A stretch of DNA of 64,000 bases from Catenulispora sp. MAP5-51. Lineage in GTDB: Bacteria; Actinomycetota; Actinomycetes; Streptomycetales; Catenulisporaceae. The stretch is from positions 124,001-188,000 of the forward strand of contig NZ_JBGCCH010000003.1 of assembly GCF_041261205.1 (NCBI RefSeq). The letters run 5' to 3'. Shown here in pieces: positions 1 through 64,000 of this stretch. Positions within the stretch are counted from its first letter, which is position 1. The number at the start of each line of letters is the position of its first letter. The position numbers were made by a program, and so were the translations under genes. The notes beneath the pieces were generated by a model. That model saw nothing but the letters and a program-made list of their open reading frames with translations, did not search any database and was not told where the DNA came from.

Positions 1-42
1 GGTCAGGGCGCGCAGCCGGGACAAGAACGCCATGGCCCTCAT
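1..42 (-). CDS. Possible start of a gene running off the left edge
   Basis: A minus-strand frame opens with ATG at 42 (or 33) and stays open to base 1, reading MRAMAFLSRLRALT. Only 14 codons are visible, so no family can be assigned. A TATAT-like A/T stretch lies just upstream, unusual in this GC-rich context. It may be the 5' end of a leftward gene divergent from the DUF72 gene, or chance. Confidence 0.25.
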   Translation of the reverse strand, partial: MRAMAFLSRLRALT

Positions 43-151
43 ATAAGCACTGGTGAACCTCTGCGCGGACCACACCACGCTGACTCCCCACGGAACGCCA
101 GACGCATCTTTCGCGCCGGCCCCATCCAGGGCGTTCGCTAGGCTCGCAGTC

Positions 152-1012
152 ATGAAACTGCACGTCGGCTGTGCGATGTGGACCTTGGGGCCGTGGCAGG
201 GCCGGCTGGTGCCCCATCCGCTGCCGCCGCGCGAACGCCTGGCCGCGTACGCGACGCTGTGCAACGCGGTGGAGGGCAACACCACCTTCTACGCCACGCC
301 GTCCCGCGCCACCGTCGAGATGTGGGCCGCGCAGGCCCCGGAGGACTTCCGCTTCCTGCTCAAGCTGCCGAAGCCGGTCACCCACGAACGCCGCCTCGGC
401 CCCGACGTCTTCGCCCCGGACGGCGCCCTGCACGGCTTCTTCGCCGCGATCGAACCCCTCGGCCGCCACGCCGCGCTGTGGATCCAACTGCCGGCCGGCT
501 TCGGACCCGCGGACCTGCCGACGCTCGCGACGTTCCTCAGCCGCGTCCCGAAGGGCTATCGCTACGCGGTCGAAGTGCGCCACCCCGCCTTCTTCGGGGA
601 CTCGCGCGCCGAACGGGACTTGGAGAAGCTGCTGACCGAGGCGGACGCCGAGTGGGTGCCGTTCGACACGCAGGTCCTGTACGCGACCCCACCGACCAGC
701 GACGCCGAGCGCGAAGCCTGGACCAAGAAACCGCGGCTCCCGCGCCGTACTCGAGCTCTGACTCGCTTCCCCGTGGTGCGCTACATCGGCCGCGACGACG
801 CCGACCTCACCGCCGAGGGCTGGCAGCCGTGGGCCGGCATCACCGCGGAGTGGCTGCGGGAGGGGCGCTCGCCGACGGTCTTCATCCACACCCCCGACAA
901 CGCCGACGCCCCGCTGCTGGCCCGGCGGTTCCACGAGGACGTGCGACTGCGGGTGCCGGAGGTGGAGGCCTTGGCGGAGCCGATGCCGGTGGGGCCGCCG
1001 ACGTTGTTCTAG
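152..1012 (+). CDS. DUF72 family protein (YecE-like TIM barrel)
   Basis: A 286-residue protein of the DUF72/YecE family, whose members fold as TIM barrels and have no firmly established reaction. Family hallmarks are visible: the N-terminal VGCAMW strand, the segment EGNTTFYATPSRATVEMW near residue 42, the FLLKLPKPVTHERRL block, and YRYAVEVRHPAFF, which carries the conserved E-x-R-H-P motif. I chose the ATG at 152 because homology starts immediately after it (MKLHVGC). The frame is open back to 53, but that upstream part is low-complexity and unlike the family. The gene is convergent with the lipoprotein gene that follows. Family call is firm; function is not known. Confidence 0.9.
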   Translation: MKLHVGCAMWTLGPWQGRLVPHPLPPRERLAAYATLCNAVEGNTTFYATPSRATVEMWAAQAPEDFRFLLKLPKPVTHERRLGPDVFAPDGALHGFFAAIEPLGRHAALWIQLPAGFGPADLPTLATFLSRVPKGYRYAVEVRHPAFFGDSRAERDLEKLLTEADAEWVPFDTQVLYATPPTSDAEREAWTKKPRLPRRTRALTRFPVVRYIGRDDADLTAEGWQPWAGITAEWLREGRSPTVFIHTPDNADAPLLARRFHEDVRLRVPEVEALAEPMPVGPPTLF

Positions 1013-1120
1013 TACGCGTCTGGTTTTCGTCTGGTATCTCGGTGCTGATTCGGTCGAAGCCTGCGCTTGGCAACAGGTTCCTGATTTCCTTGGCGGCCTC
1101 GCGGGCGGTGTCCGCGGTGC

Positions 1121-2428
1121 CTACTTGGTGCAGGTGATCGAGGCGATCTTCATCGTGCTCGTGTCGAGGGTGAGCGTGAACTTGCTGAGCTCCTGACCGG
1201 GCTGGTCCGGGTGCCACATCGGCCAGGTGACCATCTTCACGGTCGTCGTGGAGCCGGAGGTGGTGGGCGTCGAACCGTCGGCCACCTCGACCGCTCCGGG
1301 CACCTTGTTCGCGCACAGCAGCGGAACCGGGCCGGTCGCCGACCACGCGGCGGTGAGAGCGGCGTCCGAGACGAAGTACGGCTGGATGGCGGCCTTGGCG
1401 TCGACACCGAGCGAGGTCTGGTCTGCGGCCAGGCGGTAGTACTCCATCAGAGCGTCCGCGTACTGCGACGGGTGCGCGCTGTCAGTCGCAGACGGCTTCG
1501 CGGCGCATGACACCCGCGAGATCTTGGACGAGCCGAGGTCGACTGCCATCGAGCCGGTGAAGCCGACCGGCAGGCCCGGCTCTGCCGGATCGGCGATGGT
1601 CCTGACCGGGGCGGGCGAGTAGTCCCAGGCACTGGCGGCGGAGGTCGTGCCGGTCAGGGCGACGATCCAGAAGTCCGGCACGTCCTGCGTGCAAGTCTCC
1701 CTGTTGTAGTCCGTGTCGGCGGGCTTCCACGTGGCGAACGCGGGGGTGAAGTAAGGCATTGATTTGTCGTTGAGCACCGCGGTGTCCATGTTGGCCGTCG
1801 CGCCGTAGTACGCCGCGATCGGCGAGATGCCCGGGAAGTCCGCGGCCTTCGGCGTCCCGCACGACACGCCCTTGATGACACCCGTACCCGGATCCACGGT
1901 CACGGTGATCTCGCGGCCCCCGGCCTTCGCACCCTGATAGAGCGTGACGGGGACGGTCGTCGTCTCGCCGGAGCTCTGCACCGCTCCGATGGCGACGCCG
2001 TCGTACTTGGCCGTGCCGCAGTCCATCAGCCGGTCGGCCCCGGTGCCACCCGAGCCCCACAGGGCCTTCATCGTCGTCGCGCTGTCGAAGTCGGCGGCGA
2101 GTTCCTTCGGATCGGGCGTCATCTGGAAGAGCTGCGGCGCCGGAGCGGTGACGCCCTCCCCGTACACGGCGGCCACCTTGGCGCGCATGGTCTCCAGCTG
2201 GTCGGCGCTGAACGCGGCCGGCGTGCCCGAAGCGCCCGAGGCGCCCGAGGCATCCGACGCGGTGCTTGCCGGGGTGGTCGCCGTGGCACTCGGCACCGTC
2301 GCGCTCGCCGAGGTCCCCGCCGCCGTCGGAGCGCCCCCCGGCGCCCCCTTCGACGTGCTGCTGCACGCCCCGAGGCCTGCGACCAGCGTCGCGGCGACCG
2401 CGGCTGTGGCGATGCGTGAGCGCATCAT
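1121..2428 (-). CDS. Putative secreted lipoprotein
   Basis: A 435-residue protein starting MMRSRIATAAVAATLVAGLG with a lipobox LGAC, so lipidation at Cys22 is predicted. A Thr/Ala/Ser/Gly-rich linker follows to about residue 70, as in many actinobacterial surface lipoproteins. The remainder is a soluble extracellular region with several isolated cysteines and no enzyme motif I recognise. The ATG pair at 2428/2425 is preferred because GGGAGGGGA lies about 8 nt upstream; the frame extends to 2455 without a better site. The next gene is divergent, so the 160-bp gap from 2429 to 2587 probably contains promoters for both. Confidence 0.8.
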   Translation of the reverse strand: MMRSRIATAAVAATLVAGLGACSSTSKGAPGGAPTAAGTSASATVPSATATTPASTASDASGASGASGTPAAFSADQLETMRAKVAAVYGEGVTAPAPQLFQMTPDPKELAADFDSATTMKALWGSGGTGADRLMDCGTAKYDGVAIGAVQSSGETTTVPVTLYQGAKAGGREITVTVDPGTGVIKGVSCGTPKAADFPGISPIAAYYGATANMDTAVLNDKSMPYFTPAFATWKPADTDYNRETCTQDVPDFWIVALTGTTSAASAWDYSPAPVRTIADPAEPGLPVGFTGSMAVDLGSSKISRVSCAAKPSATDSAHPSQYADALMEYYRLAADQTSLGVDAKAAIQPYFVSDAALTAAWSATGPVPLLCANKVPGAVEVADGSTPTTSGSTTTVKMVTWPMWHPDQPGQELSKFTLTLDTSTMKIASITCTK

Positions 2429-2587
2429 CGTTTGTTCCCCTCCCGGATGGACCATGCTGTCGCCTGTATGACGTGCGATCGCTTCGGAGGTTGCGTGGCG
2501 CTGTGCGGGCAGTTCGCCGGCGTGCGATGTCCCAAAAGCTAGGTATCGTCCTTTTCAGGTGATACGACTGTGGCTCGGGAGGCGCCG

Positions 2588-2974
2588 ATGGGTTCGCTGA
2601 TCGCGGGAATGCTCGACGGGCTCGGCATACCGAGCGGGCTGGCCGGTGACACCACGCCCTACGTACCCAGTGCTCCGGTGCAGATCGGCACGTCGACGCC
2701 GCGGCACGGGGCGGCCGAGGCCGGGGCGTGGCAGGTGCTGCTCGTGCTGTTCGCGCTGGTGCTGGTCCTGGGTGCCGCGGTGCTGATGTACGTCGTGCGG
2801 CAGCGGACTCGGGTGCTGGCTCGGCGGCGGGTACGTCGGATGGGTGAAGCCGCCGCTCTGATGGCCGAGATGGAGGCCATGGAGGGTGAGGCCGCGGTCG
2901 CTGCCACCCTCACCCCGACCACGCCACCGCGCACCACGCCCGCCACACCGGGCAGGCCCGCGCCGAACGCGTAA
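2588..2974 (+). CDS. Small single-pass membrane protein
   Basis: About 128 residues with one strong transmembrane helix at residues 48-70 (WQVLLVLFALVLVLGAAVLM), followed by an Arg-rich stop-transfer segment and a short Ala/Glu then Thr/Pro-rich cytoplasmic tail. The ATG at 2588 has GGGAGG five bases upstream; an in-frame GTG at 2570 has no comparable site. The gene ends 10 bp before the cystathionine gene and points the same way, so the two may be co-transcribed. I do not recognise a family, and a function should not be inferred. Confidence 0.6.
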   Translation: MGSLIAGMLDGLGIPSGLAGDTTPYVPSAPVQIGTSTPRHGAAEAGAWQVLLVLFALVLVLGAAVLMYVVRQRTRVLARRRVRRMGEAAALMAEMEAMEGEAAVAATLTPTTPPRTTPATPGRPAPNA

Positions 2975-2984
2975 CCTAAGGCCC

Positions 2985-4148
2985 ATGTCCGCATCTGACG
3001 CCCACGCCAACGCCGCCTTCGAGACCCTGGCCATCCACGCCGGCCAGGACCCGGACCCGCTGACCGGCGCCGTCGTCCCCCCGATCTACCAGGTCTCCAC
3101 CTACAAACAGGATGGAGTCGGCGGCCTGCGGGGCGGCTACGAATACTCGCGCAGCGCCAATCCGACCCGCAAGGCGCTGGAGGACTGTCTCGCCGCCGTG
3201 GAGGGCGGCCGTGTCGGTCTGGCCTTCGCCTCGGGTCTGGCCGCCGAGGACTGCCTGCTGCGGACCGTGTGCGTGCCCGGCGACCACGTCGTCATCCCGG
3301 CTGACGCCTACGGCGGCACCTTCCGCCTGTTCTCCAAGGTCCTGTCGCGGTGGGGCCTGGGGTGGACCGCCGCCAACATGTCCGACCCGGCCGCCGTGCG
3401 GGCCGCGGTGGTGCCCGGCAAGACCAAGGCGATCTGGGTCGAGACGCCCTCGAACCCGCTGCTGGGTGTCGCCGACATCGCGGCGCTGGCCGGGGTCGCG
3501 CACGAGACCGGGTCGCTGCTCGTCGTCGACAACACGTTCGCCACCCCCTACCTGCAGCAGCCGCTGGCCCTGGGCGCCGACGTGGTCGTGCACTCGACCA
3601 CCAAATACATGGGCGGCCACTCCGACGTTGTCGGCGGCGCGCTGGTGGTGTCGGACGAGGAACTGGGCGCGGAGCTGACCTACCACCAGAACGCGATGGG
3701 CGCCATCGCCGGTCCCTTCGACGCCTGGCTGGTGCTGCGCGGCGTCAAGACCCTGGCGGTGCGCATGGACCGGCACTGCTCCAACGCCCAGCGCATCGCC
3801 GAGGCGCTGGCCGCGCACCCGAAGGTGACGGCCGTGCACTACCCGGGCCTGCCCGACGACCCCGGCCACGAGGTCGCGGCCAAGCAGATGTCCGGCTTCG
3901 GCGGCATGATCTCCTTCCGGGTGGCCGGCGGCGAGCAGGAGGCCGTCGACCTGTGCGGCCGCACCGAACTGTTCACCCTCGGGGAGTCGCTCGGCGGCGT
4001 CGAGTCGCTGATCGAGCACCCCGGCCGGATGACCCACGCCAGCGCCGCCGGCTCTCCGCTGGAGGTGCCGAACGACCTCGTCCGGCTCTCCGTCGGCATC
4101 GAGTCGGTCGACGACCTGCTGGCCGACCTCCTGCGCGCTCTGGGCTGA
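2985..4148 (+). CDS. metB: Cystathionine gamma-synthase / gamma-lyase (PLP, Cys/Met metabolism)
   Basis: A 387-residue PLP enzyme of the Cys/Met metabolism family in the transsulfuration pathway. It either condenses an O-acyl-homoserine with cysteine or cleaves cystathionine. Visible family blocks are the N-terminal [20 protein letters not shown], the substrate/PLP segment [37 protein letters not shown] and the Schiff-base lysine K207 in [12 protein letters not shown]. The length matches the family. The ATG at 2985 is where homology begins; the longer open frame from 2886 overlaps the preceding gene. Synthase and lyase cannot be separated by eye, so the symbol is provisional. A strong hairpin at 4184-4217 ends the transcript. 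Confidence 0.9.
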
Positions 4149-4183
4149 TCGCGGGGACGTCGTCGCGCCGGATCACCACTCCG

Positions 4184-4217
4184 GACAAGGGCCACTCGCT
4201 GTCGAGTGGCCCTTGTC
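4184..4217 (+). terminator. Intrinsic terminator hairpin after metB
   Basis: A perfect 15-bp stem (GACAAGGGCCACTCG pairing with its complement) closes a CTGT tetraloop, 36 bp after the metB stop. It lacks a long U tract, which is usual for actinobacterial terminators. Confidence 0.85.
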
Positions 4218-4279
4218 GTTGACCCCGAAGATCCCGCAGGCTGGCCGCGTACGGTCAGGGGCGTGGAGGGATCAGGGCT

Positions 4280-5239
4280 ATGACAGTCGTCCCCGAGCAG
4301 GGAACTGCTCACTCGAACGGAGCAACGCCGCGAACGCGGCGGGTGCAGCCGACGCAGCAGATGACGACGGCCGCCTGGGCCGCCCTCGCAGCGGTGTACT
4401 TCATCTGGGGTTCCACCTACCTCGCGATCCGCTACGCCATCGAATCCATCCCGCCGCTGTCGTCCGCGGCGCTGCGCTTCACTCTTGCGGGCCTGATCCT
4501 CGGCACCTTCCTCGCGATCCGCCGCGGCCCCTCGGCGCTGCGCGTCACGCGCGGGCAGCTGGCCTCGGCCGCGCTGATCGGCACCCTGCTGCTGCTCGGC
4601 GGGAACGGCTTCGTGGTGCTCTCGGAGCAGTACATCCCCTCCGGGACCTCCGCGCTCCTGGTGGCGTCCGTGCCGCTGTGGATCGTGGTGTGGCGCGCCG
4701 TGGCCAAGGACCGGCCGACCCTGCCGATGCTGGTCGGCGTCCTCATCGGCTTCGCCGGGCTCGTGGTCTTGATGCGTCCCGGCGGGGGCGGGGCCCACAA
4801 CTACGTGCTCGGTGTCGTACTCGTGCTCATCGCCTCGATCAGCTGGGCCTTCGGCTCGGTGGCGTCCAAGGCGTGGCTGACGCCGCCGAAGGACCCGTTC
4901 GTGGCGTCGGCGTACCAGATGGTGTTCGGCGGCATCGGCTGCGGCATCGCGGCGGTGCTGCACGGCGAGCACTTCCACCCCGGCGCGATCACCGCCACGT
5001 CCGTCTGGGCGACGGTTTATCTGGTCGGCGCGGGATCGCTTGTGGCGTTCTCGTCCTATGTGTGGCTATTGAAGAACGCGCCGATTTCCACAGTAGCAAC
5101 ATATGCATATGTGAACCCTGTTGTCGCCGTCGCACTTGGGGCGCTCTTCCTGAGCGAGACCATCACCGTCGCGGTGGTGGTCGGAGGGCTGATCGTGGTG
5201 CTCGGAGTGGCCGTGGTGATAGCCGCGGAACGCAGGTGA
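4280..5239 (+). CDS. EamA/DMT-family transporter
   Basis: A 319-residue integral membrane protein of the drug/metabolite transporter superfamily with two EamA halves. The first half begins near residue 32 (WAALAAVYFIWGSTYLAIRY, the hallmark first helix of YedA/RhaT-type proteins). The second begins near residue 175 with VLVLIASISWAFGSVASKAW. About ten hydrophobic helices can be counted, and the YAYVNPVVAVALGALFLSE block near the end is typical of the family. The ATG at 4280 has GGAGGGA upstream. Substrate cannot be inferred; family members export amino acids, metabolites or drugs. The gene stands alone behind the metB terminator. Confidence 0.88.
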   Translation: MTVVPEQGTAHSNGATPRTRRVQPTQQMTTAAWAALAAVYFIWGSTYLAIRYAIESIPPLSSAALRFTLAGLILGTFLAIRRGPSALRVTRGQLASAALIGTLLLLGGNGFVVLSEQYIPSGTSALLVASVPLWIVVWRAVAKDRPTLPMLVGVLIGFAGLVVLMRPGGGGAHNYVLGVVLVLIASISWAFGSVASKAWLTPPKDPFVASAYQMVFGGIGCGIAAVLHGEHFHPGAITATSVWATVYLVGAGSLVAFSSYVWLLKNAPISTVATYAYVNPVVAVALGALFLSETITVAVVVGGLIVVLGVAVVIAAERR

Positions 5240-5341
5240 GAGGCCGTCCGGTGAACGTCCGGGGCGACTAGACGAAAATACGCTTCGCAGGACTGTCCCC
5301 CCGCTGTCCAAGGGGTCGAACACTGTGCACAATTAGCCGCC

Positions 5342-8300
5342 GTGGCAGGTATATCGGGAGTCTCCGCGGGCATCGTCCTGGCTGGTCGCTACACCTTGTC
5401 CCGGCGGCTGTGGCACCGCGGGATCGGAGAGCTGTGGCTCGCCTCCGACTCGGTGCGCCGGCGCCGGGTCTGGATCCAGATCTCGGCCTCGGGCGGCCTG
5501 GAGAACGCGGTCTCGGCGCTGACGCACGTCGAGCATCCGGCGATCGCCGTGGTCCGCGAGGCCGGACAGAAGCGCATCGCGCACGAGGACCGCGTGGTCA
5601 CCGACCACGATCAGCACTCCCACAAACTGATCCACAAGAGCGACAGCTACATCGAGTTCGCGGTGTACGACCAGGACAAGGGGTCCTCGCTCACCGCGCG
5701 GCTGATGAAGAGCGCGCTGACCTCGGCCGAGATCGGCGTCCTGGCACTGAACGTCGCCGAGGTCTTCGAACGCGTCCACGCCGCCGGCCTGGTCCACGGC
5801 TGGATGCACACCGACTCGATCTGGCTCGGCAAGGACACCGTCTTCGTGGACCTGGCCCTGGGCCTGGCCTTCGAGGGCGACGCGGCCGCGGTCGCCGCCG
5901 AGGCCTCGAGCGGCTTCCTGACGGCGGCACGCCTCGGCGGCGCGGCGGCCACCGCCGCGGACGACGTGTACGGGCTGGCATGGCTGCTGTACACGGGGGT
6001 CTTCGGCTGGCAGATCGTCCGCGAGGACATGGAGCGCGCCCGCGCCGAGGCCGCGGGCTCGGCCGCGGCGGCCGGCTCGGGGCTCGGGCAGGGGAACGGC
6101 CGCGGCCACGGCCATGACCATGGCCACGCGCAAGGCCTGGAACTGGCCGGGGGAGCGGCGATCGCCGGCGCGGCCGCGTCCTACGACGCCGCCATGCTTC
6201 TGGCCTACCGGCGCGAGATGGCGGTCGGACGCCTGACGGAGTACTTCGGCGACAGCTCGGTCCTGGCAGAAGCCTTCGCACTGAGCCTGTCGGAGGAAGC
6301 CGGCGCACGTCCGTCGATGGCCGAGGTCGTCGAGGCACTGCGCGCGCACCCGGTCGCGGACCTGGCGCAACCGACGATCGTGGTGGAGCGCGCGGCAGCA
6401 GCCGCGGCGGCCCTGGCCCTGGCGGCGGAAGCAGCCGAGGCGGAGGCGCACTCGGAATCGCTCGGCGCGAGCGTCGAGGACGCGGACTCGGGCGCCTGGA
6501 CGCCCGCGGTGAGCCCGACAGCCGGCGCCGCACGCAAGGACACGATCCCGCTCGCCGAGGCGGAGGCCGCAACAGCAGCGGCGGTCGCCCTGGCGGTGGC
6601 AGAAGCGGAAGCGCGGGCGGACGCGGCGCGCGAGGAAGCCATCGCCCTGGCGACGTCGGCCGCAGTGGCGGCAGCCCTGGCCGAAGCCGAGGCATCCCAC
6701 GCACGGGTGGACGAAGAGGCGGTCTCGCTGGCATCGGCGGCGGCGATCGCAGCCGCCCTGTCCGAGGCCGAGGAACGACACGCGGCCGAACGCGAGGCGG
6801 CGGTCGCCACAGCCCTGGCCGACCAGCAGTCCGCGACAGCGGAGCTGACCGAGGCGGCCATCGCCGCAGCCGTCGCCCAGGCCCTCGCCGAAGTCGAGGC
6901 CGCCCACGCCGCGTCGAACGAGCAAGCGGTCACCGCCGCATCAGAGGCCGCCGTAGCGCTGGCACTCGCCGAGGCGGAGGCCACGCACCACGCGGAGCTG
7001 GAGGCGGCCGAGGCGCGGCATTCGGCGACGCTGGAGTCGACGCGGGCTGAGCACGCTTCGGCCGGCGAGGAAGCGCTGGCTGTCGCGACCACTGCCGCGG
7101 TGGCGGCCGCTGTCGCTGAGGCTGAGGAACGGCATCGTGCCGAGCTGGAGTCGACGCGGGCTGAGAGCCACGCCGAGTCCGGGGAAGTCGTGGTGGCTGC
7201 GGCTGTTGCGGCGGCGGTGGCTGAGGTCGAGGCGCGGCACCGTGGCGAGATGGAGGCTGTTGAGGCGCGGCAGGCTGCTGCGATCGAGGCCGCCGTGGCC
7301 GCCGCCGTCGCTGAGGCGGCTGTTGCTCGCGCCGCCGAGGTCGAGGCGGCTCGCGCCGAGGCCGCCGAAGCTGCGCGGGCGGGGCAGTCCGCCGTGGTCG
7401 AGACCGCGGTGATCGCGGCGCTCGCCGAAGCGACCGTCGCTCATGCCGCGGAAGTCGAGGCGGCTCGGGCCGAGGCCACGGCCGCCGCCGAGACGAAGCA
7501 GGCCTCTGCGATCGAAGCGGCCAGTGCGGTGGCGGTGGCGGCGGCGCTGGCCGAAGTGGCGGCATCGAGCGCCGAAACCCAGCAGCTGCCCGCGCAACGC
7601 TCCACCGGGGCGGCGACTGCGACCGGCGCGCTGGCCGGCGGTGTTGCCGGGTTGGTGATCGGCGCGGAGCTGGCCGGTTCCGAAGCCGCGGCGGCAGGCG
7701 CGACCGGTGCGGCAACCGGTGGTGCGGCAACAGGTTCGGCGAGCGGAGCGACCGGCGCGGCATCCGGTGCCTCGGCCGGCGGTGCGACAACCGCAGCCGC
7801 CTCGGGCGGCTTCATAGCCGGCTCGTCCACGTCGGCCGGCGGCGGCTCGGCCGGCGGATCCTCGGGCGGCCTCGTCGCCGGAGCGTCCCCGAAGCCGCGT
7901 CCCTGGGCGCTCGCCTCCGGCGGCGTTCTGGTCGGCGTTCTGGTCGGTATCGGCATCGGCTACGCCGTCCACGGCAACAACAGCCACTCCTCCGCGTCGG
8001 GTCCGTCGACGAACTCGTCCACCTCCGCAGCCGCAGGCGGCTCCTCGCTCCCGAGCGGTGCGAGTACCGCCAGCACCGCGAACACCGGCGCGTCGGCCGG
8101 GGTTCCCAGCATCTCGCCGAGCGGGTCCGGCAGCGACACGGCCGGCGGTTCGAGCGCTTCGAGCAGCCCGAACGCCGGCGCCTCCGGCAGCACCGGCGCC
8201 TCCACCGCCGGCTCGACCGCCCCCGGCGGCGTCCCCACTGCGCCGAGCACCGCGCCGAACACCGCCCCGAGCTCAGCACCCGGCGCGCCGGGCACCGCCC

Positions 8301-8629
8301 CGAGCGCCCCCGGCGCCCCGAGCACCGCACCCAGTGCCCCCAGCACCGGCCCCGCGGCGCCCGGCCTCCCGACCAGCCCGCAGCAGTCGGAAACCCAGAT
8401 CACCACCATCATCACCACCCAGGTCACCGTCACCAGCGCCCGGAGCAGCCTGACCAACATCGTCAACCAGCTGCGCAGCACGCAGGTCGGCTCCAACGCC
8501 TACAACCAGGCGCTGGCCTCGCTCGCCCGCACCATCACCTCGCTGGAGAACCAGGGGTCGATCACCTCCTCCACCGCGCAGGCGCTGCGTCAGCAGGAGA
8601 CGTATCTGCAGGGCTTCTCTGGAAGCTGA
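5342..8629 (+). CDS. Membrane protein with N-terminal pseudokinase, long Ala/Glu coiled coil and external helical domain
   Basis: 1,095 residues with an unusual domain order. (1) Residues ~15-340 resemble a Ser/Thr kinase, but the catalytic residues are gone. The beta-3 Val-Ala-Val-Lys is VWIQ, the HRD loop reads VHGWMHTDSIW (H152 onward) and the DFG position reads D-L-A (D170), so it should not phosphorylate. (2) Residues ~348-745 are an Ala/Glu-rich predicted coiled coil of roughly 35-residue repeats. (3) A Gly/Ala/Ser linker follows. (4) One membrane helix lies at ~859-880. (5) After it comes a Ser/Pro/Ala spacer. (6) A helical C-terminal domain occupies ~1014-1095. The GTG at 5342 starts just before the kinase fold; no clear RBS is visible. 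The ROK kinase gene follows after 25 bp. The overall architecture resembles a scaffold that presents a cytoplasmic pseudokinase through the membrane. Function unknown. Confidence 0.8.
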   Translation: MAGISGVSAGIVLAGRYTLSRRLWHRGIGELWLASDSVRRRRVWIQISASGGLENAVSALTHVEHPAIAVVREAGQKRIAHEDRVVTDHDQHSHKLIHKSDSYIEFAVYDQDKGSSLTARLMKSALTSAEIGVLALNVAEVFERVHAAGLVHGWMHTDSIWLGKDTVFVDLALGLAFEGDAAAVAAEASSGFLTAARLGGAAATAADDVYGLAWLLYTGVFGWQIVREDMERARAEAAGSAAAAGSGLGQGNGRGHGHDHGHAQGLELAGGAAIAGAAASYDAAMLLAYRREMAVGRLTEYFGDSSVLAEAFALSLSEEAGARPSMAEVVEALRAHPVADLAQPTIVVERAAAAAAALALAAEAAEAEAHSESLGASVEDADSGAWTPAVSPTAGAARKDTIPLAEAEAATAAAVALAVAEAEARADAAREEAIALATSAAVAAALAEAEASHARVDEEAVSLASAAAIAAALSEAEERHAAEREAAVATALADQQSATAELTEAAIAAAVAQALAEVEAAHAASNEQAVTAASEAAVALALAEAEATHHAELEAAEARHSATLESTRAEHASAGEEALAVATTAAVAAAVAEAEERHRAELESTRAESHAESGEVVVAAAVAAAVAEVEARHRGEMEAVEARQAAAIEAAVAAAVAEAAVARAAEVEAARAEAAEAARAGQSAVVETAVIAALAEATVAHAAEVEAARAEATAAAETKQASAIEAASAVAVAAALAEVAASSAETQQLPAQRSTGAATATGALAGGVAGLVIGAELAGSEAAAAGATGAATGGAATGSASGATGAASGASAGGATTAAASGGFIAGSSTSAGGGSAGGSSGGLVAGASPKPRPWALASGGVLVGVLVGIGIGYAVHGNNSHSSASGPSTNSSTSAAAGGSSLPSGASTASTANTGASAGVPSISPSGSGSDTAGGSSASSSPNAGASGSTGASTAGSTAPGGVPTAPSTAPNTAPSSAPGAPGTAPSAPGAPSTAPSAPSTGPAAPGLPTSPQQSETQITTIITTQVTVTSARSSLTNIVNQLRSTQVGSNAYNQALASLARTITSLENQGSITSSTAQALRQQETYLQGFSGS

Positions 8630-8654
8630 TACAAAACCGCCTAAGGTGTGCAGC

Positions 8655-9620
8655 ATGACGGCGACTGACACCTCCGGGGACGCCCCGGTACTGGCGATCG
8701 ACATCGGCGGGACGAAGATGGCGGTCGGGGCCGTCGACGCGCTGGGGGAGGTGCTGGCCTCCTTCCGGGCGCCGACGCCGGCCGGGGCGGGGGCGGACGG
8801 CGAGGCGCTGTACGCCGCGCTGCTCGACGCCGTCGATCACCTGCCGTACCAGCGCGACGCCTACCGTGCGGTGGGCGTCGGCTGCGGCGGTCCCATGCGG
8901 TGGCCGGCCGGGGAGGTGTCGCCGTTGAACATCCCCGGGTGGCGCGGTTTCCCGTTGCGGTGGCGGCTGGAGGCCGACTTCCGGCGCGACGTCCGGCTCC
9001 ACAACGACGCCATCTGCCTGGCCGCCGCCGAGCACTGGCAGGGTGCCGGGCGCGGGGCCGCGAACATGCTCGGCATGGTCGTCTCCACCGGCGTCGGCGG
9101 CGGCCTGATCCTCGGCGACCGCCTCATCGACGGGGCCAAGGGCAACGCCGGGCACATCGGCCATGTCGTCGTGGACCAGGAGACGCCCTGCGCCTGCGGC
9201 GGTACCGGCTGCCTGGAGGCCGTCGCGAGCGGTCCGCGGATGGCCGCGTGGGCGGCGGCGCAGGGCTGGCGCGCCGGCCAGGAAAGCCGCACCGGCAAGG
9301 ACCTCACCGACGACGCCCGGGCCGGCGACGGCATCGCCGAGGCCGCGTTCACCCGCGCCGGGACCGCCCTGGGCGTCGCGATCGCCGGGGCGGCGGCCAT
9401 GTGCGACCTGGAGTTGGTGACCATCGGCGGCGGGATCGTGCAGGCCGGCGAGCTCCTCTTCGAGCCGCTGCGCGCCGCGCTGTACCGGCACGCGCGCCTG
9501 GACTTCACCAAGAACCTGAAGGTGGTCCCGGCCGATCTGGGCCAGGACGCCGGTCTGGTCGGCGCCGCGGCGCTGATCCTGCGCGGGGACGCGTACTGGT
9601 CGGCCGACCGCGTGGACTAG
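8655..9620 (+). CDS. ROK-family sugar kinase (glucokinase-like)
   Basis: A 321-residue ROK-family protein. ROK kinases phosphorylate glucose, N-acetyl-hexosamines or related sugars with ATP. Visible: the phosphate-binding AIDIGGTKMAVGAVD at the N-terminus, the catalytic Asp in HNDAICLAAAEHW, the GHIGHVVVD segment and the zinc-binding cluster CACGGTGCLEAVASG. There is no N-terminal HTH, so it is the kinase and not a repressor type. The ATG at 8655 has AAGG eight bases upstream; a GTG three codons earlier is possible. It lies immediately behind the pseudokinase gene and in front of the foldback element at 9636. Substrate is not determinable here. Confidence 0.88.
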   Translation: MTATDTSGDAPVLAIDIGGTKMAVGAVDALGEVLASFRAPTPAGAGADGEALYAALLDAVDHLPYQRDAYRAVGVGCGGPMRWPAGEVSPLNIPGWRGFPLRWRLEADFRRDVRLHNDAICLAAAEHWQGAGRGAANMLGMVVSTGVGGGLILGDRLIDGAKGNAGHIGHVVVDQETPCACGGTGCLEAVASGPRMAAWAAAQGWRAGQESRTGKDLTDDARAGDGIAEAAFTRAGTALGVAIAGAAAMCDLELVTIGGGIVQAGELLFEPLRAALYRHARLDFTKNLKVVPADLGQDAGLVGAAALILRGDAYWSADRVD

Positions 9621-9635
9621 CGGCGGGACGGACTG

Positions 9636-10695
9636 AGAAAAGCAGCGCCCCTGACCTCTGTGTGGGTGAGTTCCTCGTGTGGGTGCGGCTGGGATGGGTG
9701 GCTTACAGGCGTTTCTTGACGGCTTCGCGCGGGGTTTGCGGGATTCGTTGGCGGCGCGGGTCGGTGGTGGTGCTGGTTTCGCGGGGCGGTGGTGGTGTGA
9801 GTAGGTGGTCGGCTCTACTGCGACAGTCAAGGGCAACTGCGACAGGCAAGGTCAAGGGCTTACAGGCGCCTCCGGCGGCGCCTGCGCGGCGAGCGGCCTC
9901 GCTCCGGGGAGTGGGGGTCGCGCTGCTGGCTGCCGGTCGCTGCTTGTGGTCGCCTCTGTCCCGGATTCCCCGTCGCTTCAGCGCCCGGAGGGAACCATCC
10001 CGGCCTGGGCGGTGTCCAGCCGGATCACACGCTGCTGTGGTTGCGCCTCGTCCTGCTGGACACCGCCCAGGCCGGGATGGTTGTGCAAGCACCGCCGAAG
10101 CGACGGGGAATCCAGGACAACCCCGGTCTGTGGTGTGGACGGGGTCCACTCGGTGAGGCACAGCGGCGGCGAGGCGGTGTGTGCGTGAGGTGCGGGAACT
10201 CTTCCCACAGGCGGGTTTGTCCCGGATTCCCCGTCGCTTCGGCGGGCGAAGCCAAGCGGGCCGGGCCGGTGGTGTCAAGTCGCTGATACTAGACCCACAG
10301 TTCTGCGATCCGACTTGATACCACCGGGCCGGCCTGCTTCCGTTAGGCGACGATGCGACGGGGAATCCGGGACGAAGGCGACCACAAGCAGCGTCCGCCG
10401 GCAGCCAGCGCGGCCCCCCACTCCCCGGAGCGAGGCCGCTCGCCGCGCAGGCGCCGCCGGAGGCGCTCTTCAGGCTCTTGACTTTCGCAGTTGCCCTTGA
10501 CTGTCGCAGTAGAGCCGACCACCTGCCCACACCACCGCCGCCCCGCGAAACCAGCGGTATCCCCGAACCGCGCCACCAACGGATCCCGCAAACCCCGCGC
10601 GAAGCCGTCAAGAAACGCCTGTGACTATCAGCCCACAAACAAACCGCAACCAGCCACACCCACCCACCCACAGGTCAGGGGCGCCAGAAAAGCAG
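9636..10695. mobile_element. Non-coding foldback (long inverted-repeat) element with flanking 10-bp direct repeat
   Basis: This stretch of about 1.05 kb has no credible gene. Its two halves are imperfect inverted copies. Perfectly complementary blocks are 9706-9744 with 10583-10621 (39 bp), 9803-9842 with 10485-10524 (40 bp) and 9866-9917 with 10415-10466 (52 bp). The outermost arms begin GCGCCCCTGACCT at 9645 and end with its complement at 10684. The sequence AGAAAAGCAG occurs directly repeated exactly outside the arms (9636-9645 and 10686-10695), as expected of a target-site duplication. The centre holds two further hairpins. It sits between the ROK gene and the terminator of the MFS gene. 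Foldback or MITE-like element is my inference; no transposase is present. Confidence 0.7.
9963..10368. repeat. Central paired hairpins with four alternating copies of GGATTCCCCGTCGC
   Basis: Inside the foldback element the 14-mer GGATTCCCCGTCGC occurs at 9963-9976 (+), 10100-10113 (-), 10224-10237 (+) and 10355-10368 (-), so consecutive copies form two stem bases. Hairpin A adds a perfect 27-bp stem (9993-10019 with 10056-10082). Hairpin B adds a near-perfect ~20-bp stem (10263-10282 with 10309-10328). The spacer 10114-10223 is unpaired as far as I can see. Confidence 0.75.
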
Positions 10696-10714
10696 ACCAC
10701 TGCTCGCAAAAAAC

Positions 10715-10758
10715 AGAACACTGCGGCGCCCGGGGAAACTCGGGCACCGCAGTGTTCT
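10715..10758 (-). terminator. Intrinsic terminator of the MFS gene
   Basis: A 12-bp perfect stem (AGAACACTGCGG with CCGCAGTGTTCT) is extended by GCCCG/CGGGC across one mismatch and closed by a short loop. It lies 38 bp beyond the stop codon of the leftward MFS gene, with A-rich sequence on the far side that reads as a U-rich tail in the minus transcript. Confidence 0.85.
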
Positions 10759-10795
10759 TAGTTGTGCGCACTAAGTATCCGGCAAAGCGGAATCG

Positions 10796-12437
<1,642 letters not shown>

Positions 12438-12445
<8 letters not shown>

Positions 12446-12989
12446 TCGCGGTTCTTTCTGCCGTTGAGGGGCCGTTCTGGAGTTGTGCGGGAGGAATGTC
12501 AGAGCTCTGTGATTCGGGGTTCTTGGCCTGCTCCTGCGCCTTGGCGACGATGGCGGCGAAGTCCTCGACGTAGCGGTTCATCAGCAGGCCCAGGGTCCGC
12601 AGGTCCGCGGGGTCCCAGTGCTCGAAGCCCTCGCGCATGGCGTCGATGCGCTTGTGCCAGAAGTCGTGGATGTGCTTTTGGCCCAGGTCGGTCAGGTGCA
12701 GCTGGGTGGCGCGGCCGTCCTTGGGGTCGGCGACCTTCTCGACCAGGCCGTCGGACTCCAGGTGGGCCACGTGGCGGGAGACCGTCGACTGGTCCAGGAA
12801 CAGTTCCTTGGCCAGGTCGCTGGAGCGGATCGGGCCGCACTTGGCGAGCATGCTCAGCGCGGCGATCTGGCCGCCCTCGGGCTCCCGGCGGGAGCGCATG
12901 ATGCGCTGGAAGAGCATGCCCATCGTCTTGCCGAGTTCGCTGTACTCCTCGTCGGTCAGAGGCTCGCTGCTCAACGGCTCGCCGCTCAT
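12438..12989 (-). CDS. MarR-family transcriptional regulator
   Basis: A 183-residue winged-helix regulator. The DNA-binding region reads IRSSDLAKELFLDQSTVSRHVAHLESDGLVEKVADPKDGRA, with the wing D-x-R-A-x-x-L signature, flanked by dimerisation helices. The ATG at 12989 has GGAC/GAGAAGG-type purines upstream, and the family alignment starts there; the open frame to 13073 runs through the promoter palindromes and is unlikely to be translated. It is the first gene of a two-gene operon with the DHA2 exporter, the classic ligand-relieved repressor/exporter arrangement. Candidate operators lie at 13030-13072. Confidence 0.92.
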
Positions 12990-13029
12990 GGTCCTTCTCG
13001 TCTCCCGCCGAGTCCTGCCGCGCCCGAAT

Positions 13030-13073
13030 GCTTGGTTGCTGCAAGCATATACCTGGATGCATGCGCCATGCAA
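13030..13073 (-). promoter_or_regulatory. marR promoter with two candidate operator dyads
   Basis: On the minus strand TTGCAT (13073-13068) and TATATG (13051-13046) are spaced by 16 nt, a fair -35/-10 pair. The dyad TGCATG-CGC-CATGCA (13058-13072) lies inside the promoter. A second dyad, GCTTG...CAAGC (13030-13046), overlaps the -10 and start region. MarR autoregulation at these sites is inferred. Confidence 0.6.
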
Positions 13074-13126
13074 GTAGTTTCGGAAGGCCGCTCGTGGGGC
13101 TGGCGATCACCTGCGAGACTGGGATC

Positions 13127-14347
13127 ATGTCAACGGCGACTGTGACCCTGGAAGACATCGAGCGGGCCCGTGACCTGCTCGAAGGCGTGGCGCGGCGGAC
13201 GCCCCTGGAGGGCTCCCGGAGTATCTCGGAGCGGGTCGGCGGACAGGTCCGCTTCAAGTGCGAGAACCTGCAGCGGACCGGATCCTTCAAGATCCGCGGC
13301 GCCTATGTGCGGATCGCCAACCTGTCGTCGGCCGAGCGCGCCAACGGCGTGGTGGCGGCCAGCGCCGGCAACCACGCGCAGGGCGTGGCGCTGGCGGCGT
13401 CGCTGCTGGACAGCAAGTCGACCGTGTTCATGCCCGAGGGCGCGCCGCTGCCGAAGGTGGCCGCGACCGAGGCGTACGGCGCGCACGTGCGCTTCGCCGG
13501 GCACACCGTGGACGAGGCGCTGATCGCCGCGCGGGCCTTCGCCGCCGAGACCGGCGCCACCTTCATCCACCCCTTCGACCACCCCGACGTGATCGCCGGG
13601 CAGGGCACGGTCGGCCTGGAGATCCTGGAGCAGTGCCCCGAGGTGCGCACCATCGTGGTCTCGGTCGGCGGCGGCGGGCTGCTGGCCGGGGTCGCCGCGG
13701 CGGTGAAGGCCACGCGGCCGGACGTCCAGGTGATCGGCGTGCAGGCGGCCGGCGCCGCCGCCTACCCGCCCTCGATGGCCGCCGGCAAGCCGGTGCAGCT
13801 GGCCGAATTGGCGACCATGGCAGACGGGATCAAGGTCGGCCGGCCCGGCGACCTTCCCTTCGAACTGATCACCCGGCTCGTCGACGAGATACGCGTGGTC
13901 TCCGAGGAGTCGCTGTCCAAGGCCATGCTGGCGCTGCTGGAACGGGCCAAGCTCGTGGTCGAGCCGGCTGGCGCCGCGGCGGTCGCGGCGGTGATGGACG
14001 ACGCCCGCGCCTTCGACGCCCCGGTGGTCGCCCTCCTGTCCGGCGGCAACATCGACCCGCTGCTGATGATGCGCATGATCCGCCACGGCCTGGTCTCCGC
14101 CGGCCGCTTCCTGGCCCTGCGGCTGCGCATCCCGGACCGCCCCGGCGCGCTGGCGAAGCTGCTCAGCGAACTCGGCGAGGCGGACGCGAACGTGATGGAC
14201 ATCGAGCACCTGTGGACCCGGCCGTCGCTGGCCTTCGGCGAGGTCGAGGTGGCGCTGCAACTGGAGACGCGGGGGATCGCGCACGCCGAGACGCTGATCT
14301 CGCGGCTGCGGGCTGCCGGGTATCAGCCGGAGCCGACTTCTTTCTGA
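13127..14347 (+). CDS. ilvA: Threonine dehydratase with C-terminal ACT domain
   Basis: A 406-residue PLP-dependent threonine ammonia-lyase that converts threonine to 2-oxobutanoate. The PLP lysine is K55 in RTGSFKIRGA, the Asn/Gly loop ASAGNHAQGVA follows, and the phosphate-binding loop is SVGGGGLLAG. Residues ~325-404 form an ACT domain (LRLRIPDRPGALAKLLSEL), the kind that binds regulatory amino acids. The ATG at 13127 is chosen because homology begins there; the frame is open to 13028 but crosses the divergent marR promoter. A single ACT-like domain is shared by biosynthetic short forms and catabolic forms, so which pathway it serves is unsettled. Confidence 0.9.
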   Translation: MSTATVTLEDIERARDLLEGVARRTPLEGSRSISERVGGQVRFKCENLQRTGSFKIRGAYVRIANLSSAERANGVVAASAGNHAQGVALAASLLDSKSTVFMPEGAPLPKVAATEAYGAHVRFAGHTVDEALIAARAFAAETGATFIHPFDHPDVIAGQGTVGLEILEQCPEVRTIVVSVGGGGLLAGVAAAVKATRPDVQVIGVQAAGAAAYPPSMAAGKPVQLAELATMADGIKVGRPGDLPFELITRLVDEIRVVSEESLSKAMLALLERAKLVVEPAGAAAVAAVMDDARAFDAPVVALLSGGNIDPLLMMRMIRHGLVSAGRFLALRLRIPDRPGALAKLLSELGEADANVMDIEHLWTRPSLAFGEVEVALQLETRGIAHAETLISRLRAAGYQPEPTSF

Positions 14348-14384
14348 GGCGCGGTTTCGCCCGGGCAGAACAGATGTGAACGAG

Positions 14385-14403
14385 CGCCGGAAGGGATCCG
14401 GCG
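14385..14403. terminator. Weak hairpin after ilvA
   Basis: CGCCGGA and TCCGGCG form a 7-bp stem around AGGGA, 38 bp past the ilvA stop and 84 bp before the ABC gene. It may be a terminator, but the stem is short. Confidence 0.35.
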
Positions 14404-14486
14404 GGGCCTCACCGTTTCATCCATTCGGCCTACCGCCGGTGATCGTCCGCGCACCTGCTGTCGGACCCCTCATCTACGGTCGGTCT

Positions 14487-15506
14487 ATGGCAGCCATCGA
14501 GGCCGAGGGTCTGGTCAAGATCTACGGCGGCGACAAGAAGACCAAGGAGGTCCGCGCCCTGGACGGCGTGGACCTCGCGGTGCCGGAGGGCACCATCCTG
14601 GGCCTGCTCGGGCCGAACGGCGCGGGCAAGACCACGGCGGTGCGCGTTCTGACCACCCTGCTCAAACCGGATGCCGGGACGGCGCGGGTGCTCGGGATCG
14701 ATGTGCTGCACAAACCGAACGAGGTGCGGCGGGCGATCGGGCTGTCCGGGCAGTACGCGGCGGTCGACGAGAACCTGACCGGCCGGGAGAACCTGGTCAT
14801 GGTCGGGCGGCTCTACCACATGGACAAGGCCGCGGCCCGGAAGCGGGCCGGGGAGCTGCTGGAGGAGTTCGCGCTCACCGATGCCGCCGACCGGCCGTCC
14901 AAGACCTACTCCGGCGGTATGCGGCGGCGGTTGGACCTGGCCGCTGCGCTGGTGGTGAAGCCGCCGGTGATCTTCCTGGACGAGCCGACCACCGGGCTGG
15001 ACCCGCGGACCCGGATCGCCATGTGGGACGTGATCGCCGGGCTGGTCAAGGGCGGCACGACGCTGCTGCTCACCACGCAGTACCTGGAGGAGGCCGACCG
15101 GCTGGCCGACTCGATCGCGGTGGTGGACCACGGCAAGGTGATCGCGCGGGGGACCGCGGACGAGCTCAAGGCGCAGATCGGCGGGGAGCGGCTGCAGATC
15201 GTGGTCTCCGACCGGGAGCGGCTCGGCGAGGCCGCGGAGCTGCTGACCCGGATGGGGACGGCCGAGCCGCGGGTGCACGAGTCCACCCGCGAGATCCTGC
15301 TGCCGGTCTCCGGCGGGGCGCAGCTGCTGGTCGAGGCGATCCGGCAGTTGGACGCCCTGGGCATCGCGATCGACGATGTGGCGCTGCGCCGGCCGACCCT
15401 GGACGACGTGTTCCTGCAGCTGACCGGCCGGGCCGCCGAGGCGGACGAGGAACGGCCGGCCGAGGAGTTCGACGAAGGCCACGAACCGCAGGAGGCGCTG
15501 CGATGA
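14487..15506 (+). CDS. ABC transporter ATP-binding subunit, DrrA (daunorubicin-resistance) type
   Basis: A 339-residue ATPase. Walker A GPNGAGKTT, Q-loop region IGLSGQYAAVDENLTGRENL (the DrrA signature), ABC signature YSGGMRRRLDLAA, Walker B VIFLDEPTTGLD, and the C-terminal DrrA/DUF4162 region that ends in LDDVFLQLTGR. Members of this subfamily power export of anthracyclines, lipids and similar compounds. The ATG at 14487 fits the family N-terminus. The stop overlaps the start of the permease gene (ATGA at 15503-15506), so the two products should be made together. Substrate unknown. Confidence 0.92.
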   Translation: MAAIEAEGLVKIYGGDKKTKEVRALDGVDLAVPEGTILGLLGPNGAGKTTAVRVLTTLLKPDAGTARVLGIDVLHKPNEVRRAIGLSGQYAAVDENLTGRENLVMVGRLYHMDKAAARKRAGELLEEFALTDAADRPSKTYSGGMRRRLDLAAALVVKPPVIFLDEPTTGLDPRTRIAMWDVIAGLVKGGTTLLLTTQYLEEADRLADSIAVVDHGKVIARGTADELKAQIGGERLQIVVSDRERLGEAAELLTRMGTAEPRVHESTREILLPVSGGAQLLVEAIRQLDALGIAIDDVALRRPTLDDVFLQLTGRAAEADEERPAEEFDEGHEPQEALR

Positions 15507-16360
15507 GCTCGGACACGCTGGCCCCGGCGCCCCCGCTGGGCGGCCGCGGCCCGGCCACGGCGCTGCACGACGCCTGGGTCGTCACCCTGCGCAACCTGCG
15601 CCGCATGACCAGGATCCCGGAGATCGTGGTCTTCTCCTCGATCCAGCCGATCATGTTCGTGCTGCTGTTCGCGTTCGTCTTCGGCGGCGCGATCCCGGTG
15701 CCCGGCGCCGGCGGCGAGACCGCCTACCGGGAGTTCCTGCTGCCCGGCATCTTCGTGCAGACGCTCGCCTTCACCGCCGCGACCACCTCCGTGGGTCTGG
15801 CCGACGACCTGCACAAGGGCCTGATCGACCGGTTCCGCTCACTGCCGATCTCGCGCTCGGCGGTGCTGGCCGGGCGGACCACCGCCGACTGGCTGCAGAA
15901 CCTGTTCGTGCTGCTGGTGATGGCGATCTGCGGGCTGGCCGTGGGCTGGCGGATCCACGACGGGTTCCTCAAGGCCGTGGCCGGGTTCGCGCTGCTGATG
16001 CTGTTCGCCTACGCGATGAGCTGGATCGGCGCCACGATCGGGCTCTCGGTGCGCACCGTGGAGGCGGCCAACACCATCGGCTTCATCTGGATCTTCCCGC
16101 TGACCTTCCTGTCCAACGCCTTCGTGCCCTCGCGCAAGATCTCGCCGCAGTGGCTGCAGGACGTCGCCAACTGGAACCCGGTCTCGGCGACCGTGCAGGC
16201 GCTGCGGACGCTATGGGGAAACCCTGACGGGTATCCCCCTGGGGCGAAGCTGCCCTGGCCGATCGCGCACGCGCCGTGGGTGTCGCTGTTCTGGTCGGCG
16301 CTGATCCTGCTGGTGTTCGTCCCGCTGTCAGTGCGCAAATACCGCTCGGTATCCACGTGA
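15503..16360 (+). CDS. ABC-2 type permease, DrrB type
   Basis: A 285-residue membrane subunit with about six hydrophobic helices. The family blocks PEIVVFSSIQPIMFVLLFAFVF, YREFLLPGIFVQTL and FPLTFLSNAFVP are visible, the last being the ABC-2 signature near the C-terminus, followed by the amphipathic NWNPVSATVQALRTL segment. It pairs with the ATPase encoded upstream through a 4-bp ATGA overlap. The 108-bp gap to the kinase gene that follows suggests separate expression of the latter. Confidence 0.92.
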   Translation: MSSDTLAPAPPLGGRGPATALHDAWVVTLRNLRRMTRIPEIVVFSSIQPIMFVLLFAFVFGGAIPVPGAGGETAYREFLLPGIFVQTLAFTAATTSVGLADDLHKGLIDRFRSLPISRSAVLAGRTTADWLQNLFVLLVMAICGLAVGWRIHDGFLKAVAGFALLMLFAYAMSWIGATIGLSVRTVEAANTIGFIWIFPLTFLSNAFVPSRKISPQWLQDVANWNPVSATVQALRTLWGNPDGYPPGAKLPWPIAHAPWVSLFWSALILLVFVPLSVRKYRSVST

Positions 16361-16468
16361 TATCGAGCACGATCCTGGCATGATCGATCACATCGGCAAC
16401 CGACCCCGATGTTCAAGCGTCTTATTCTTGGGGAAAGGGGGCGCAACAAACAGCAGCAGGGGGGACCG

Positions 16469-18562
16469 ATGACAGGACCTAGACCGGGCGAGGTGTTGAA
16501 CGACCGGTACGAGCTGATCGACCGCATCGGCGGCGGCTCGATGGGCGAGGTGTGGCGCAGCCGCGACCTGGTGCTCGGCCGGACCGTCGCGGTGAAGATC
16601 GTGCTGCCCGCCCTGCTGGACGCGCCGACCTTCCGGGCCCGCTTCGTGGCCGAGGCCCGGGTCATGGCGATGATGGACCACCCCGGCATCGTCCGGGTGT
16701 ACGACTACGGCTACACCGACGCCACCGATCCGGACACGCCGGGCGCTGCGTTCCTGGTGATGGAGTTCATCGAGGGCGAGTCGCTGGACCGGGTGCTGGC
16801 GCGCACCGGGGCGCTGGAGCCGCGCTTCGCGATGAAGGTGCTGGCCTCGCTGCTGGACGCGCTGGGCGCCGTGCACCGGACCGGTGTGGTGCACCGGGAC
16901 GTGAAGCCGGCGAACGTGATGCTCACCTCCGGCGGCGTGGTGCTGGCCGACTTCGGCATCGCGCGCTCCCCGGAGTCGCTGGGGCTGACCGCCGCCGACG
17001 CGCTGATGGGCACCGTCCCCTACCTGGCGCCCGAACTCTTCCACGCCGAGCCCCCGACCTCGGCGGCCGACGTCTACGCGGTCGGCATCCTGGGCTACGA
17101 GCTGCTGTCCGGCCGCCAGCCCTTCCAGGCCGCCAGCACCGCCGCGGTGATGTACATGCACATGCACGAGCCGCCGCCCCCGTTGCCGGACTACGTCGCC
17201 ACCCCGGTCGCCGAGGTGCTGTGGCACGCGCTGGAGAAGGACCCCGCGCACCGCTGGGCCGACGGCGCCGAGATGGCCGAGGCGGTGCGGCACGTGCTCG
17301 CCGGCCCCGTGGAGGCCGGCGAGGACCTCGGGGCCGAGCCCGGTCTGGACGGCCGCTACGGCGGCTACGCCGGGATCCCGAGCGGGTACGAGGACACGCT
17401 GACCGACTCCGGCGGACGCCGCCGCCGGCGGCCCGTTGCCGAGGGCGGATACGCGGCAGCCGGGGGTGCTGCCGGGGCCGCTGGAGTCGCCGGAGCCGCC
17501 GGGGTTGCCGGAGCCGCCGGTTACGCCGACGGGTTATACGGCGACGCCGTCGGCCCGGACGGCCGCTACGGTCGCGACGCGGCGTTCGGGGAGAGCGCCG
17601 CGTCCGGTTTTGGTGCCCGGCACGGCCGCGGGGACTATGAGGGCGAATATCCCGGCTCTTACGGTCACGCCGGCGCCCTCGGAGAGACCGCGCACATGAA
17701 CGCGATGCCCGGCGGGGCGCCCCTGGACGGCACCCGGGTCTACGACGAGCGAATAGCCCCGATGGCGGACTCCGGGGGCCGTGGCGGCCACGCCGCGGAC
17801 TTCTCGGACGGGACCCGCCTCTACGACGGAATGGCTCCGATGGCGGACTCCGGGGGCCGTGGCGGCCATGCCGCGGACTTCCCGGACGGGACCCGCGTCT
17901 ACGACCTCCCGGCCGCGATGGCCGACTCCGGCGGCGGCCGGCACGCGGGCCCGGTCACCCACCACGGTGCCAACGAGCCCCCGATGCCCCCGATGCACTC
18001 AACGCCTCCGACGCCCCCGATGCGGCGGCGCGGGGCCGAACCGCACCAGGGCGCCTCAGGCGCCTCCGGCGGCTACGGCGGCCGTGGCGGGGGTCTGCGG
18101 CCCGACATGCGGCGCAAGGCGCTCATCACCGCGGCGGTGGCCCTGCCGGCCCTGCTGGGGCTGTCCGTGGCGCTCGCGGTGAGCTCCTCGGGGAAATCGC
18201 CCGACGGCGGCGCCCCCGGTCCCGGCCCGGCGCAGCAGACCGATGTGCCGACCGCCGGCACGGGCACCGACGACACGGTGCCGCCGACCGAGCCGGTGCC
18301 CACCTCGACCAGCGTCTACGGGCACACGTACCCGCACCACACGTACACCACGTACCCGACCGCCGGTCACTCCACGGGCTACGGGGCGTCCTCGACCGCG
18401 ACCGATCCGACCAGCACCGGCAGCCGCTCGGGCCAGCCCACCGACACCGGCTCCACCGCCAGCTCCAGCCAGCCCGGGCTGCCGAGCTCGACCAGCTCGT
18501 CGCAGGGCACGACCACGCCGCCGTCCTCGGCGTCGTCGCATCCCTCGACCAGCTCCAGCTGA
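16469..18562 (+). CDS. PknB-type serine/threonine protein kinase, single-pass membrane
   Basis: 697 residues. The kinase domain spans ~12-275: Gly-loop IGGGSMGEVW, ATP-anchoring K43 in VAVKI, HRD loop VVHRDVKPANVM (D144), DFG loop VLADFGIA, and APE motif YLAPE. All catalytic residues are present, in contrast to the protein at 5342. A long Gly/Ala/Asp-rich juxtamembrane region contains a 26-residue repeat. A membrane helix lies at ~550-573 (ITAAVALPALLGLSVALAV), then a Ser/Thr/Pro-rich external tail with no PASTA domain. The ATG at 16469 follows AGGGGGGA; the upstream in-frame ATG at 16409 lacks an RBS. Substrates are unknown. Confidence 0.9.
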   Translation: MTGPRPGEVLNDRYELIDRIGGGSMGEVWRSRDLVLGRTVAVKIVLPALLDAPTFRARFVAEARVMAMMDHPGIVRVYDYGYTDATDPDTPGAAFLVMEFIEGESLDRVLARTGALEPRFAMKVLASLLDALGAVHRTGVVHRDVKPANVMLTSGGVVLADFGIARSPESLGLTAADALMGTVPYLAPELFHAEPPTSAADVYAVGILGYELLSGRQPFQAASTAAVMYMHMHEPPPPLPDYVATPVAEVLWHALEKDPAHRWADGAEMAEAVRHVLAGPVEAGEDLGAEPGLDGRYGGYAGIPSGYEDTLTDSGGRRRRRPVAEGGYAAAGGAAGAAGVAGAAGVAGAAGYADGLYGDAVGPDGRYGRDAAFGESAASGFGARHGRGDYEGEYPGSYGHAGALGETAHMNAMPGGAPLDGTRVYDERIAPMADSGGRGGHAADFSDGTRLYDGMAPMADSGGRGGHAADFPDGTRVYDLPAAMADSGGGRHAGPVTHHGANEPPMPPMHSTPPTPPMRRRGAEPHQGASGASGGYGGRGGGLRPDMRRKALITAAVALPALLGLSVALAVSSSGKSPDGGAPGPGPAQQTDVPTAGTGTDDTVPPTEPVPTSTSVYGHTYPHHTYTTYPTAGHSTGYGASSTATDPTSTGSRSGQPTDTGSTASSSQPGLPSSTSSSQGTTTPPSSASSHPSTSSS
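17727..17913 (+). repeat. In-frame 78-bp repeat in the kinase juxtamembrane region
   Basis: The unit encoding MADSGGRGGHAADF(S/P)DGTR is repeated with a 78-bp period (ATG at 17762 and at 17840), with a further partial copy on each side. The two full copies are almost identical in DNA, suggesting recent tandem duplication. Confidence 0.8.
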
Positions 18563-18605
18563 GCCGCCGACCGGCCGGCCAGACAAACAGACAGACAGAC
18601 GCAGC

Positions 18606-18642
18606 GAGCGGCCCCCGCGTGAACCTCACGCGGGGGCCGCTC
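18606..18642. terminator. Bidirectional terminator between kinase and greA
   Basis: A perfect 17-bp GC-rich stem starting GAGCGGCCCCCGCGTGA with an ACC loop, located between the convergent kinase and greA genes. It can serve both transcripts. Confidence 0.9.
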
Positions 18643-18699
18643 AAGCTTGGTCGGCGGCTCGGCGGCTCGGCGGCTCGGCCGGCGGGTGCCGGACGCCTC

Positions 18700-19194
18700 T
18701 CAGCCGGTGTAGGGCTTGGCGTCCAGCAGCTTGACCTTCATCGGCTTGCCGTTCGGCAGCTCGTACTCGGCCTGCTCGCCGATCTTCTTGCCGTTGATCG
18801 CCCCGCCCAGCGGCGACTTCGGCGAGTAGACCTCCATGTTCTCGGCGGCGTCCTCGCGCGAGCCGAGCAGGAAGGTCAGGGTGTCGTCCTCGTCGCCGTC
18901 GAAGGCGATGGTCACGACCGCGCCCGGCACCGCGACGCCGGACTCCACCGAGTCGCCGACCTGGGCGTGCTCCAGGAGCTGGGTGAGCTGGCGGATGCGC
19001 AGCTCGATCTTGCCCTGCTCCTCCTTGGCCGCGTGGTAGCCGCCGTTCTCGCGGAGGTCGCCCTCTTCGCGAGCGGCCTCGATCTTCTGCGCGATCTCGA
19101 CGCGGCCCGGTCCCGACAATTGCTCCAACTCGGCGGTGAGCCGGTCGTAGGCGTCCTGGGTCAGCCAGGTGACGCTGTCGTTGGTCTGGGTCAC
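18700..19194 (-). CDS. greA: Transcription elongation factor GreA
   Basis: A 164-residue GreA that rescues backtracked RNA polymerase by stimulating transcript cleavage. The N-terminal coiled coil (WLTQDAYDRLTAELEQL ... EEGDLRENGGYHAAKEEQGKIE) carries the acidic tip residues. The C-terminal FKBP-like domain ends with SPLGGAINGKKIGE, close to the canonical SPLG-A-L-G signature. I start it at the GTG at 19194, since AGGAG lies six bases upstream and actinobacterial GreA begins VTQT; the frame stays open to 19242. The 5' region contains five degenerate 17-18 bp repeats. DUF4307 and mca lie upstream, as in many actinobacteria. Confidence 0.95.
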   Translation of the reverse strand: MTQTNDSVTWLTQDAYDRLTAELEQLSGPGRVEIAQKIEAAREEGDLRENGGYHAAKEEQGKIELRIRQLTQLLEHAQVGDSVESGVAVPGAVVTIAFDGDEDDTLTFLLGSREDAAENMEVYSPKSPLGGAINGKKIGEQAEYELPNGKPMKVKLLDAKPYTG

Positions 19195-19230
19195 GGGTAC
19201 TCCTAGGGTTCTACACATTGAGGGATCGTG

Positions 19231-19317
19231 CTTCGCGGTCACTCATGCTTCGCAGTCGCGCATGGTTTCCGGTCACGCATGGTTTTCGGTCGGACACTGC
19301 TTTTCAGTCAGACACAG
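19231..19317. repeat. Five degenerate 17-18 bp tandem repeats upstream of greA
   Basis: Units are 19231-19247, 19248-19264, 19265-19281, 19282-19299 and 19300-19317. Their shared pattern is approximately (C/G)TT(C/T)(G/C)C(G/A)GTC(A/G)C(G/T)CATG, and the last two units are the most diverged. They lie in the 188-bp gap between greA and the DUF4307 gene, 37 bp upstream of the greA start. Role unknown; they may be regulatory or replication slippage. Confidence 0.65.
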
Positions 19318-19382
19318 AATGGCGATCGTAACAAGGAGCACGGACGGATAACGGCGGGTTAATCACCCATGGACCGCCGGGG

Positions 19383-19781
19383 CTAGGTGAGCTGGCAGTC
19401 CAGGACTTCGCCGCTGATGGCGCGGCTGCTGGTCCGGATCGTCGCGCTGAGCACCTGCGTCTGTCTGCCCGCGGGAACCGGGACGTCCAGCCGGCCCACT
19501 TCGTTCCCGCCGTAGTCGCGGGCCCGGACGGTGCAGGTCGCGGGCTTGCCGTGGTCGTGGTTGTCCACCTGGAAGCGGACGTCGACGCTGTGGTCGGAGG
19601 CGACCTGGTAGCCCAGGACGGTCGCGGTCAGCGGGGGCGCGGCCTGCTTCAGGCCGATGTACGACACCACGCCGGTGAGCGCGAGGACGCCGGCCACCCC
19701 CAGGGCGATGCGCGAGCGCCTGGTCAGGCCGGAGGAGCGCGCGTAGCGCGCGACCACCTCGTCCTGCACCTCGGACGTCAA
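19383..19781 (-). CDS. DUF4307 membrane protein
   Basis: A 132-residue single-pass membrane protein of the DUF4307 family, which is conserved in Actinobacteria beside greA and mca. One N-terminal transmembrane helix lies at about residues 25-45 (IALGVAGVLALTGVVSYIGL). A beta-rich extracytoplasmic domain follows, with two cysteines (in ATCTVRARDYGG and near the end in LDCQLT) that could form a disulfide. The start is a TTG at 19781 with AGGTG upstream. It is divergent from mca. Function is not known. Confidence 0.85.
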   Translation of the reverse strand: MTSEVQDEVVARYARSSGLTRRSRIALGVAGVLALTGVVSYIGLKQAAPPLTATVLGYQVASDHSVDVRFQVDNHDHGKPATCTVRARDYGGNEVGRLDVPVPAGRQTQVLSATIRTSSRAISGEVLDCQLT

Positions 19782-19880
19782 CGCGGTTCACCTGGCTTTC
19801 ACGGGCGGGGGCGATTCGGATGTGCGTAGTGTCGGATCCGTGCGTCAGTATATTCGGGCGGCTACTGATGGAGGAACACC

Positions 19881-20819
19881 GTGACGCACGAACTGCGCCT
19901 GATGACCGTCCACGCGCACCCGGACGACGAGTCCAGCAAGGGTGCGGCCACGAGCGCGCGGTACGTCCGCGAGGGCGTGGACGTGCTGGTCGTCACCTGC
20001 ACCGACGGCTCCCGGGGCGACATCTTGAACCCGCAGCTGAAGAAGGACCCGGCCGTGCAGGCCGCGATCGAGGCCGACCTGCTCGAGGTGCGCCGCAAGG
20101 AGATGGACGCGGCCCGCGAGATCCTCGGCGTGCGCCAGGAGTGGCTGGGCTTCGTCGACTCCGGCCTGCCCCAGGGCGACCCGCTGCCGCCGCTGCCGGA
20201 GGGCTGCTTCGCCCTCCAGGACGTCCAGACGGCGGCCGAGCCGCTGGTCAGGCTGATGCGCCGGCAGCGTCCGCAGGTGGTGGTCACGTACAACGAGAAC
20301 GGCGGCTACCCGCACCCGGACCACATCATGACCCACAAGATCACGATCGCCGCCTTCGAGGCGGCCGGGGACCCGGAGAAGTACCCGGACGCCGGCGAGC
20401 CGTGGCAGCCGCTGAAGCTGTACTACGACGTGGCCTGGTCCGTGCAGCGCATCGACGCCGAGCACCAGGAGATGCTGGACCGCGGCCTGGAATCCCCCTA
20501 CTGGGAACTCCTGAAGGAGCGCGAGAACTGGCCCCAGCGGGAGATCACCACCCGCGTCCCGGTCGGGGACTACTTCGAGACCCGCGACGCGGCCCTGAAG
20601 GCCCACGCCACCCAGATCGACCCCGACGGACCGTTCTTCCGCACCCCGAACGACATCCGCCGCGCGGTCTGGCCGACCGAGGACTTCGAACTGGCCCGCT
20701 CGGTGATCGACACCACACTGCCCGAGGACGACCTGTTCGCGGGCGTCCGCGAGCACGAGAAGGCCCAGGGAGCGGTCCCGGGGCAGGGTGTGCACGAGCC
20801 CGCCGGAGTCTGCTCGTAG
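19881..20819 (+). CDS. mca: Mycothiol S-conjugate amidase
   Basis: A 312-residue zinc amidase of the PIG-L/LmbE family that hydrolyses mycothiol S-conjugates, releasing mercapturic acids for export in thiol-dependent detoxification. Zinc-binding AHPDDE (H13, D16) and the later PHPDH motif are present. The Mca-specific blocks TCTDGSRGDILNP and EWLGFVDSGLP distinguish it from MshB. The GTG at 19881 follows GGAGG. A small membrane-protein gene follows after 10 bp. Its presence implies that the organism makes mycothiol. Confidence 0.95.
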   Translation: MTHELRLMTVHAHPDDESSKGAATSARYVREGVDVLVVTCTDGSRGDILNPQLKKDPAVQAAIEADLLEVRRKEMDAAREILGVRQEWLGFVDSGLPQGDPLPPLPEGCFALQDVQTAAEPLVRLMRRQRPQVVVTYNENGGYPHPDHIMTHKITIAAFEAAGDPEKYPDAGEPWQPLKLYYDVAWSVQRIDAEHQEMLDRGLESPYWELLKERENWPQREITTRVPVGDYFETRDAALKAHATQIDPDGPFFRTPNDIRRAVWPTEDFELARSVIDTTLPEDDLFAGVREHEKAQGAVPGQGVHEPAGVCS

Positions 20820-20829
20820 ACTGCGGGAC

Positions 20830-21195
20830 ATGAACGCTGTGTCCGGATTGCTCACCAACGCCCAACCGGTGCTCGCCGACAGCGGCAGCCTCGACAAGAC
20901 GAAGCCGGGGCTGGTCGCGTTCCTGATCGTGCTCGCCCTCGGCGTGGCCCTGTGGGCCCTGCTGAAGAACATGGGCAAGCAGCTCGGCCGCGCCCAGGAG
21001 CACTTCGAGGCCGAGGACGCGGCGCTGGCCGCACAGGCCGCCGCGGTCCCGGCGACGGTCGGCACCGCCGAGGCGGTGGCCGAGGTGCCGAAGCAGGACG
21101 GGCCCAAGGGCGCCGGTGCTGCGGCCAAGGCGAAGGCGGCCGATGCCAAGGGCGCCACGGATGCCAAGGGCGCCAAGGACGCCGCGGCCGAGTAG
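20830..21195 (+). CDS. Small single-pass membrane protein downstream of mca
   Basis: 121 residues, with one membrane helix at about residues 27-46 (LVAFLIVLALGVALWALLKN). A short amphipathic segment follows, then an Ala/Lys/Asp-rich C-terminal tail with AKGA-type repeats. The ATG at 20830 overlaps nothing and lies 10 bp after the mca stop, so co-transcription with mca is likely. Similar small membrane proteins commonly follow mca in actinobacteria; I know of no assigned function. Confidence 0.75.
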   Translation: MNAVSGLLTNAQPVLADSGSLDKTKPGLVAFLIVLALGVALWALLKNMGKQLGRAQEHFEAEDAALAAQAAAVPATVGTAEAVAEVPKQDGPKGAGAAAKAKAADAKGATDAKGAKDAAAE

Positions 21196-21208
21196 CCGGG
21201 GCCGGGCT

Positions 21209-21235
21209 GCGGGTTCGGCCATCGGCCGGGCCCGC
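21209..21235. terminator. Possible terminator hairpin
   Basis: GCGGG pairs with CCCGC and the inner GGCC with GGCC, separated by a 3x3 internal loop and closed by ATC. It lies between the convergent mca-operon gene and arfB. Confidence 0.4.
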
Positions 21236-21284
21236 TGTGAGTGGTACCCGGCAGTCGGTTTGTCGGGTTGAAGGTCAGGAAGCC

Positions 21285-21779
21285 TCAGTAGTCATCGACG
21301 CGCCGCCGCAACTGCTTCGTCTGCCCGCGCCGCGTCTTGGTGTCCAACCGCCGCCGCGTGACACCGGCGGGCGTCTTCTTCTCCCGGCGCGGCGGGGGTG
21401 GCGGGGCGAGCGCCTCGGCGAGGACGTGCGCCAGCCGTTCGCGGGCCGCCTCGCGGTTCTGTAGCTGGGAGCGCTGCTCGCTCGCGGTCACCGTCAGGAC
21501 GCCGTTCACCAGACGGCCGGCCAGGCGCTCGAAGGCGCGGGCCTTCAGCCAGTGCGGCAGGGCTGTGCTGGCGGTGAGGTCGAAGGAGAGTTCCGCGCGG
21601 CTGTCGGTGGTGTTCACGCCCTGGCCGCCGGGGCCGGCGGAGCGGGAGAAACGCCAGGTCAGCTCCGCTGCCGGGATGACGGCCTCGGCGCGGTTGCGGC
21701 CGGCGTGGCTGGACGCGGGCATGGCGTTGTAGCGGACCGTCAGGGGTCCGTTCACGCCGGTCGCGGTCTGGTCAGCCAT
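21285..21779 (-). CDS. arfB: Alternative ribosome-rescue factor ArfB (GGQ peptidyl-tRNA hydrolase)
   Basis: A 164-residue codon-independent release factor that hydrolyses peptidyl-tRNA on stalled ribosomes. The catalytic GGQ lies at residues 51-53 in RSAGPGGQGVNTTDSRAEL. The C-terminal tail is long and basic (RREKK ... RRRLDTKTRRGQTKQLRRR), as needed to enter the empty mRNA channel. It lacks the codon-recognition domain of RF1/RF2. The ATG at 21779 is the family start. It is divergent from the ceramidase gene. Confidence 0.92.
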   Translation of the reverse strand: MADQTATGVNGPLTVRYNAMPASSHAGRNRAEAVIPAAELTWRFSRSAGPGGQGVNTTDSRAELSFDLTASTALPHWLKARAFERLAGRLVNGVLTVTASEQRSQLQNREAARERLAHVLAEALAPPPPPRREKKTPAGVTRRRLDTKTRRGQTKQLRRRVDDY

Positions 21780-21808
21780 GTCTTGATGGTCTCAGACCCC
21801 GGCGGTGC

Positions 21809-21838
21809 TTGACACCGGTTATCCGGTGCGCGTTACGT
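21809..21838 (+). promoter_or_regulatory. Promoter with internal dyad before the ceramidase gene
   Basis: TTGACA (21809-21814) and TTACGT (21833-21838) are spaced by 18 nt. The dyad ACCGG-TTAT-CCGGT (21814-21827) sits in the spacer, where a repressor could block RNA polymerase. The predicted transcript start falls at about 21845, next to the ATG at 21846, so the message may be leaderless. Confidence 0.5.
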
Positions 21839-21845
21839 GATCGGC

Positions 21846-23777
21846 ATGGGCTACCTGGCCGGGCGGGGCATCGCGGACATCACCGGGGAGATCGCCGAGT
21901 GCGGGCTGCTCGGCTACGGGCTGCCGGCGCAGCAGGCGGCCGGGCTGCACACGCGGTTGCGGGCGCGGGCCTTCGCGCTGGCCGACGGGGACCGCCGCGT
22001 GCTGCTCGTCGTCTGCGATCTGCCGCTGGTCTTCAGCAGCGTGACGCAGGCCGTGCTGCGGCGCCTGCCGGCCGTCTACACCGAGGCCAACGTCGTCATC
22101 ACCGCCACGCACACGCACTGCGGTCCCGGCGGCTACTCGCACCACGCCGTCTACAACAGCACCACCGGCGGCTTCCGCCCGCAGACGTTCCAGGCGATCG
22201 TCGACGGCATCGTGGAGGCCGCGCGCCGGGCCATCGCCGATCTGCGGCCGGCGAAGCTGCGCCTGAACCACGGCGAGCTGCGCGACGCCAGCGTCAACCG
22301 CTCCCGCCGCGCCTTCGAGCGGAATCCGAGCGCCGACAAGGCGTTCTTCCCCGACGCCGTGGACCCGGCGACCACCCTGCTGACCCTGGAGCGCGACGGC
22401 GTCCCGGTCGGGCTGATCAGCTGGTTCGCGGTCCACGGCACGAGCATGACCAACCGGAACCGCCTGGTCAGTGCGGACAACAAGGGCTACGCCGCCTACC
22501 ACTGGGAGCGCGCGATATCAGGGGTCGACTATCTCGCCGAGGACGCGCGGCCGGCCCTGGTCACCGCGTTCGCGCAGACCAACGCCGGCGACATGTCGCC
22601 GAACCTGGGCCTGCGCCCGGGCGGCGAGCCGGCCGGCGACGAGTTCGAGAACACCCGCGTCATCGGCACCCGGCAGTACGAGGCCGCGGCGAAACTGTTG
22701 GCGGACAAGGAGAACTCCGAACTGCTCGAGGGCGGCCTGGACCACCGGCTGATCCACGTCGACATGGCGCGGGTCGGAGTCGGCCCGCGCTTCACCGGCG
22801 ACGGCGGCTGGCACCGGACCTCGCACGCCGTCCCCGGAGCCACGGCCTTCGCCGGGGCCCTCCCCGACGGTCCCACCGGCTGGTGGTTCGCCGACCCCGA
22901 GCGCAATCCGCTCCTGGACGCCGTCTCCCGCCTCGGGATCTACCGCATCGCGCGCCGGCTGCGCGACGCGCAGGCCCCGAAGACGCTGGCCGCCCCGATC
23001 AGCCTCCTGAACCGCTTCGTCCCCTTCGGGCAGGAGGTCCTGCCGATCCAGCTGCTGCGCATCGGATCGCTCTACCTGCTGTGCCTGCCCTTCGAGGTGA
23101 CGATCGTCGCGGGCCTGCGCCTGCGGCGCACCGTCGCCGAGTCCGTCGGCGCGGATCTGGACCACGTCCTGGTGGCCGGTTACGCCAACGCCTACGGCCA
23201 CTACGTGACCACCCCCGAGGAGTACGACGCCCAGATGTACGAGGGCGCCAGCACGCTGTTCGGACGCTGGCAGCTGGCGGCGCTGATCCGCTATGCCTCG
23301 CTGCTGGCCAAGGCGATGCACGACGGCCGGCCGGTCGCGCCCGGCCGGCCCGCCCCGGACCTGTCCCGCCGGCGACGCCGCCGGGCCGCTCCGCCGGCGC
23401 CCGACCGCCCGCTCCCGAACGCCGACATCGGCGAGGCGATGTCGTTCTCCTGGGACGGCCAGACCGTGGTCGCCGAGTTCGCCGGCGTCCACCCCGCGCA
23501 CGACCCCCGGCGCGGCGGCACGTACTTCGAGGTGCAGCGCCGCGAAGGCCTGTACTGGCACCGCGTCGCCGACGACGGCGACTGGTCGACCCGGATGTAC
23601 TGGACCCGCCGGCCCTCCCCGCGCCACAGCACGCTGTCCACGGTCCGCATCCAGTGGCAGGTGCCGCCGGAGACGCCACGAGGCCGGTACCGCCTCGTCT
23701 ACCGAGGCGACACCGGCCGGGTGGCGTTCGAAGCACGCAGTCAGGAGTTCGACATCGGGGTCGTCGAAGAGCTCTGA
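21846..23777 (+). CDS. Neutral/alkaline ceramidase family protein
   Basis: 643 residues of the neutral ceramidase family, which hydrolyses the amide bond of ceramide to sphingosine and a fatty acid. Visible: N-terminal strand GRGIADITGE, zinc-site THTHCGPGGYSHH, WFAVHGTSMTNRNRLVSADNKGYA, the active-site region AQTNAGDMSPN, FEVTIVAG and GYANAYGHYVTTPEEYDAQ, and a C-terminal Ig-like domain from about residue 520. I see no signal peptide, although most characterised homologues are secreted. ATG 21846 (or GTG 21837) fits the predicted promoter. The physiological substrate may not be ceramide. Confidence 0.88.
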   Translation: MGYLAGRGIADITGEIAECGLLGYGLPAQQAAGLHTRLRARAFALADGDRRVLLVVCDLPLVFSSVTQAVLRRLPAVYTEANVVITATHTHCGPGGYSHHAVYNSTTGGFRPQTFQAIVDGIVEAARRAIADLRPAKLRLNHGELRDASVNRSRRAFERNPSADKAFFPDAVDPATTLLTLERDGVPVGLISWFAVHGTSMTNRNRLVSADNKGYAAYHWERAISGVDYLAEDARPALVTAFAQTNAGDMSPNLGLRPGGEPAGDEFENTRVIGTRQYEAAAKLLADKENSELLEGGLDHRLIHVDMARVGVGPRFTGDGGWHRTSHAVPGATAFAGALPDGPTGWWFADPERNPLLDAVSRLGIYRIARRLRDAQAPKTLAAPISLLNRFVPFGQEVLPIQLLRIGSLYLLCLPFEVTIVAGLRLRRTVAESVGADLDHVLVAGYANAYGHYVTTPEEYDAQMYEGASTLFGRWQLAALIRYASLLAKAMHDGRPVAPGRPAPDLSRRRRRRAAPPAPDRPLPNADIGEAMSFSWDGQTVVAEFAGVHPAHDPRRGGTYFEVQRREGLYWHRVADDGDWSTRMYWTRRPSPRHSTLSTVRIQWQVPPETPRGRYRLVYRGDTGRVAFEARSQEFDIGVVEEL

Positions 23778-23826
23778 TCCCCTCCGGCCAGAGCTCCGGT
23801 CGCGGACCCGGACCCGGACACCGTCC

Positions 23827-24579
23827 CTACACCCGCGACCGCAGCATCAGCACGGCCCAGCCGGTACCGAACAGCACCACCAGTGCCAGCGGGTACAGCG
23901 CGAAGTCGGCCAGCAGCGGCTGCGTGGCGAAGAAGTGCCCGACGTGCCCCATCCCGTGCACCAGGAACAGCGCCGCCACCACCGCGGCGCTCAGGAAGGC
24001 CAGCGCCACGAAGCACACCCACAGCCCGAACTGCCCGAAGACCCGGAACACCGCGCCCAGGAAGGCGGTGACCGAGGTCAGCGCCATCATCGGGACGCCG
24101 TAGACCAGCGCCTGGGTGAAGTAGTCGTCCTGGTGGATGTACGGCAGGTTCAACAGCCGCATGTGGACGAACCAGCCGTCCGTGCCGATCTCGATCTTGT
24201 TCAGCAGCGCCAGCCCGAGCCCGGCGATCACCGTCTCGGCCAGGACCAGCAGGATGGTGGCCCGGATGAAGGCCCGGCGGGTGATGGACAGCGCGGCCGA
24301 GAACGGGAACAGCTGGGTCACCAGCCACGGCTGGACCCCGACGCCGGACAGGTAGAAGGCGCTCAGCGCGCCGGTGCTGCGGCTGTGGTAGGGCACCTGG
24401 TCGCCGATCACCGCGAACAGCGCCGTGCACAGGACGATCGCGATGGCGATGCTGAACCACGGGATCCCGAAGGTCGTGCCGGGCTTCAGCGTCTGGATGC
24501 GCAGCGCCTTGACGGTCTCGGTCGCCTTGATGCCCCGGGTCGGCTTGACGGTGTGGGCCGCCTCGATGGTCTCGGTCAT
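23827..24579 (-). CDS. ABC transporter membrane subunit of a YtrA-controlled operon
   Basis: A 250-residue membrane protein with about six hydrophobic helices, for example WFSIAIAIVLCTALFAVI, ATILLVLAETVIAGLGLALL and LWVCFVALAFLSAAVVAALFLV. It has no strong motif, but its start overlaps the upstream ATPase stop by 4 bp (ATGA at 24579-24576), so it is almost certainly the permease partner. The N-terminus contains a repeated K-A-T/V-T-V-K-type segment before the first helix. Substrate unknown; such operons often respond to cell-envelope antibiotics. Confidence 0.8.
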   Translation of the reverse strand: MTETIEAAHTVKPTRGIKATETVKALRIQTLKPGTTFGIPWFSIAIAIVLCTALFAVIGDQVPYHSRSTGALSAFYLSGVGVQPWLVTQLFPFSAALSITRRAFIRATILLVLAETVIAGLGLALLNKIEIGTDGWFVHMRLLNLPYIHQDDYFTQALVYGVPMMALTSVTAFLGAVFRVFGQFGLWVCFVALAFLSAAVVAALFLVHGMGHVGHFFATQPLLADFALYPLALVVLFGTGWAVLMLRSRV

Positions 24580-25433
24580 GCCTGGTCCCCCTGGTTCGTC
24601 GTGAGGACGATCAGTTCCTGCAGCGACAGCGAGTCCACGCTCACGCCCTCGGCCGGCCGTTCCGGGCGCTCCAGCAGCGTCACCCGCAGCCGGCCCCCGA
24701 GCTCCTGGCGGTGCAGCACCGGGGTGCCGTCGACGTAGGCGGCCACGGCCTCGGCCGGGCCGGTCACCGACACCGCACGGCCGCGCAGCCCGTCGGCGTC
24801 GGCGTCCATCAGCACCTTGCCGTGGTCGATCAGCACCACGTGCTCGATCAGGTCGGCGACCTCGTCGATGAGGTGCGTGGAGAGCACTATGGTGCGCGGG
24901 TGCTCGGAGAAGTCCTCCAACAGCCGGTCGTAGAAGACGTGCCGGGCCACCGCGTCCAGGCCCAGGTACGGCTCGTCGAACAGGGTCAGCGGGGCCCGCG
25001 AGGCCAGGCCGATGATGATGCCGACCGCGGAGAGCTGCCCGCGCGAGAGCTTCTTGATCTGCCGCTTGAGCGGCAGGTCGAAGTCCGCCACCAGCCGGTC
25101 GGCCAGGGCCTGGTCCCAGCCGGGGCAGGCGATCGCGGCTGCGGCGAAGGCCTCGCGCACCTTGAAGTTCTGCGGGTACTTCTGCGCCTCGCGGATGAAG
25201 CACACCCGCCCCAGCACCTCGGAGTTCTCCCGCGGCGGCTGCCCGAACACCTCGACCCGGCCGGAGGTCTGGAACTCCTGCCCGGTGAGGATGCGCATCA
25301 ACGTGGTCTTGCCGGCGCCGTTGCGGCCCAGCAGCCCGTGGATGGTGTCCGGCGCCAGGTCCAGCCCGACCCCGTCCAGCGCGGTGTGCCCGCGGTAGCG
25401 CATCGTCAGGTTCTCCACGACCACGGCGCTCAT
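24576..25433 (-). CDS. ABC transporter ATP-binding subunit
   Basis: 285 residues. Walker A GRNGAGKTT and Walker B LTLFDEPYLGLD are intact. The signature loop reads LSRGQLSA where most exporters have LSGGQ, as in the YtrB-like branch of this family. The H-loop STHLIDE follows. The C-terminal ~70 residues form an extra domain. The stop of the upstream GntR gene overlaps its start by 4 bp (25430-25433), and its own stop overlaps the permease start. The three genes are therefore one coupled operon. Confidence 0.9.
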   Translation of the reverse strand: MSAVVVENLTMRYRGHTALDGVGLDLAPDTIHGLLGRNGAGKTTLMRILTGQEFQTSGRVEVFGQPPRENSEVLGRVCFIREAQKYPQNFKVREAFAAAAIACPGWDQALADRLVADFDLPLKRQIKKLSRGQLSAVGIIIGLASRAPLTLFDEPYLGLDAVARHVFYDRLLEDFSEHPRTIVLSTHLIDEVADLIEHVVLIDHGKVLMDADADGLRGRAVSVTGPAEAVAAYVDGTPVLHRQELGGRLRVTLLERPERPAEGVSVDSLSLQELIVLTTNQGDQA

Positions 25434-25789
25434 CGTCCGTCCCCCCGCTTCTCGATCAGGCTCCGCACATCGGCCGAGCTGAGCCCGAGCCGCCGGGCCT
25501 CGGCCAGCAGCGGCTCCACGAAGTCCCGGGCGAAGGATTCCCGCCGCCGTTCCAACACGCGCTGGCGCGCGTCCCCCGCCACGAACATGCCGATCCCTCG
25601 CTTCTTGTAGAGGATCCCGTCGGATACCAGCTGATTGATGCCCTTGGCCGCGGTGGCCGGGTTGATCCGGTGGAACGCGGCGAGCTCGTTCGTCGACGGC
25701 GCCTGCGCGTCCGCGGCCAGCGAACCGTCCAGGATCGAGGCCTCGATCTGCTCGGCGATCTGCTGGAAGAGCGGGCGGCCCTCCTCCAT
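25430..25789 (-). CDS. GntR-family regulator, YtrA subfamily
   Basis: About 119 residues: an N-terminal winged HTH (PLFQQIAEQIEASILDGSL ... STNELAAFHRINPATAAKGINQLVSDGILYKKRGIGMFV) and only a short C-terminal helical tail, which is typical of the YtrA subfamily. Start is ATG at 25789, with an in-frame GTG three bases earlier also possible; AAGGGA lies upstream. It heads the ABC operon and probably represses it through the dyad at 25802-25825. Confidence 0.92.
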   Translation of the reverse strand: MEEGRPLFQQIAEQIEASILDGSLAADAQAPSTNELAAFHRINPATAAKGINQLVSDGILYKKRGIGMFVAGDARQRVLERRRESFARDFVEPLLAEARRLGLSSADVRSLIEKRGDGR

Positions 25790-25801
25790 CACCGGTCCCT
25801 T

Positions 25802-25825
25802 GGTTCATTACTCATGTAACTAACC
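25802..25825. promoter_or_regulatory. Candidate YtrA operator
   Basis: An imperfect dyad GGTTnnTTAC-4-GTAAnnAACC is centred 24 bp upstream of the gntR start. Its A/T content is unusual for the region. Operator role is inferred from position and symmetry. Confidence 0.6.
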
Positions 25826-26329
25826 ATGCAAGCGGGTGGACTCAGGTGTCAAGCCGCGAGGCGAGGCGGCTCGGCGCACCCTTTCCGGCGAGGATGCAAC
25901 CTTCCCGGCCCGCGCGAGGTTCAGGTCCAGAGCGCGCTGGAGCGTGCCTATCGGCACTGGGACCGGGTCGCGGGGATGGAGGCGCCGGAGGCCTACGTGC
26001 GGCGGATCCTCGCGAATCTGGCCACCGACCACCATCGGCGCCGGGGCCGCGGGCCGGTCACGGTGTCGTTGGCGGACTACGACGTACCTGTCCGCGACGC
26101 CTCCCACGCGGTGGACGACCACGACACCGTCATCAGGATGCTGAACGGCCTGCCGCCGCGGATGCGCGCGGTCCTGGTGCTCCGCTACTACGACGACATG
26201 ACCGAGGCGCAGATCGCCGAGGCGTTGGGGATCTCGCTCTGCACGGTGACGGCGCGCGGGCTGGCCAAGCTGCGCGAGTCGATGGCGGCACAGCAGACGG
26301 CGGCACAGAAGGAGGAGCCGACAGCATGA
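25826..26329 (+). pseudogene. N-terminally truncated ECF sigma factor
   Basis: A readable frame from 25826 encodes the second half of sigma region 2 (VQSALERAYRHWDRVAGMEAPEAYVRRILANLATDHHRR) and an intact region 4 (LNGLPPRMRAVLVLRYYDDMTEAQIAEALGISLCTVTARGLAKLRE). The first ~50 residues expected of this SigE-like family, including the start of region 2, are missing. What precedes QSALER is unrelated, and scraps that look like the lost part appear in another frame. The 5' end abuts the gntR operator, so a deletion probably removed the promoter and N-terminus. It overlaps the next reading frame by ATGA. Confidence 0.65.
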
Positions 26330-26689
26330 CAGAGATCGAAGACACCCTGTCGCGCGCTCTGGCCGCGGAGGCCGACCGCCACGAGCCGCCGGTCTTCAAC
26401 GCCTACCGCATCGCCGAGGCGGCCACGGCCGGGCGGCGGTTCTGGCGGCGTCCGCTGTTCTCCTTGGTGGCGGGGCGATTTCAGCTCCCGCTACGCGCGC
26501 AAGGCGACCGCGGTCCTGGTCGATGGCGCCGTCGCCGCCGTGCTGGCGTTCCCGGGCGCCCAGACCACCGGGCAGATCGGTTTCGCCGCCGGGAAGGGGC
26601 GGCGGGCGGCCGACGTGCTCGGGGCGATCCTGTGTACCCAGGGCCCCGCCGACCTGGAAGGAGCCACCGTCACCGTCACCACAGGGTGA
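26326..26689 (+). pseudogene. Frameshifted remnant of the sigma-linked partner gene
   Basis: The ATG at 26326 overlaps the sigma stop. The product starts MTEIEDTLSRALAAEADRHE, like the N-terminus of partner genes that follow SigE-type sigma factors. At ~26475 the frame loses coherence, and sensible protein sequence (SRYARKATAVLVDGAVAAVLAF) continues one frame over until a TGA at 26687. No membrane helix remains. I read it as a shortened, frameshifted gene; a sequencing indel would be an alternative explanation. Confidence 0.5.
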
Positions 26690-26695
26690 GGCGTG

Positions 26696-28078
26696 TCAGC
26701 ACTCGATGACGTTCACCGCGAGCCCGCCGCGCGCCGTCTCCTTGTACTTCACCGACATGTCGCGGCCGGTGTCCTTCATGGTCTTGATGACCTTGTCCAG
26801 GGACACGTGGTGCCGGCCGTCGCCGCGCAGCGCCATCCGCGCGGCGGTGACGGCCTTCACCGCGGCCATGCCGTTGCGCTCGATGCACGGGATCTGCACC
26901 AGACCGCCGATCGGGTCGCAGGTCAGGCCCAGGTTGTGCTCCATGCCGATCTCGGCGGCGTTCTCCACCTGCTCCGGGGTGCCGCCCAGGACCTCGGCCA
27001 GGCCGGCGGCGGCCATCGAGCAGGCCGAGCCGACCTCGCCCTGGCAGCCGACCTCGGCGCCGGAGATGGAGGCGTTCTCCTTGAACAGCATGCCGACGGC
27101 GCCGGCGGCCAGCAGGAAGCGGACCACGCCGTCCTCGTCGGCGTCCGGCACGAAGTTGACGTAGTAGTGCAGCACTGCCGGGATGATGCCGGCGGCGCCG
27201 TTGGTGGGGGCGGTGACGACCCGGCCGCCGGCCGCGTTCTCCTCGTTCACCGCCATCGCCCACAGCGTGGCCCACTCGTTGGCGTGCATCTCGCGGTTGC
27301 CCTCGGTGCGCAGCGTCCGGGCCAGGCCCGGAGCGCGGCGGCGCACCTTGAGCCCGCCGGGCAGGATGCCCTCCGTGGCGATGCCGTTGCTGACGCACTC
27401 GCGCATCACGCGCCAGATCTCCAGCAGACCGGCGCGGACCTCGTCCTCGGTGCGCCAGGCCAGCTCGTTCTCCAGCATCAGGCCGCTGACACTGATACCG
27501 GTCTGGCCGGCCAGGTCCAGGAGCTCGGCGCCGGTGCGGAAGGGGTACTTCAGGACGGTGTCGTCCAGGACCACGCGGTCGGCGCCGACGGCGTCCTCGT
27601 CGACCACGAATCCGCCGCCGACCGAGTAGTAGGTCTTGGTCATCAGCGGTTCGCCGTGCTCGTCGTAGGCGGACAGCTGCATCCCGTTGGCGTGGAAGGG
27701 CAGCGACTTGCGCCGGTGCAGGACCAGGTCGCGGTCCTGGCTGAAGGCGATCTCGGCGGCGGTGCCGTGCTCGGTGCCCAGCAACCGCAGCCGGCCGGTG
27801 TCGCGGATCCGGGCCAGGTCCGTCTCCACGCCGCGCACGTCCACGGTCGCCGGGATCTGGCCCTCCAGACCGAGCAGCACCGCCTTCGGCGTGCCGTGGC
27901 CGTGGCCGGTGGCGCCGAGGGAGCCGAAGAGTTCGGCGCGAATTCGCGTCGCCTTCGCCAGCAGGTCCTCGTTGTCCAGCCGCTTGACGAACATCCGGGC
28001 CGCCCGCATCGGGCCGACGGTGTGGGAACTCGACGGGCCGATGCCGATCGAGAACAGGTCGAAAACGCTGACCGCCAT
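26696..28078 (-). CDS. sdaA: L-serine dehydratase (iron-sulfur, single chain)
   Basis: A 460-residue [4Fe-4S] L-serine ammonia-lyase that converts serine to pyruvate and ammonia. The N-terminal beta-domain [24 protein letters not shown] and the catalytic alpha-domain ([29 protein letters not shown]) are fused in one chain. The cluster cysteines are in [14 protein letters not shown] and [18 protein letters not shown]. The ATG at 28078 matches the family. The leader contains hairpins at 28114-28134 and 28140-28186. Confidence 0.95.
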
Positions 28079-28113
28079 GCTGGTCTGCCTCTCACGCCAT
28101 TGTGTTGAGGGAG

Positions 28114-28134
28114 GGCTGTACTCACCGAACAGCC
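28114..28134 (-). promoter_or_regulatory. Small leader hairpin before sdaA
   Basis: GGCTGT and ACAGCC pair around a 9-nt loop in the sdaA 5' region, 36 bp from the start codon. The expected glycine-riboswitch core was looked for and not found. Confidence 0.35.
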
Positions 28135-28139
28135 ACGGC

Positions 28140-28186
28140 GGAATGCCGACCTTTCGAGGGTATCAACCCCGCCAGGTCGGCATTCC
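28140..28186 (-). terminator. Hairpin ending the upstream ABC operon
   Basis: A 13-bp perfect stem (GGAATGCCGACCT with its complement) closes a 21-nt loop. It lies between the stop of the leftward FtsX permease gene (28233) and the sdaA start, so terminator is the simplest reading; attenuation of sdaA is possible. Confidence 0.65.
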
Positions 28187-28232
28187 TTCGTGATTGCGTG
28201 GAAACGGTTTAGGTGACCGTCGTCACAGCGCG

Positions 28233-30659
28233 CTACTCGGTCCGCAGCGCCGTGGCCGTCCGCGATCGCGCCGCCCAACCGGCCGGCAGTATCGCGCCGA
28301 GCAGCGCGATGACGATCCCGCCGGCCAGCAGCGGGAGCAGCAGCCCCGCCGAGTAGGTGTTGGTCACGCTCGGCGGCAGGTGCATCCCGACCGCGTTCCC
28401 CATCGGGGTGATGGTCGCCCGTTCCAGCGCGGTGCCGATCGGGACCCCGATCAGCCCGGCGACCAGGCCGGTGAACGCCACCGAGGTGAGCACCATGGCC
28501 ACGGTCTGCCGCGGCGTCATCCCGAGCGCCTTGAAGACGCCCAGCTCGTGGATCCGCTCGCGGGTGTCCTGGACCACCGTGTTCAGCACCCCGAGCGCCG
28601 CCACGGCCAGCAGCATCAACGACAGCATCGCCACCAGAGCGCTCATCGTCACCACGACGTCGGACTTCCCGCCGTTCTGCTGGTGGTCGACCGAGGCGTT
28701 GAGCGGCGTCAGCGCGGCCGTGGCCGAGGCGGCCCACTGCGGTCCGTCGACGTTCGGGGCCAGCTCCACGTTGAACTGGTCGATGTGCGGGGTCAGGCCG
28801 GCGGCGCTGAACGCGGCGCTGTCGACCAGGACGGCCCGGCCGCCCTGGTAGGCGTCGAAGGCGATGCCGACCACCTTCAGGGGCAGCGGCTTGCCCTCCT
28901 GCACGACGGTGACGGTGTCCCCGACGTGCAGCCCCATCGCGGTGGCCAGCCGGTCGCTGAGGACCGCCTCGCCGGGCCCGGAGTAGCAGCGGCCGCCTAT
29001 CAGCTCCAGCCCGGTCCAGGACATGTCCCCGGACACCGTGTCGACCTCGCTCGGGTCGCCGCTCGGCGCGCCGATGATGGTCGCGCCGCTGTCGCCCCAG
29101 CCGAAGGCGGCCTCGGTCCCCGGGACGCCGGCCAGCGCGGCGGACACCTTCGCGGCGTCCAGGTGCTGGGTGCGCGGATCGTTGGGGCCGTACTGTCCGC
29201 CGGGGATGTCGGGGTGATCGGCGTCGGACACGCCGGGCACCACGATCACCGACGCGTCGGCGAACCCGGCGCTGCGCTGGTCCTGGAACTTGCTGAACCC
29301 CGCCTCCAGCCCGAGCGCGAACGTCACGCTCACCGCGCCGAACAGCACCGCGGCGCCGACCAGCGCGGCCCGGGCCGGCCGGGCGAACGGCTGGGCCAGG
29401 CCCAGCGACATCGATCGGGGCAGCGGGAGACGGGAGGCCAGACGCTGGGCCGCGCGGCCGCGCTCGGCCTTCGGGGCGCGGCCCACGACCAGCGTCTGCA
29501 CGGCCGGCAGCCGGCCGGCCCGCAACGCCGGGATGAGCGCGGTGACGCCGACGATCGCCAGCGTCCCCAACGGGACCAGGATGCTCACCCACAACGGCAG
29601 GCTGGCCCCGGCCGCGCCCAGATCCCGGCTGGTCCCGCTGAGTACCGGGACGGACAGCAGGTTGCCGAAGATCGTCCCGGCCGCCACGCCGAACGCCGCC
29701 GGGATCATCGCCTGCGCGGCATAGGCCCGGGCTACCTGCGAGGGGGTGAAGCCGAGCGACTTCAGGATCCCGATGCGCCGGGTCGCCGACACCACCGCGC
29801 CGCTCACCACGATCGCGATGATCAGGACGGACAGGAACAGGCCGAGGACGCCGAAGACGACAAGGAACGGCACGAATGCCTTGGCGTTGCCGGTGGCCTG
29901 TTGTTCGGCGGTCAGGTACGACTGCGAGCCCTCGTACGAGCCGGCCGGCGCGGCGGCGGTGACCGCCTGCCGGTCGGCGGTCACCTGGGCGGTGGTTCCG
30001 GCCGAGGCGAAGCGGTAGAGCATCTGCGAGTCGGCGCGGGCCCCGGCGGCCGTGAGCCGCGCGAAGCCGTCGGTGGTGGTCCAGCCGGAGGCGGTGCCGG
30101 TCAGCGAGTTCGCGAAGCCGACGACGGTGAACGACGGCTTGCCGGGCAGCGAGCTGAACACGACGGACTTGCCGAGGCAGTCGTCGGGCCAGTTGTAGAG
30201 CACGATCTGGTTCGCGGTGGTGGGCCAGCTGCCCTGGTTCAGGACGATCTGGTCCAGCCCGGAGCCGCTGCTCGGGTTCGGCCGGGTCGAGATCGTCGCC
30301 GGGGGCGCCGAGGTGCCGGCGAAGGGCATGTCGGGCCCCATGGTCGCGGTGCAGTCGGTGCCGATCGTCGCGTCCAGCGAGGCGGTGATCGGGTAGGGGC
30401 CGCCGGCCTGGGTGACACCGGCGGCGTGCGTGGTCGCGGCGATCTGCGCGGCGGTGGCCTTGGTGGTGTCGAACTGGACGGCCAGGTGCGCGCCGTCGCG
30501 GCTGGCGAAGGCGTGGTCGAAGGGCGCGGACACCGCACTGAGCAGGCCCAGCGAGAGCACGGAGGAGGTCACGGCGGCCAGCGTGGTCAGGGCCATGACG
30601 AAGGACTGGACCCGGCGCCGGCCGACGCCGGAGCGGACCACCTTGCCCAGGGCGCTCAT
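28233..30659 (-). CDS. FtsX/MacB-type ABC transporter permease
   Basis: An 808-residue permease with a long N-terminal extracytoplasmic domain after helix 1 (VMALTTLAAVTSSVLSLGLL) and two FtsX-like membrane blocks. One is at residues ~330-470 (FGVLGLFLSVLIIAIVVSGAVVSATRRIGILKSLGF), the other at the C-terminus (SLMLLAVAALGVLNTVVQDTRERIHELGVFKALGM). The R-I-G-I-L-K-S-L-G and R-x-H-E-L-G-V-F-K-A-L-G cytoplasmic loops are hallmarks. The ATG at 30659 overlaps the stop of a 29-codon ORF that is itself coupled to the ATPase gene. A divergent sensor kinase pair upstream is the likely regulator. Confidence 0.9.
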   Translation of the reverse strand: MSALGKVVRSGVGRRRVQSFVMALTTLAAVTSSVLSLGLLSAVSAPFDHAFASRDGAHLAVQFDTTKATAAQIAATTHAAGVTQAGGPYPITASLDATIGTDCTATMGPDMPFAGTSAPPATISTRPNPSSGSGLDQIVLNQGSWPTTANQIVLYNWPDDCLGKSVVFSSLPGKPSFTVVGFANSLTGTASGWTTTDGFARLTAAGARADSQMLYRFASAGTTAQVTADRQAVTAAAPAGSYEGSQSYLTAEQQATGNAKAFVPFLVVFGVLGLFLSVLIIAIVVSGAVVSATRRIGILKSLGFTPSQVARAYAAQAMIPAAFGVAAGTIFGNLLSVPVLSGTSRDLGAAGASLPLWVSILVPLGTLAIVGVTALIPALRAGRLPAVQTLVVGRAPKAERGRAAQRLASRLPLPRSMSLGLAQPFARPARAALVGAAVLFGAVSVTFALGLEAGFSKFQDQRSAGFADASVIVVPGVSDADHPDIPGGQYGPNDPRTQHLDAAKVSAALAGVPGTEAAFGWGDSGATIIGAPSGDPSEVDTVSGDMSWTGLELIGGRCYSGPGEAVLSDRLATAMGLHVGDTVTVVQEGKPLPLKVVGIAFDAYQGGRAVLVDSAAFSAAGLTPHIDQFNVELAPNVDGPQWAASATAALTPLNASVDHQQNGGKSDVVVTMSALVAMLSLMLLAVAALGVLNTVVQDTRERIHELGVFKALGMTPRQTVAMVLTSVAFTGLVAGLIGVPIGTALERATITPMGNAVGMHLPPSVTNTYSAGLLLPLLAGGIVIALLGAILPAGWAARSRTATALRTE

Positions 30660-30745
30660 CGGCTCGCCGCCAGCAGCAGGCGGGCCATGGCGTGGAACGC
30701 GGCCTCGAAGAGGCGGCGGGGGATCGGCGGTTTGCGCAGCGTCAT
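30656..30745 (-). CDS. 29-codon ORF between ABC ATPase and permease
   Basis: The ORF starts MTLRKPPIPRRLFEAAFHAM and ends MARLLLAASR. Its ATG overlaps the ATPase stop (30745-30742) and its TGA overlaps the permease start (30659-30656), both as ATGA. It thus fills the whole gap in a translationally coupled chain. The peptide is basic and could form an amphipathic helix. It may be a real small subunit, or a coupling device that carries ribosomes to the permease gene. Confidence 0.5.
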   Translation of the reverse strand: MTLRKPPIPRRLFEAAFHAMARLLLAASR

Positions 30746-31545
30746 CGGACCGCTCCCGACGGGCCGTTGGCCGCGTTCGCCGTGGTCGGAGAGCCGAAGG
30801 AGTCCCTTTGAGCAGCCTGCGATGCGTACCCCCGCGCCGCACCGTCGGCCACGCCCGGGTTCACCACGTCCCGCGCGACCGCGCCGTCCACCAGCTCGAT
30901 CGTCCGGTGCGCGGTGGTCGCCGCCAGCTCCACGTCGTGGGTGACCAGCAGGATGGTCTGGCCCTCGCTGTTCAGGTCCAGCAGCAGCCGGCGCACGTCG
31001 GCGGCCGCGTGCGAGTCCAGGGCGCCGGTCGGCTCGTCGGCCAGCAGCAGCGCCGGCCGGTTCATCAGGGCCCTGGCCACCGCGACGCGCTGCCGCTGGC
31101 CGCCGGACAGCCGCTGCGGGTAGGCCTTGGCGTGCTTGTCGATGCCCAGGGAGCCGAGCAGCTCGCCGGCCCGGCGCCGGGCCTCGCCCTTGCTCATCCC
31201 GGCCAGCTGCGCCGGGATGAGGATGTTGTCCAGGACGGTCAGGTCGTCCAGCAGGTTGAAGAACTGGAAGATCATCCCGATCGAGCTCCGCCGGTACTTG
31301 GCGGAGCCGGCCTCGCCGAGCTGGTCCACGCGGGTGCCGTTGACCGTCACGCTCCCGCCGGTGGGCCGGTCCAGCCCGGCGATCAGGTTCAGCAGCGTGG
31401 ACTTGCCGCTGCCGGAATGGCCCAGGACGGCCAGGCACTCGCCGGCCGCCACGGACAGGGTCACCCCGGCCAGGGCGGGCGGGCCGTCGTCGTACTTCTT
31501 CGTCGCGTCGCGCAGGTCGATCATGGGCGCATTCGTCATGGCCAC
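30742..31545 (-). CDS. ABC transporter ATP-binding subunit, LolD/MacB type
   Basis: 267 residues. Walker A GHSGSGKS, Q-loop IFQFFNLLDDLTVLDN, signature LSGGQRQRVAVARAL, Walker [13 protein letters not shown] and H-loop VTHD are all intact. The last ~35 residues are an Ala/Ser/Asn-rich extension beyond the usual MacB length. The start is GTG at 31545 with TAGG upstream; an ATG two codons in is possible. It lies 129 bp from the divergent histidine kinase, with palindromes between them. Confidence 0.92.
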   Translation of the reverse strand: MAMTNAPMIDLRDATKKYDDGPPALAGVTLSVAAGECLAVLGHSGSGKSTLLNLIAGLDRPTGGSVTVNGTRVDQLGEAGSAKYRRSSIGMIFQFFNLLDDLTVLDNILIPAQLAGMSKGEARRRAGELLGSLGIDKHAKAYPQRLSGGQRQRVAVARALMNRPALLLADEPTGALDSHAAADVRRLLLDLNSEGQTILLVTHDVELAATTAHRTIELVDGAVARDVVNPGVADGAARGYASQAAQRDSFGSPTTANAANGPSGAVR

Positions 31546-31628
31546 GAACCTACGAACGGACCGTGATCGGCCGCGTCGGCCTGGGTCATGAAACCTGATA
31601 CACCGCTGAGCCTATGCCGGGGCGCCGT

Positions 31629-31647
31629 CATCCTCGGGATGTATCCC
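31629..31647. promoter_or_regulatory. Overlapping palindromes between ABC and sensor-kinase genes
   Basis: CATCC-TCG-GGATG (31629-31641) overlaps GGGAT-GT-ATCCC (31636-31647) in the divergent promoter region. I infer a binding site for the response regulator at 32985-33746. Confidence 0.45.
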
Positions 31648-31674
31648 GCAGGCTTAGGCCGGTAGACGGAGCGG

Positions 31675-32988
31675 ATGATGTGCGGCGGCCTCGGTTCTTG
31701 CGACACTGGGCCGGTGAACAGGGACGACGAGGGTTGGGCTGGGCGGGCTCGGGGCGCGTGGAGCGCGTTGCGCCGCCGGACCGGGGCGACGCCTTCGCCC
31801 AGCCGCTGGGCCTGGGCGGCGGACTCCGCCCTGGCGCTGGCGATGATCGTCAGCACCCTGAACAGCGGCTACCACCACGCGGTCGTCAACCCGGACCAGC
31901 ACGGCCCGTTCTACGCCATGAACCACCTGATCGACGTGGGACCGCGCGACACCTTCCTGGTGGTGATGACCGCGCTGCCGCTGGCCGTGCGCCGCCGCTT
32001 CCCGCTGGCCGCGTTCTGGGCCTGCGAGATCGCGGTGATGGCGCTGCACGCCAATGTCGCCGACGCCAACGAAACCGCGATCTTCACGTTCATGTCGATC
32101 CTGATCGCCGCCTACAGCGCCGCGATCTACAGCCCCTATCGCTCGGCGATGGTCTACAGCCTGGGTTTCGGCGCGATCACGCTCGCCGCCATGCGCGGCG
32201 GCCAGATCCCGAACGTCACCCGGGGCTTCGTGCCGTTCCTGTTCCTGATCCCGATCGTGTTGGGGGCCAACGCGATCGGGAACTGGCGGCAGCGCGTGCA
32301 CGAGCTGGAGGAGGAACGCGAGTCCTCGATGCTGCGCGCCGTGGAGCAGGAACGCGCGCGGATCGCCGCCGAGCTGCACGACGTGGTCTCGCACAACGTG
32401 AGCGTGATGGTGGTGCAGGCCGGCGCGGCGCGCAAGGTCCTGGCCACCTCGCCGGACCTGGCGCGCGAGGCGCTGCTGGCGGTGGAGGACAGCGGCCGCG
32501 CGGCGATGGCCGAACTGCGGCACGTGATGGGGCTGCTGACGATGACCTCGCAGGGCGGCGACCCGGCCGGCACCGCGGACCTCGCCCCGCAGCCCGGTCT
32601 GGAGCAGATCCCGGCGCTGGTGGAGCGGATCCGCAACGGCGGGGTGCGCGTGGACCTGGCGATAGAGGGCGAGGTGATAGCGCTTCCGTCGGGGCTGGAC
32701 CTGGCGGCGTACCGGGTGGTGCAGGAAGGGCTGACCAACTCGGTGAAGCACGCGGTCGGCGCGCTGATCCGGGTGACACTGGACTACAGTCCGCAGCGGC
32801 TGAAGGTGGACGTCGTCGACAGCGGCGGCACCGCCTCCTCCTCGGCCACCACCGGGAACGGCCGCGGCCTGGCCGGGCTGCGCCAGCGGCTGGCGGTCTA
32901 CGGTGGGACGCTGAGCGCCGGGCCGAGACTGACCGGGGGGTACATGGTGAGCGCAGTGATCCCGCTGAGGGAAGGGGTGGCGGCGTGA
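31675..32988 (+). CDS. NarL/DesK-type sensor histidine kinase
   Basis: 437 residues. The N-terminal half has several membrane helices. The dimerisation domain (HisKA_3) carries the phospho-accepting His in RIAAELHDVVSHNVSVMVVQAG. The ATPase domain has an N-box VQEGLTNSVKHA, a shortened G1 box VDSGGTAS and the GRGLAGLRQRL motif. The G1 Asp-x-Gly-x-Gly is imperfect. ATG 31675 or 31678 follows GGAG; a GTG at 31714 is also possible. Its stop overlaps the response-regulator start (GTGA at 32985-32988). Confidence 0.9.
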   Translation: MMCGGLGSCDTGPVNRDDEGWAGRARGAWSALRRRTGATPSPSRWAWAADSALALAMIVSTLNSGYHHAVVNPDQHGPFYAMNHLIDVGPRDTFLVVMTALPLAVRRRFPLAAFWACEIAVMALHANVADANETAIFTFMSILIAAYSAAIYSPYRSAMVYSLGFGAITLAAMRGGQIPNVTRGFVPFLFLIPIVLGANAIGNWRQRVHELEEERESSMLRAVEQERARIAAELHDVVSHNVSVMVVQAGAARKVLATSPDLAREALLAVEDSGRAAMAELRHVMGLLTMTSQGGDPAGTADLAPQPGLEQIPALVERIRNGGVRVDLAIEGEVIALPSGLDLAAYRVVQEGLTNSVKHAVGALIRVTLDYSPQRLKVDVVDSGGTASSSATTGNGRGLAGLRQRLAVYGGTLSAGPRLTGGYMVSAVIPLREGVAA

Positions 32989-33746
32989 ACGCGCTGCGCG
33001 TGGTGATCGCCGACGACCAGGTGCTGGTGCGCACCGGCTTCCGCATGATCCTGATGTCCGAGGGCATCGACGTGGTCGGCGAGGCGGCCAACGGGGACGA
33101 GGCGCTGCGGGTGGTGCGCCGGACGCGGCCCGACGTGGTGCTGATGGACATCCGGATGCCGGGGATGGACGGGCTTGAGGCGACGCGGCAGATCCTGGCC
33201 GAGGACATCGTCGTCGATCGGGGCGATCGGGCTGACCGGGCTGACCGAGGCGATCGGTTCGACCGGGGCGACTGGGCCGACGGCGACGTGGCTTCCCCCG
33301 ACCGCCCGCGGATCATCATCCTGACGACCTTCGACCTGGACCAGTACGTCTACGCCGCGATCACCGCCGGCGCCAGCGGCTTCCTGCTGAAGGACGTCAG
33401 CCCCGAACACCTGGTCGCCGCTGTGAACATGGTGCGTGAAGGCGACGCGATGCTGGCCCCGGCGATCACCCGGCGCCTGGTCGAGCGCTTCGCGGTCCCG
33501 ATGGTGAACCCCCGCATCGAGGCCCTGCACAAGGACCTCGCGACCCTCACCCCGCGCGAGCGCGAAGTCCTCGGCCTGCTCGGGCGCGGTCTGTCGAACG
33601 CGGAACTGGCGGCCCGCTTCCACCTGTCGGAGGCGACGGTGAAGACGCACGTCGCGCGCATCCTGGCGAAGCTGAACCTGCGCGACCGGGCCCAGGCCGT
33701 CGTGGTGGCCTACGAGACGGGGCTGATCAAACCCGGCGTGGCCTGA
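32985..33746 (+). CDS. NarL/LuxR-type response regulator with an insertion in the receiver domain
   Basis: 253 residues. The receiver domain has acidic pair D10/D11 and phospho-acceptor D55 (VVLMDIRMPGMDG). The C-terminal LuxR HTH reads LTPREREVLGLLGRGLSNAELAARFHLSEATVKTHVARILAKL. Between helix 3 and strand 4 of the receiver, at residues ~76-104, there is an extra stretch of D-R-A-D-R/G-D-R repeats that normal homologues lack. The GTG start overlaps the kinase stop. It probably controls the divergent ABC operon. Confidence 0.9.
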   Translation: MNALRVVIADDQVLVRTGFRMILMSEGIDVVGEAANGDEALRVVRRTRPDVVLMDIRMPGMDGLEATRQILAEDIVVDRGDRADRADRGDRFDRGDWADGDVASPDRPRIIILTTFDLDQYVYAAITAGASGFLLKDVSPEHLVAAVNMVREGDAMLAPAITRRLVERFAVPMVNPRIEALHKDLATLTPREREVLGLLGRGLSNAELAARFHLSEATVKTHVARILAKLNLRDRAQAVVVAYETGLIKPGVA

Positions 33747-34123
33747 TCAGTACTTCTACCCGATCGCTGCTTCACACAGGTCAGGTTGGCCGACTGGAAC
33801 ACGCACCCGCCGCCGGCATCCGCGGGAACGAAGCGCAGGTGCAGCACCGGCAGCGTCTCGCCGGTCTCCACGACGTGCGAGGACGCCACCGCGACCTCCT
33901 CGCCGGCGGCCGTGGCGGCGTTCGACTGAGCCTCGGACTCCTTGAGGGTGACGCCGTTGAGCCGCAGCTCTCCGATCCCGAACCCGCCCTCGCCGGCCGC
34001 GACACCGATGATCTTGTAGTCCACCAGGTAGCTGCTGCCCGGTTCGAGGATCAGCTCCTTGGCCAGATACAGGTCGCCGTGGTCCACCTGGGCGAGAAAC
34101 TCCACAACCTCTGCTCCCGGCAC
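33710..34123 (-). CDS. Hypothetical protein
   Basis: About 137 residues with alternating hydrophobic/polar strands (EVVEFLAQVDHGDLYLAKEL ... SSYLVDYKIIGVAAGEG), suggesting a beta-rich soluble fold. There are two cysteines near the end (GGGCVFQSANLTC). The GTG at 34123 is preferred because GGAAGGAG lies five bases upstream; an ATG at 34138 would put that site inside the gene. The 3' end overlaps the convergent response regulator by 37 bp. No family recognised. Confidence 0.55.
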   Translation of the reverse strand: MPGAEVVEFLAQVDHGDLYLAKELILEPGSSYLVDYKIIGVAAGEGGFGIGELRLNGVTLKESEAQSNAATAAGEEVAVASSHVVETGETLPVLHLRFVPADAGGGCVFQSANLTCVKQRSGRSTDQATPGLISPVS

Positions 34124-34210
34124 GGGCGCTCCTTCCATCGCGGTTCGGCTCCCTGCTGCCCTGCCGATCCTGCGACAAACGGTGTCCGCGCGGCCTCAGT
34201 CCGAAAGCCC

Positions 34211-34256
34211 CCGAACGAGCGACGCCGTAACGAGCGATGCCGTAACGAGTGACGCC
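34211..34256. repeat. Three 15-bp tandem repeats
   Basis: The unit CGTAACGAGCGACGC and close variants is repeated three times in the gap between the hypothetical gene and clp. It is intergenic, with no evident function. Confidence 0.6.
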
Positions 34257-34281
34257 GCCGCGGACCCCATCCGCGGCGGCG
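34253..34281 (-). terminator. Terminator hairpin after clp
   Basis: An 11-bp perfect stem of CGCCGCCGCGG with its complement around ACCCCAT, 21 bp past the leftward clp stop. Confidence 0.75.
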
Positions 34282-34301
34282 CCCGAACCGGCCTCGTCGC
34301 C

Positions 34302-36824
34302 TCAGCCGGCCGCCCCGGCCCCGACCGGCTCGCTGCCGTGCTTCACACTGCACACCAGCTTGTCGTCGGCCTCGTCCGCGACGATCGTGTCCCCGGGGGT
34401 GGTGTCCCCGGACAGCAGCAGCGAGGCGACCTTGTTGTCCAGCTCCGCCTGGATGGTCCGGCGCAGCGGCCGCGCCCCGAACTCCGGCTTGTAGCCGCGC
34501 TCGACGAGCCAGTCCTTGGCCTTCTCCGTGACCTCCAGGCCGAGCTCCTGGGCCTTGAGCCGGCGGCGGGAGCCGTCCAGCATCAGGTCCACGATGTCGC
34601 CCATCTCGTCCTTGCCGAGGCTGTGGAAGATCACCACCTCGTCCAGCCGGTTGATGAACTCCGGCGGGAAGAAGCCGCGGACCTGGTCCATCAGCTGGTC
34701 GCGGATCTCGTCGGTCTGGCCGGAGTGCGCCAGGATCAGCTGGCTGCCGATGTTGGAGGTCATGATGACCACCGTGTGGCGGAAGTCGACGGTGCGGCCC
34801 TGCGCGTCCGTGAGCCGGCCGTCGTCCAGGACCTGGAGCAGGGTGTTGAAGATGTCCGGGTGCGCCTTCTCCACCTCGTCGAACAGGATCACCGAGTAGG
34901 GCTTGCGGCGTACCTTCTCAGTGAGCTGCCCGGCTTCCTCGTAGCCGACATATCCGGGCGGGGAGCCCAGCAGCCGGGAGACCGTGTGCTTCTCCTGGAA
35001 CTCGCTCATGTCGAAGCGGATCAGCCGGTCCTCGTCGCCGAACAGCAGCTCGGCCAGGGCCTTGGCCAGTTCGGTCTTGCCCACGCCGGTGGGCCCGAGG
35101 AACAGGAACGATCCGGTCGGCCGGTCCGGGTCGCCCATGCCGGCCCGGGAGCGGCGGACGGCCTCGGCGATCGCGGTGACCGCCTCCTCCTGGCCGACCA
35201 CGCGGTCGTGCAGGGCCTCCTCCAGCTTCAGCAGGCGCGTCTTCTCGTCCTCGTTCAGCTGCGCGACCGGGATGCCGGTGCGCCGGGAGACGACCTCGGC
35301 GATGTCGTTCTCGGTCACCTTCAGGACGCCCTCGCGGCGCTCCTCGATGGTGGCCACCTCGTCGCTGATCTCCTCGATCTGGCCCTTCAACTGCTTGGCG
35401 CGGTCGTAGTTCTCCGAGGACACGGCCTCGTCGCGCTCGCGGGTGAGCTTGGCCAGCTTGTCCTCGCGCTCGATGGCCTCGGTGGACTTGCCCAGGTTGC
35501 GCAGCCGGATGCGGGCGCCGGCCTGGTCGATCAGGTCGATGGCCTTGTCCGGCAGGAAGCGGTCGGAGATGTAACGGTCGGACATCGCCGCCGCGGCCAG
35601 GAGTGCCTCATCGGTGAACTTCACGCCGTGGTGCGCCTCGTAGCGGTCGCGCAGGCCCTCCAGGATCTGGACCGTCTCCTCGACCGTGGGCTCGGCGATC
35701 AGCACCGGCTGGAAGCGCCGTTCCAGCGCGGCGTCCTTCTCGATGTTCTTGCGGTACTCGTCGATGGTCGTGGCGCCGATGACGTTGAGCTCGCCGCGCG
35801 AGAGCGCCGGCTTCATGATGTTGCCGGCGTCCATCGAGCCCTCGCCGCCGGAGCCCGCGCCGACGACCGTGTGCAGCTCGTCGATGAACAGGATCGTGGA
35901 GTCGGCGGCCCTGCCGACCTCGTCGATCACGTTCTTCAGCCGCTCCTCGAACTCCCCGCGGTACTTCGACCCGGCGACCAGCGCCGCCAGGTCCAGCGCC
36001 ACGACGCGCTTGTTCTCCAGCGTCTTGGGGACGTCGCCGGACAGGATGCGCTGCGCCAGGCCCTCCACGATCGCGGTCTTGCCCACCCCGGGGTCGCCGA
36101 TCAGCACCGGGTTGTTCTTGGTGCGGCGGGACAGCACCTCGACGGTCTGCTCGATCTCGTCGGCGCGGCCCACCACCGGGTCGAGCTTGCCGGCCTTGGC
36201 GTCCTCGGTCATGTCCCGGCCGTACTCGTCCAGGGTCGGGGTGTCCGAGGGCTGCTCGGGACCGGCCGGCATGCCCTCGGCGCGCGAGGCGTTGGTGATG
36301 CGCTTGCCGAGGTCCTTGGGGTCCACCTGGGTGTTGTTCAGGACGTGGCCGGCGCCGGAGTCCGGATCCTCGGTGAGCGCGGCCAGGATGTGCTGGGGCC
36401 CGATGTAGGTCGAGCCGGAGGACTGCGACAGCTCGTGCGCGCGCATCAGGACGCGCTTGGCCGAGGGGGTCAGGCCCGGCTCGGAGGACGGCGTGCTGCC
36501 GGAGGCCGGCAGCGACTTCTCGATGGTCTGGGCCAGCCGGTCCGGGTCCACGTTGGCCGCGGCCAGGATGCCGCGCGTGGGCTCCACCTGGGTGGCGGCC
36601 CACAGCAGGTGCTCGGTGTCCAGGTCCGAGCTGCCGTCCTGGGCCGCGCGGTGCGAGGCCGTGGAGATCAGCTCGCGGGCCGACTCGGTCAGCAGCTGAC
36701 CGATCGGCACCCGCTGGACCCGCGGCGGCGAGAACTCCGGGGACATCCCGAAGAACCGATTGAGCAGGTCGTTGAAGGGATCGTCGGAGCGGTCGAAGAA
36801 GCCGCCGAAGGAGCTCATGGACAT
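34302..36824 (-). CDS. Clp/Hsp100 ATPase (ClpC-like)
   Basis: About 840 residues: a Clp N-domain, then two AAA+ modules. D1 has Walker A GDPGVGKT and the ILFIDELH Walker B. D2 has GPTGVGKTE and [16 protein letters not shown]. They are joined by a ClpC-type middle domain with the UVR-like [16 protein letters not shown]. Such ATPases unfold proteins and usually feed ClpP. The first ~40 residues ([22 protein letters not shown]) are an added Phe/Asp-rich stretch unlike the housekeeping ClpC start, so I take it for a paralogue. I see no clear ClpP-docking (I/L/V)GF loop. ATG 36824 is one of several possible starts. Confidence 0.88.
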
Positions 36825-36890
36825 GAATCCAGACAACACCCGCTCTGCGAGGTCCGCACCGCGAGACTGCGCCGAGCGGGTAGGCGGCCC

Positions 36891-37667
36891 TTACAGCGCG
36901 GACGCTGGGGAATCGGCCACAGCGCCCTCGGCCAAGACACCCTCGGCCACAGCACCTTCGGCCAGCGCCAGCGCGAGCGCCCGGCCGGGACACACCCGGG
37001 GGCCGCTGCCGAACGCCAGCCCGACCGGGCCGACTTCCAGCAGCACCGGCTCCCCTTCGGGGATCTCAACCGTGCCGACCCGCGTGGCCGCGATCGCGAT
37101 CCGGCGCATGACCTGGACCGGAGGCGCGCTGCGCACGGTGGCGTGGACGTCGCCCGAACCGTCCCGCGCGGCCGCGATCAGGGCCGAGGTGGCGTCACAC
37201 GCCTGGACGAGGATGCCCACCCGGTTCGCGGCCTGCTCCGGATCGCCGGCTCCCATCAGCGGCAGCAGCAGCCGCACGGCGTCGTCGGCGGCCGGGTCGT
37301 CCCCGCCGAAGTAGTTGTCGGCCACCGTGCACAGCGCGGCGACCGCGGCGTCGTCCAGATCCGGCAGCCGCATCGATTGCGCGAGGGAACGCAGGACGCG
37401 TGTCCGATCGTCGCCGGACCGGCTGAACTGTCCGGCGGCCAGGCGGCGCAGCGCGTCCACGTCGATGCGTGCCAGCTCTGCTTCCACATAGGCACGGCGG
37501 CGCGCGTGGACCTCCCCGTGCGCGAACCGCGCGACCGTGGCCCGCAGCCACGCCATCGAGCCCACGGCCTCGGCCCCCGATCCGGGCCCGGTCGCGGCGG
37601 GCAGCGGGACCAGTGAGGGATCGGCCAGCGCGGCCTCGATGTCGGTGCGCGAAGTGAGAGTGACCAT
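36891..37667 (-). CDS. Short, degenerate cytochrome P450-like protein
   Basis: Only 258 residues, against about 400 for a P450. Recognisable are a C-helix-like FAHGEVHARRRAYV, an I-helix-like VQACDATSALI, the PPVQVMRR strand, IPEGEPVLLEVG and a good haem-binding loop AFGSGPRVCPGRALA with Cys226. Missing are ~100 N-terminal residues, the ExxR glutamate (A-T-V-R instead) and the ~20-residue ANRDP-type meander before the haem loop. The C-terminus is a short A-E-G-A-V/L repeat. Either a compact haem protein or a decaying gene; the frame is fully open, which favours the former. Confidence 0.7.
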   Translation of the reverse strand: MVTLTSRTDIEAALADPSLVPLPAATGPGSGAEAVGSMAWLRATVARFAHGEVHARRRAYVEAELARIDVDALRRLAAGQFSRSGDDRTRVLRSLAQSMRLPDLDDAAVAALCTVADNYFGGDDPAADDAVRLLLPLMGAGDPEQAANRVGILVQACDATSALIAAARDGSGDVHATVRSAPPVQVMRRIAIAATRVGTVEIPEGEPVLLEVGPVGLAFGSGPRVCPGRALALALAEGAVAEGVLAEGAVADSPASAL

Positions 37668-37730
37668 GCCGCGACCCTATGGCCGGGTCGCTTCGGCACT
37701 CCCCGAAGTGTCCGGCTAGGCTTGGCGATC

Positions 37731-38498
37731 ATGGCAGGCCACATTGTCGCGACCGGTGCCGGACGGGCTCTCATGGAGCGCCGGAACGACCCCTACCACG
37801 AGTTCGTCCTGGGCCTCACCGGCAAGGAGCGCCCCCGGGTCCTGTTCCTGCCGACCGCCACCGGCGACGACCCGGCGTACATCGTCTCCTTCTACGAGAC
37901 GTACACCGCCGACCGCTGCGAGCCGTTCCACCTGCGCCTGTTCACCCGCACGGTCGGCGACCTGCGCGCGTTCGTGCTGTCGATGGACCTGATCACCGTC
38001 GGCGGCGGCAACACCGCGAACATGCTCGACGTCTGGCGCCGCCAGGGCCTGGACGTGATCCTGCGCGAGGCGTGGGAGAACGGCGCCGTGCTCACCGGCG
38101 GCAGCGCGGGCGCGCTGTGCTGGTTCCACGGCGGGACCACCGACTCCTTCGGCCTGCCCTACCAGGTGCTCGCGGACGGCTTGGGCTTTTTGGACGGCAG
38201 CGTCTGCCCGCACTACGACGGCGAGGGGTCCCGCCGTCCGGTGTACCGCGACGCGCTGCTGTCCGGCGTGCTCCCGGCCGGGTACGGCGTCGACGACCTC
38301 GTGGGGCTGCACTTCCACGGCCCGGACTTCGTCGAGGCGGTCAGCTCCTCGGCGGCCGGCGGCGCGCTGCGTATCTCGGTCGTGGACGGGATGATCGCCG
38401 AGACCCGGATCCCGGTCCGGCAGCTGCCCCCGGCGTTCTCGGTCTCGGACCCGGTTCTGGACTCGGCCTTGTCCGGGGGCCGCGTTCCGAGCAGCTGA
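37731..38498 (+). CDS. Peptidase S51 / cyanophycinase-like protein
   Basis: 255 residues of the S51 family (dipeptidase E, cyanophycinase). The nucleophile elbow GGSAGALCWF carries the catalytic serine, preceded by the TVGGGNTANML block typical of the family. The RVLFLPTATGDDPAYIVSF strand-loop is at the N-terminus. The length is normal and there is no signal peptide, so it is cytoplasmic. The ATG at 37731 is used; a TTG three codons earlier lacks an RBS. It is divergent from the P450-like gene. The peptide substrate (Asp-X dipeptide or another) is not defined. Confidence 0.88.
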   Translation: MAGHIVATGAGRALMERRNDPYHEFVLGLTGKERPRVLFLPTATGDDPAYIVSFYETYTADRCEPFHLRLFTRTVGDLRAFVLSMDLITVGGGNTANMLDVWRRQGLDVILREAWENGAVLTGGSAGALCWFHGGTTDSFGLPYQVLADGLGFLDGSVCPHYDGEGSRRPVYRDALLSGVLPAGYGVDDLVGLHFHGPDFVEAVSSSAAGGALRISVVDGMIAETRIPVRQLPPAFSVSDPVLDSALSGGRVPSS

Positions 38499-38535
38499 CG
38501 CGCGCTCACGCCCCGGGCCGGGTAGCGTCTGGAGC

Positions 38536-38886
38536 ATGTCCATCCCAGGAGTCGATCCCAGCGTTCCGCCGAGCGGCACCGGTTGCGTCGAGTGCGACGA
38601 GAGCGGCGGCTGGTGGGTGCACCTTCGCCGCTGTACGCAGTGCGGCCACATCGGCTGCTGCGACAACTCGCCGGAGCAGCACGGCCGCAAGCACGCCGCC
38701 TCGAGCGGGCACAGCATGATCACCAGTTTCGAGCCCGGCGAGGACTGGTTCTACGACTTCAGCAACGACAACTTCTACGAGTCCGGCCCCGCGCTGGCTC
38801 CGCCGGACAGCCACCCGGCCGACCAGCCGGTGCCCGGGCCGAAGGGCCGCGTGCCGGTCGACTGGCAGAGCAAGCTGAACCCGTAA
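38536..38886 (+). CDS. UBP-type zinc-finger protein
   Basis: A 116-residue protein consisting almost entirely of a ZnF-UBP domain. Ligand candidates C17, C20, C33, C36, C41, H49, H53 and H59 are arranged as in ubiquitin-specific-protease zinc fingers. GWWVHLRRCTQCGHIGCCDNSPEQHGRKH is the recognisable core (positions 38611-38697). A short acidic tail follows. Bacterial examples are common in actinobacteria, but their ligand is not known. It starts 38 bp after the S51 gene and may share its transcript. Confidence 0.88.
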   Translation: MSIPGVDPSVPPSGTGCVECDESGGWWVHLRRCTQCGHIGCCDNSPEQHGRKHAASSGHSMITSFEPGEDWFYDFSNDNFYESGPALAPPDSHPADQPVPGPKGRVPVDWQSKLNP

Positions 38887-38935
38887 CAGGAGGCGGGCTG
38901 GAGCCCGTTCCCCCGACCCCGCTAGATTCGCCGCC

Positions 38936-39664
38936 ATGGACGGCATCGAGCGGGGTCAGTTGTCAGTCATGCCCATCCACGCCGTGACGGAGGTCTACGG
39001 CGAAGCGGGGCTGCGCATGCTCTTCGAGATCGAGAGCGAGGCGTTCCCCGACCAGGAGCGCGCCACGATGCTGCGCGCCGAGCGGGTCGCCTCGCGGCTG
39101 CACGCCGGCGACAAGCGCGTCCGCGAGCCGTATGTCAACCATCTGCTACGGGTCGCCCTCCGGATCACCCGCCACTACCAGGTGCGCGACGCCGAGGTGA
39201 TCGTCGCCGCGCTGCTGCACGACGCCGTCGAGGACCACCCGCGCGATCTGGCCGACCTGGCCGGCGACGCCGAACGCGCCGCGGGCGAGCGGAACGCGGC
39301 GCTGACGATGCTCGCCCGGGCCTTCACGCCGCGGGTGGCGAACCTGATCGCCTCGGTCACCAACCCCGACTACGACCCCGGGCGCGACCGCGGGGAGCAG
39401 TACCGGGAGCACGTCGTGGAGAGCCTGGAAGTGGATCCGTGGGCGCGGGTCATCAAGCTGTCGGACTTCACCGACAACGGCGTCGGCATCATCCACACCA
39501 CCGGGCCGAAGGTCCGTAAGGCTTCTGCGAAGTACGCACCGCTTGTCCCGCAGTTGCGTGATTTCGCCCTGCGCGACGACACGCCGCTGAGCGCCGAAGT
39601 GAAGGCGCACATAGTCGGGCAGCTCGATCTCGCGGCCGAACGATTCCGAGCCATCCTCGGGTAG
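38936..39664 (+). CDS. HD-domain hydrolase (RelA/SpoT HD-like)
   Basis: A 242-residue protein with an HD phosphohydrolase domain: first metal His in YVNHLLRVA (H69), the HD pair in AALLHDAVEDH (H95/D96 with E99-D100), and the later RVIKLSDFTDN carrying the last Asp. The E-D after HD and overall pattern match the ppGpp-hydrolase class, but no synthetase, TGS or ACT domain is present. It could be a small alarmone hydrolase or a related nucleotide phosphatase. Start ATG 38936; a second ATG lies at 38969. Confidence 0.82.
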   Translation: MDGIERGQLSVMPIHAVTEVYGEAGLRMLFEIESEAFPDQERATMLRAERVASRLHAGDKRVREPYVNHLLRVALRITRHYQVRDAEVIVAALLHDAVEDHPRDLADLAGDAERAAGERNAALTMLARAFTPRVANLIASVTNPDYDPGRDRGEQYREHVVESLEVDPWARVIKLSDFTDNGVGIIHTTGPKVRKASAKYAPLVPQLRDFALRDDTPLSAEVKAHIVGQLDLAAERFRAILG

Positions 39665-39718
39665 CTCGGGTAGGCTGCCCGGCGGGGTGGGTCCAAGACC
39701 TTCGTATCAAGGACCCCA

Positions 39719-40324
39719 ATGCTGGATGGGCAAGACATAGCGGACGCCCTCGCAGGCGCCGTTCGCGGTGACGAGGCTTCCTTCGCCGTGCTCTGGCGCG
39801 CCCTGAACCCGCCGCTGCTGCGCTATCTCCGAGTCCTGATCCCCGGGGCCTGCGAGGACGTCGCCTCCGAGACCTGGCTGCAGGCCTCGCGCGACCTGGG
39901 CGGCTTCACCGGGGACGCCAAACAGTTCCAGGTGTGGCTGTTCCGCATCGCCCGCAACCGCGCGATCGACGAGGGCCGCCGCAATCAGCGCGTGTTGGAC
40001 CTGCCGGTCCCCACGCTGCCCGAACAGCGTTCGAGCGACGACACCGCCGAGGAGGCGCTGGCGGCGATGGCCACCCGCCGCGCGCTGGCGGCCATCGCCG
40101 CGCTGCCCCGCGACCAGGCCGAGGCGGTCCTGCTGCGGGCCGTGGCCGGACTGTCCGCCGACCAGGCCGGCTCGGTGGTCGGCAAGCGCGCCGGCGCCGT
40201 GCGGGTCGCGGCGATGCGGGGCCTGCGCACGTTGAAGAAGCGGCTCGACAAGGCCGCGGAACCGGAGAAGGCACAGGCCAAAGGGATGGCGCGGACGGGT
40301 TCGAGGGCGGGTGTAACACGATGA
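39719..40324 (+). CDS. ECF RNA polymerase sigma factor
   Basis: A 201-residue ECF sigma factor. Region 2: DEASFAVLWRALNPPLLRYLRVL ... EDVASETWLQASRDLGGFTG ... FQVWLFRIARNRAIDEGRR. Region 4: ALAAIAALPRDQAEAVLLRAVAGLSADQAGSVVGKRAGAVRVAAMRGLRTLKKRL. The ATG at 39719 follows AAGGA with six-base spacing. Its stop overlaps the start of a membrane-anchored partner (ATGA at 40321-40324), the usual sigma/anti-sigma coupling. Confidence 0.92.
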   Translation: MLDGQDIADALAGAVRGDEASFAVLWRALNPPLLRYLRVLIPGACEDVASETWLQASRDLGGFTGDAKQFQVWLFRIARNRAIDEGRRNQRVLDLPVPTLPEQRSSDDTAEEALAAMATRRALAAIAALPRDQAEAVLLRAVAGLSADQAGSVVGKRAGAVRVAAMRGLRTLKKRLDKAAEPEKAQAKGMARTGSRAGVTR

Positions 40325-41517
40325 GGCGCAGGATCGCTCCTTCGGGCACGATGCGTACGACAGGGAACTCCCCACGGGCCCTCGGCCGCCGGCGACCGGG
40401 TCGCCGCGCCGCCGAGGAGCTGCTCGACCACACCGGCGGCGCGGGAGCCGCCGGAGTGGTCCCGGGCGCGGCCGCGGGGTCCTCGCCGGCCGGACCAGGC
40501 CTCGAGCCCGGGCTCGAACCCGGGCCTGATCTCCAGGCCCTGTCCCGGCTGCTCGACGCGGCCGCCGGACCGGCCCTGGCCGCCGAGCTCTCGGGCGAGG
40601 ACGCGGCCCGTGCCGCGTTCTGTGCACATAACTCGGCCGCCGCACAGCACTCTGTCGCCGCGCATCACTCCGTCTCCGCGACACCCACCAAGGAGCGACG
40701 CGTGTTCAGCAAAGCCCTTCTCGCCAAGACCCTGACGGTCAAGATAGCCGTCGCGGTATGCGGCGTGTCCGTGGTCGGCGTCTCCGCCGCCGCCGCGACG
40801 AACTCACTGCCCTCCGGTATCCAGTCCAAGGCCCACTCCCTGGGCTTCCCGGCCCCCAAGCCCGCCACGATCCACAACGACATCCTGTCCGGAGCCCACC
40901 ACGACTCCGACCTCCCGCACCCGGGCACGCCGACCCCCACCGGCACGTCCGCGAAACCCGCCGCCGCGCACGACGACCAGGCCGCGCTCGACGCGGCCGG
41001 CGCGAAGCTCCTCGGCGACGACGGCTTCCGCCTGTGCAAGGCCGCCGAGGACGGCGACCGCGACGACCAGGGCCGCGACCTGACCGCGACGGAGCTGCAG
41101 AAGCTGGCCAAGGCCGCGAACGTCCCGGCCGCCGACATCGCCCGCCTCCAGTCCCGCCTCGACGCCGAGCGCAGCCAGGCCCAGAAGCGCATGCAGGACT
41201 TCTGCGACCGCCTGGCCCAGGCCGAGAAGGACGCCCGCGAGGGCCACGTCCCGACCTTCCCGATCCCCACCCCGCACCCCGGCGACGGCTGGCCCACCAC
41301 CTGGCCGACCACCTGGCCGACGCAGCTGCCGACGATCCCCGGCCTGCCCACGCACCTGCCCACCGGCCTGCCCACCCACCTGCCGACCGCCCCGCCCTCG
41401 CACCTGCCGACCAGCCTGCCCACCGGCTGGCCGATCGACGGCGGACCGCAGAACCCGGTCGACCCGATCCACCCGGGGGTGCCCTCGGCTTCGGGGAGCG
41501 GTGGCGGGCAGCACTGA
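40321..41517 (+). CDS. Putative membrane-anchored partner (anti-sigma-like) of the ECF sigma factor
   Basis: 398 residues. The cytoplasmic N-terminal ~130 residues include LQALSRLLDAAAGPALAAELSGEDAARAAF, resembling partners of this ECF class. One membrane helix follows (residues ~141-160, VKIAVAVCGVSVVGVSAAAA). Outside, a helical segment with two Cys (RLCKAAEDGD and DFCDRLAQAEKDA) leads to a Pro/Thr/Trp-rich tail with WPT and LPT repeats. No zinc-binding HxxxCxxC motif is seen, so anti-sigma activity is inferred from coupling and topology only. Confidence 0.7.
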   Translation: MRRRIAPSGTMRTTGNSPRALGRRRPGRRAAEELLDHTGGAGAAGVVPGAAAGSSPAGPGLEPGLEPGPDLQALSRLLDAAAGPALAAELSGEDAARAAFCAHNSAAAQHSVAAHHSVSATPTKERRVFSKALLAKTLTVKIAVAVCGVSVVGVSAAAATNSLPSGIQSKAHSLGFPAPKPATIHNDILSGAHHDSDLPHPGTPTPTGTSAKPAAAHDDQAALDAAGAKLLGDDGFRLCKAAEDGDRDDQGRDLTATELQKLAKAANVPAADIARLQSRLDAERSQAQKRMQDFCDRLAQAEKDAREGHVPTFPIPTPHPGDGWPTTWPTTWPTQLPTIPGLPTHLPTGLPTHLPTAPPSHLPTSLPTGWPIDGGPQNPVDPIHPGVPSASGSGGGQH

Positions 41518-41692
41518 TAACAGAACTCTGATAACGCCGTTGCTGCGCTGGCTCTTCGGCGGATCCCGCGGCACCCGGTGCTTCTCACCCACCCACCCCA
41601 TCTGCGCCGGGTGCCCGCGGAACCGCTCGGCCGCCTCGCGTTGAGGCGGGACGGAAGTGTCGCGACAACGCGGTGAACCGTGCCCTATCCTG

Positions 41693-41944
41693 CGTCGGGT
41701 CTGTGCTGTCGGAGGGGATCGGGGACGCGTTCATGAGCTGTCCGGCGGCGCGCACATCGGACCCTATGGCGGGCCGCTGCTGCTCGCCGACGGTGCGAAC
41801 ATCCCGCCGGCCGAGGTGACCTGGTTGCAGGGACACTCCGCGTTCTTCAACACCATCGACGTGTTCGGCGGGACCAAGGTGGTGCCGCAGGCTGCTGTGA
41901 CGCAGGCCGCGAACACCGCGTGGGGTGCCGGGAACTGGAGCTGA
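41693..41944 (+). pseudogene. Fragment of a cell-wall-binding repeat (CW_binding_2) protein
   Basis: From 41738 the frame encodes LSGGAHIGPYGGPLLLADGA, then a W-L-Q-G-H segment and IDVFGGTKVVPQAAVTQAA, a very characteristic CW_binding_2 repeat end. It closes with a stop at 41942. A single repeat with no signal peptide and no upstream repeats cannot be a complete protein of this type. The preceding codons (GIGDAF) that would lead into it lie in another frame, pointing to a frameshift at ~41727-41737. Confidence 0.6.
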
Positions 41945-42001
41945 GCGCCGTGGCGTGCCCGCCCGGCCGCCTGGTCGGTCGGGCAGGCCGCGGTTGTTCC
42001 C

Positions 42002-42703
42002 TCAAAGCCTGGCCAGCCCCGCCCGATAAGCCAGGATCACCAGATGCACCCGGTCGCGGGCATCGAGCTTCGCGAGCATCCGGGTCACGTGCGTCTTCAC
42101 CGTCGTGGAGCTGATGTAGAGCCGCTCGCCGATCTCCGCGTTCGACAGGCCTTCGGCGACCAGCGTCAGGACCTCGCGTTCGCGTTCGCTGAGCCGGGCC
42201 AGGATCGGCGTGCCGGGCGTGCCGGGCGTGTCCGATGTGCTTTGCGTGCCCGGCGTGACGGCGGCCTGCGCCGGCTCGGGCCGCCGGGCGAAGTCCTCGA
42301 TCAGCCTGCGGGTCACGCTCGGGGCGATCAGTGCCTCGCCGGCCGCGACCACGCGGACGGCCGCCAGGATGTCCGGCAGCGCCATGTCCTTCACCAGGAA
42401 GCCCGATGCGCCGGCGCGCAGTGCGGCGTACACGTGCTCGTCCTCGTCGAAGGTCGTCAGGATCAGGACCCGGGCGCCGAGGGCTGCGGCGGTGATGCGG
42501 CGGGTGGCCTCGATGCCGTCCATGCCGGGCATGCGGATGTCCATCATCACGACGTCCGGCGCGGTCTCCCGGGCCAGCCGCACCGCTTCGTCGCCGGTGC
42601 CCGCCTCGCCGGCGAGTTCCAGGTCCGGCGCGGAGTCGATGACCATCCGCAGCGCCGCGCGCGCCAGCGGCTGGTCGTCCACGAGCAGCACCCGTACCGC
42701 CAT
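42002..42703 (-). CDS. NarL/LuxR-type response regulator
   Basis: A 233-residue regulator. Receiver domain with D9/D10 and phospho-acceptor D55 (VVMMDIRMPGMDGIEA); LuxR HTH LSEREREVLTLVAEGLSNAEIGERLYISSTTVKTHVTRMLAKL. The linker between domains is long and carries T-P-G-T-type repeats. It is encoded 16 bp downstream of its kinase gene on the same strand. The ABC operon on the other side of the kinase is the probable target. Confidence 0.93.
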   Translation of the reverse strand: MAVRVLLVDDQPLARAALRMVIDSAPDLELAGEAGTGDEAVRLARETAPDVVMMDIRMPGMDGIEATRRITAAALGARVLILTTFDEDEHVYAALRAGASGFLVKDMALPDILAAVRVVAAGEALIAPSVTRRLIEDFARRPEPAQAAVTPGTQSTSDTPGTPGTPILARLSEREREVLTLVAEGLSNAEIGERLYISSTTVKTHVTRMLAKLDARDRVHLVILAYRAGLARL

Positions 42704-42719
42704 CTCAGTCCCCTTCTAT

Positions 42720-43901
42720 TCAGACGCCGGCCGGCAGGGGCAGCGTCGCCGCGACCCGGAATCCGCCGCCGGGCCGAGGTCCGGCCTCGAACTCCCCGCC
42801 GAGCAACGTGACCCGTTCCTGGATGCCCACCAGGCCGTAGCCGCCGGTCGGCGGCGCGGCTGTCTTCCCGCCGACTCCGTCGTCCGTCACCTCGATCGCC
42901 ACGGACGCCGCCGAGAACGTCACGGCGACCCGGCATTCGCCGGCAACGGCGTGCCGGACCACGTTCGTCACCGACTCCTGCACGATCCGGAACCCGGCCA
43001 ACCCGATGTCCGGTGGCAGGGCCCTGCGTTCCCCGCGCCACTCGACGCCGACCCGCACCCCCGCGGCGGTCGTCGCCTCCGCGAGGCGTTCGATGTCGTC
43101 CAGGGCCGGCATCGGTGCCGAGCCCTGCGAGTCCGTGTCCTGATTCCGCAGCGACACCAGCATCCGCCGCAGCCCGGACAGCGTCTCCCGGCTCGTCGAC
43201 TCGATCGCGCGCACCGCCTCGCGCGCCTTGCCGGGCTCCGCGTCGATCAGCATCGACGCCGCCCCGGCCTGCAACGCGATCACGCCGACGGTGTGCGCGA
43301 TCATGTCGTGCAGTTCGCGCGCGATCCGCAGCCGCTCGGTCATCGCCGCCTGCGCCATCGCGTGCGCGCCGACGTCCCGCGCGTGCTCCCGCGCCTGGCG
43401 CGTGGCGTCGCCGACGAACCACATCACGACCGCCGCCAGCGCGACCGCGGTCTGCGTCGAGAACACCACCGGCCAACTGCCGAGCTTGCGGGCCACGCCG
43501 TACGCGGTCAGCACGGCCAGGGTCAGGCCCAGCACCGTCAGCGAGGCCCGCCGCGGCTGCGAGCCGGCGATGAAGACCAGCGCCACGGCGACATCTGTGA
43601 ACTGGGTGAAGGCGACGGCTGTCGAGTTCAGACACAGCGCGCCGCCGATCGCTCCGGCGACGATCAGCGTGTGCGCGGCGATCGGACGCCGCTGCAGCAA
43701 CATCCCGCCGGCGACGGTCGCGATCCCGCTCAGGACCAACAGATCCCAGAGGTCCACGGGCCATGTGGACCAGACCTCGACACGCGGGCCCACCACCGAC
43801 AAGATCGCGTACACCGTGGACGCGCTCCAGGCCAGCACCACCCACACTCCAGGCTGCACCCGCTTCAGGCGCGGGGCGGCGGGCACGGTGGTCATGGGCA
43901 T
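42720..43901 (-). CDS. NarL/DesK-type sensor histidine kinase
   Basis: 393 residues. Four to six membrane helices lie in the first ~165 residues. HisKA_3 has the phospho-accepting His in RLRIARELHDMIAHTVGVIALQAG. The ATPase domain has N-box VQESVTNVVRHA, G1 VTDDGVGG and G2 GGYGLVGIQERV, all intact. Start ATG 43901 (or 43895). It is divergent from an ABC-2 operon; a 21-bp palindrome lies 41 bp upstream of its start. Confidence 0.93.
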   Translation of the reverse strand: MPMTTVPAAPRLKRVQPGVWVVLAWSASTVYAILSVVGPRVEVWSTWPVDLWDLLVLSGIATVAGGMLLQRRPIAAHTLIVAGAIGGALCLNSTAVAFTQFTDVAVALVFIAGSQPRRASLTVLGLTLAVLTAYGVARKLGSWPVVFSTQTAVALAAVVMWFVGDATRQAREHARDVGAHAMAQAAMTERLRIARELHDMIAHTVGVIALQAGAASMLIDAEPGKAREAVRAIESTSRETLSGLRRMLVSLRNQDTDSQGSAPMPALDDIERLAEATTAAGVRVGVEWRGERRALPPDIGLAGFRIVQESVTNVVRHAVAGECRVAVTFSAASVAIEVTDDGVGGKTAAPPTGGYGLVGIQERVTLLGGEFEAGPRPGGGFRVAATLPLPAGV

Positions 43902-43941
43902 GATCGTAATTGCGAAGGCGGCTCAAGGAATCGGCCAGTGG

Positions 43942-43962
43942 GTGTACGCCCCCGGCGTACAC
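43942..43962. promoter_or_regulatory. 21-bp palindrome between kinase and ABC-2 operon
   Basis: GTGTACGCC (43942-43950) and GGCGTACAC (43954-43962) are perfect 9-bp arms around CCC. The site lies between divergent genes, 65 bp from the ABC start. I infer a response-regulator operator. Confidence 0.6.
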
Positions 43963-44026
43963 GTGCGCTGTGATTAGTCTGCTGAGCCGACGCGGGGTTA
44001 CACGCGGCCCCGGCACCGTTGACCCC

Positions 44027-44938
44027 ATGATCGAGATGACGGAGTTGACGAAGCGCTACGGCGGCCGGACCGCCGTCGACGCCCTCACCTGCACCGTGCG
44101 CCCCGGCCACGTGACCGGGTTCCTCGGCCCCAACGGCGCCGGCAAGTCCACCACGCTGCGCATGATCCTCGGGCTGAACAAGCCCACCTCGGGCACGGTC
44201 ACCGTGAGCGGCAAGGAGTTCCGCAGCCTGCCGCGCGGCCTGCGGCACGCCGGCGGCCTGCTCGACGCCGGCGACGTCCACCCCGGCCACAGCGGCTGGA
44301 ACCACCTGCTGGCGCTGGCCAGGACCAACGCCATCCCGAAGCAGCGGGTCCAGGAGGTGCTGGAGCAGGTCGGCCTCGCCTCGGCCGCGAAGCGCCGGAT
44401 CGGCGGCTACTCGCTCGGGATGCGGCAGCGGCTGGGCATCGCCTCCGCGCTGCTCGGCGACCCGCCGGTGCTGCTGTTCGACGAGCCGCTCAACGGGCTC
44501 GATCCCGAGGGCGTGCTGTGGGTTCGCACGCTGTTCCGGGATCTGGCGGCCGAGGGACGCACGGTGTTGGTCAGCAGCCACCTGATGACGGAGATGGAGC
44601 ACACGGCCGACCGGTTGATCGTGATCGGGAAGGGGCGGCTCATCGCGGACGAGCCGGTGGCGGACTTCGCGGCCCGCAGTTCCGCGACGTCCGTCGTCGT
44701 CCGCACACCGATGCCGGCCGAGGTCCGCGAACTGCTTGCCGCTGCCGGGGGGAGCGTTGCTGTCGAGGACGCCGAGACGCTGCGCGTCACCGGCCTGGCC
44801 GCGGCGCGGATCAGCGAACTGGCTTTCCAGGCGCACCTGCTGCTGCACGAGGTGACCACTCACACGGCTTCGCTCGAAGCAGCCTTCATGGAACTGACCG
44901 CCGACAGCGTCGAATACCTGGCAGGAGCCAAGCGATGA
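44027..44938 (+). CDS. ABC-2 exporter ATP-binding subunit
   Basis: 303 residues. Walker A GPNGAGKST, signature YSLGMRQRLGIASALL, Walker B VLLFDEPLNGLDPEG and H-loop SSHLMTEME. The family resembles bacitracin/lantibiotic-type exporters (BcrA-like). The C-terminal ~75 residues form the accessory domain usual in this group. The ATG at 44027 matches the family N-terminus. The stop overlaps the permease start (ATGA at 44935-44938). Probably controlled by the divergent two-component pair. Confidence 0.92.
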   Translation: MIEMTELTKRYGGRTAVDALTCTVRPGHVTGFLGPNGAGKSTTLRMILGLNKPTSGTVTVSGKEFRSLPRGLRHAGGLLDAGDVHPGHSGWNHLLALARTNAIPKQRVQEVLEQVGLASAAKRRIGGYSLGMRQRLGIASALLGDPPVLLFDEPLNGLDPEGVLWVRTLFRDLAAEGRTVLVSSHLMTEMEHTADRLIVIGKGRLIADEPVADFAARSSATSVVVRTPMPAEVRELLAAAGGSVAVEDAETLRVTGLAAARISELAFQAHLLLHEVTTHTASLEAAFMELTADSVEYLAGAKR

Positions 44939-45729
44939 GCGACTTCACGAACCTGATGGCCGCCGAGTGGATCAAGATGCGCTCGCTGCGCTCCATGCGC
45001 TGGGGGATGGCGCTGTCGGCGGCGGGCATCCTGTGGATGAACGTCAACGCGGCCCTCGCCGACGCGAGCAACTACAAGAAGGGCGACCGCAGCAGCCCCG
45101 TCGACGGCCAGCACGAGATCTTCACCAACAACAGCCACCTGGTCGTGTTGATGGTCTTCGGCGCGCTCGGCGCGATCCTGATGGTAGGCGAGTACAGCAC
45201 CGGTCTGATCCGCGGCACCTTCGCCGCCGTCCCGGACCGCAACGCGGTCGTCGCCGCGAAGATCGTGGTCGCGACCCTGGCGGCGACGGTGGCCGGGCTG
45301 GTGGTCGTCGCCGCGTCCTACGCCTGCACCCAGGCGATCATCGCCGGCGACTACGGCGCGCTGAGCCCCACGACCCACGGCCTCCCGATGTTCCTTGCGG
45401 CCTCGGTCCTGCTGTTCCCCTTGTCGGCGCTGGTCGGCCTGGGTATCGGAACCCTGATCCGCAACAGCGCGAGCACGATCGTCGCGGTGGTGACCATCCT
45501 GATGCTGGTCCCGAACTTCCTCGTCTCCCGCATCCACGCCTGGATCAACGACCTTCACAACGCCACGCCCTTCGCCGCCTGGCAGCGCCTCGACGGCGGG
45601 CACGGACATCCGGCCGCCCCCGGAGTGTTCGCCGATCCGACGGTCGGCGGGGCGTGGACGGTCTACGCGGTCTGGGCAGTGGTGCCGGTGCTGATCGCCT
45701 TCGCGTTGGTGCGGAAGCGGGATGTGTGA
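44935..45729 (+). CDS. ABC-2 exporter permease
   Basis: A 264-residue membrane protein with six helices: an N-terminal EWIKMRSLRSMRWGM amphipathic start typical of ABC-2 subunits, VLMVFGALGAILMVGEYSTGLIRGTFAAVP (the ABC-2 core helix with its E-Y-S-x-G-x-I-R signature), then four more hydrophobic segments. Translationally coupled to its ATPase. It is convergent with an MFS gene whose stop is 6 bp away. Confidence 0.9.
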   Translation: MSDFTNLMAAEWIKMRSLRSMRWGMALSAAGILWMNVNAALADASNYKKGDRSSPVDGQHEIFTNNSHLVVLMVFGALGAILMVGEYSTGLIRGTFAAVPDRNAVVAAKIVVATLAATVAGLVVVAASYACTQAIIAGDYGALSPTTHGLPMFLAASVLLFPLSALVGLGIGTLIRNSASTIVAVVTILMLVPNFLVSRIHAWINDLHNATPFAAWQRLDGGHGHPAAPGVFADPTVGGAWTVYAVWAVVPVLIAFALVRKRDV

Positions 45730-45734
45730 GCGTC

Positions 45735-46979
45735 CTAGTCCCGCAACGCCCGCCACCCAGCCAGGGCGGCGATCCCCAGCGCGATCCCCGATATCGAGAA
45801 CCCCTCCCGCGGCCCGACGTACTGCACCACCGCGGCGCCCCCGAACCCGCTGATCGGCGAGACACCGGTCATCGCCACGCCCCACAGGCTCATCACGCGG
45901 CCGCGCATCTCCGGCGCGCAGCGCAGCTGGGCCAACGTGTTCGCCGAGGCGATGAACCAGATCGACGTCAGCCCGAGCGCCACCATCGCCACCAGGGCCA
46001 CCGGCATGGTCGGGGACAGTGCGATGCCGAGCACCGCCGCCGCGGTCGCCAACGCCAGCAGGCGGACGCGGCGGCCGGTGGGTTCGGGATGCGAGGCGGC
46101 CAGCAGCGCGCCGGGCAGGCCGCCGACGCCGAAGGCCGCCATCATCGCCCCGTATCCGCCGCCGCCCTGGTGCAGGGCGCGCTGGACCAGCGGGGGAAGG
46201 GCGACGCCCATGCCGAATATGAGGCCGGAGGCGGCAGACATCGGCAGCAGTGCGCGCATGATCGGTGAGTGGAACGCGTAGCGGATGCCCTCACGGGCTG
46301 CGCCTCGGGTCCGCCCGCGTTGTCTCAACGGGATCGTGCCGCTGCGCGATCGCATCCGGATCAGGACGAGCAGCGGGGCCAGATAAGACCCCGCATTCAC
46401 TCCGAAACAGGCCGTGGCGCCCGGGCCGGCCAGCAGTGCTCCGCCCAAGCCCGGGCCCACCACCCGCGAGGCGTTCAGCGCCACCTCCCACAGACCGACC
46501 GCGCTGGCGACGCCCTCGGCCCCGACCAGGTCCACCACGTACACCTGCCGGGCCGGGGAGTCGACCGCCATCGTCGCGCCGGACACCGCCGAGGCGAGTA
46601 GGACGTTCCAGACCGCGAGGGTGCCGGTGGCGGACAGGACAGTCAGCACCGCGGCGACGCCCATCAGCACTGTTTGCGTCACGATGAGCAGCCTCCGGCG
46701 ATCGGAGCGGTCCACCACCGCCCCGGCCCACGCGCCAGCGATCAGCGTCGGGCCCCAGGTGCAAACCGTCAGGACACTGAGCCACACCGCGTCGCCGGTC
46801 TGCTGGAGCATCCACCACGACAGCGCCACGGCCTGAGCCATCACCCCGGAGGCCGAGGTGATCTGGCCGGCGAACCACCAGCGGAAGTCGCGTTCTCGCA
46901 GGGCGCCGCCGATACGGCCGAACACGGTGTCCTTGCGGATGCCTTCGGTGCCGGCATCCGCCTCGACTGTCGCGGGCAA
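45735..46979 (-). CDS. MFS transporter (MFS_3 / EntS-like)
   Basis: A 414-residue transporter with 12 helices in the enterobactin-exporter-like branch. The N-terminus RDFRWWFAGQITSASGVMAQAVALSWWMLQ and the motif-A equivalent GAVVDRSDRRRLLI are typical. The start is most likely the TTG at 46979, with GGAGGGA four to five bases upstream; no ATG suits the family N-terminus. A GGTCTAGACC-cored palindrome lies 16 bp before the start, so a GntR/HutC-type repressor may control it. Substrate unknown. Confidence 0.85.
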   Translation of the reverse strand: MPATVEADAGTEGIRKDTVFGRIGGALRERDFRWWFAGQITSASGVMAQAVALSWWMLQQTGDAVWLSVLTVCTWGPTLIAGAWAGAVVDRSDRRRLLIVTQTVLMGVAAVLTVLSATGTLAVWNVLLASAVSGATMAVDSPARQVYVVDLVGAEGVASAVGLWEVALNASRVVGPGLGGALLAGPGATACFGVNAGSYLAPLLVLIRMRSRSGTIPLRQRGRTRGAAREGIRYAFHSPIMRALLPMSAASGLIFGMGVALPPLVQRALHQGGGGYGAMMAAFGVGGLPGALLAASHPEPTGRRVRLLALATAAAVLGIALSPTMPVALVAMVALGLTSIWFIASANTLAQLRCAPEMRGRVMSLWGVAMTGVSPISGFGGAAVVQYVGPREGFSISGIALGIAALAGWRALRD

Positions 46980-46994
46980 AGTCCCTCCCAGAGC

Positions 46995-47006
46995 AGGTCT
47001 AGACCT
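46995..47006. promoter_or_regulatory. AGGTCTAGACCT palindrome before the MFS gene
   Basis: A perfect 12-bp palindrome whose 10-bp core GGTCTAGACC equals the core of the DasR/HutC-type (GntR) operator; the flanking bases differ from the DasR consensus. Its position just upstream of the RBS suits a repressor. Confidence 0.5.
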
Positions 47007-47042
47007 TACTGCGAAAGGGCACCGGTCCCCAGGGGTGTTTCG

Positions 47043-47921
47043 TCAGGTGGTCAGTTCGCTGTCTGCTGCCGGGGGTGCGATGAGACCCTTACCGCGCAAC
47101 CAGTCGCAAAGCAGGCGCGAAAGCTCGGCGGAGTTGTCGTCCATCATCAGCAAGTGGGAGTTCCCGGTGATGCCGCGCGCGGGGAGGTCGATCCATTCCG
47201 AGTCCGCGCCGATCTCGCACAGCGCGTCGTGGAAGCGGCGGGCCGAGGCGTATTCGTCGCGCCACATCTGGTGTTCGTCGAGATGATCGCCCCAGAGGAA
47301 CACGTGCGGGATGGCGCGCAGGGGTGCCAGATCGGTGCTGTCCGGATCCGGGGCGCCGGACGGTTCGACGGCGATGTGCGCCCGGACGCTGTCCGGCAGC
47401 GCCAGTGAGGAACGGAAGCCGTACGGCCCGGCAGCGCTGTGGGTCAGCAGGAGGCAGGGACCGACGTGATCCAGGACAGCGTCGTAGCCGGCCTGGCGCA
47501 GTGCCGGCAGGTCGCGGTTGACCGGCACCACCTGCTTCAGGAACGCGTCGAACGCCGCGGTCGGGAACCTGCTGTCGGGATAGCCGACCCGGAACAGGTC
47601 CCACAGCGTCTGACGATCGCGGAGCAGCGCCTCGGTCGGGCGGGGCCGGTAGGAGGCGCGTCCGTAGCCGACGCCGTCCGCGACCAGCACGTCGAGCCCG
47701 GCGGCCAGGAAGTCCCACTGCCAGCCCGGGCGGCCGTCCGGCGTGTCGCCGAAGCAGGCGCCGGTGAGCCCGCCGCCGTGCAGCATCAGCAGCGGGAAGG
47801 CACCGCGCGGCCGGGCCAGCCGGACGTACTGCACGTGCGCCTGGCCCTCGAAGCGGCCGTCGCTCTCGTGTCCGCCCACCGGGAATCCGCCGACCGCGGT
47901 GACGGTGATCGCCTCACGCAT
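47043..47921 (-). CDS. Alpha/beta hydrolase
   Basis: About 292 residues with an alpha/beta-hydrolase layout: the oxyanion HGGG in LLMLHGGGLTGACFGD, the nucleophile elbow LLLTHSAAGPYGF (H-S-A-A-G in place of the usual G-x-S-x-G), an acidic residue region FLWGDHLDEHQMW and a late histidine in ITGNSHLLMMDDNS. The elbow variant is known in some actinobacterial esterases. Start ATG 47921 or 47939; the latter is only 7 bp from the divergent kinase start. Substrate unknown. Confidence 0.8.
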   Translation of the reverse strand: MREAITVTAVGGFPVGGHESDGRFEGQAHVQYVRLARPRGAFPLLMLHGGGLTGACFGDTPDGRPGWQWDFLAAGLDVLVADGVGYGRASYRPRPTEALLRDRQTLWDLFRVGYPDSRFPTAAFDAFLKQVVPVNRDLPALRQAGYDAVLDHVGPCLLLTHSAAGPYGFRSSLALPDSVRAHIAVEPSGAPDPDSTDLAPLRAIPHVFLWGDHLDEHQMWRDEYASARRFHDALCEIGADSEWIDLPARGITGNSHLLMMDDNSAELSRLLCDWLRGKGLIAPPAADSELTT

Positions 47922-47945
47922 GGCCGCCAGTTCTACCATGAAGCG

Positions 47946-50057
47946 GTGGGGATCACGGGGAGCGACAGCCCGCCGCGGTTGGCGCGCGGACTGGTGTTCG
48001 CCGTGGCCGCGGCGCTGGTGTCGGTGCATGTCTTCAAGGCCGCGAGCCGGATCCCCGGCGATCCGGCGGCGGGGCTGACGATCGTCGCGGCGTGTCTGGC
48101 GATCCTGGCGCTGGAGTTCCGGCCGGCGACGTGGCCGCGCATGGCGGCGCAGCTGGTGTGCGGCTTCGCGGCGGTCGTGCCGGCCGGCGCGTCGGTCGGG
48201 CTGCTGGCGGTCCCGGTCGGAGCGGTGTTCCTGCAAGGGCTGTGGCCGCTGGTCCTCCCGGTCCTCGGGGCGACCGCGTGGGTGCAGGTGGTGCGCACGG
48301 ACAGCGTGCGCGACACCGTCGACATGTGCGTCACGGTCCTGCTCGGCGGGATGGTGCTGTATGCCGTGACCACGCTTGCTGCTTTTGCCGCGCGGGTGCA
48401 CGAGACCCGCCTGACCCTCGCCGCCGCCGCGGTGACCACCGAACGTCTGCGCATCGCCGAAGGGCTGGACACCGACCTGTCCTCGGGCCTGGGCCGCATC
48501 CGGGAGCTGGCGGCGAAACAGGACCCGGACGTCCTGGACGGCCTGCTCACCGACGCCCGCGCCACTCTGGCCGCGACCCGGGCCACCGCCGCCGATCTGC
48601 GCAGCCTGTCGCTCACGCCGGAGTCGGCCAGCGCCCGGGCGCTGCTCCGGTCTGCGGGCATCGAGGCGGAGGTGGTCAGCGGGCACACCGAACCGCTGGG
48701 CCCGGCAGGGACCGTCCTGGCCACGGTGTTGCGCGAAGCCGTGACCGCGGTGGTGCGCGTCGGCGACGCGCGGCGCTGCCTGATCGTCACCGGCGAGGCC
48801 GCCGGACAGGTCACGCTGCGCGTCGTCAGCGACGGCGTGCGGACCGCGGCGCTCGGGACGGACGTGCTGGACGGCCTCGCCGAGCGCGTCCGCGCCAGCG
48901 GCGGGCGGCTGGCGGCGGGACTGGAGGCGGACGGCCGCTTCGCGGTCGAGGCGTCGGTCCCGGCCACGCCGTCGGCGGCCGAGCCGGTGGACGCCCCGGA
49001 GCCGCGGCGCGCGGGGGTGCTCTACTACCTGCTGCTGGCTGCCTTCTGCGTACGGACCCTGCTTTACGTCCCGGCCGCGCTGATCGCCCCGGCCCTGGTG
49101 GTGCTGGCGGTGTTGTGCACGCTCCAGGTCGTGTACTCGGTCCGCGACGAGAAGCGGCACAGCGAGGCGGCGCTCGTCCTGTTCGCGGCGCTGACCTTCG
49201 CCCCGATGCACGCCTTCGGCCAGAACTGGATCGCCTCCCTGGGCCTGCTGACCGGCTCGCTGCTGGTCGCGCTGCCCCTGCCGCTGGCGGTGCTGGTGGT
49301 CGCGGCCGCGCTGGGCGTCGGCGGACTGCTCGCCGCCGCCGACGGCACGAGCGCGCTGTCGGCGGTGCTGAACGCGCTGGTGACGTGCCTGATCGTGTAC
49401 GGCATGCTGCGGCTGGCCCGCCTGGTGCGCGAACTGCAGCAGGCCAACGAGGGCCTGGCGCGCGCTGCGGTGGTGGGGGAGCGGCTGCGGGCGGCGCGGG
49501 ACCTGCACGACCTGTTGGGCCACGGACTGGCCGCGATCCTGCTGAAGGCGGAGCTGGCCCGGCGGCTGCGCGCCTCCGACCCCGAGCGCTGCCTGGCCGA
49601 GATCCGCGACGTGGAGCGGCTGGCGGCACAGGGCGAGCGCGAACTACGGGCCCTGACAGGCGGACCGCGCGAGCTGTCGTTCGGCGACGAACTGGCGTCC
49701 GCGGCGGCGGTCCTGGCCGCGGCCGACGTGGCGGTGGAGGTCGAGGGCGAGGAGCTCTCGGTGCCGCCGGACACGGGCGCGGTGCTCGGCGCGGTGCTGC
49801 GCGAGGCGGTGACCAACGTGCTGCGGCACAGCACGGCGCGGCACGCGAGGATCGCGGTCACGGCGACCGACGCGGCCGTACGGCTGGAGGTCGAGAACGA
49901 CGGGGTCGGCGCCGACGTCGGGTCGCCGGGCTCGGGCGTCGGCGGCCTGACGCTGCGCCTGGCCGAGCACGGCGGCACGCTGACCGCCGGACCGGACGAC
50001 GGCTGGTATCTGCTGTGCGCGGAGCTGCCGCAATCCAGCCGCGATCAGCGTCAGTAG
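47946..50057 (+). CDS. Tandem sensor histidine kinase: degenerate N-terminal half fused to an active C-terminal half
   Basis: About 703 residues in two similar halves. Half 1: helices to ~150, then a dimerisation-like helix pair RLRIAEGLDTDLSSGLGRI with no phospho-His, then a GHKL-like domain whose N-box reads REAVTAVVRVGDA. Half 2: helices ~360-480, HisKA_3 with His521 in RLRAARDLHDLLGHGLAAIL, N-box REAVTNVLRHSTA, G1 ENDGVGA and G2-like SGVGGLTLRL. So half 1 looks like a kinase-dead duplicate. The GTG at 47946 is a guess; no RBS is visible. The probable partner regulator lies at 50915-51523, beyond the oxidoreductase gene. Confidence 0.82.
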   Translation: MGITGSDSPPRLARGLVFAVAAALVSVHVFKAASRIPGDPAAGLTIVAACLAILALEFRPATWPRMAAQLVCGFAAVVPAGASVGLLAVPVGAVFLQGLWPLVLPVLGATAWVQVVRTDSVRDTVDMCVTVLLGGMVLYAVTTLAAFAARVHETRLTLAAAAVTTERLRIAEGLDTDLSSGLGRIRELAAKQDPDVLDGLLTDARATLAATRATAADLRSLSLTPESASARALLRSAGIEAEVVSGHTEPLGPAGTVLATVLREAVTAVVRVGDARRCLIVTGEAAGQVTLRVVSDGVRTAALGTDVLDGLAERVRASGGRLAAGLEADGRFAVEASVPATPSAAEPVDAPEPRRAGVLYYLLLAAFCVRTLLYVPAALIAPALVVLAVLCTLQVVYSVRDEKRHSEAALVLFAALTFAPMHAFGQNWIASLGLLTGSLLVALPLPLAVLVVAAALGVGGLLAAADGTSALSAVLNALVTCLIVYGMLRLARLVRELQQANEGLARAAVVGERLRAARDLHDLLGHGLAAILLKAELARRLRASDPERCLAEIRDVERLAAQGERELRALTGGPRELSFGDELASAAAVLAAADVAVEVEGEELSVPPDTGAVLGAVLREAVTNVLRHSTARHARIAVTATDAAVRLEVENDGVGADVGSPGSGVGGLTLRLAEHGGTLTAGPDDGWYLLCAELPQSSRDQRQ

Positions 50058-50067
50058 GCTCGTACGC

Positions 50068-50913
50068 ATGATCGCTCAGGCTTCGTCGAAGATCCGCGTC
50101 GGCATCCAGCTGGCACCGCAGCACGTCGACTACCCGGCCATCCGCCGCGCCGCCGCGCAGGCCGAGGAACTGGGCGTGGACGTCCTGTTCAACTGGGACC
50201 ACTTCTTCCCCCTCGGCAAGGTGAGCCAGGGCAAGCACTTCGAGTGCTGGACCATGCTCGGCGCCTGGGCCGAGGCCACCTCGCGGGTCGAGATCGGCCC
50301 CCTGGTCACCTGCAACAGCTACCGCAACCCGGACCTGCTCGCCGACATGGCCCGAACCGTCGACCACATCAGCGGCGGCCGCCTCATCCTCGGCATCGGC
50401 GCCGGCTTCAAGGAACAGGAGTACGTCGAGTACGGCTACGAGTTCGGCACGCCGGGCAGCCGCATCGACGACCTGGCGCGCTCCCTGCCGCGCATCGAGC
50501 ACCGCTTCAGCCGCCTCGACCCGCCGCCCACCCGCAAGATCCCGGTGCTGATCGGCGGCGGCGGCGAGAAGAAGATGCTGCGGGTCGTGGCGCGTCACGC
50601 CGACATCTGGCACAGCTTCGCCGGCGGCGACGTACTGGAGCACAAGATGAAGGTGCTGGAAGAACACTGCGCCGCGATCGGCCGGGACCCGGCACAGATC
50701 CAGCGATCCGTTCTGGTCGGCGGGGATCCGGCCGAGTGTGAGCGCGAGGTGGAGCTCGGCGTGACTCTGTTCGTGGTGCGGGATCCGGGGCCGAGCTTCG
50801 ACTTCGGGGAGCTGCGGGACTGGCTGGCGTGGCGTGACGAGCACAATCGCGATCAGCACAAGCGCGACGAGCACAACCGCGACGAGCACAACCGCGACGG
50901 CGACAAGGCTTGA
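50068..50913 (+). CDS. LLM-class F420-dependent oxidoreductase
   Basis: 281 residues of the luciferase-like monooxygenase superfamily, F420-dependent class. Visible: the N-terminal strand RVGIQLAPQHVDYPAI, FNWDHFFPL, the ARTVDHISGGRLILGIGAGFKEQEY block and IPVLIGGGGEKKMLRVVARHADIW, which is characteristic of F420 enzymes. The ATG at 50068 lies 10 bp after the kinase stop, so it is probably in that operon. The last ~20 residues are an added hydrophilic tail of D-E-H-N-R-D repeats. Substrate unknown. Confidence 0.9.
   Translation: MIAQASSKIRVGIQLAPQHVDYPAIRRAAAQAEELGVDVLFNWDHFFPLGKVSQGKHFECWTMLGAWAEATSRVEIGPLVTCNSYRNPDLLADMARTVDHISGGRLILGIGAGFKEQEYVEYGYEFGTPGSRIDDLARSLPRIEHRFSRLDPPPTRKIPVLIGGGGEKKMLRVVARHADIWHSFAGGDVLEHKMKVLEEHCAAIGRDPAQIQRSVLVGGDPAECEREVELGVTLFVVRDPGPSFDFGELRDWLAWRDEHNRDQHKRDEHNRDEHNRDGDKA
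50840..50901 (+). repeat. 15-bp repeats encoding a D-E-H-N-R tail
   Basis: Four copies of a GACGAGCACAACCGC-like unit, in frame, at the 3' end of the oxidoreductase gene. Confidence 0.8.
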
Positions 50914-50914
50914 G

Positions 50915-51523
50915 CTAGACCCACCCCGCCTCGCGCGCGATCCGCACCGCGTCCGTCCGGTTCCGGGCGTTCAGCTTCCCGACGATCGCCGTCAGCACGT
51001 TGCGCACCGTCCCGGTCGACAGGTGCAGCGCGGCGGCGATCTCGGGCGGCTCGGCACCGCCGGCCAGCTCGCGCAGGACGTCCTGCTCGCGCGGTGTCAG
51101 CGGGTTCTCCGCGAGGTCCCACGCCGTGACCGCCAGCGCCGGGTCCAGGACCCGGCCGCCGGCGGCGACCGTGCGGATCGCGGCGGTCAGCTCCTCCGGC
51201 GGTGCGGTCTTCAGCAGGAAGCCGTCCACCTTCGCCTCGAGCGCCCGGCGCAGCATGCCGGGGCGGCCGTTGGAGGTGAGCATCAGGGTGCGGCAGGCCG
51301 GCACCTTCTGCTTCAGCAGCGCCGCCGCTTCGAGGCCGTCGATGCCGCCGGGCATGTCGATGTCCAGCAGGGCCACGTCCGGGGCGAACACCAGCGCCTG
51401 CGGCACCACCTCGTCGCCGGTCGCGGTCTGGGCCACGACCTCCAGGTCCGGCTCCAGATCGAGCAGGGCGGCCAGGGCGCCGCGCACCACGAGCTGGTCC
51501 TCGGCCAACAGCAGTCGGATCAC
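50915..51523 (-). CDS. NarL/DesR-type response regulator
   Basis: 202 residues. Receiver with E8/D9 and phospho-acceptor D54 (ALLDIDMPGGIDGLEA); LuxR HTH LTPREQDVLRELAGGAEPPEIAAALHLSTGTVRNVLTAIVGKL. It is convergent with the oxidoreductase gene and divergent from an ABC operon. With the tandem kinase two genes away it forms the likely two-component pair, although the genes are on opposite strands. A 21-bp palindrome lies 11 bp upstream of its start. Confidence 0.92.
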   Translation of the reverse strand: MIRLLLAEDQLVVRGALAALLDLEPDLEVVAQTATGDEVVPQALVFAPDVALLDIDMPGGIDGLEAAALLKQKVPACRTLMLTSNGRPGMLRRALEAKVDGFLLKTAPPEELTAAIRTVAAGGRVLDPALAVTAWDLAENPLTPREQDVLRELAGGAEPPEIAAALHLSTGTVRNVLTAIVGKLNARNRTDAVRIAREAGWV

Positions 51524-51534
51524 GTCACGACGAT

Positions 51535-51555
51535 ACCCGTGACGAGGTCACGGGT
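51535..51555. promoter_or_regulatory. 21-bp palindrome between regulator and ABC operon
   Basis: ACCCGTGAC (51535-51543) and GTCACGGGT (51547-51555) are perfect 9-bp arms around GAG. The same 9-3-9 layout occurs at 43942-43962. Candidate operator of the regulator at 50915-51523. Confidence 0.6.
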
Positions 51556-51609
51556 GATCGATGACGGCGTCTCTGGGGAAGGAAGCCGCAGCTCGGCACG
51601 CTTATAAGC

Positions 51610-52368
51610 ATGAACAAGGCGATCACCGGGACGGCGACGGAAGCGATCACGCTTCAGTCCGTCAGCAAGGTATACGGCAAGGGCCGCAGTGCGGTCGCGG
51701 CGCTGCGCGAGGTGTCGGTCGGCCTGCCCAAGGGCGGGTTCACCGCGATCATGGGCCCGTCCGGGTCCGGCAAGAGCACGTTCCTGCACTGCGCCGCCGG
51801 CCTGGACCGGCCCAGCGCGGGCACCGTCATACTCGGCGGGACGGACCTGTCAGGGCTCAGCGACACCAAGCTGACCGAGCTGCGCCGGGAGCGCGCCGGC
51901 TTCGTCTTCCAGGCGTTCAACCTGGTGTCCTCGCTGACCGTGAGCCAGAACATCACCCTGCCGCTGCGGCTGGCCGGCAGGCGGACTGACGGCGCGCGGC
52001 TGGCCGAGGTGCTCCGGCGCGTGGGCCTCACCGAGCGCACCGGCCACCGGCCCGGCCAGCTCTCCGGCGGCCAGCAGCAGCGCGTCGCCATCGCCCGGGC
52101 CCTGATCGCCGACCCCGAGGTCGTCTTCGCCGACGAGCCCACCGGCGCCCTGGACACCATGACCGCCCGCGAGGTGCTGGTCCTGCTGCGCGAGACCGTG
52201 GACACCATGGGCCAGACCATCGTCATGGTCACCCACGACCCGGTCGCCGCCTCCTACGCCGACACCGTCCTGTTCCTGGCCGACGGCCGCATCGCCGACT
52301 CGCTGGCCGCCCCGACCGCCGCCGGCGTCGCCGACCGCATGATCCGCCTGGGAGCGTGGGCCCGATGA
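51610..52368 (+). CDS. ABC transporter ATP-binding subunit, MacB/LolD type
   Basis: 252 residues. Walker [11 protein letters not shown]-loop [17 protein letters not shown], signature [16 protein letters not shown], Walker [14 protein letters not shown]-loop VTHD. The ATG at 51610 directly follows the palindrome GCTTATAAGC and has no nearby RBS, so the true initiation signals are unclear. The stop overlaps the permease start (ATGA at 52365-52368). Confidence 0.92.
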
Positions 52369-54851
52369 TGCTCTGGCTCGCCGTCGCCACGCTGCGCCAC
52401 CGCAAGGGCGGCTTCATCGGCGCCCTGGTCGCCCTGTTCTGCGCCGCCGCGCTGGTCGCCGGCTGCGGGACGCTGCTGGCCACCGGAATCCTCGGGACCG
52501 TCAAGCCCGAACGCTTCGCCGCCGCGCCGCTGGTCGTCACCGGCGACCAGAACGTGCACGGGATCGAGAACAAGGGCAAGGGCAAGATCAAGGAGAAGGC
52601 CAAGCCGGTCAGCGATCATGTGTGGGTGTCCGCGGCGCTCGCCGATCAGATCAGGGCCCTGCCTTCGGTGAAGTCCGTGGCCACCGAGGTGGAGTTCGCG
52701 GCCTACCTCCCGGGCGGCCCGACCAGCGATTCCTTCGGCCACGGCTGGGAATCCGCGTCCCTGTCCGGCCTGACGCTGGCCTACGGACGCGCGCCGGCTG
52801 CACCGGACGAGGTCGTGCTGGACGCCTCCACGGCGGCCGCGACGAAGCTGCACGTCGGGTCCACGGCGCCGATGCGCACCGCGATCGGGACGATGCCGGT
52901 CCGCGTCGTGGGGATCACGGCGCAGGGCTTCCCGAGCCAGGCCGCGATCTACTTCGCTCCGGCCGAGGCCCGCCAGCTGGCCGGACACCCCGGGCAGGTC
53001 GACGCGATCGGCGTGTTCCCGGCCGGGGATCCGGCTTCTACCGAGAAGGATGTCAAGGCCCTCATTGCCTCCGCCGCCGCCGGAACGGTCCCCGCGCCGG
53101 TCGTCCACACCGGCGACTCCCGCGGCCCGGCCGAGTTCCCCGACTCCGCCAACGCCTCGGTGCGCCTGATCAGCATGGGCGCGGTGCTCGGCGGCACGTC
53201 GCTGATCGTCGCGATCCTGGTCGTCGTCGGCACCTTCGCCTTGTCGATCCAGCAGCGGCAGCGGGAGATCGCGGTGCTGCGTGCCGTGGCCGCGACCGGC
53301 AAGCAGGTGCGCAAGATGATCGGCGGCGAGGCGCTGGCCGTGGGCCTGACCGCGGCGGTGGCCGGGGCGGTCGCGGGGCTGCCGCTCGGCGCGTGGCTGC
53401 ACGGCGAGTTCGTGGCGCTGGACATCATCCCGGCGAACGTCCCGGTGGTGCTGTCGGTGTTCCCGGTCTTTGCCGCGGTGCCGGCCACAGTGTTCGCCGG
53501 CTGGGCGGCCGCGCGGATCTCGGGGCGGCGGGCCACCCGGATCCGTCCGGTCGAGGCGCTCGGCGAGGCGGAGCTGAAGCCGCCGCGGGTGTCGTTCGTC
53601 AGGGCCCTGTTCGGCGTGCTGGCGATCGCCGGCGCCACGGTGCTGACGGCGGTGCTGACCGGCCTGCACACCGACGCCGCGTCGACACCGGTCTGCTTCA
53701 TCGCCGTGCTGCTGTGGTGCATCGCGCTGGCCCTGCTCGGGCCGTGGGTGGCGCGCCTGGCGGCGGCCGTGCTGGGGGTGCCGCTGCGGCTGTCGCGGGT
53801 CGGCGGCTACCTGGCGGCGAACAACCTGCGCGCCGCCGCACCCCGGCTGGCGTCGGTGATCACGCCGCTGACGCTGATGACGGCCATGGCCTGCACGATC
53901 CTGTTCTCGCAGACCAGCGTCGCGGACGCGGCCACGGCGCAGCGCGCGGCGGGGAACATCGCCGACTACGTGGTGGGGAGCAAGGTGCCGGCGAACGCGG
54001 CGGCGGAGGTGAAGGCGGTCCCGGGGGTGCGGACGGTGACGCAGGTGCTGCACGCGACGGTGCGGACCGGGCTGAACAACCGCAACGTGCTCGGCGTGAC
54101 CCCGGCCGGACTGGCCGACACGCTGGACCTGGGCGTCACGGACGGGAGCGTCGCACAGCTGACCGGGCCCGACACCGCGGCGGCGGCGTACGGACAGGGC
54201 TACCACGTCGGATCGCAGGTCTCGATGACGCTGCCGGACGGGACGCCCGCGCACGTGACGATCGTCGCGCTCTACTCCCGACAGCTCGGCTTCGGCGACC
54301 TGGTGGTGGCGCACGACCTGCTGGCACCGCACGTGGACGTGCCCATGGACGACGAGCTGCTGGTGAAGGCGCCGGGCGTCCCGCGCACCGCGCTGGCCGG
54401 GGCCCTGAAGGCGGACCCGGGTCTGGGGATCCAGGACCGGGTGCAGGCCCAGGCCTCGAACAACGACGCCGGCGCGAAGATCGGCTACGTGACCCTCGGC
54501 CTGATCGTGGCCTTCACGGCGATCGCGGTGGTCAACACGCTGGCGATGAGCATCAGCGACCGGGGACGCGAGTTCGCGGCGCTGCGCCTGACCGGCGCCA
54601 CGCGGCGTCAGGTGCGGCGGATGCTGGGCTGGGAGACGGCGGCCGCGGTGGCGGTGGCCACGGCGCTGGGGCTGGCGGTGGCGGCGGCGGTGCTGACGAC
54701 GTACGCAAGCGGGATGACGCGCGGCACGTCGGGCGCGGCGATGCCGCTGGGGACGCTGGCGGTCGTGATCGGCGGCGGGGCGGTGCTGGCCGGGATCGCG
54801 ACCTGGCTGCCGGCGCGGGCGGCCTTGGCGGCGGGGCTGCGCGAGGGGTGA
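52365..54851 (+). CDS. FtsX/MacB-type ABC permease
   Basis: An 828-residue permease with an N-terminal helix (FIGALVALFCAAALVAGCGTLLATG), a large external domain, and FtsX blocks near residues ~280-400 (RLISMGAVLGGTSLIVAILVVVGTFALSIQQRQREIAVLRAVAAT) and at the C-terminus (LIVAFTAIAVVNTLAMSISDRGREFAALRLTGAT). It resembles the long permeases of actinobacterial antimicrobial-peptide export or sensing systems. Coupled to its ATPase; a hairpin at 54870 ends the operon. Confidence 0.92.
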   Translation: MMLWLAVATLRHRKGGFIGALVALFCAAALVAGCGTLLATGILGTVKPERFAAAPLVVTGDQNVHGIENKGKGKIKEKAKPVSDHVWVSAALADQIRALPSVKSVATEVEFAAYLPGGPTSDSFGHGWESASLSGLTLAYGRAPAAPDEVVLDASTAAATKLHVGSTAPMRTAIGTMPVRVVGITAQGFPSQAAIYFAPAEARQLAGHPGQVDAIGVFPAGDPASTEKDVKALIASAAAGTVPAPVVHTGDSRGPAEFPDSANASVRLISMGAVLGGTSLIVAILVVVGTFALSIQQRQREIAVLRAVAATGKQVRKMIGGEALAVGLTAAVAGAVAGLPLGAWLHGEFVALDIIPANVPVVLSVFPVFAAVPATVFAGWAAARISGRRATRIRPVEALGEAELKPPRVSFVRALFGVLAIAGATVLTAVLTGLHTDAASTPVCFIAVLLWCIALALLGPWVARLAAAVLGVPLRLSRVGGYLAANNLRAAAPRLASVITPLTLMTAMACTILFSQTSVADAATAQRAAGNIADYVVGSKVPANAAAEVKAVPGVRTVTQVLHATVRTGLNNRNVLGVTPAGLADTLDLGVTDGSVAQLTGPDTAAAAYGQGYHVGSQVSMTLPDGTPAHVTIVALYSRQLGFGDLVVAHDLLAPHVDVPMDDELLVKAPGVPRTALAGALKADPGLGIQDRVQAQASNNDAGAKIGYVTLGLIVAFTAIAVVNTLAMSISDRGREFAALRLTGATRRQVRRMLGWETAAAVAVATALGLAVAAAVLTTYASGMTRGTSGAAMPLGTLAVVIGGGAVLAGIATWLPARAALAAGLREG

Positions 54852-54869
54852 GGTTGTGGACAAACCGAA

Positions 54870-54901
54870 GGCTGCCCCGGCCGATATGGCCGGTGGCAGC
54901 C
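54870..54901. terminator. Terminator between convergent operons
   Basis: A GGCTGCC/GGCAGCC outer stem and an inner CGGCC/GGCCG stem close a GATAT loop, 19 bp after the permease stop and 35 bp before the stop of the TPR gene. Confidence 0.75.
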
Positions 54902-54935
54902 CTCTTGTCTGCCCTCTTGTCTGCTTCCCAGCTGC

Positions 54936-57900
54936 TCAGCGGATGGCGTCACGGAGCTTGCGCAACGTGGCGACACCGTCGGAGTGCCCCGCGACCTCGG
55001 CATCGGCGATGGCCTTGTCGAGCCGGGCCTTCGCGGCGTCCTCCCGATCCAGCGCCCGATACTCGATCACGGCAGCCTGCCGAATCGCATCGAACCGCGG
55101 CGCGATCCCCGCGAACCCGGGCCGGTCGTAAAGCAGCGCGGCCCGCTCCAACTGCTCGATGGCCTCCTCCGGCCGCCCCGCGGCATTGAGCACCCACCCG
55201 CGCGTGTAGCAGGTCTGCGCCTCATCGACCTCGACACTGAGGAACTGATGCCGCGAAGCCTCCGCGAACCCCACCCGCATCCGATCAGCCTCATCCAGAT
55301 ACCCGAGCGCCTCATCAGCACCCTCGGCCCCGAAGGCGTTGATGGTCTCCCCAGCCATGTCCCGCAGAGCCTCGGTCATATCCGGAACCCGCGGCGCCAC
55401 GGCATTCGAGGCGACAGCCCGAGCCCAAGCAGCCCGAGCCCCCTCCCAATTCCGCGCCAGAGCAAGCGCTCCCGCAGCCTCGGCAGCGGCAGCCGTCAAC
55501 CGACTCGCGTCAGGCCACCCGTCCACAGCATCGGCGACATGCAGGAACTCGACGGCAGCTGCCCGCGGCTCCTCCAGCGCGAGCAGCCCCCGCGCCAGGT
55601 CGGCGCGCACTTGGACCATGAGCATGTCGGCGCGGGTCGGATGCTTGGTCGGCTTGGCGGGCGGGGGAGTGGGGGCTGTTTCGCTCGGGTCAGCAGCTGC
55701 GTGGCCAGCGGCAGCCAGGTCCGGTTCGGCCTCGCTCGCCGCACCGTCGCCGAATTCTGTCTCGCCTGCGCCAGCAGCTTCCCGATCCGCACCAACCGGC
55801 TCGCCGGGCATCTCCGCGCCTGCGCCGGCAGATCCGTGCCCATCAGGAACCAGCTCGCCGCCGCCTTCGTATCCGCCATCGCCCCGCAGCGGCACTTCGA
55901 CCAGCGTCTCCAGCACCGCCACCGCGTCCGCGGTCTGCCCCTGTGCCGCCAGCGCGCTGCTCATCCGCCACCGCGTCTCCACGGCGCCGAAGGCGTCGCC
56001 CTCGCGGTCGAGGCGGACCGCTGCTTCGGCGAACGCGCGGACTGCGGTGGCGTGCTCGCCGCCCTGCAACGCTGTCTCGGCGAGCAGGCGGTACAGGGGT
56101 GTCAGCTCCTCCGGCTCGACTGCCGGGTGTGCTTCGGCGATGCCCGTCTGCAAGATCCGCATCGCATCCGCGTGGCGGTCTTGGCCGGCCAGGCTGAGGC
56201 CGAGGATCATGCGGGAGCGGTGCAGGCGCCAGGGCCACTTCAGGTCCGTGAAGATCTGCAGGGCGTGGCGGGCCAGCGGTTCGGCCGCCTTGGGGTCGTC
56301 GTGGGTGGCGTCGTACTCGGCGACCGCCTCCAGTACCAGGGCCAGGCGCTGGGGTGCGTCGAAGCCGGTGCCCTCGCGGACCATGCGGTCCGTCTCGGCG
56401 CGGAAGACGCCCAGCCATCGCTCGCGGTCCTGCGCGTCAGCCGCTCGGATGGCCGCGTTGCGGGCCGCGAACACCCGGCTCTGGTGTACCACCAGCTTCT
56501 GGACCTGCGCGTCGGCCAGATGCGGTCCGAGGCCGCCGCCGGCCAGCAGGGTGTCGATCTGCTGCAGCAGTGCGTTCAGCTCCGGCCACGTTTCCTCGGT
56601 GACCGCGCCCGCGTCAGCCTCCTGATCCCCGCGTGTGGCCTTGCTCCACTCCACCCGGGCCTGCGACGCGATCGCCCGGTCCGGACGCCCCGCGCGCTCA
56701 TACGCCGTGGCCGCCTCCAGGAAGTGCGTCTTCACCGCGTCCCAGTCCCGCGCCTGGTGCGCACGGCTCGCGCGCTCCGTCGCGATCTCCCCGCGCAGCA
56801 TGTCGTCCACCTTGTCGGCGTCCGCACCCTCCGCGCGCTCCAGCAGCGCGTCCCACAGACGCCGCGAATCCGGATGGAACTGCTTGTCCAGCACCAACGC
56901 CTCGGTCACCAAAGCCTCGAAGTCGTCCGGCACGACAGTGGCAGGACCTTGAGAAGCGGCGACCGCAAGGCCGACCGAAGGCGCAGCGAGCGCAGAATCA
57001 GCACTCTCCGAATCCGACAGTTCGGACAGTGCCGACAGAACGGTCAAGGCAGCTGCCCGCACCCCGAGATTCAACTCCCCGACCAAAGGCACCGCCGCCA
57101 GCCGCTCAGCCCGCCGCCCCGAAACCGTCGCGTTCCCGTTCCGCGCGTCGAACCGCGCCGCCAGCGCGTCCGCGTCCGCCGCGACCGACTCCCGCAGCTC
57201 GGCGACCGTCCACTCCCGCCCCAGCGGCCCGCCGCAGGGCGTGTCCGCGTGCCCGACCGCCGCCAGACGGCGCAGCAGCAGCTCGACCCGGGTCAGGAAC
57301 TCCAGCCGGCCCAGCGGCGCCGCCGTGAAGCCGAACAGCGCCCGGTTCTGCGCCAGCAGCTCCAGCCCGCGCGCCTCGTTCCCGGTCAGTGCGCAGAACT
57401 CCAGGTGCCGTCCGACCGAGGCCAGGTACGCCTCGCGCCCCCGCACCGTCCGGTACGAGGCCAGGTGCGCCCCGCGCGCCTCGTCCGTCCGGCCCAGCCG
57501 GACCAGCGGCAGCAGCGCCACCGACTGGCTCACGTGCGGCTCCTCGTCGCACTTACTGCGGCCGTCCAGCGTCGGCTCGAGCTCGGCCATCCCGAGCTCG
57601 TCCTCGCCGCGCCCGAAGTGGTACTCGGCCCGCGCGCGGGCTTCGCAGGCCTCGCAGTCGCTCATCCGCGTCCGGCCGCGCGTGGCCCACAGCTCGTAGG
57701 CCAGTTCCTCGCCCTCGCCGATGTGCTGCGCGAGCGAGTGCAGCTGGCCGTACACAGGCTGCAGGCCGTGGTCGGCGGCCTCGTAGCGCTTGCGCATCTC
57801 GGCGATCCAGCCGCGGATCGCCGGCAGCGGCACGTCCGGCGTGGTGAGCAGGCCCGAGCCGACCCACTTGAAGTACCAGAAGACGCGGTGCGCCTCCCAG

Positions 57901-58157
57901 TCGTCGAACGCCTTCGGGTTGCGGTCCCACAGCCGCAGCAGCCGCGCGAACACCACCGGGTACTTCACCCGCTCGCCGCTGCCGTGGTAGGCGCTCATCA
58001 GCTCCACCAGCGCGGTGGCGGTGACCTCGTCGTCGCCGAAGACCTCGGCCTCGTCGGCGATCTCCTCGGCGATCGCCGCCTTGGCCCGGCCGTCGCCGCG
58101 CTCGCGGTTCTCGCGCAGCGCGCCGAAGAACTCCTCCTTGGTGGAGAACCCGCTCAC
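54936..58157 (-). CDS. Large TPR-like repeat protein coupled to an Hsp90 gene
   Basis: 1,073 residues, no signal peptide or membrane helix. The chain is helical throughout, with many TPR-like helix pairs. Examples are the segments around RARAEYHFGRGEDELGMAEL, FLEAATAYERAGRPDRAIAS, DRHADAMRILQTGIAEAHP, ATAVRAFAEAAVRLDREGDA and the last two, GWVLNAAGRPEEAIEQLERA and REDAAKARLDKAIADAEVAG. An acidic Ala/Gly/Pro linker at residues ~745-850 divides it into two solenoids. Its start overlaps the Hsp90 stop (ATGA at 58157-58154), so the two proteins should be made in step. A co-chaperone or client-adaptor role is inferred from this coupling and from the role of TPR proteins with eukaryotic Hsp90. Confidence 0.82.
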   Translation of the reverse strand: MSGFSTKEEFFGALRENRERGDGRAKAAIAEEIADEAEVFGDDEVTATALVELMSAYHGSGERVKYPVVFARLLRLWDRNPKAFDDWEAHRVFWYFKWVGSGLLTTPDVPLPAIRGWIAEMRKRYEAADHGLQPVYGQLHSLAQHIGEGEELAYELWATRGRTRMSDCEACEARARAEYHFGRGEDELGMAELEPTLDGRSKCDEEPHVSQSVALLPLVRLGRTDEARGAHLASYRTVRGREAYLASVGRHLEFCALTGNEARGLELLAQNRALFGFTAAPLGRLEFLTRVELLLRRLAAVGHADTPCGGPLGREWTVAELRESVAADADALAARFDARNGNATVSGRRAERLAAVPLVGELNLGVRAAALTVLSALSELSDSESADSALAAPSVGLAVAASQGPATVVPDDFEALVTEALVLDKQFHPDSRRLWDALLERAEGADADKVDDMLRGEIATERASRAHQARDWDAVKTHFLEAATAYERAGRPDRAIASQARVEWSKATRGDQEADAGAVTEETWPELNALLQQIDTLLAGGGLGPHLADAQVQKLVVHQSRVFAARNAAIRAADAQDRERWLGVFRAETDRMVREGTGFDAPQRLALVLEAVAEYDATHDDPKAAEPLARHALQIFTDLKWPWRLHRSRMILGLSLAGQDRHADAMRILQTGIAEAHPAVEPEELTPLYRLLAETALQGGEHATAVRAFAEAAVRLDREGDAFGAVETRWRMSSALAAQGQTADAVAVLETLVEVPLRGDGGYEGGGELVPDGHGSAGAGAEMPGEPVGADREAAGAGETEFGDGAASEAEPDLAAAGHAAADPSETAPTPPPAKPTKHPTRADMLMVQVRADLARGLLALEEPRAAAVEFLHVADAVDGWPDASRLTAAAAEAAGALALARNWEGARAAWARAVASNAVAPRVPDMTEALRDMAGETINAFGAEGADEALGYLDEADRMRVGFAEASRHQFLSVEVDEAQTCYTRGWVLNAAGRPEEAIEQLERAALLYDRPGFAGIAPRFDAIRQAAVIEYRALDREDAAKARLDKAIADAEVAGHSDGVATLRKLRDAIR

Positions 58158-60031
58158 ACGTCACCCCGTGCGTCGGAAGCGGTGTCCGCCGCGGTGCCGC
58201 CCGCGTTCCCCCCGCCCGCGGCCGCCGCGAACTCCAGCAGCCCGATGAATGACCGGTTCAGCAGCGCGTGGTCGGCCGGCCGCAGCGGACGCCGCGACAA
58301 CAGCAACGCCTGGCCGTACAGAGCCTCGATCGCGGTCTCCGACAGCGCCGGGTCCGCGATGTCCGCGATCTTCCGGATCAGGGGATTGAGATGGTTGACG
58401 ATCAGCTGCGCGCGCGGCGCCGAGGACCCCAGCGATCCCAGGATCCCGGCCCACAACTCGTCGGCGTCCGCCGAGAGCTCCGCGCGCCGCCGCTCGTGCC
58501 GGGCCTCGCGGTTGTCGACCAGCATCGCCGGCACGCCGACCGGCTGGAACGAGCGAAGCGCCACGTCGGTGTCGAACTTGTCGCAGACCGCCCGGGCCCG
58601 CGCCAGGAACGCCGCCGCCGCGAGTTCGGCCGCCGGGTCCACGGTGTCCAGGTGCGCGCTGACCGTCTCGGGGTCCAGGTCCGCGACCGTGACCCCGGGC
58701 CGGACCTCCGGAAGCCGGTGGACCAGCTCCCTGTCGTACACGTACCCGCCGTTGACGACGCCGAGCCCGGCCGAGGCCGCGATCGGCGCGACCTGCCGGA
58801 ACTCCTCGACGCTCTGCGTCACCAGCACCACCGGGTGCGCGCGGGCGAACTCGTCCAGGCTGACGTTGCCGTCGGTGGTCTCGAACGGCAGCCAGGGCAG
58901 CAGCAGCGCCAGCAGCCGGTCGTCGTAGCGGGCCAGCGCTTTGACCGCCAGGTGGTGCACGTCGATGAAGCGCCGCAGCAGCGTCAGGTCCGAGGCCGCC
59001 AGCCCCACCAGCCACTCGCGGATCCGCTCGCCGATCGCGTCGCGCACCGCGGCCAGCGTCTCGTCCTCGTACAGCGCCTCGCGCGAGGCCGTGGGCCGCA
59101 GCCCGGTGGTGTCCACGACGCAGGACACGAAGAAGGCCCAGTCCGGCACCAGCTCCTGCGCCGAGTCCGACAGCAGCATGCCCTTGAGGTGGACGCGGTG
59201 CCCGGAGCGCTTCGTCGGGTGCACCGGCGTGGGCAGCACGAACGCCACGCCCTTGAGCCCGACCAGCGGCAGGTCCAGGTCGATGGTGTCCAGCGGGGTG
59301 AAGTCGAACGTCGACTTCGCGTACCCGGCCAGCGCCTCGCGCCGGGCCAGCGGCGAGCCGTACTGCCGGTCCCACACCGGCGGGGTGTCGTTGACCTTGC
59401 TGACGTCGCCGAACCGGTCGACGATCTCCACGTCGTAGCGCAGCAGCGAGCCGAAGTGCCGGGCCAGCCGCAGCACGCGGTTGGGCTCCAGCCACTCGCT
59501 GCCGTCGCCGCGCGGCACCAGGGTGACCGTGGTGCCGGGCTCGGCGACCGTCCCGGCCGGCAGGGTCCTGATCCGGTACGTGCCGTCGCTGCGGCCGCGC
59601 CACTCCACGGCCGGCGCGTTCGCCTCGCGGGCGCTGCGCGAGACCACGGTGATCTCGTCGGCCACCACGAAGCAGGCCAGCAGGCCGATGCCGAACTGGC
59701 CGATGAAGTCCTGGCGGGCCGCGGTCAGGTCCAGGCCGCCGTCCTCGGCCCGCTTGGAGGACCGGCCGATGGTGGCCAGGAAGGTGTGCACGTCGGCCTC
59801 GGTCAGCCCGACGCCGGAGTCCTCGACCTGGATCCCGCCGTCCACGCCGGTCCGGATCCGGATCCGCGCCGGGGCCGAGGCGTCCAGCAGGCGGCGCGCC
59901 GTGATGGCGTCCACGGCGTTCTGCATCAGTTCCCGCAGATACACCTTCGGGGAGGAGTAGAGGTGGTGCGAGAGCAGGTCGACCAGTCCCCGCAGGTCGA
60001 CCTGGAATGTGTGGCCGGGTTCGGTGCTCAC
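58154..60031 (-). CDS. Hsp90-family ATPase (HtpG-like)
   Basis: 625 residues, the size of bacterial HtpG. The GHKL nucleotide site is intact: E34, N38 and D41 in LRELMQNAVDA, D71 in VEDSGVGL, and G-x-x-G-x-G in FIGQFGIGLLACF. The middle domain has the DTTGLRPTASREALYEDETL block that corresponds to the client/ATPase loop of HtpG. The C-terminal third is less conserved and ends in a Gly/Ala-rich tail without an MEEVD-type motif. The GTG start at 60031 follows GGGGAG. It lies 11 bp after the upstream helical-repeat gene and overlaps the TPR gene. The sequence is quite diverged from housekeeping HtpG. Confidence 0.88.
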   Translation of the reverse strand: MSTEPGHTFQVDLRGLVDLLSHHLYSSPKVYLRELMQNAVDAITARRLLDASAPARIRIRTGVDGGIQVEDSGVGLTEADVHTFLATIGRSSKRAEDGGLDLTAARQDFIGQFGIGLLACFVVADEITVVSRSAREANAPAVEWRGRSDGTYRIRTLPAGTVAEPGTTVTLVPRGDGSEWLEPNRVLRLARHFGSLLRYDVEIVDRFGDVSKVNDTPPVWDRQYGSPLARREALAGYAKSTFDFTPLDTIDLDLPLVGLKGVAFVLPTPVHPTKRSGHRVHLKGMLLSDSAQELVPDWAFFVSCVVDTTGLRPTASREALYEDETLAAVRDAIGERIREWLVGLAASDLTLLRRFIDVHHLAVKALARYDDRLLALLLPWLPFETTDGNVSLDEFARAHPVVLVTQSVEEFRQVAPIAASAGLGVVNGGYVYDRELVHRLPEVRPGVTVADLDPETVSAHLDTVDPAAELAAAAFLARARAVCDKFDTDVALRSFQPVGVPAMLVDNREARHERRRAELSADADELWAGILGSLGSSAPRAQLIVNHLNPLIRKIADIADPALSETAIEALYGQALLLSRRPLRPADHALLNRSFIGLLEFAAAAGGGNAGGTAADTASDARGDV

Positions 60032-60042
60032 GTGTGGCTCCC

Positions 60043-61116
60043 CTACTTCTTTCGCTTCTTGACGCAGTCCTGCCGTGCCACCGCGAACACCCGCTCGGGG
60101 TCGCCGCGGTAGCGCCATGGGGCTTTGGTGGCGTGGTCCCCGATCCGCTCGAACAGCCGGCCCGCGGCCTCCTTGTCGTCGGCCAGCCAGAAGGCCATCG
60201 CGAAGGCGTTCAGCGCGGTGTACGGGGAGGACGTGGGGGCGAAGGCCGGGTGGAACACCGAGGCCTTGGCGGCCCGCCGCAGCTCCCCGAGCACCTCCGC
60301 GTGCCGGATGTAGAGGTCGTCGGGGCCCTGTTCCAGGTCCAGCCAGTGCTCCAGGTGGGCCTGCGCGACGATCTCGCCGAGGCCGCTGCCGGGCGGCGCG
60401 TCGGCGAAGGCCTGGGCGGCGAAGGCGTGCATCTCCTCGTGCGACCCGCCCCACTTCGCGCACAGCTGTTGGAGCATCTGCCGGTGCAGGCCGACGTGGC
60501 CGGGCGCGCGCCGGATCCCGGCCTCGAACCGCCGCCGGGTGATGTCGGCGCCGTGCTCCAGCCCGCGGCTGGTGACGCAGAGCGTGTGCCAGGGCGCGGC
60601 ACTGGCCGGATCGAGCTCGGCGGCGGTGTACAGGTACTCCTCGGCGACCCGCAGCCGCTCGTGGAACACCCGGAACTGCTCCTCGGACACCTGCGACGCG
60701 CGATAGCCGGTGCGCGCCTCCCACGCCCACGCCGAGTGCCGGGCACCGGCCACGCTCAGCGCCAGCGGGTCGCCGGGCAGCTGCTCGGGCAGCTTGAGCA
60801 GGAAGTCGCCGCCGAGATCCTCGACATTGCCGATCAGGAAGGTCAGCCGCTCGAAGTCGCCGCGCTCGCGCACCGGCCGCAGGATCGCCTCCATCCCGGG
60901 CCAGTCGGCCACCCGCGCGGCCTGCCGCAGCGCGGCCAGCTCCGGATCGCCGTGCGACCGGTCGATCGGCACCGGCTTCACGGCATCGGGCTGCGAGGCC
61001 CGCCCCGCCTTCCCGCCGGCCCGCCCGCCCCGCGTGCCGTATCCCTTGGCCAGCCCGCGCACGATGGACGCGGCGGCCACGGCGGCGACCGCCATGCTCG
61101 GGATGCTCGACGTCAA
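60043..61116 (-). CDS. Helical-repeat protein, first gene of the Hsp90 operon
   Basis: A 357-residue protein. A short hydrophobic N-terminus (SMAVAAVAAASIVRGLAKGYG) could be a membrane anchor or a buried helix. The rest is alpha-helical with TPR-like pairs and Trp/Ala-rich helices (LALSVAGARHSAWAWEARTG, VAEEYLYTAAELDPASAAPW, MLQQLCAKWGGSHEEMHAFAAQAF). The ATPase-independent fold resembles DUF4034-type proteins, but I am not certain of the family. The start is a TTG at 61116 with GGAGGGG eight bases upstream. It opens the operon with the Hsp90 and large TPR genes. Confidence 0.75.
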   Translation of the reverse strand: MTSSIPSMAVAAVAAASIVRGLAKGYGTRGGRAGGKAGRASQPDAVKPVPIDRSHGDPELAALRQAARVADWPGMEAILRPVRERGDFERLTFLIGNVEDLGGDFLLKLPEQLPGDPLALSVAGARHSAWAWEARTGYRASQVSEEQFRVFHERLRVAEEYLYTAAELDPASAAPWHTLCVTSRGLEHGADITRRRFEAGIRRAPGHVGLHRQMLQQLCAKWGGSHEEMHAFAAQAFADAPPGSGLGEIVAQAHLEHWLDLEQGPDDLYIRHAEVLGELRRAAKASVFHPAFAPTSSPYTALNAFAMAFWLADDKEAAGRLFERIGDHATKAPWRYRGDPERVFAVARQDCVKKRKK

Positions 61117-61268
61117 AGTGTGATCCCCTCCGTTGGCCCGGTCCGGCGCGGTTCACGGCCCGGCACGGCTACCGTAGCCGAACGGGCTGTCTGTGCGGTA
61201 ACCGGTTCGGCCGCTGCGCCGCAGGTCAGGTCTCCGGCTCGGACACGATGCCGGGAGGGGCGGCGGGG

Positions 61269-61610
61269 ATGCGAAAGGACTTGAGGAAGGGTGGTCGCGG
61301 GGTGGCCGGTGAGCCTGGCGGGGCGGCTGCGGGGACGGAGGTTCTCAGGTACCTGTCGGAGATCTGGCAGGAGCGGATGGGGGAGCGGACGCCGCTCGCC
61401 CACGAGTTCGTCACCGAGCATCGTGAGCGGTGGGTGCGGTTCCATAGCCTGCCGGAGTCGAAGCGGTACGCGAGTGACCAAGCGGAACGGCGGACGATCC
61501 TGGAGCGGCACTACACGGTGTTCGGGGAGCTGTTCGGTCGCGCCACCCCTCAGGCATGTGAAGCCGCCGTCTCGCAGACCTTTCGGAACTTCATCAAATC
61601 TGTAGCCTGA
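61269..61610 (+). CDS. Small hypothetical protein
   Basis: 113 residues. The central part reads like a conserved domain (LRYLSEIWQERMGERTPLAH ... WVRFHSLPESKRYASDQAER ... ILERHYTVFGELF). The W-V-R-F-H-S-L-P-x-S-K-R-Y stretch is a pattern I associate with uncharacterised actinobacterial proteins. The ATG at 61269 has GGGAGGGG upstream; an ATG at 61248 is less likely. The protein may be truncated at its C-terminus. It ends 5 bp before the GH30 gene. Function unknown. Confidence 0.6.
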   Translation: MRKDLRKGGRGVAGEPGGAAAGTEVLRYLSEIWQERMGERTPLAHEFVTEHRERWVRFHSLPESKRYASDQAERRTILERHYTVFGELFGRATPQACEAAVSQTFRNFIKSVA

Positions 61611-61615
61611 CACCC

Positions 61616-63115
61616 GTGGCCGATAACAGCATGCGCCGTCGCACCTTCCTAGCCGCCTCCGCAACGACCGCCGCCACCGCGGCCGCGTTCACCACCCTCG
61701 GGGTGTCGGACGCCAACGCCGACTACACGACCACGGTCAACCCGGGCACCTCGTGGGGCACCTGGGAGGGCTGGGGGACGTCGCTGGCCTGGTGGGCCAA
61801 GGCCTTCGGGAACCGCGCCGACATCGCCGACATCTTCTTCACCCTCAACTCCGCTCCCTATAACGGCGGCACGCTGCCGGGCCTCGGCCTGAACATCGTG
61901 CGCTACAACGCCGGCGCCTGCGGTTCGAACTCCATCGGCGGCGCGACGATGGTCAAGGGCGCGGCCGTGCTGGCGACCCGGCAGATGGAGGGGTACTGGC
62001 TCGACTGGTACTCCCAGGATCCGTCCTCGTCGAGCTGGAACTGGTACGTCGACGCGCCGCAGCGGAACATGCTTTGGAAGGCTCGCGATCGGGGCGTCAA
62101 CCACTTCGAGCTGTTCTCCAACTCGCCGATGTGGTGGATGTGCTACAACCACAACCCCTCGGGTTCGGCGGACGGGACCTCGGACAACCTGCAGTCGTGG
62201 AACTACCAGCAGCACGCCGTCTACCTCGCGACGATCGCCAAGTACGCGCATGACAACTGGGGCTTCCAGTTCACCTCCGTCGAGGCCTTCAACGAGCCGA
62301 TCTCCGGCTGGTGGAAGGCCGACAGCAGTTCGCAGGAGGGCTGCCACTTCGACGTCTCGACCCAGGCCGCCGTCATCAACTACCTGCGCGCCGAGCTGAA
62401 CAGCCGCGGGCTGAACGGCGCCCTGGTCGCCTCCTCCGACGAGAACACCTACGACGAGGCCACCTCGACCTGGCAGGGGCTCGGCGGCACCGCGCAGGGC
62501 AACGTCGGCAAGATCAACACCCACGGCTACCAGTACGGCGGCGGCCGCCGCGACCTGCTCTACGACGCCGCGAAGTCGGCCGGCAAGGTGCTCTGGAACT
62601 CCGAGTACGGCGAGGGCGACGCCTCGGGCATGTCGCTGGCGAGCAACCTGAATCTGGACCTCACCTGGCTGCACCCGACCGCCTGGGTCTACTGGCAGGT
62701 CCTCGACGGCGGCGGCTGGGGCGCCATCCAGTGCGACGAAGCCGCCGGCACCACCGGCGCGGTCAACCCCAAGTACTACGTCCTGGCCCAATTCACCCGG
62801 CACATCCGCCCCGGCATGCGGATCATCGACAGCGGCGACCACAACTCGGTGGCCGCCTACGACCCGGTGAACCACAAGCTGGTGATCGTCTGCACCAACT
62901 ACGGGACCGCACAGTGGATCAACTTCGACCTCTCGAAGTTCTCCACCGTCACCGGCTCCGGCGGGAACGGCCTGGTCGGCCGCTGGGCGACGCAGACCGC
63001 CGGCGGGGACGCGTACACGTACCACGCCGACACGTTCCTGCACGGCAAGTTGTTCTGGTCGTGGTTCACGACGGACACCGTGCAGTCGTTCGAGATCGAC
63101 GGGGTCTACCTGTAG
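61616..63115 (+). CDS. Secreted GH30 glycoside hydrolase (endo-beta-1,6-galactanase-like)
   Basis: 499 residues with a Tat signal (MRRRTFLAASATTAATAAAF; cleavage probably after A-N-A). The catalytic TIM barrel of GH30 has acid/base E227 in AFNEPISGWW and nucleophile E330 in LWNSEYGEGD. The GWGTSLAWWAKAFG opening and WVYWQVLDGGGWG blocks match the endo-beta-1,6-galactanase branch, which attacks arabinogalactan side chains of plants. A beta-sandwich domain follows from about residue 400. Starts: GTG 61616 or ATG 61631. Substrate branch is inferred from similarity of motifs. Confidence 0.9.
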   Translation: MADNSMRRRTFLAASATTAATAAAFTTLGVSDANADYTTTVNPGTSWGTWEGWGTSLAWWAKAFGNRADIADIFFTLNSAPYNGGTLPGLGLNIVRYNAGACGSNSIGGATMVKGAAVLATRQMEGYWLDWYSQDPSSSSWNWYVDAPQRNMLWKARDRGVNHFELFSNSPMWWMCYNHNPSGSADGTSDNLQSWNYQQHAVYLATIAKYAHDNWGFQFTSVEAFNEPISGWWKADSSSQEGCHFDVSTQAAVINYLRAELNSRGLNGALVASSDENTYDEATSTWQGLGGTAQGNVGKINTHGYQYGGGRRDLLYDAAKSAGKVLWNSEYGEGDASGMSLASNLNLDLTWLHPTAWVYWQVLDGGGWGAIQCDEAAGTTGAVNPKYYVLAQFTRHIRPGMRIIDSGDHNSVAAYDPVNHKLVIVCTNYGTAQWINFDLSKFSTVTGSGGNGLVGRWATQTAGGDAYTYHADTFLHGKLFWSWFTTDTVQSFEIDGVYL

Positions 63116-63118
63116 CGC

Positions 63119-64000
63119 TCACTCGGCGTAGTACTCGTCGGGGTAGTCCTCCTCCGGCGGCTCCTCGAAGTCGAGCGCGGCAGGAGGCTCTTCAGGAGCG
63201 AAGAGTTCGACGGGTTGTTCGGCGGCGCGTTCGGCGGGGCGTTCGGAGCTTTCCGAACGTCCCGGCCGGTCCAGCGCCTCGGCGAGCGCGTCCAAAATCG
63301 GCTGCCCGTACTTGGCGAGCTTGTTCTCCCCGACGCCGCTGATCGTGCCGAGCTGCGCCAGCGAGGTCGGGGCCTGCGCGGCGATCTGCTTCAGCGTCGC
63401 GTCGTGGAACACGACGTAAGCCGGGACGCCCTGCTCCTTGGCCGTCGCGCCACGCCAGGCGCGCAGCTTCTCGAAGATCGGCTTGGCGTCCTCGGGCAGG
63501 TCCTCGACCGCCGCCGCCGAAGCCGATCGGCTCTGCTTCGCCGCGCGCGCCGGCCGCTCCGGCTCCCGGCGCATCAGGACCTTGCGATCGCCGCGCAGTA
63601 CCTCGCCGCTGTCCTGGGTCAGCGCCAGCGTGCTGTAGTCGCCCTCGACCATCAGCAGCCCCTGCGCCAGCAGCTGCCGCACCACGCCGCGCCACTCGGG
63701 CTCGGACAGGTCGGTGCCGATGCCGAAGACGCTCAGCTGGTCGTGGCCGAACTGCGTGACCTTCGGCGTCTGCCTGCCCAGCAGGATGTCGATGGACTGG
63801 CCGGCGCCGAAGCGCTGCCGCCGCTCGCTCTTGAGGCGGTAGACCGTGGAAAGCAGCTTCTGCGCGGGGACGGTGCCGTCCCAGGACTGCGGCGGGCTCA
63901 GGCAGGTGTCGCAGTTGCCGCAGGGCTCGCCGGACTGCCCGAAGTAGTTCAGCAGCTGGACCCGGCGGCACTCGATGGTCTCGCACAGCGCGAGCATGGC
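63119..64000 (-). CDS. recQ: RecQ-family DNA helicase, C-terminal part (runs off right edge)
   Basis: The last 294 codons of a RecQ-type helicase; the 5' end lies beyond 64000. Visible: the zinc-binding domain (ECRRVQLLNYFGQSGEPCGNCDTC), the RQC winged helix (LSTVYRLKSERRQRFGAGQSIDILLGRQTPKV ... WRGVVRQLLAQGLL), a low-complexity linker, and an HRDC domain (IFEKLRAWRGATAKEQGVPAYVVFHDATLKQIA ... ISGVGENKLAKYGQPILDAL). The acidic C-terminal tail (EEPPEEDYPDEYYAE) resembles SSB-type or partner-binding tails. It is convergent with the GH30 gene, 3 bp apart. Confidence 0.92.
   Translation of the reverse strand, partial: AMLALCETIECRRVQLLNYFGQSGEPCGNCDTCLSPPQSWDGTVPAQKLLSTVYRLKSERRQRFGAGQSIDILLGRQTPKVTQFGHDQLSVFGIGTDLSEPEWRGVVRQLLAQGLLMVEGDYSTLALTQDSGEVLRGDRKVLMRREPERPARAAKQSRSASAAAVEDLPEDAKPIFEKLRAWRGATAKEQGVPAYVVFHDATLKQIAAQAPTSLAQLGTISGVGENKLAKYGQPILDALAEALDRPGRSESSERPAERAAEQPVELFAPEEPPAALDFEEPPEEDYPDEYYAE

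Follow-up and report, generated by a model that had tools for sequence, protein, structure and literature searches.

In eukaryotes, Hsp90 is paired with TPR-repeat proteins acting as co-chaperones, namely Hop/Sti1, the FKBPs and PP5, and short clamps are typical of the classical TPR domains that bind Hsp90. To our knowledge, no dedicated Hsp90 helper is known in bacteria. Besides the housekeeping HtpG, bacteria can encode an Hsp90 paralogue registered as NF010683 / PRK14083 under the designation 'HSP90 family protein', which is silent on any partner; the Hsp90s of the locus presented here, of Paenibacillus and of Listeria are all members of this family. In the streptomycete S. coelicolor, the second Hsp90, named HTPG2, counts 615 aa and the two Hsp90 copies were assigned to different HTPG groups (Chen et al. 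2006, PMC1525184); neither 'operon' nor 'TPR' is mentioned in that text. As for a pair made of such an Hsp90 and a partner, no description appeared among the papers listed by the literature searches, which excluded most subscription papers and all preprints.

The window, i.e. the whole stretch of 64,000 nucleotides analysed from Catenulispora sp. MAP5-51, carries on the minus strand the three open reading frames that an initial annotation had proposed, all of which were borne out at the same positions:

58154..60031, minus strand: paralogue of Hsp90 with 625 aa, assigned to 'HSP90 family protein' (NCBIfam NF010683), GTG start at 60031 and stop at 58154
54936..58157, minus strand: partner, a helical-repeat protein of 1,073 aa, GTG start at 58157
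57051..58157, minus strand: N-terminal domain of the partner (residues 1-369), common to Bacillota partners
54939..56927, minus strand: C-terminal TPR superhelix of the partner (residues 411-1073), from the predicted model
58154..58157, minus strand: GTGA overlap between hsp90 and the partner gene, made of the last GTG codon and the TGA of hsp90, the GTG starting the partner
60043..61116, minus strand: accessory TPR-fold protein, 357 aa, TTG start, 11 bp upstream of hsp90

The four-nucleotide overlap, initially given as ATGA, reads GTGA, whereas the second helical-repeat protein announced 11 bp upstream of hsp90 is indeed encoded there and is predicted as all-helical and of TPR type (pLDDT 86, pTM 0.85); its gene also contains an in-frame ATG at 61095. 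In the upstream DNA, the best match to the HAIR operator has 6 mismatches of 14 and no match to the CIRCE operator was found within 7 mismatches, no sigma-70-type promoter or terminator was matched, and Rfam gave no match at gathering scores. A search of the genome for a second htpG, as had been suggested, returned an HtpG-like gene at C21, 29% identical; together with the window copy and another one at C7, 61% identical, this makes three Hsp90-type genes.

With 859.6 bits to NF010683 (residues 5-605 on positions 4-598 of a model of 604, for a cut-off of 455) and 191.2 bits to the HtpG model NF003555, below the curated cut-off of 371, the window Hsp90 is by its profile scores a strong member of the former family, distinct from the housekeeping HtpG, with which it nonetheless shares the size, the GHKL ATP site, the catalytic Arg and an overall alignability. 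As judged from its residues, it has what is expected of an ATPase-active Hsp90: the ATP-site residues E34, N38 and D71, correctly pointed out in the initial annotation, are intact together with G75, G114, G116 and T167, and in the alignment these first three are kept in 108/109 family proteins (the remaining one being gapped) as well as in 19/19 HtpG-like controls, R317, the catalytic-type Arg of the middle domain, being present in 109/109 family proteins. Genest and co-workers are reported to have found in 2015 that K238, K354 and R355 of HtpG serve DnaK docking; compared with HtpG, the positions of the docking lysines are altered in the window family, that of E. coli K354 being K/R in all 19 HtpG-like controls but in 0/109 family members. 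A human Hsp70-binding mutant, K418A,K419A, appears in a further source (PMC7688965). MEEVD is found neither in the window Hsp90 nor in any of the 109 full-length family ORFs, and EEVD in none of their 109 tails of the last 30 residues, in line with the early proposal that docking would have to be MEEVD-free; the lack of MEEVD, the adjacency of the genes and the long superhelix of the partner set this bacterial family apart from the eukaryotic Hsp90/TPR pairs.

The partner is predicted as an all-helical protein of TPR type (pLDDT 87, pTM 0.80), the prediction being of low confidence over residues 366-403 and 762-829. In the AF2 model, residues 411-1073 compare with known TPR superhelices (e.g. 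3sf4_C, Z 20.0 over 338 residues at 6.5 A), the closest folds among the matches listed being the long superhelices of LGN, TTC7B and OGT type; since the structural matches cover these residues, no fold novelty is claimed for the N-terminal domain. Pfam TPR matches stay below gathering scores, NCBIfam gives 21 bits to MamA for a cut-off of 200, and no recognisable catalytic domain was found among NCBIfam, Pfam and structure matches, which revealed helical repeats only. The core of the partner family is a helical domain of about 370 aa with a CxxC...C motif, to which the TPR superhelix is appended in actinobacteria. Its invariants in 14 diverse sequences include W94, K97-W98, C168, C171, C203, P207, D337 and R339, and the KW, CxxC, C and DxR positions are found in both Actinomycetota and Bacillota members of the partner-family profile (A4).

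A gene finder based on codon-position GC missed the window hsp90 and grouped hsp90 in the Hsp90 cluster for 72/80 loci, so that all counts were taken from tblastn or HMM searches instead. The co-occurrence across Actinobacteria, which the initial annotation had advised to check, is well apparent for the Hsp90-TPR pair, the partner adjoining Hsp90 in 80/80 nearest loci and at 22/23 additional loci of the Hsp90 family, which span seven taxonomic families within the class, as opposed to 0/20 control loci with an Hsp90 below the cut-off, which is another difference from the housekeeping HtpG. The junctions between hsp90 and the partner gene among the nearest loci are of -4 (31 loci), -1 (20), 0 (8) and +2 nt (6), and the overlapping pair is a conserved unit, as first put forward. 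In a sample of 198 genomes of the phylum, 10 of the 11 partner places adjoin Hsp90; in the order, 197 genomes were compared, of which 129 carry Hsp90 and partner together, none Hsp90 alone, four the partner alone and 64 neither gene, so that the family is not universal. The Hsp90 and partner trees agree, with a patristic r of 0.953 over 109 pairs (0.25 for the best of 1,000 permutations) and 59/106 splits in common. Recurring in several families and in more than one phylum, the pairing exceeds chance.

One conserved chromosomal context holds 45/80 nearest loci and the Streptomyces core locus is syntenic, while the pair is also kept in differing gene contexts; some further neighbours recur among related loci, none across families of the class, as judged by eye. 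Since operons can persist by descent, as the synteny of the Streptomyces core locus may illustrate, the two genes could be merely co-transcribed and co-inherited, i.e. a gene order without function, but this is very improbable considering that the pair persists in different contexts and in another phylum, and that the partner was absent from all below-cut-off Hsp90 loci opened.

Going beyond the initial proposal, the pair is also carried by Bacillota, namely Paenibacillus and Listeria, where the partner HMM gives E-values of 1e-46, 1e-35 and 6e-35. The Hsp90s of Paenibacillus (715 bits) and Listeria (799 bits) are full-length NF010683 members, and the Bacillota partners opened consist of the N-terminal CxxC domain only, without the TPR superhelix, with 353 aa in Paenibacillus and 324 aa in Listeria, which has two copies; the first Listeria partner matched no NCBIfam family. 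In the two pair records that are annotated at this place, the partner gene is labelled 'hypothetical protein'. In gammaproteobacteria (X. vasicola, S. Infantis, E. coli SE15 and P. aeruginosa), pairs of an Hsp90-like and a TPR-type gene were present at 4/4 loci opened, annotated as 'ATP-binding protein' or hypothetical followed by TPR or hypothetical, with the same layout, i.e. an Hsp90-like gene then a gene for about 770 aa located 1-36 nt downstream. They differ in that the two Hsp90-like proteins scanned, with 277 and 293 bits, do not reach the NF010683 cut-off. The ~770-aa proteins have weak TPR matches in both scanned; the A4 partner HMM gave no match at E 10 in the two loci scanned, and hhalign with the window-family partner gives a probability of 22%, with CxxC aligned. 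Besides, the control genomes of Deinobacterium chartae and Corynebacterium glutamicum also pass the Hsp90 cut-off. It is possible, if still doubtful, that bacteria possess an old class of Hsp90 paralogue with an obligate, genetically linked putative co-chaperone (a CxxC helical domain, the TPR superhelix being added in actinobacteria), a class spread over two phyla or more, the Hsp90-TPR pairs of Proteobacteria being either parallel to it or distantly related.

A three-gene unit, as initially proposed, is not supported: the Hsp90-TPR pair is conserved, unlike its association with the upstream gene, which is present at 32/80 nearest loci, was gained once on the Hsp90 tree and lies beside hsp90 in that one clade only. 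The family of the upstream protein has 645 matches in 196/197 genomes of the order, whereas the family Hsp90 occurs in 129 and never exceeds two matches per genome, so that most members of the former lie elsewhere; homologues mostly away from hsp90 are what the initial annotation itself had named as a refutation. An upstream-gene/Hsp90 fusion at L050 was rejected, a stop codon separating the two.

The presence of this second kind of Hsp90 directly beside the same partner at nearly all checked loci suggests a dedicated Hsp90 helper in some bacteria. Our tentative reading, given slightly less than even confidence, is a two-gene putative Hsp90-adaptor/co-chaperone module, joined at this locus by a third, accessory gene. 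Translational coupling would set the Hsp90:partner ratio, and the partner N-domain would dock on the Hsp90 dimer, possibly at the middle domain where the DnaK-docking lysines of HtpG are replaced, and tune the ATP cycle; the TPR superhelix may present clients or substrates and the upstream TPR protein may add client or regulatory specificity in its own clade. The mode would be that of a co-chaperone-dependent Hsp90, MEEVD-free and probably without DnaK hand-over.

Operon and co-inheritance look identical if the partner is a dedicated client. The TPR protein would then be an effector and Hsp90 a private chaperone folding or arming this one client, with no general role, a serious alternative though on the whole unlikely. 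Loss is asymmetric in its favour: the four partner-only genomes, out of 133 bearing the partner, have no HtpG above the cut-off (two of them show fragments scoring about 20 bits), so that a role of the partner in the absence of any Hsp90 is conceivable, and the orphan partner genes have long, open reading frames and neighbours in common; the core locus of G743 has the partner without hsp90. Also counting against the adaptor reading, no Hsp90 lies within 6 kb of the partner in Actinomyces oris. However, the orphan copies have diverged, with profile E-values of 1e-72 to 1e-95, and may have switched function, helical repeats without a catalytic domain are hardly suggestive of an effector, and a Bacillota partner reduced to the N-domain, duplicated in Listeria, fits an adaptor at least equally well.

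Some copies are plasmid-borne. PADLOC matches of the window Hsp90, to the TmtA and REase_II models, are limited to the ATPase domain, as are the partial ones of its closer relatives, and neither window partner protein matches anything; a known anti-phage defence system was rejected for want of a full-length component match. A sensing or conflict device, with the Hsp90 ATPase as the switch and the TPR proteins as sensors, is improbable: these weak matches to TmtA and type II REase models, the plasmid copies and a cyanobacterial plasmid relative near TIR-domain, VWA and AAA genes would suit it, but the single chromosomal context of 45 loci would not, nor would the fact that no candidate effector gene beside the pair recurs across families, as judged by eye. 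A search of 50,697 phage records returned two matches for the N-domain of the partner (an UNVERIFIED faecal scaffold and an unannotated 5-kb Listeria phage record) and 19 for Hsp90, mostly weak or HtpG-like, the top three being the faecal scaffold and two short Listeria records; these are probably bacterial DNA, and a phage origin was rejected.

A partner gene that goes along with a single Hsp90 family in two different phyla offers a concrete candidate open to test, and its small versions, 324 aa in Listeria and 353 aa in Paenibacillus, suit biochemistry. If the old class with an obligate co-chaperone exists, dedicated Hsp90 adaptors would not be a eukaryotic invention and docking would proceed without MEEVD. 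The partner would provide a bacterial model of how Hsp90 specificity is set independently of this motif, as well as a role for an Hsp90 paralogue so far annotated by name only.

The genes concerned are organised as follows:

61248-61610, plus strand: small divergent gene preceding the operon, matching DUF3885 in part (44 bits)
61116-60043, minus strand: upstream gene, 357 aa, ending 11 bp before hsp90
60031-58154, minus strand: Hsp90, 625 aa, NF010683 member
58157-54936, minus strand: partner, 1,073 aa, overlapping hsp90 by 4 nt

The overlap between hsp90 and the partner gene reads GTGA, and not ATGA as initially annotated. The Hsp90 scored 859.6 bits against NF010683 (cut-off 455), of which it is a member, vs. 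191.2 bits against the HtpG model, below the cut-off of 371. Among the matches listed, the closest named loci are from Catenulispora, with 93% and 92% identity over the best Hsp90 segment. The genome also encodes a second NF010683 protein (C7, 61% identical to the window Hsp90) and an HtpG-like one (C21, 29% identical), i.e. the additional housekeeping-type htpG that the initial annotation had proposed to look for. In Pfam scans, the partner gave weak TPR matches alone and the upstream protein no match.

That an Hsp90 gene overlaps one for a TPR-like protein was rightly observed, and this two-gene core proved more striking than supposed. Considering the best 80 of at least 417 confirmed relatives in a scan of named genomes, a partner relative lies directly downstream of hsp90 in all 80, with junctions of -4 nt (31 loci), -1 (20), 0 (8) or +2 (6), the start call being ambiguous or different in the other 15. 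In 45 of these 80, the chromosomal surroundings are conserved and lack the upstream gene, the pair being flanked by recG and a DAK-domain gene (by eye). Since these loci are the closest relatives of the query, the class was sampled more widely; among 394 genomes, 46 exceeded the family cut-off, scores being bimodal (at least 454 vs. at most 201 bits) except for the smaller piece of a split gene (319). The partner N-domain (residues 1-369) was found beside Hsp90 in 22 of 23 further family loci (20 plus three, covering seven taxonomic families), and in none of 20 opened loci below the cut-off, of which L209 was run against the HtpG model (181 bits, divergent) and the other 19 were called HtpG-like from NF010683 scores alone. 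At the single exception (L127:7593-10369), a divergent family Hsp90 is overlapped at its end by another TPR-looking ORF (judged by eye), unmatched by the partner profile and perhaps encoding an independent, second TPR partner. Across 198 genomes sampled from the phylum, comparison of positions puts 10 of 11 partner sites next to Hsp90. Elsewhere, hsp90 is split over two frames at L188 (G659:C1:2664000-2680000; pseudogene or sequencing error) next to an open partner gene, and MoxR-like AAA and VWA genes directly precede the pair at L125:6240-12478, adjoined by proA and nadD (named by eye).

Beyond actinobacteria, tblastn with the partner matched six of 72,556 plasmid-collection records, and the match adjoins Hsp90 in five, namely three Streptomyces, Paenibacillus cellulosilyticus and Listeria monocytogenes; a further pair occurs on a faecal scaffold marked UNVERIFIED. 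In the P. cellulosilyticus record and a different one from Listeria, both Bacillota, the Hsp90s score 715 and 799 bits, over the NF010683 cut-off, and the partners are short, at 353 aa for Paenibacillus and 324 and 320 aa in tandem for Listeria (the second ORF beginning 6 nt earlier in the profile search), matching the actinobacterial N-domain profile with E-values of 1e-46, 6e-35 and 1e-35. Across 14 diverse partner sequences, A37, W94, K97, W98, C168, C171, G199, C203, P207, A227, D337 and R339 are invariant, C255 being so in a 33-sequence set alone, all from the order of the query; a metal site is a plausible candidate.

Regarding inheritance, the co-occurrence check proposed initially favours the pair: among 197 genomes of the order, 129 carry the family Hsp90 and 133 carry the partner N-domain, that is 129 with both, none with Hsp90 only, four with the partner only and 64 with neither (Fisher p 1.5e-47, overstated as the genomes are related). 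Both genes were present at 115 of 116 loci taken for trees, on the same strand with domains -50 to 300 nt apart in 113, the exceptions being L177 and L250, the latter because the best score fell on a second tandem copy. After filtering (gap 0-400 nt, Hsp90 score >250), six were dropped and 109 pairs left, for which patristic distances correlated at r 0.953 (best of 1,000 label permutations, 0.25) and 59 of 106 splits were in common. At the level of gene phylogeny, this shows joint inheritance of Hsp90 and partner, contact not being implied by a tree match alone.

Several findings speak against the partner being simply a co-chaperone, among them the four partner-only genomes (G171, G729, G851 and G880). 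None of the four has an HtpG over the cut-off, two having ~20-bit fragments. Their orphan partner genes have neighbours in common and form long, uninterrupted reading frames, with divergent sequences (profile E 1e-72 to 1e-95). It follows that the partner can be of use in the absence of any Hsp90, and a dedicated client or effector fits as well as an adaptor; the lack of HtpG in these four genomes moved a little of our confidence from the adaptor to this live rival. The common genomic context of the orphan loci (L146, L241, L242 and L243) includes, at L146, an adjoining IS110-like transposase (by eye). Besides, the core locus of G743 has the partner without hsp90, the full pair lying elsewhere in that genome; G828 carries an additional partner gene matching from profile position 215 onward; G758 has two tandem partner-like ORFs without Hsp90 (L248); and in Actinomyces oris, no Hsp90 lies closer than 6 kb to the partner.

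Structurally, partner and upstream protein are both predicted all-helical with good confidence. The structural matches of partner residues 411-1073 include TPR superhelices like those of LGN, TTC7B and OGT (3sf4_C, Z 20.0, 338 residues, 6.5 A), which supports a predicted TPR superhelix, function not being implied as helical repeats readily give middling Z-scores; the top Foldseek matches of the upstream protein are TPR proteins, with low TM-scores. In the window Hsp90, every ATPase residue checked by alignment is kept. In E. coli HtpG, K238, K354 and R355 are residues that dock DnaK. The K354 position holds K/R in 19/19 HtpG-like controls and 0/109 family members, and the K238 position in 16/19 and 2/109, mostly Y or H (97) in the family; R is kept at R355 in 94/109, so this site is changed rather than erased. 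Together with the kept ATPase residues, the K354 and K238 changes suggest an Hsp90 that may have given up DnaK hand-over in favour of its own partner.

The upstream gene has another history. Its relatives lie 5' of hsp90 in 32 of the best 80 of at least 417 confirmed relatives, and on the Hsp90 tree its presence (37 of 109 tips) requires one change vs. at least 24 with shuffled labels, which fits a single gain at hsp90; L253, the tip then left, gave no upstream-gene match. The upstream-protein profile yielded 645 matches in 196 of the 197 genomes, up to nine per genome, compared with at most two family Hsp90s per genome (129 genomes of the order), so most relatives lie elsewhere. Taken together, the single gain, the 32 loci and the 645 matches indicate that the basic unit has two genes and was extended to three in a single clade; of the three-gene operon described initially, the Hsp90-partner core stands and the inclusion of the upstream gene framed it too widely.

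By analogy only, Hsp90-TPR pairing may be backed by four of four gammaproteobacterial loci, where a ~770-aa TPR-type or hypothetical gene lies 1-36 nt downstream of a more distant Hsp90-like gene:

L254:4947-9170, Hsp90-like and ~770-aa gene pair
L255:4962-9109, Hsp90-like and ~770-aa gene pair
L256:7001-11144, Hsp90-like and ~770-aa gene pair
L257:5881-10122, Hsp90-like and ~770-aa gene pair

The four ~770-aa proteins align with each other, and the two scanned gave weak TPR matches. This Hsp90-like gene was found in 245 of 5,426 E. coli genomes (one locus opened). On a Pseudanabaena (cyanobacterial) plasmid, an 877-aa Hsp90-like protein is encoded near TIR-domain, TPR, VWA and AAA genes (L258:5213-13356), a context resembling conflict systems.

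Among the papers listed in the literature search, no description of the Hsp90-partner pair was found. PMC7926864 states that no co-chaperones have been identified for bacterial Hsp90; PMC1525184 reports two HTPG genes in S. coelicolor, the words 'operon' and 'TPR' being absent from its text. The Hsp90-partner module falls short of a proven system, the partner being a candidate adaptor with a dedicated client or effector as the live rival. That a bacterial Hsp90 should have an almost constant partner would nonetheless surprise a specialist, and the claim is directly testable.
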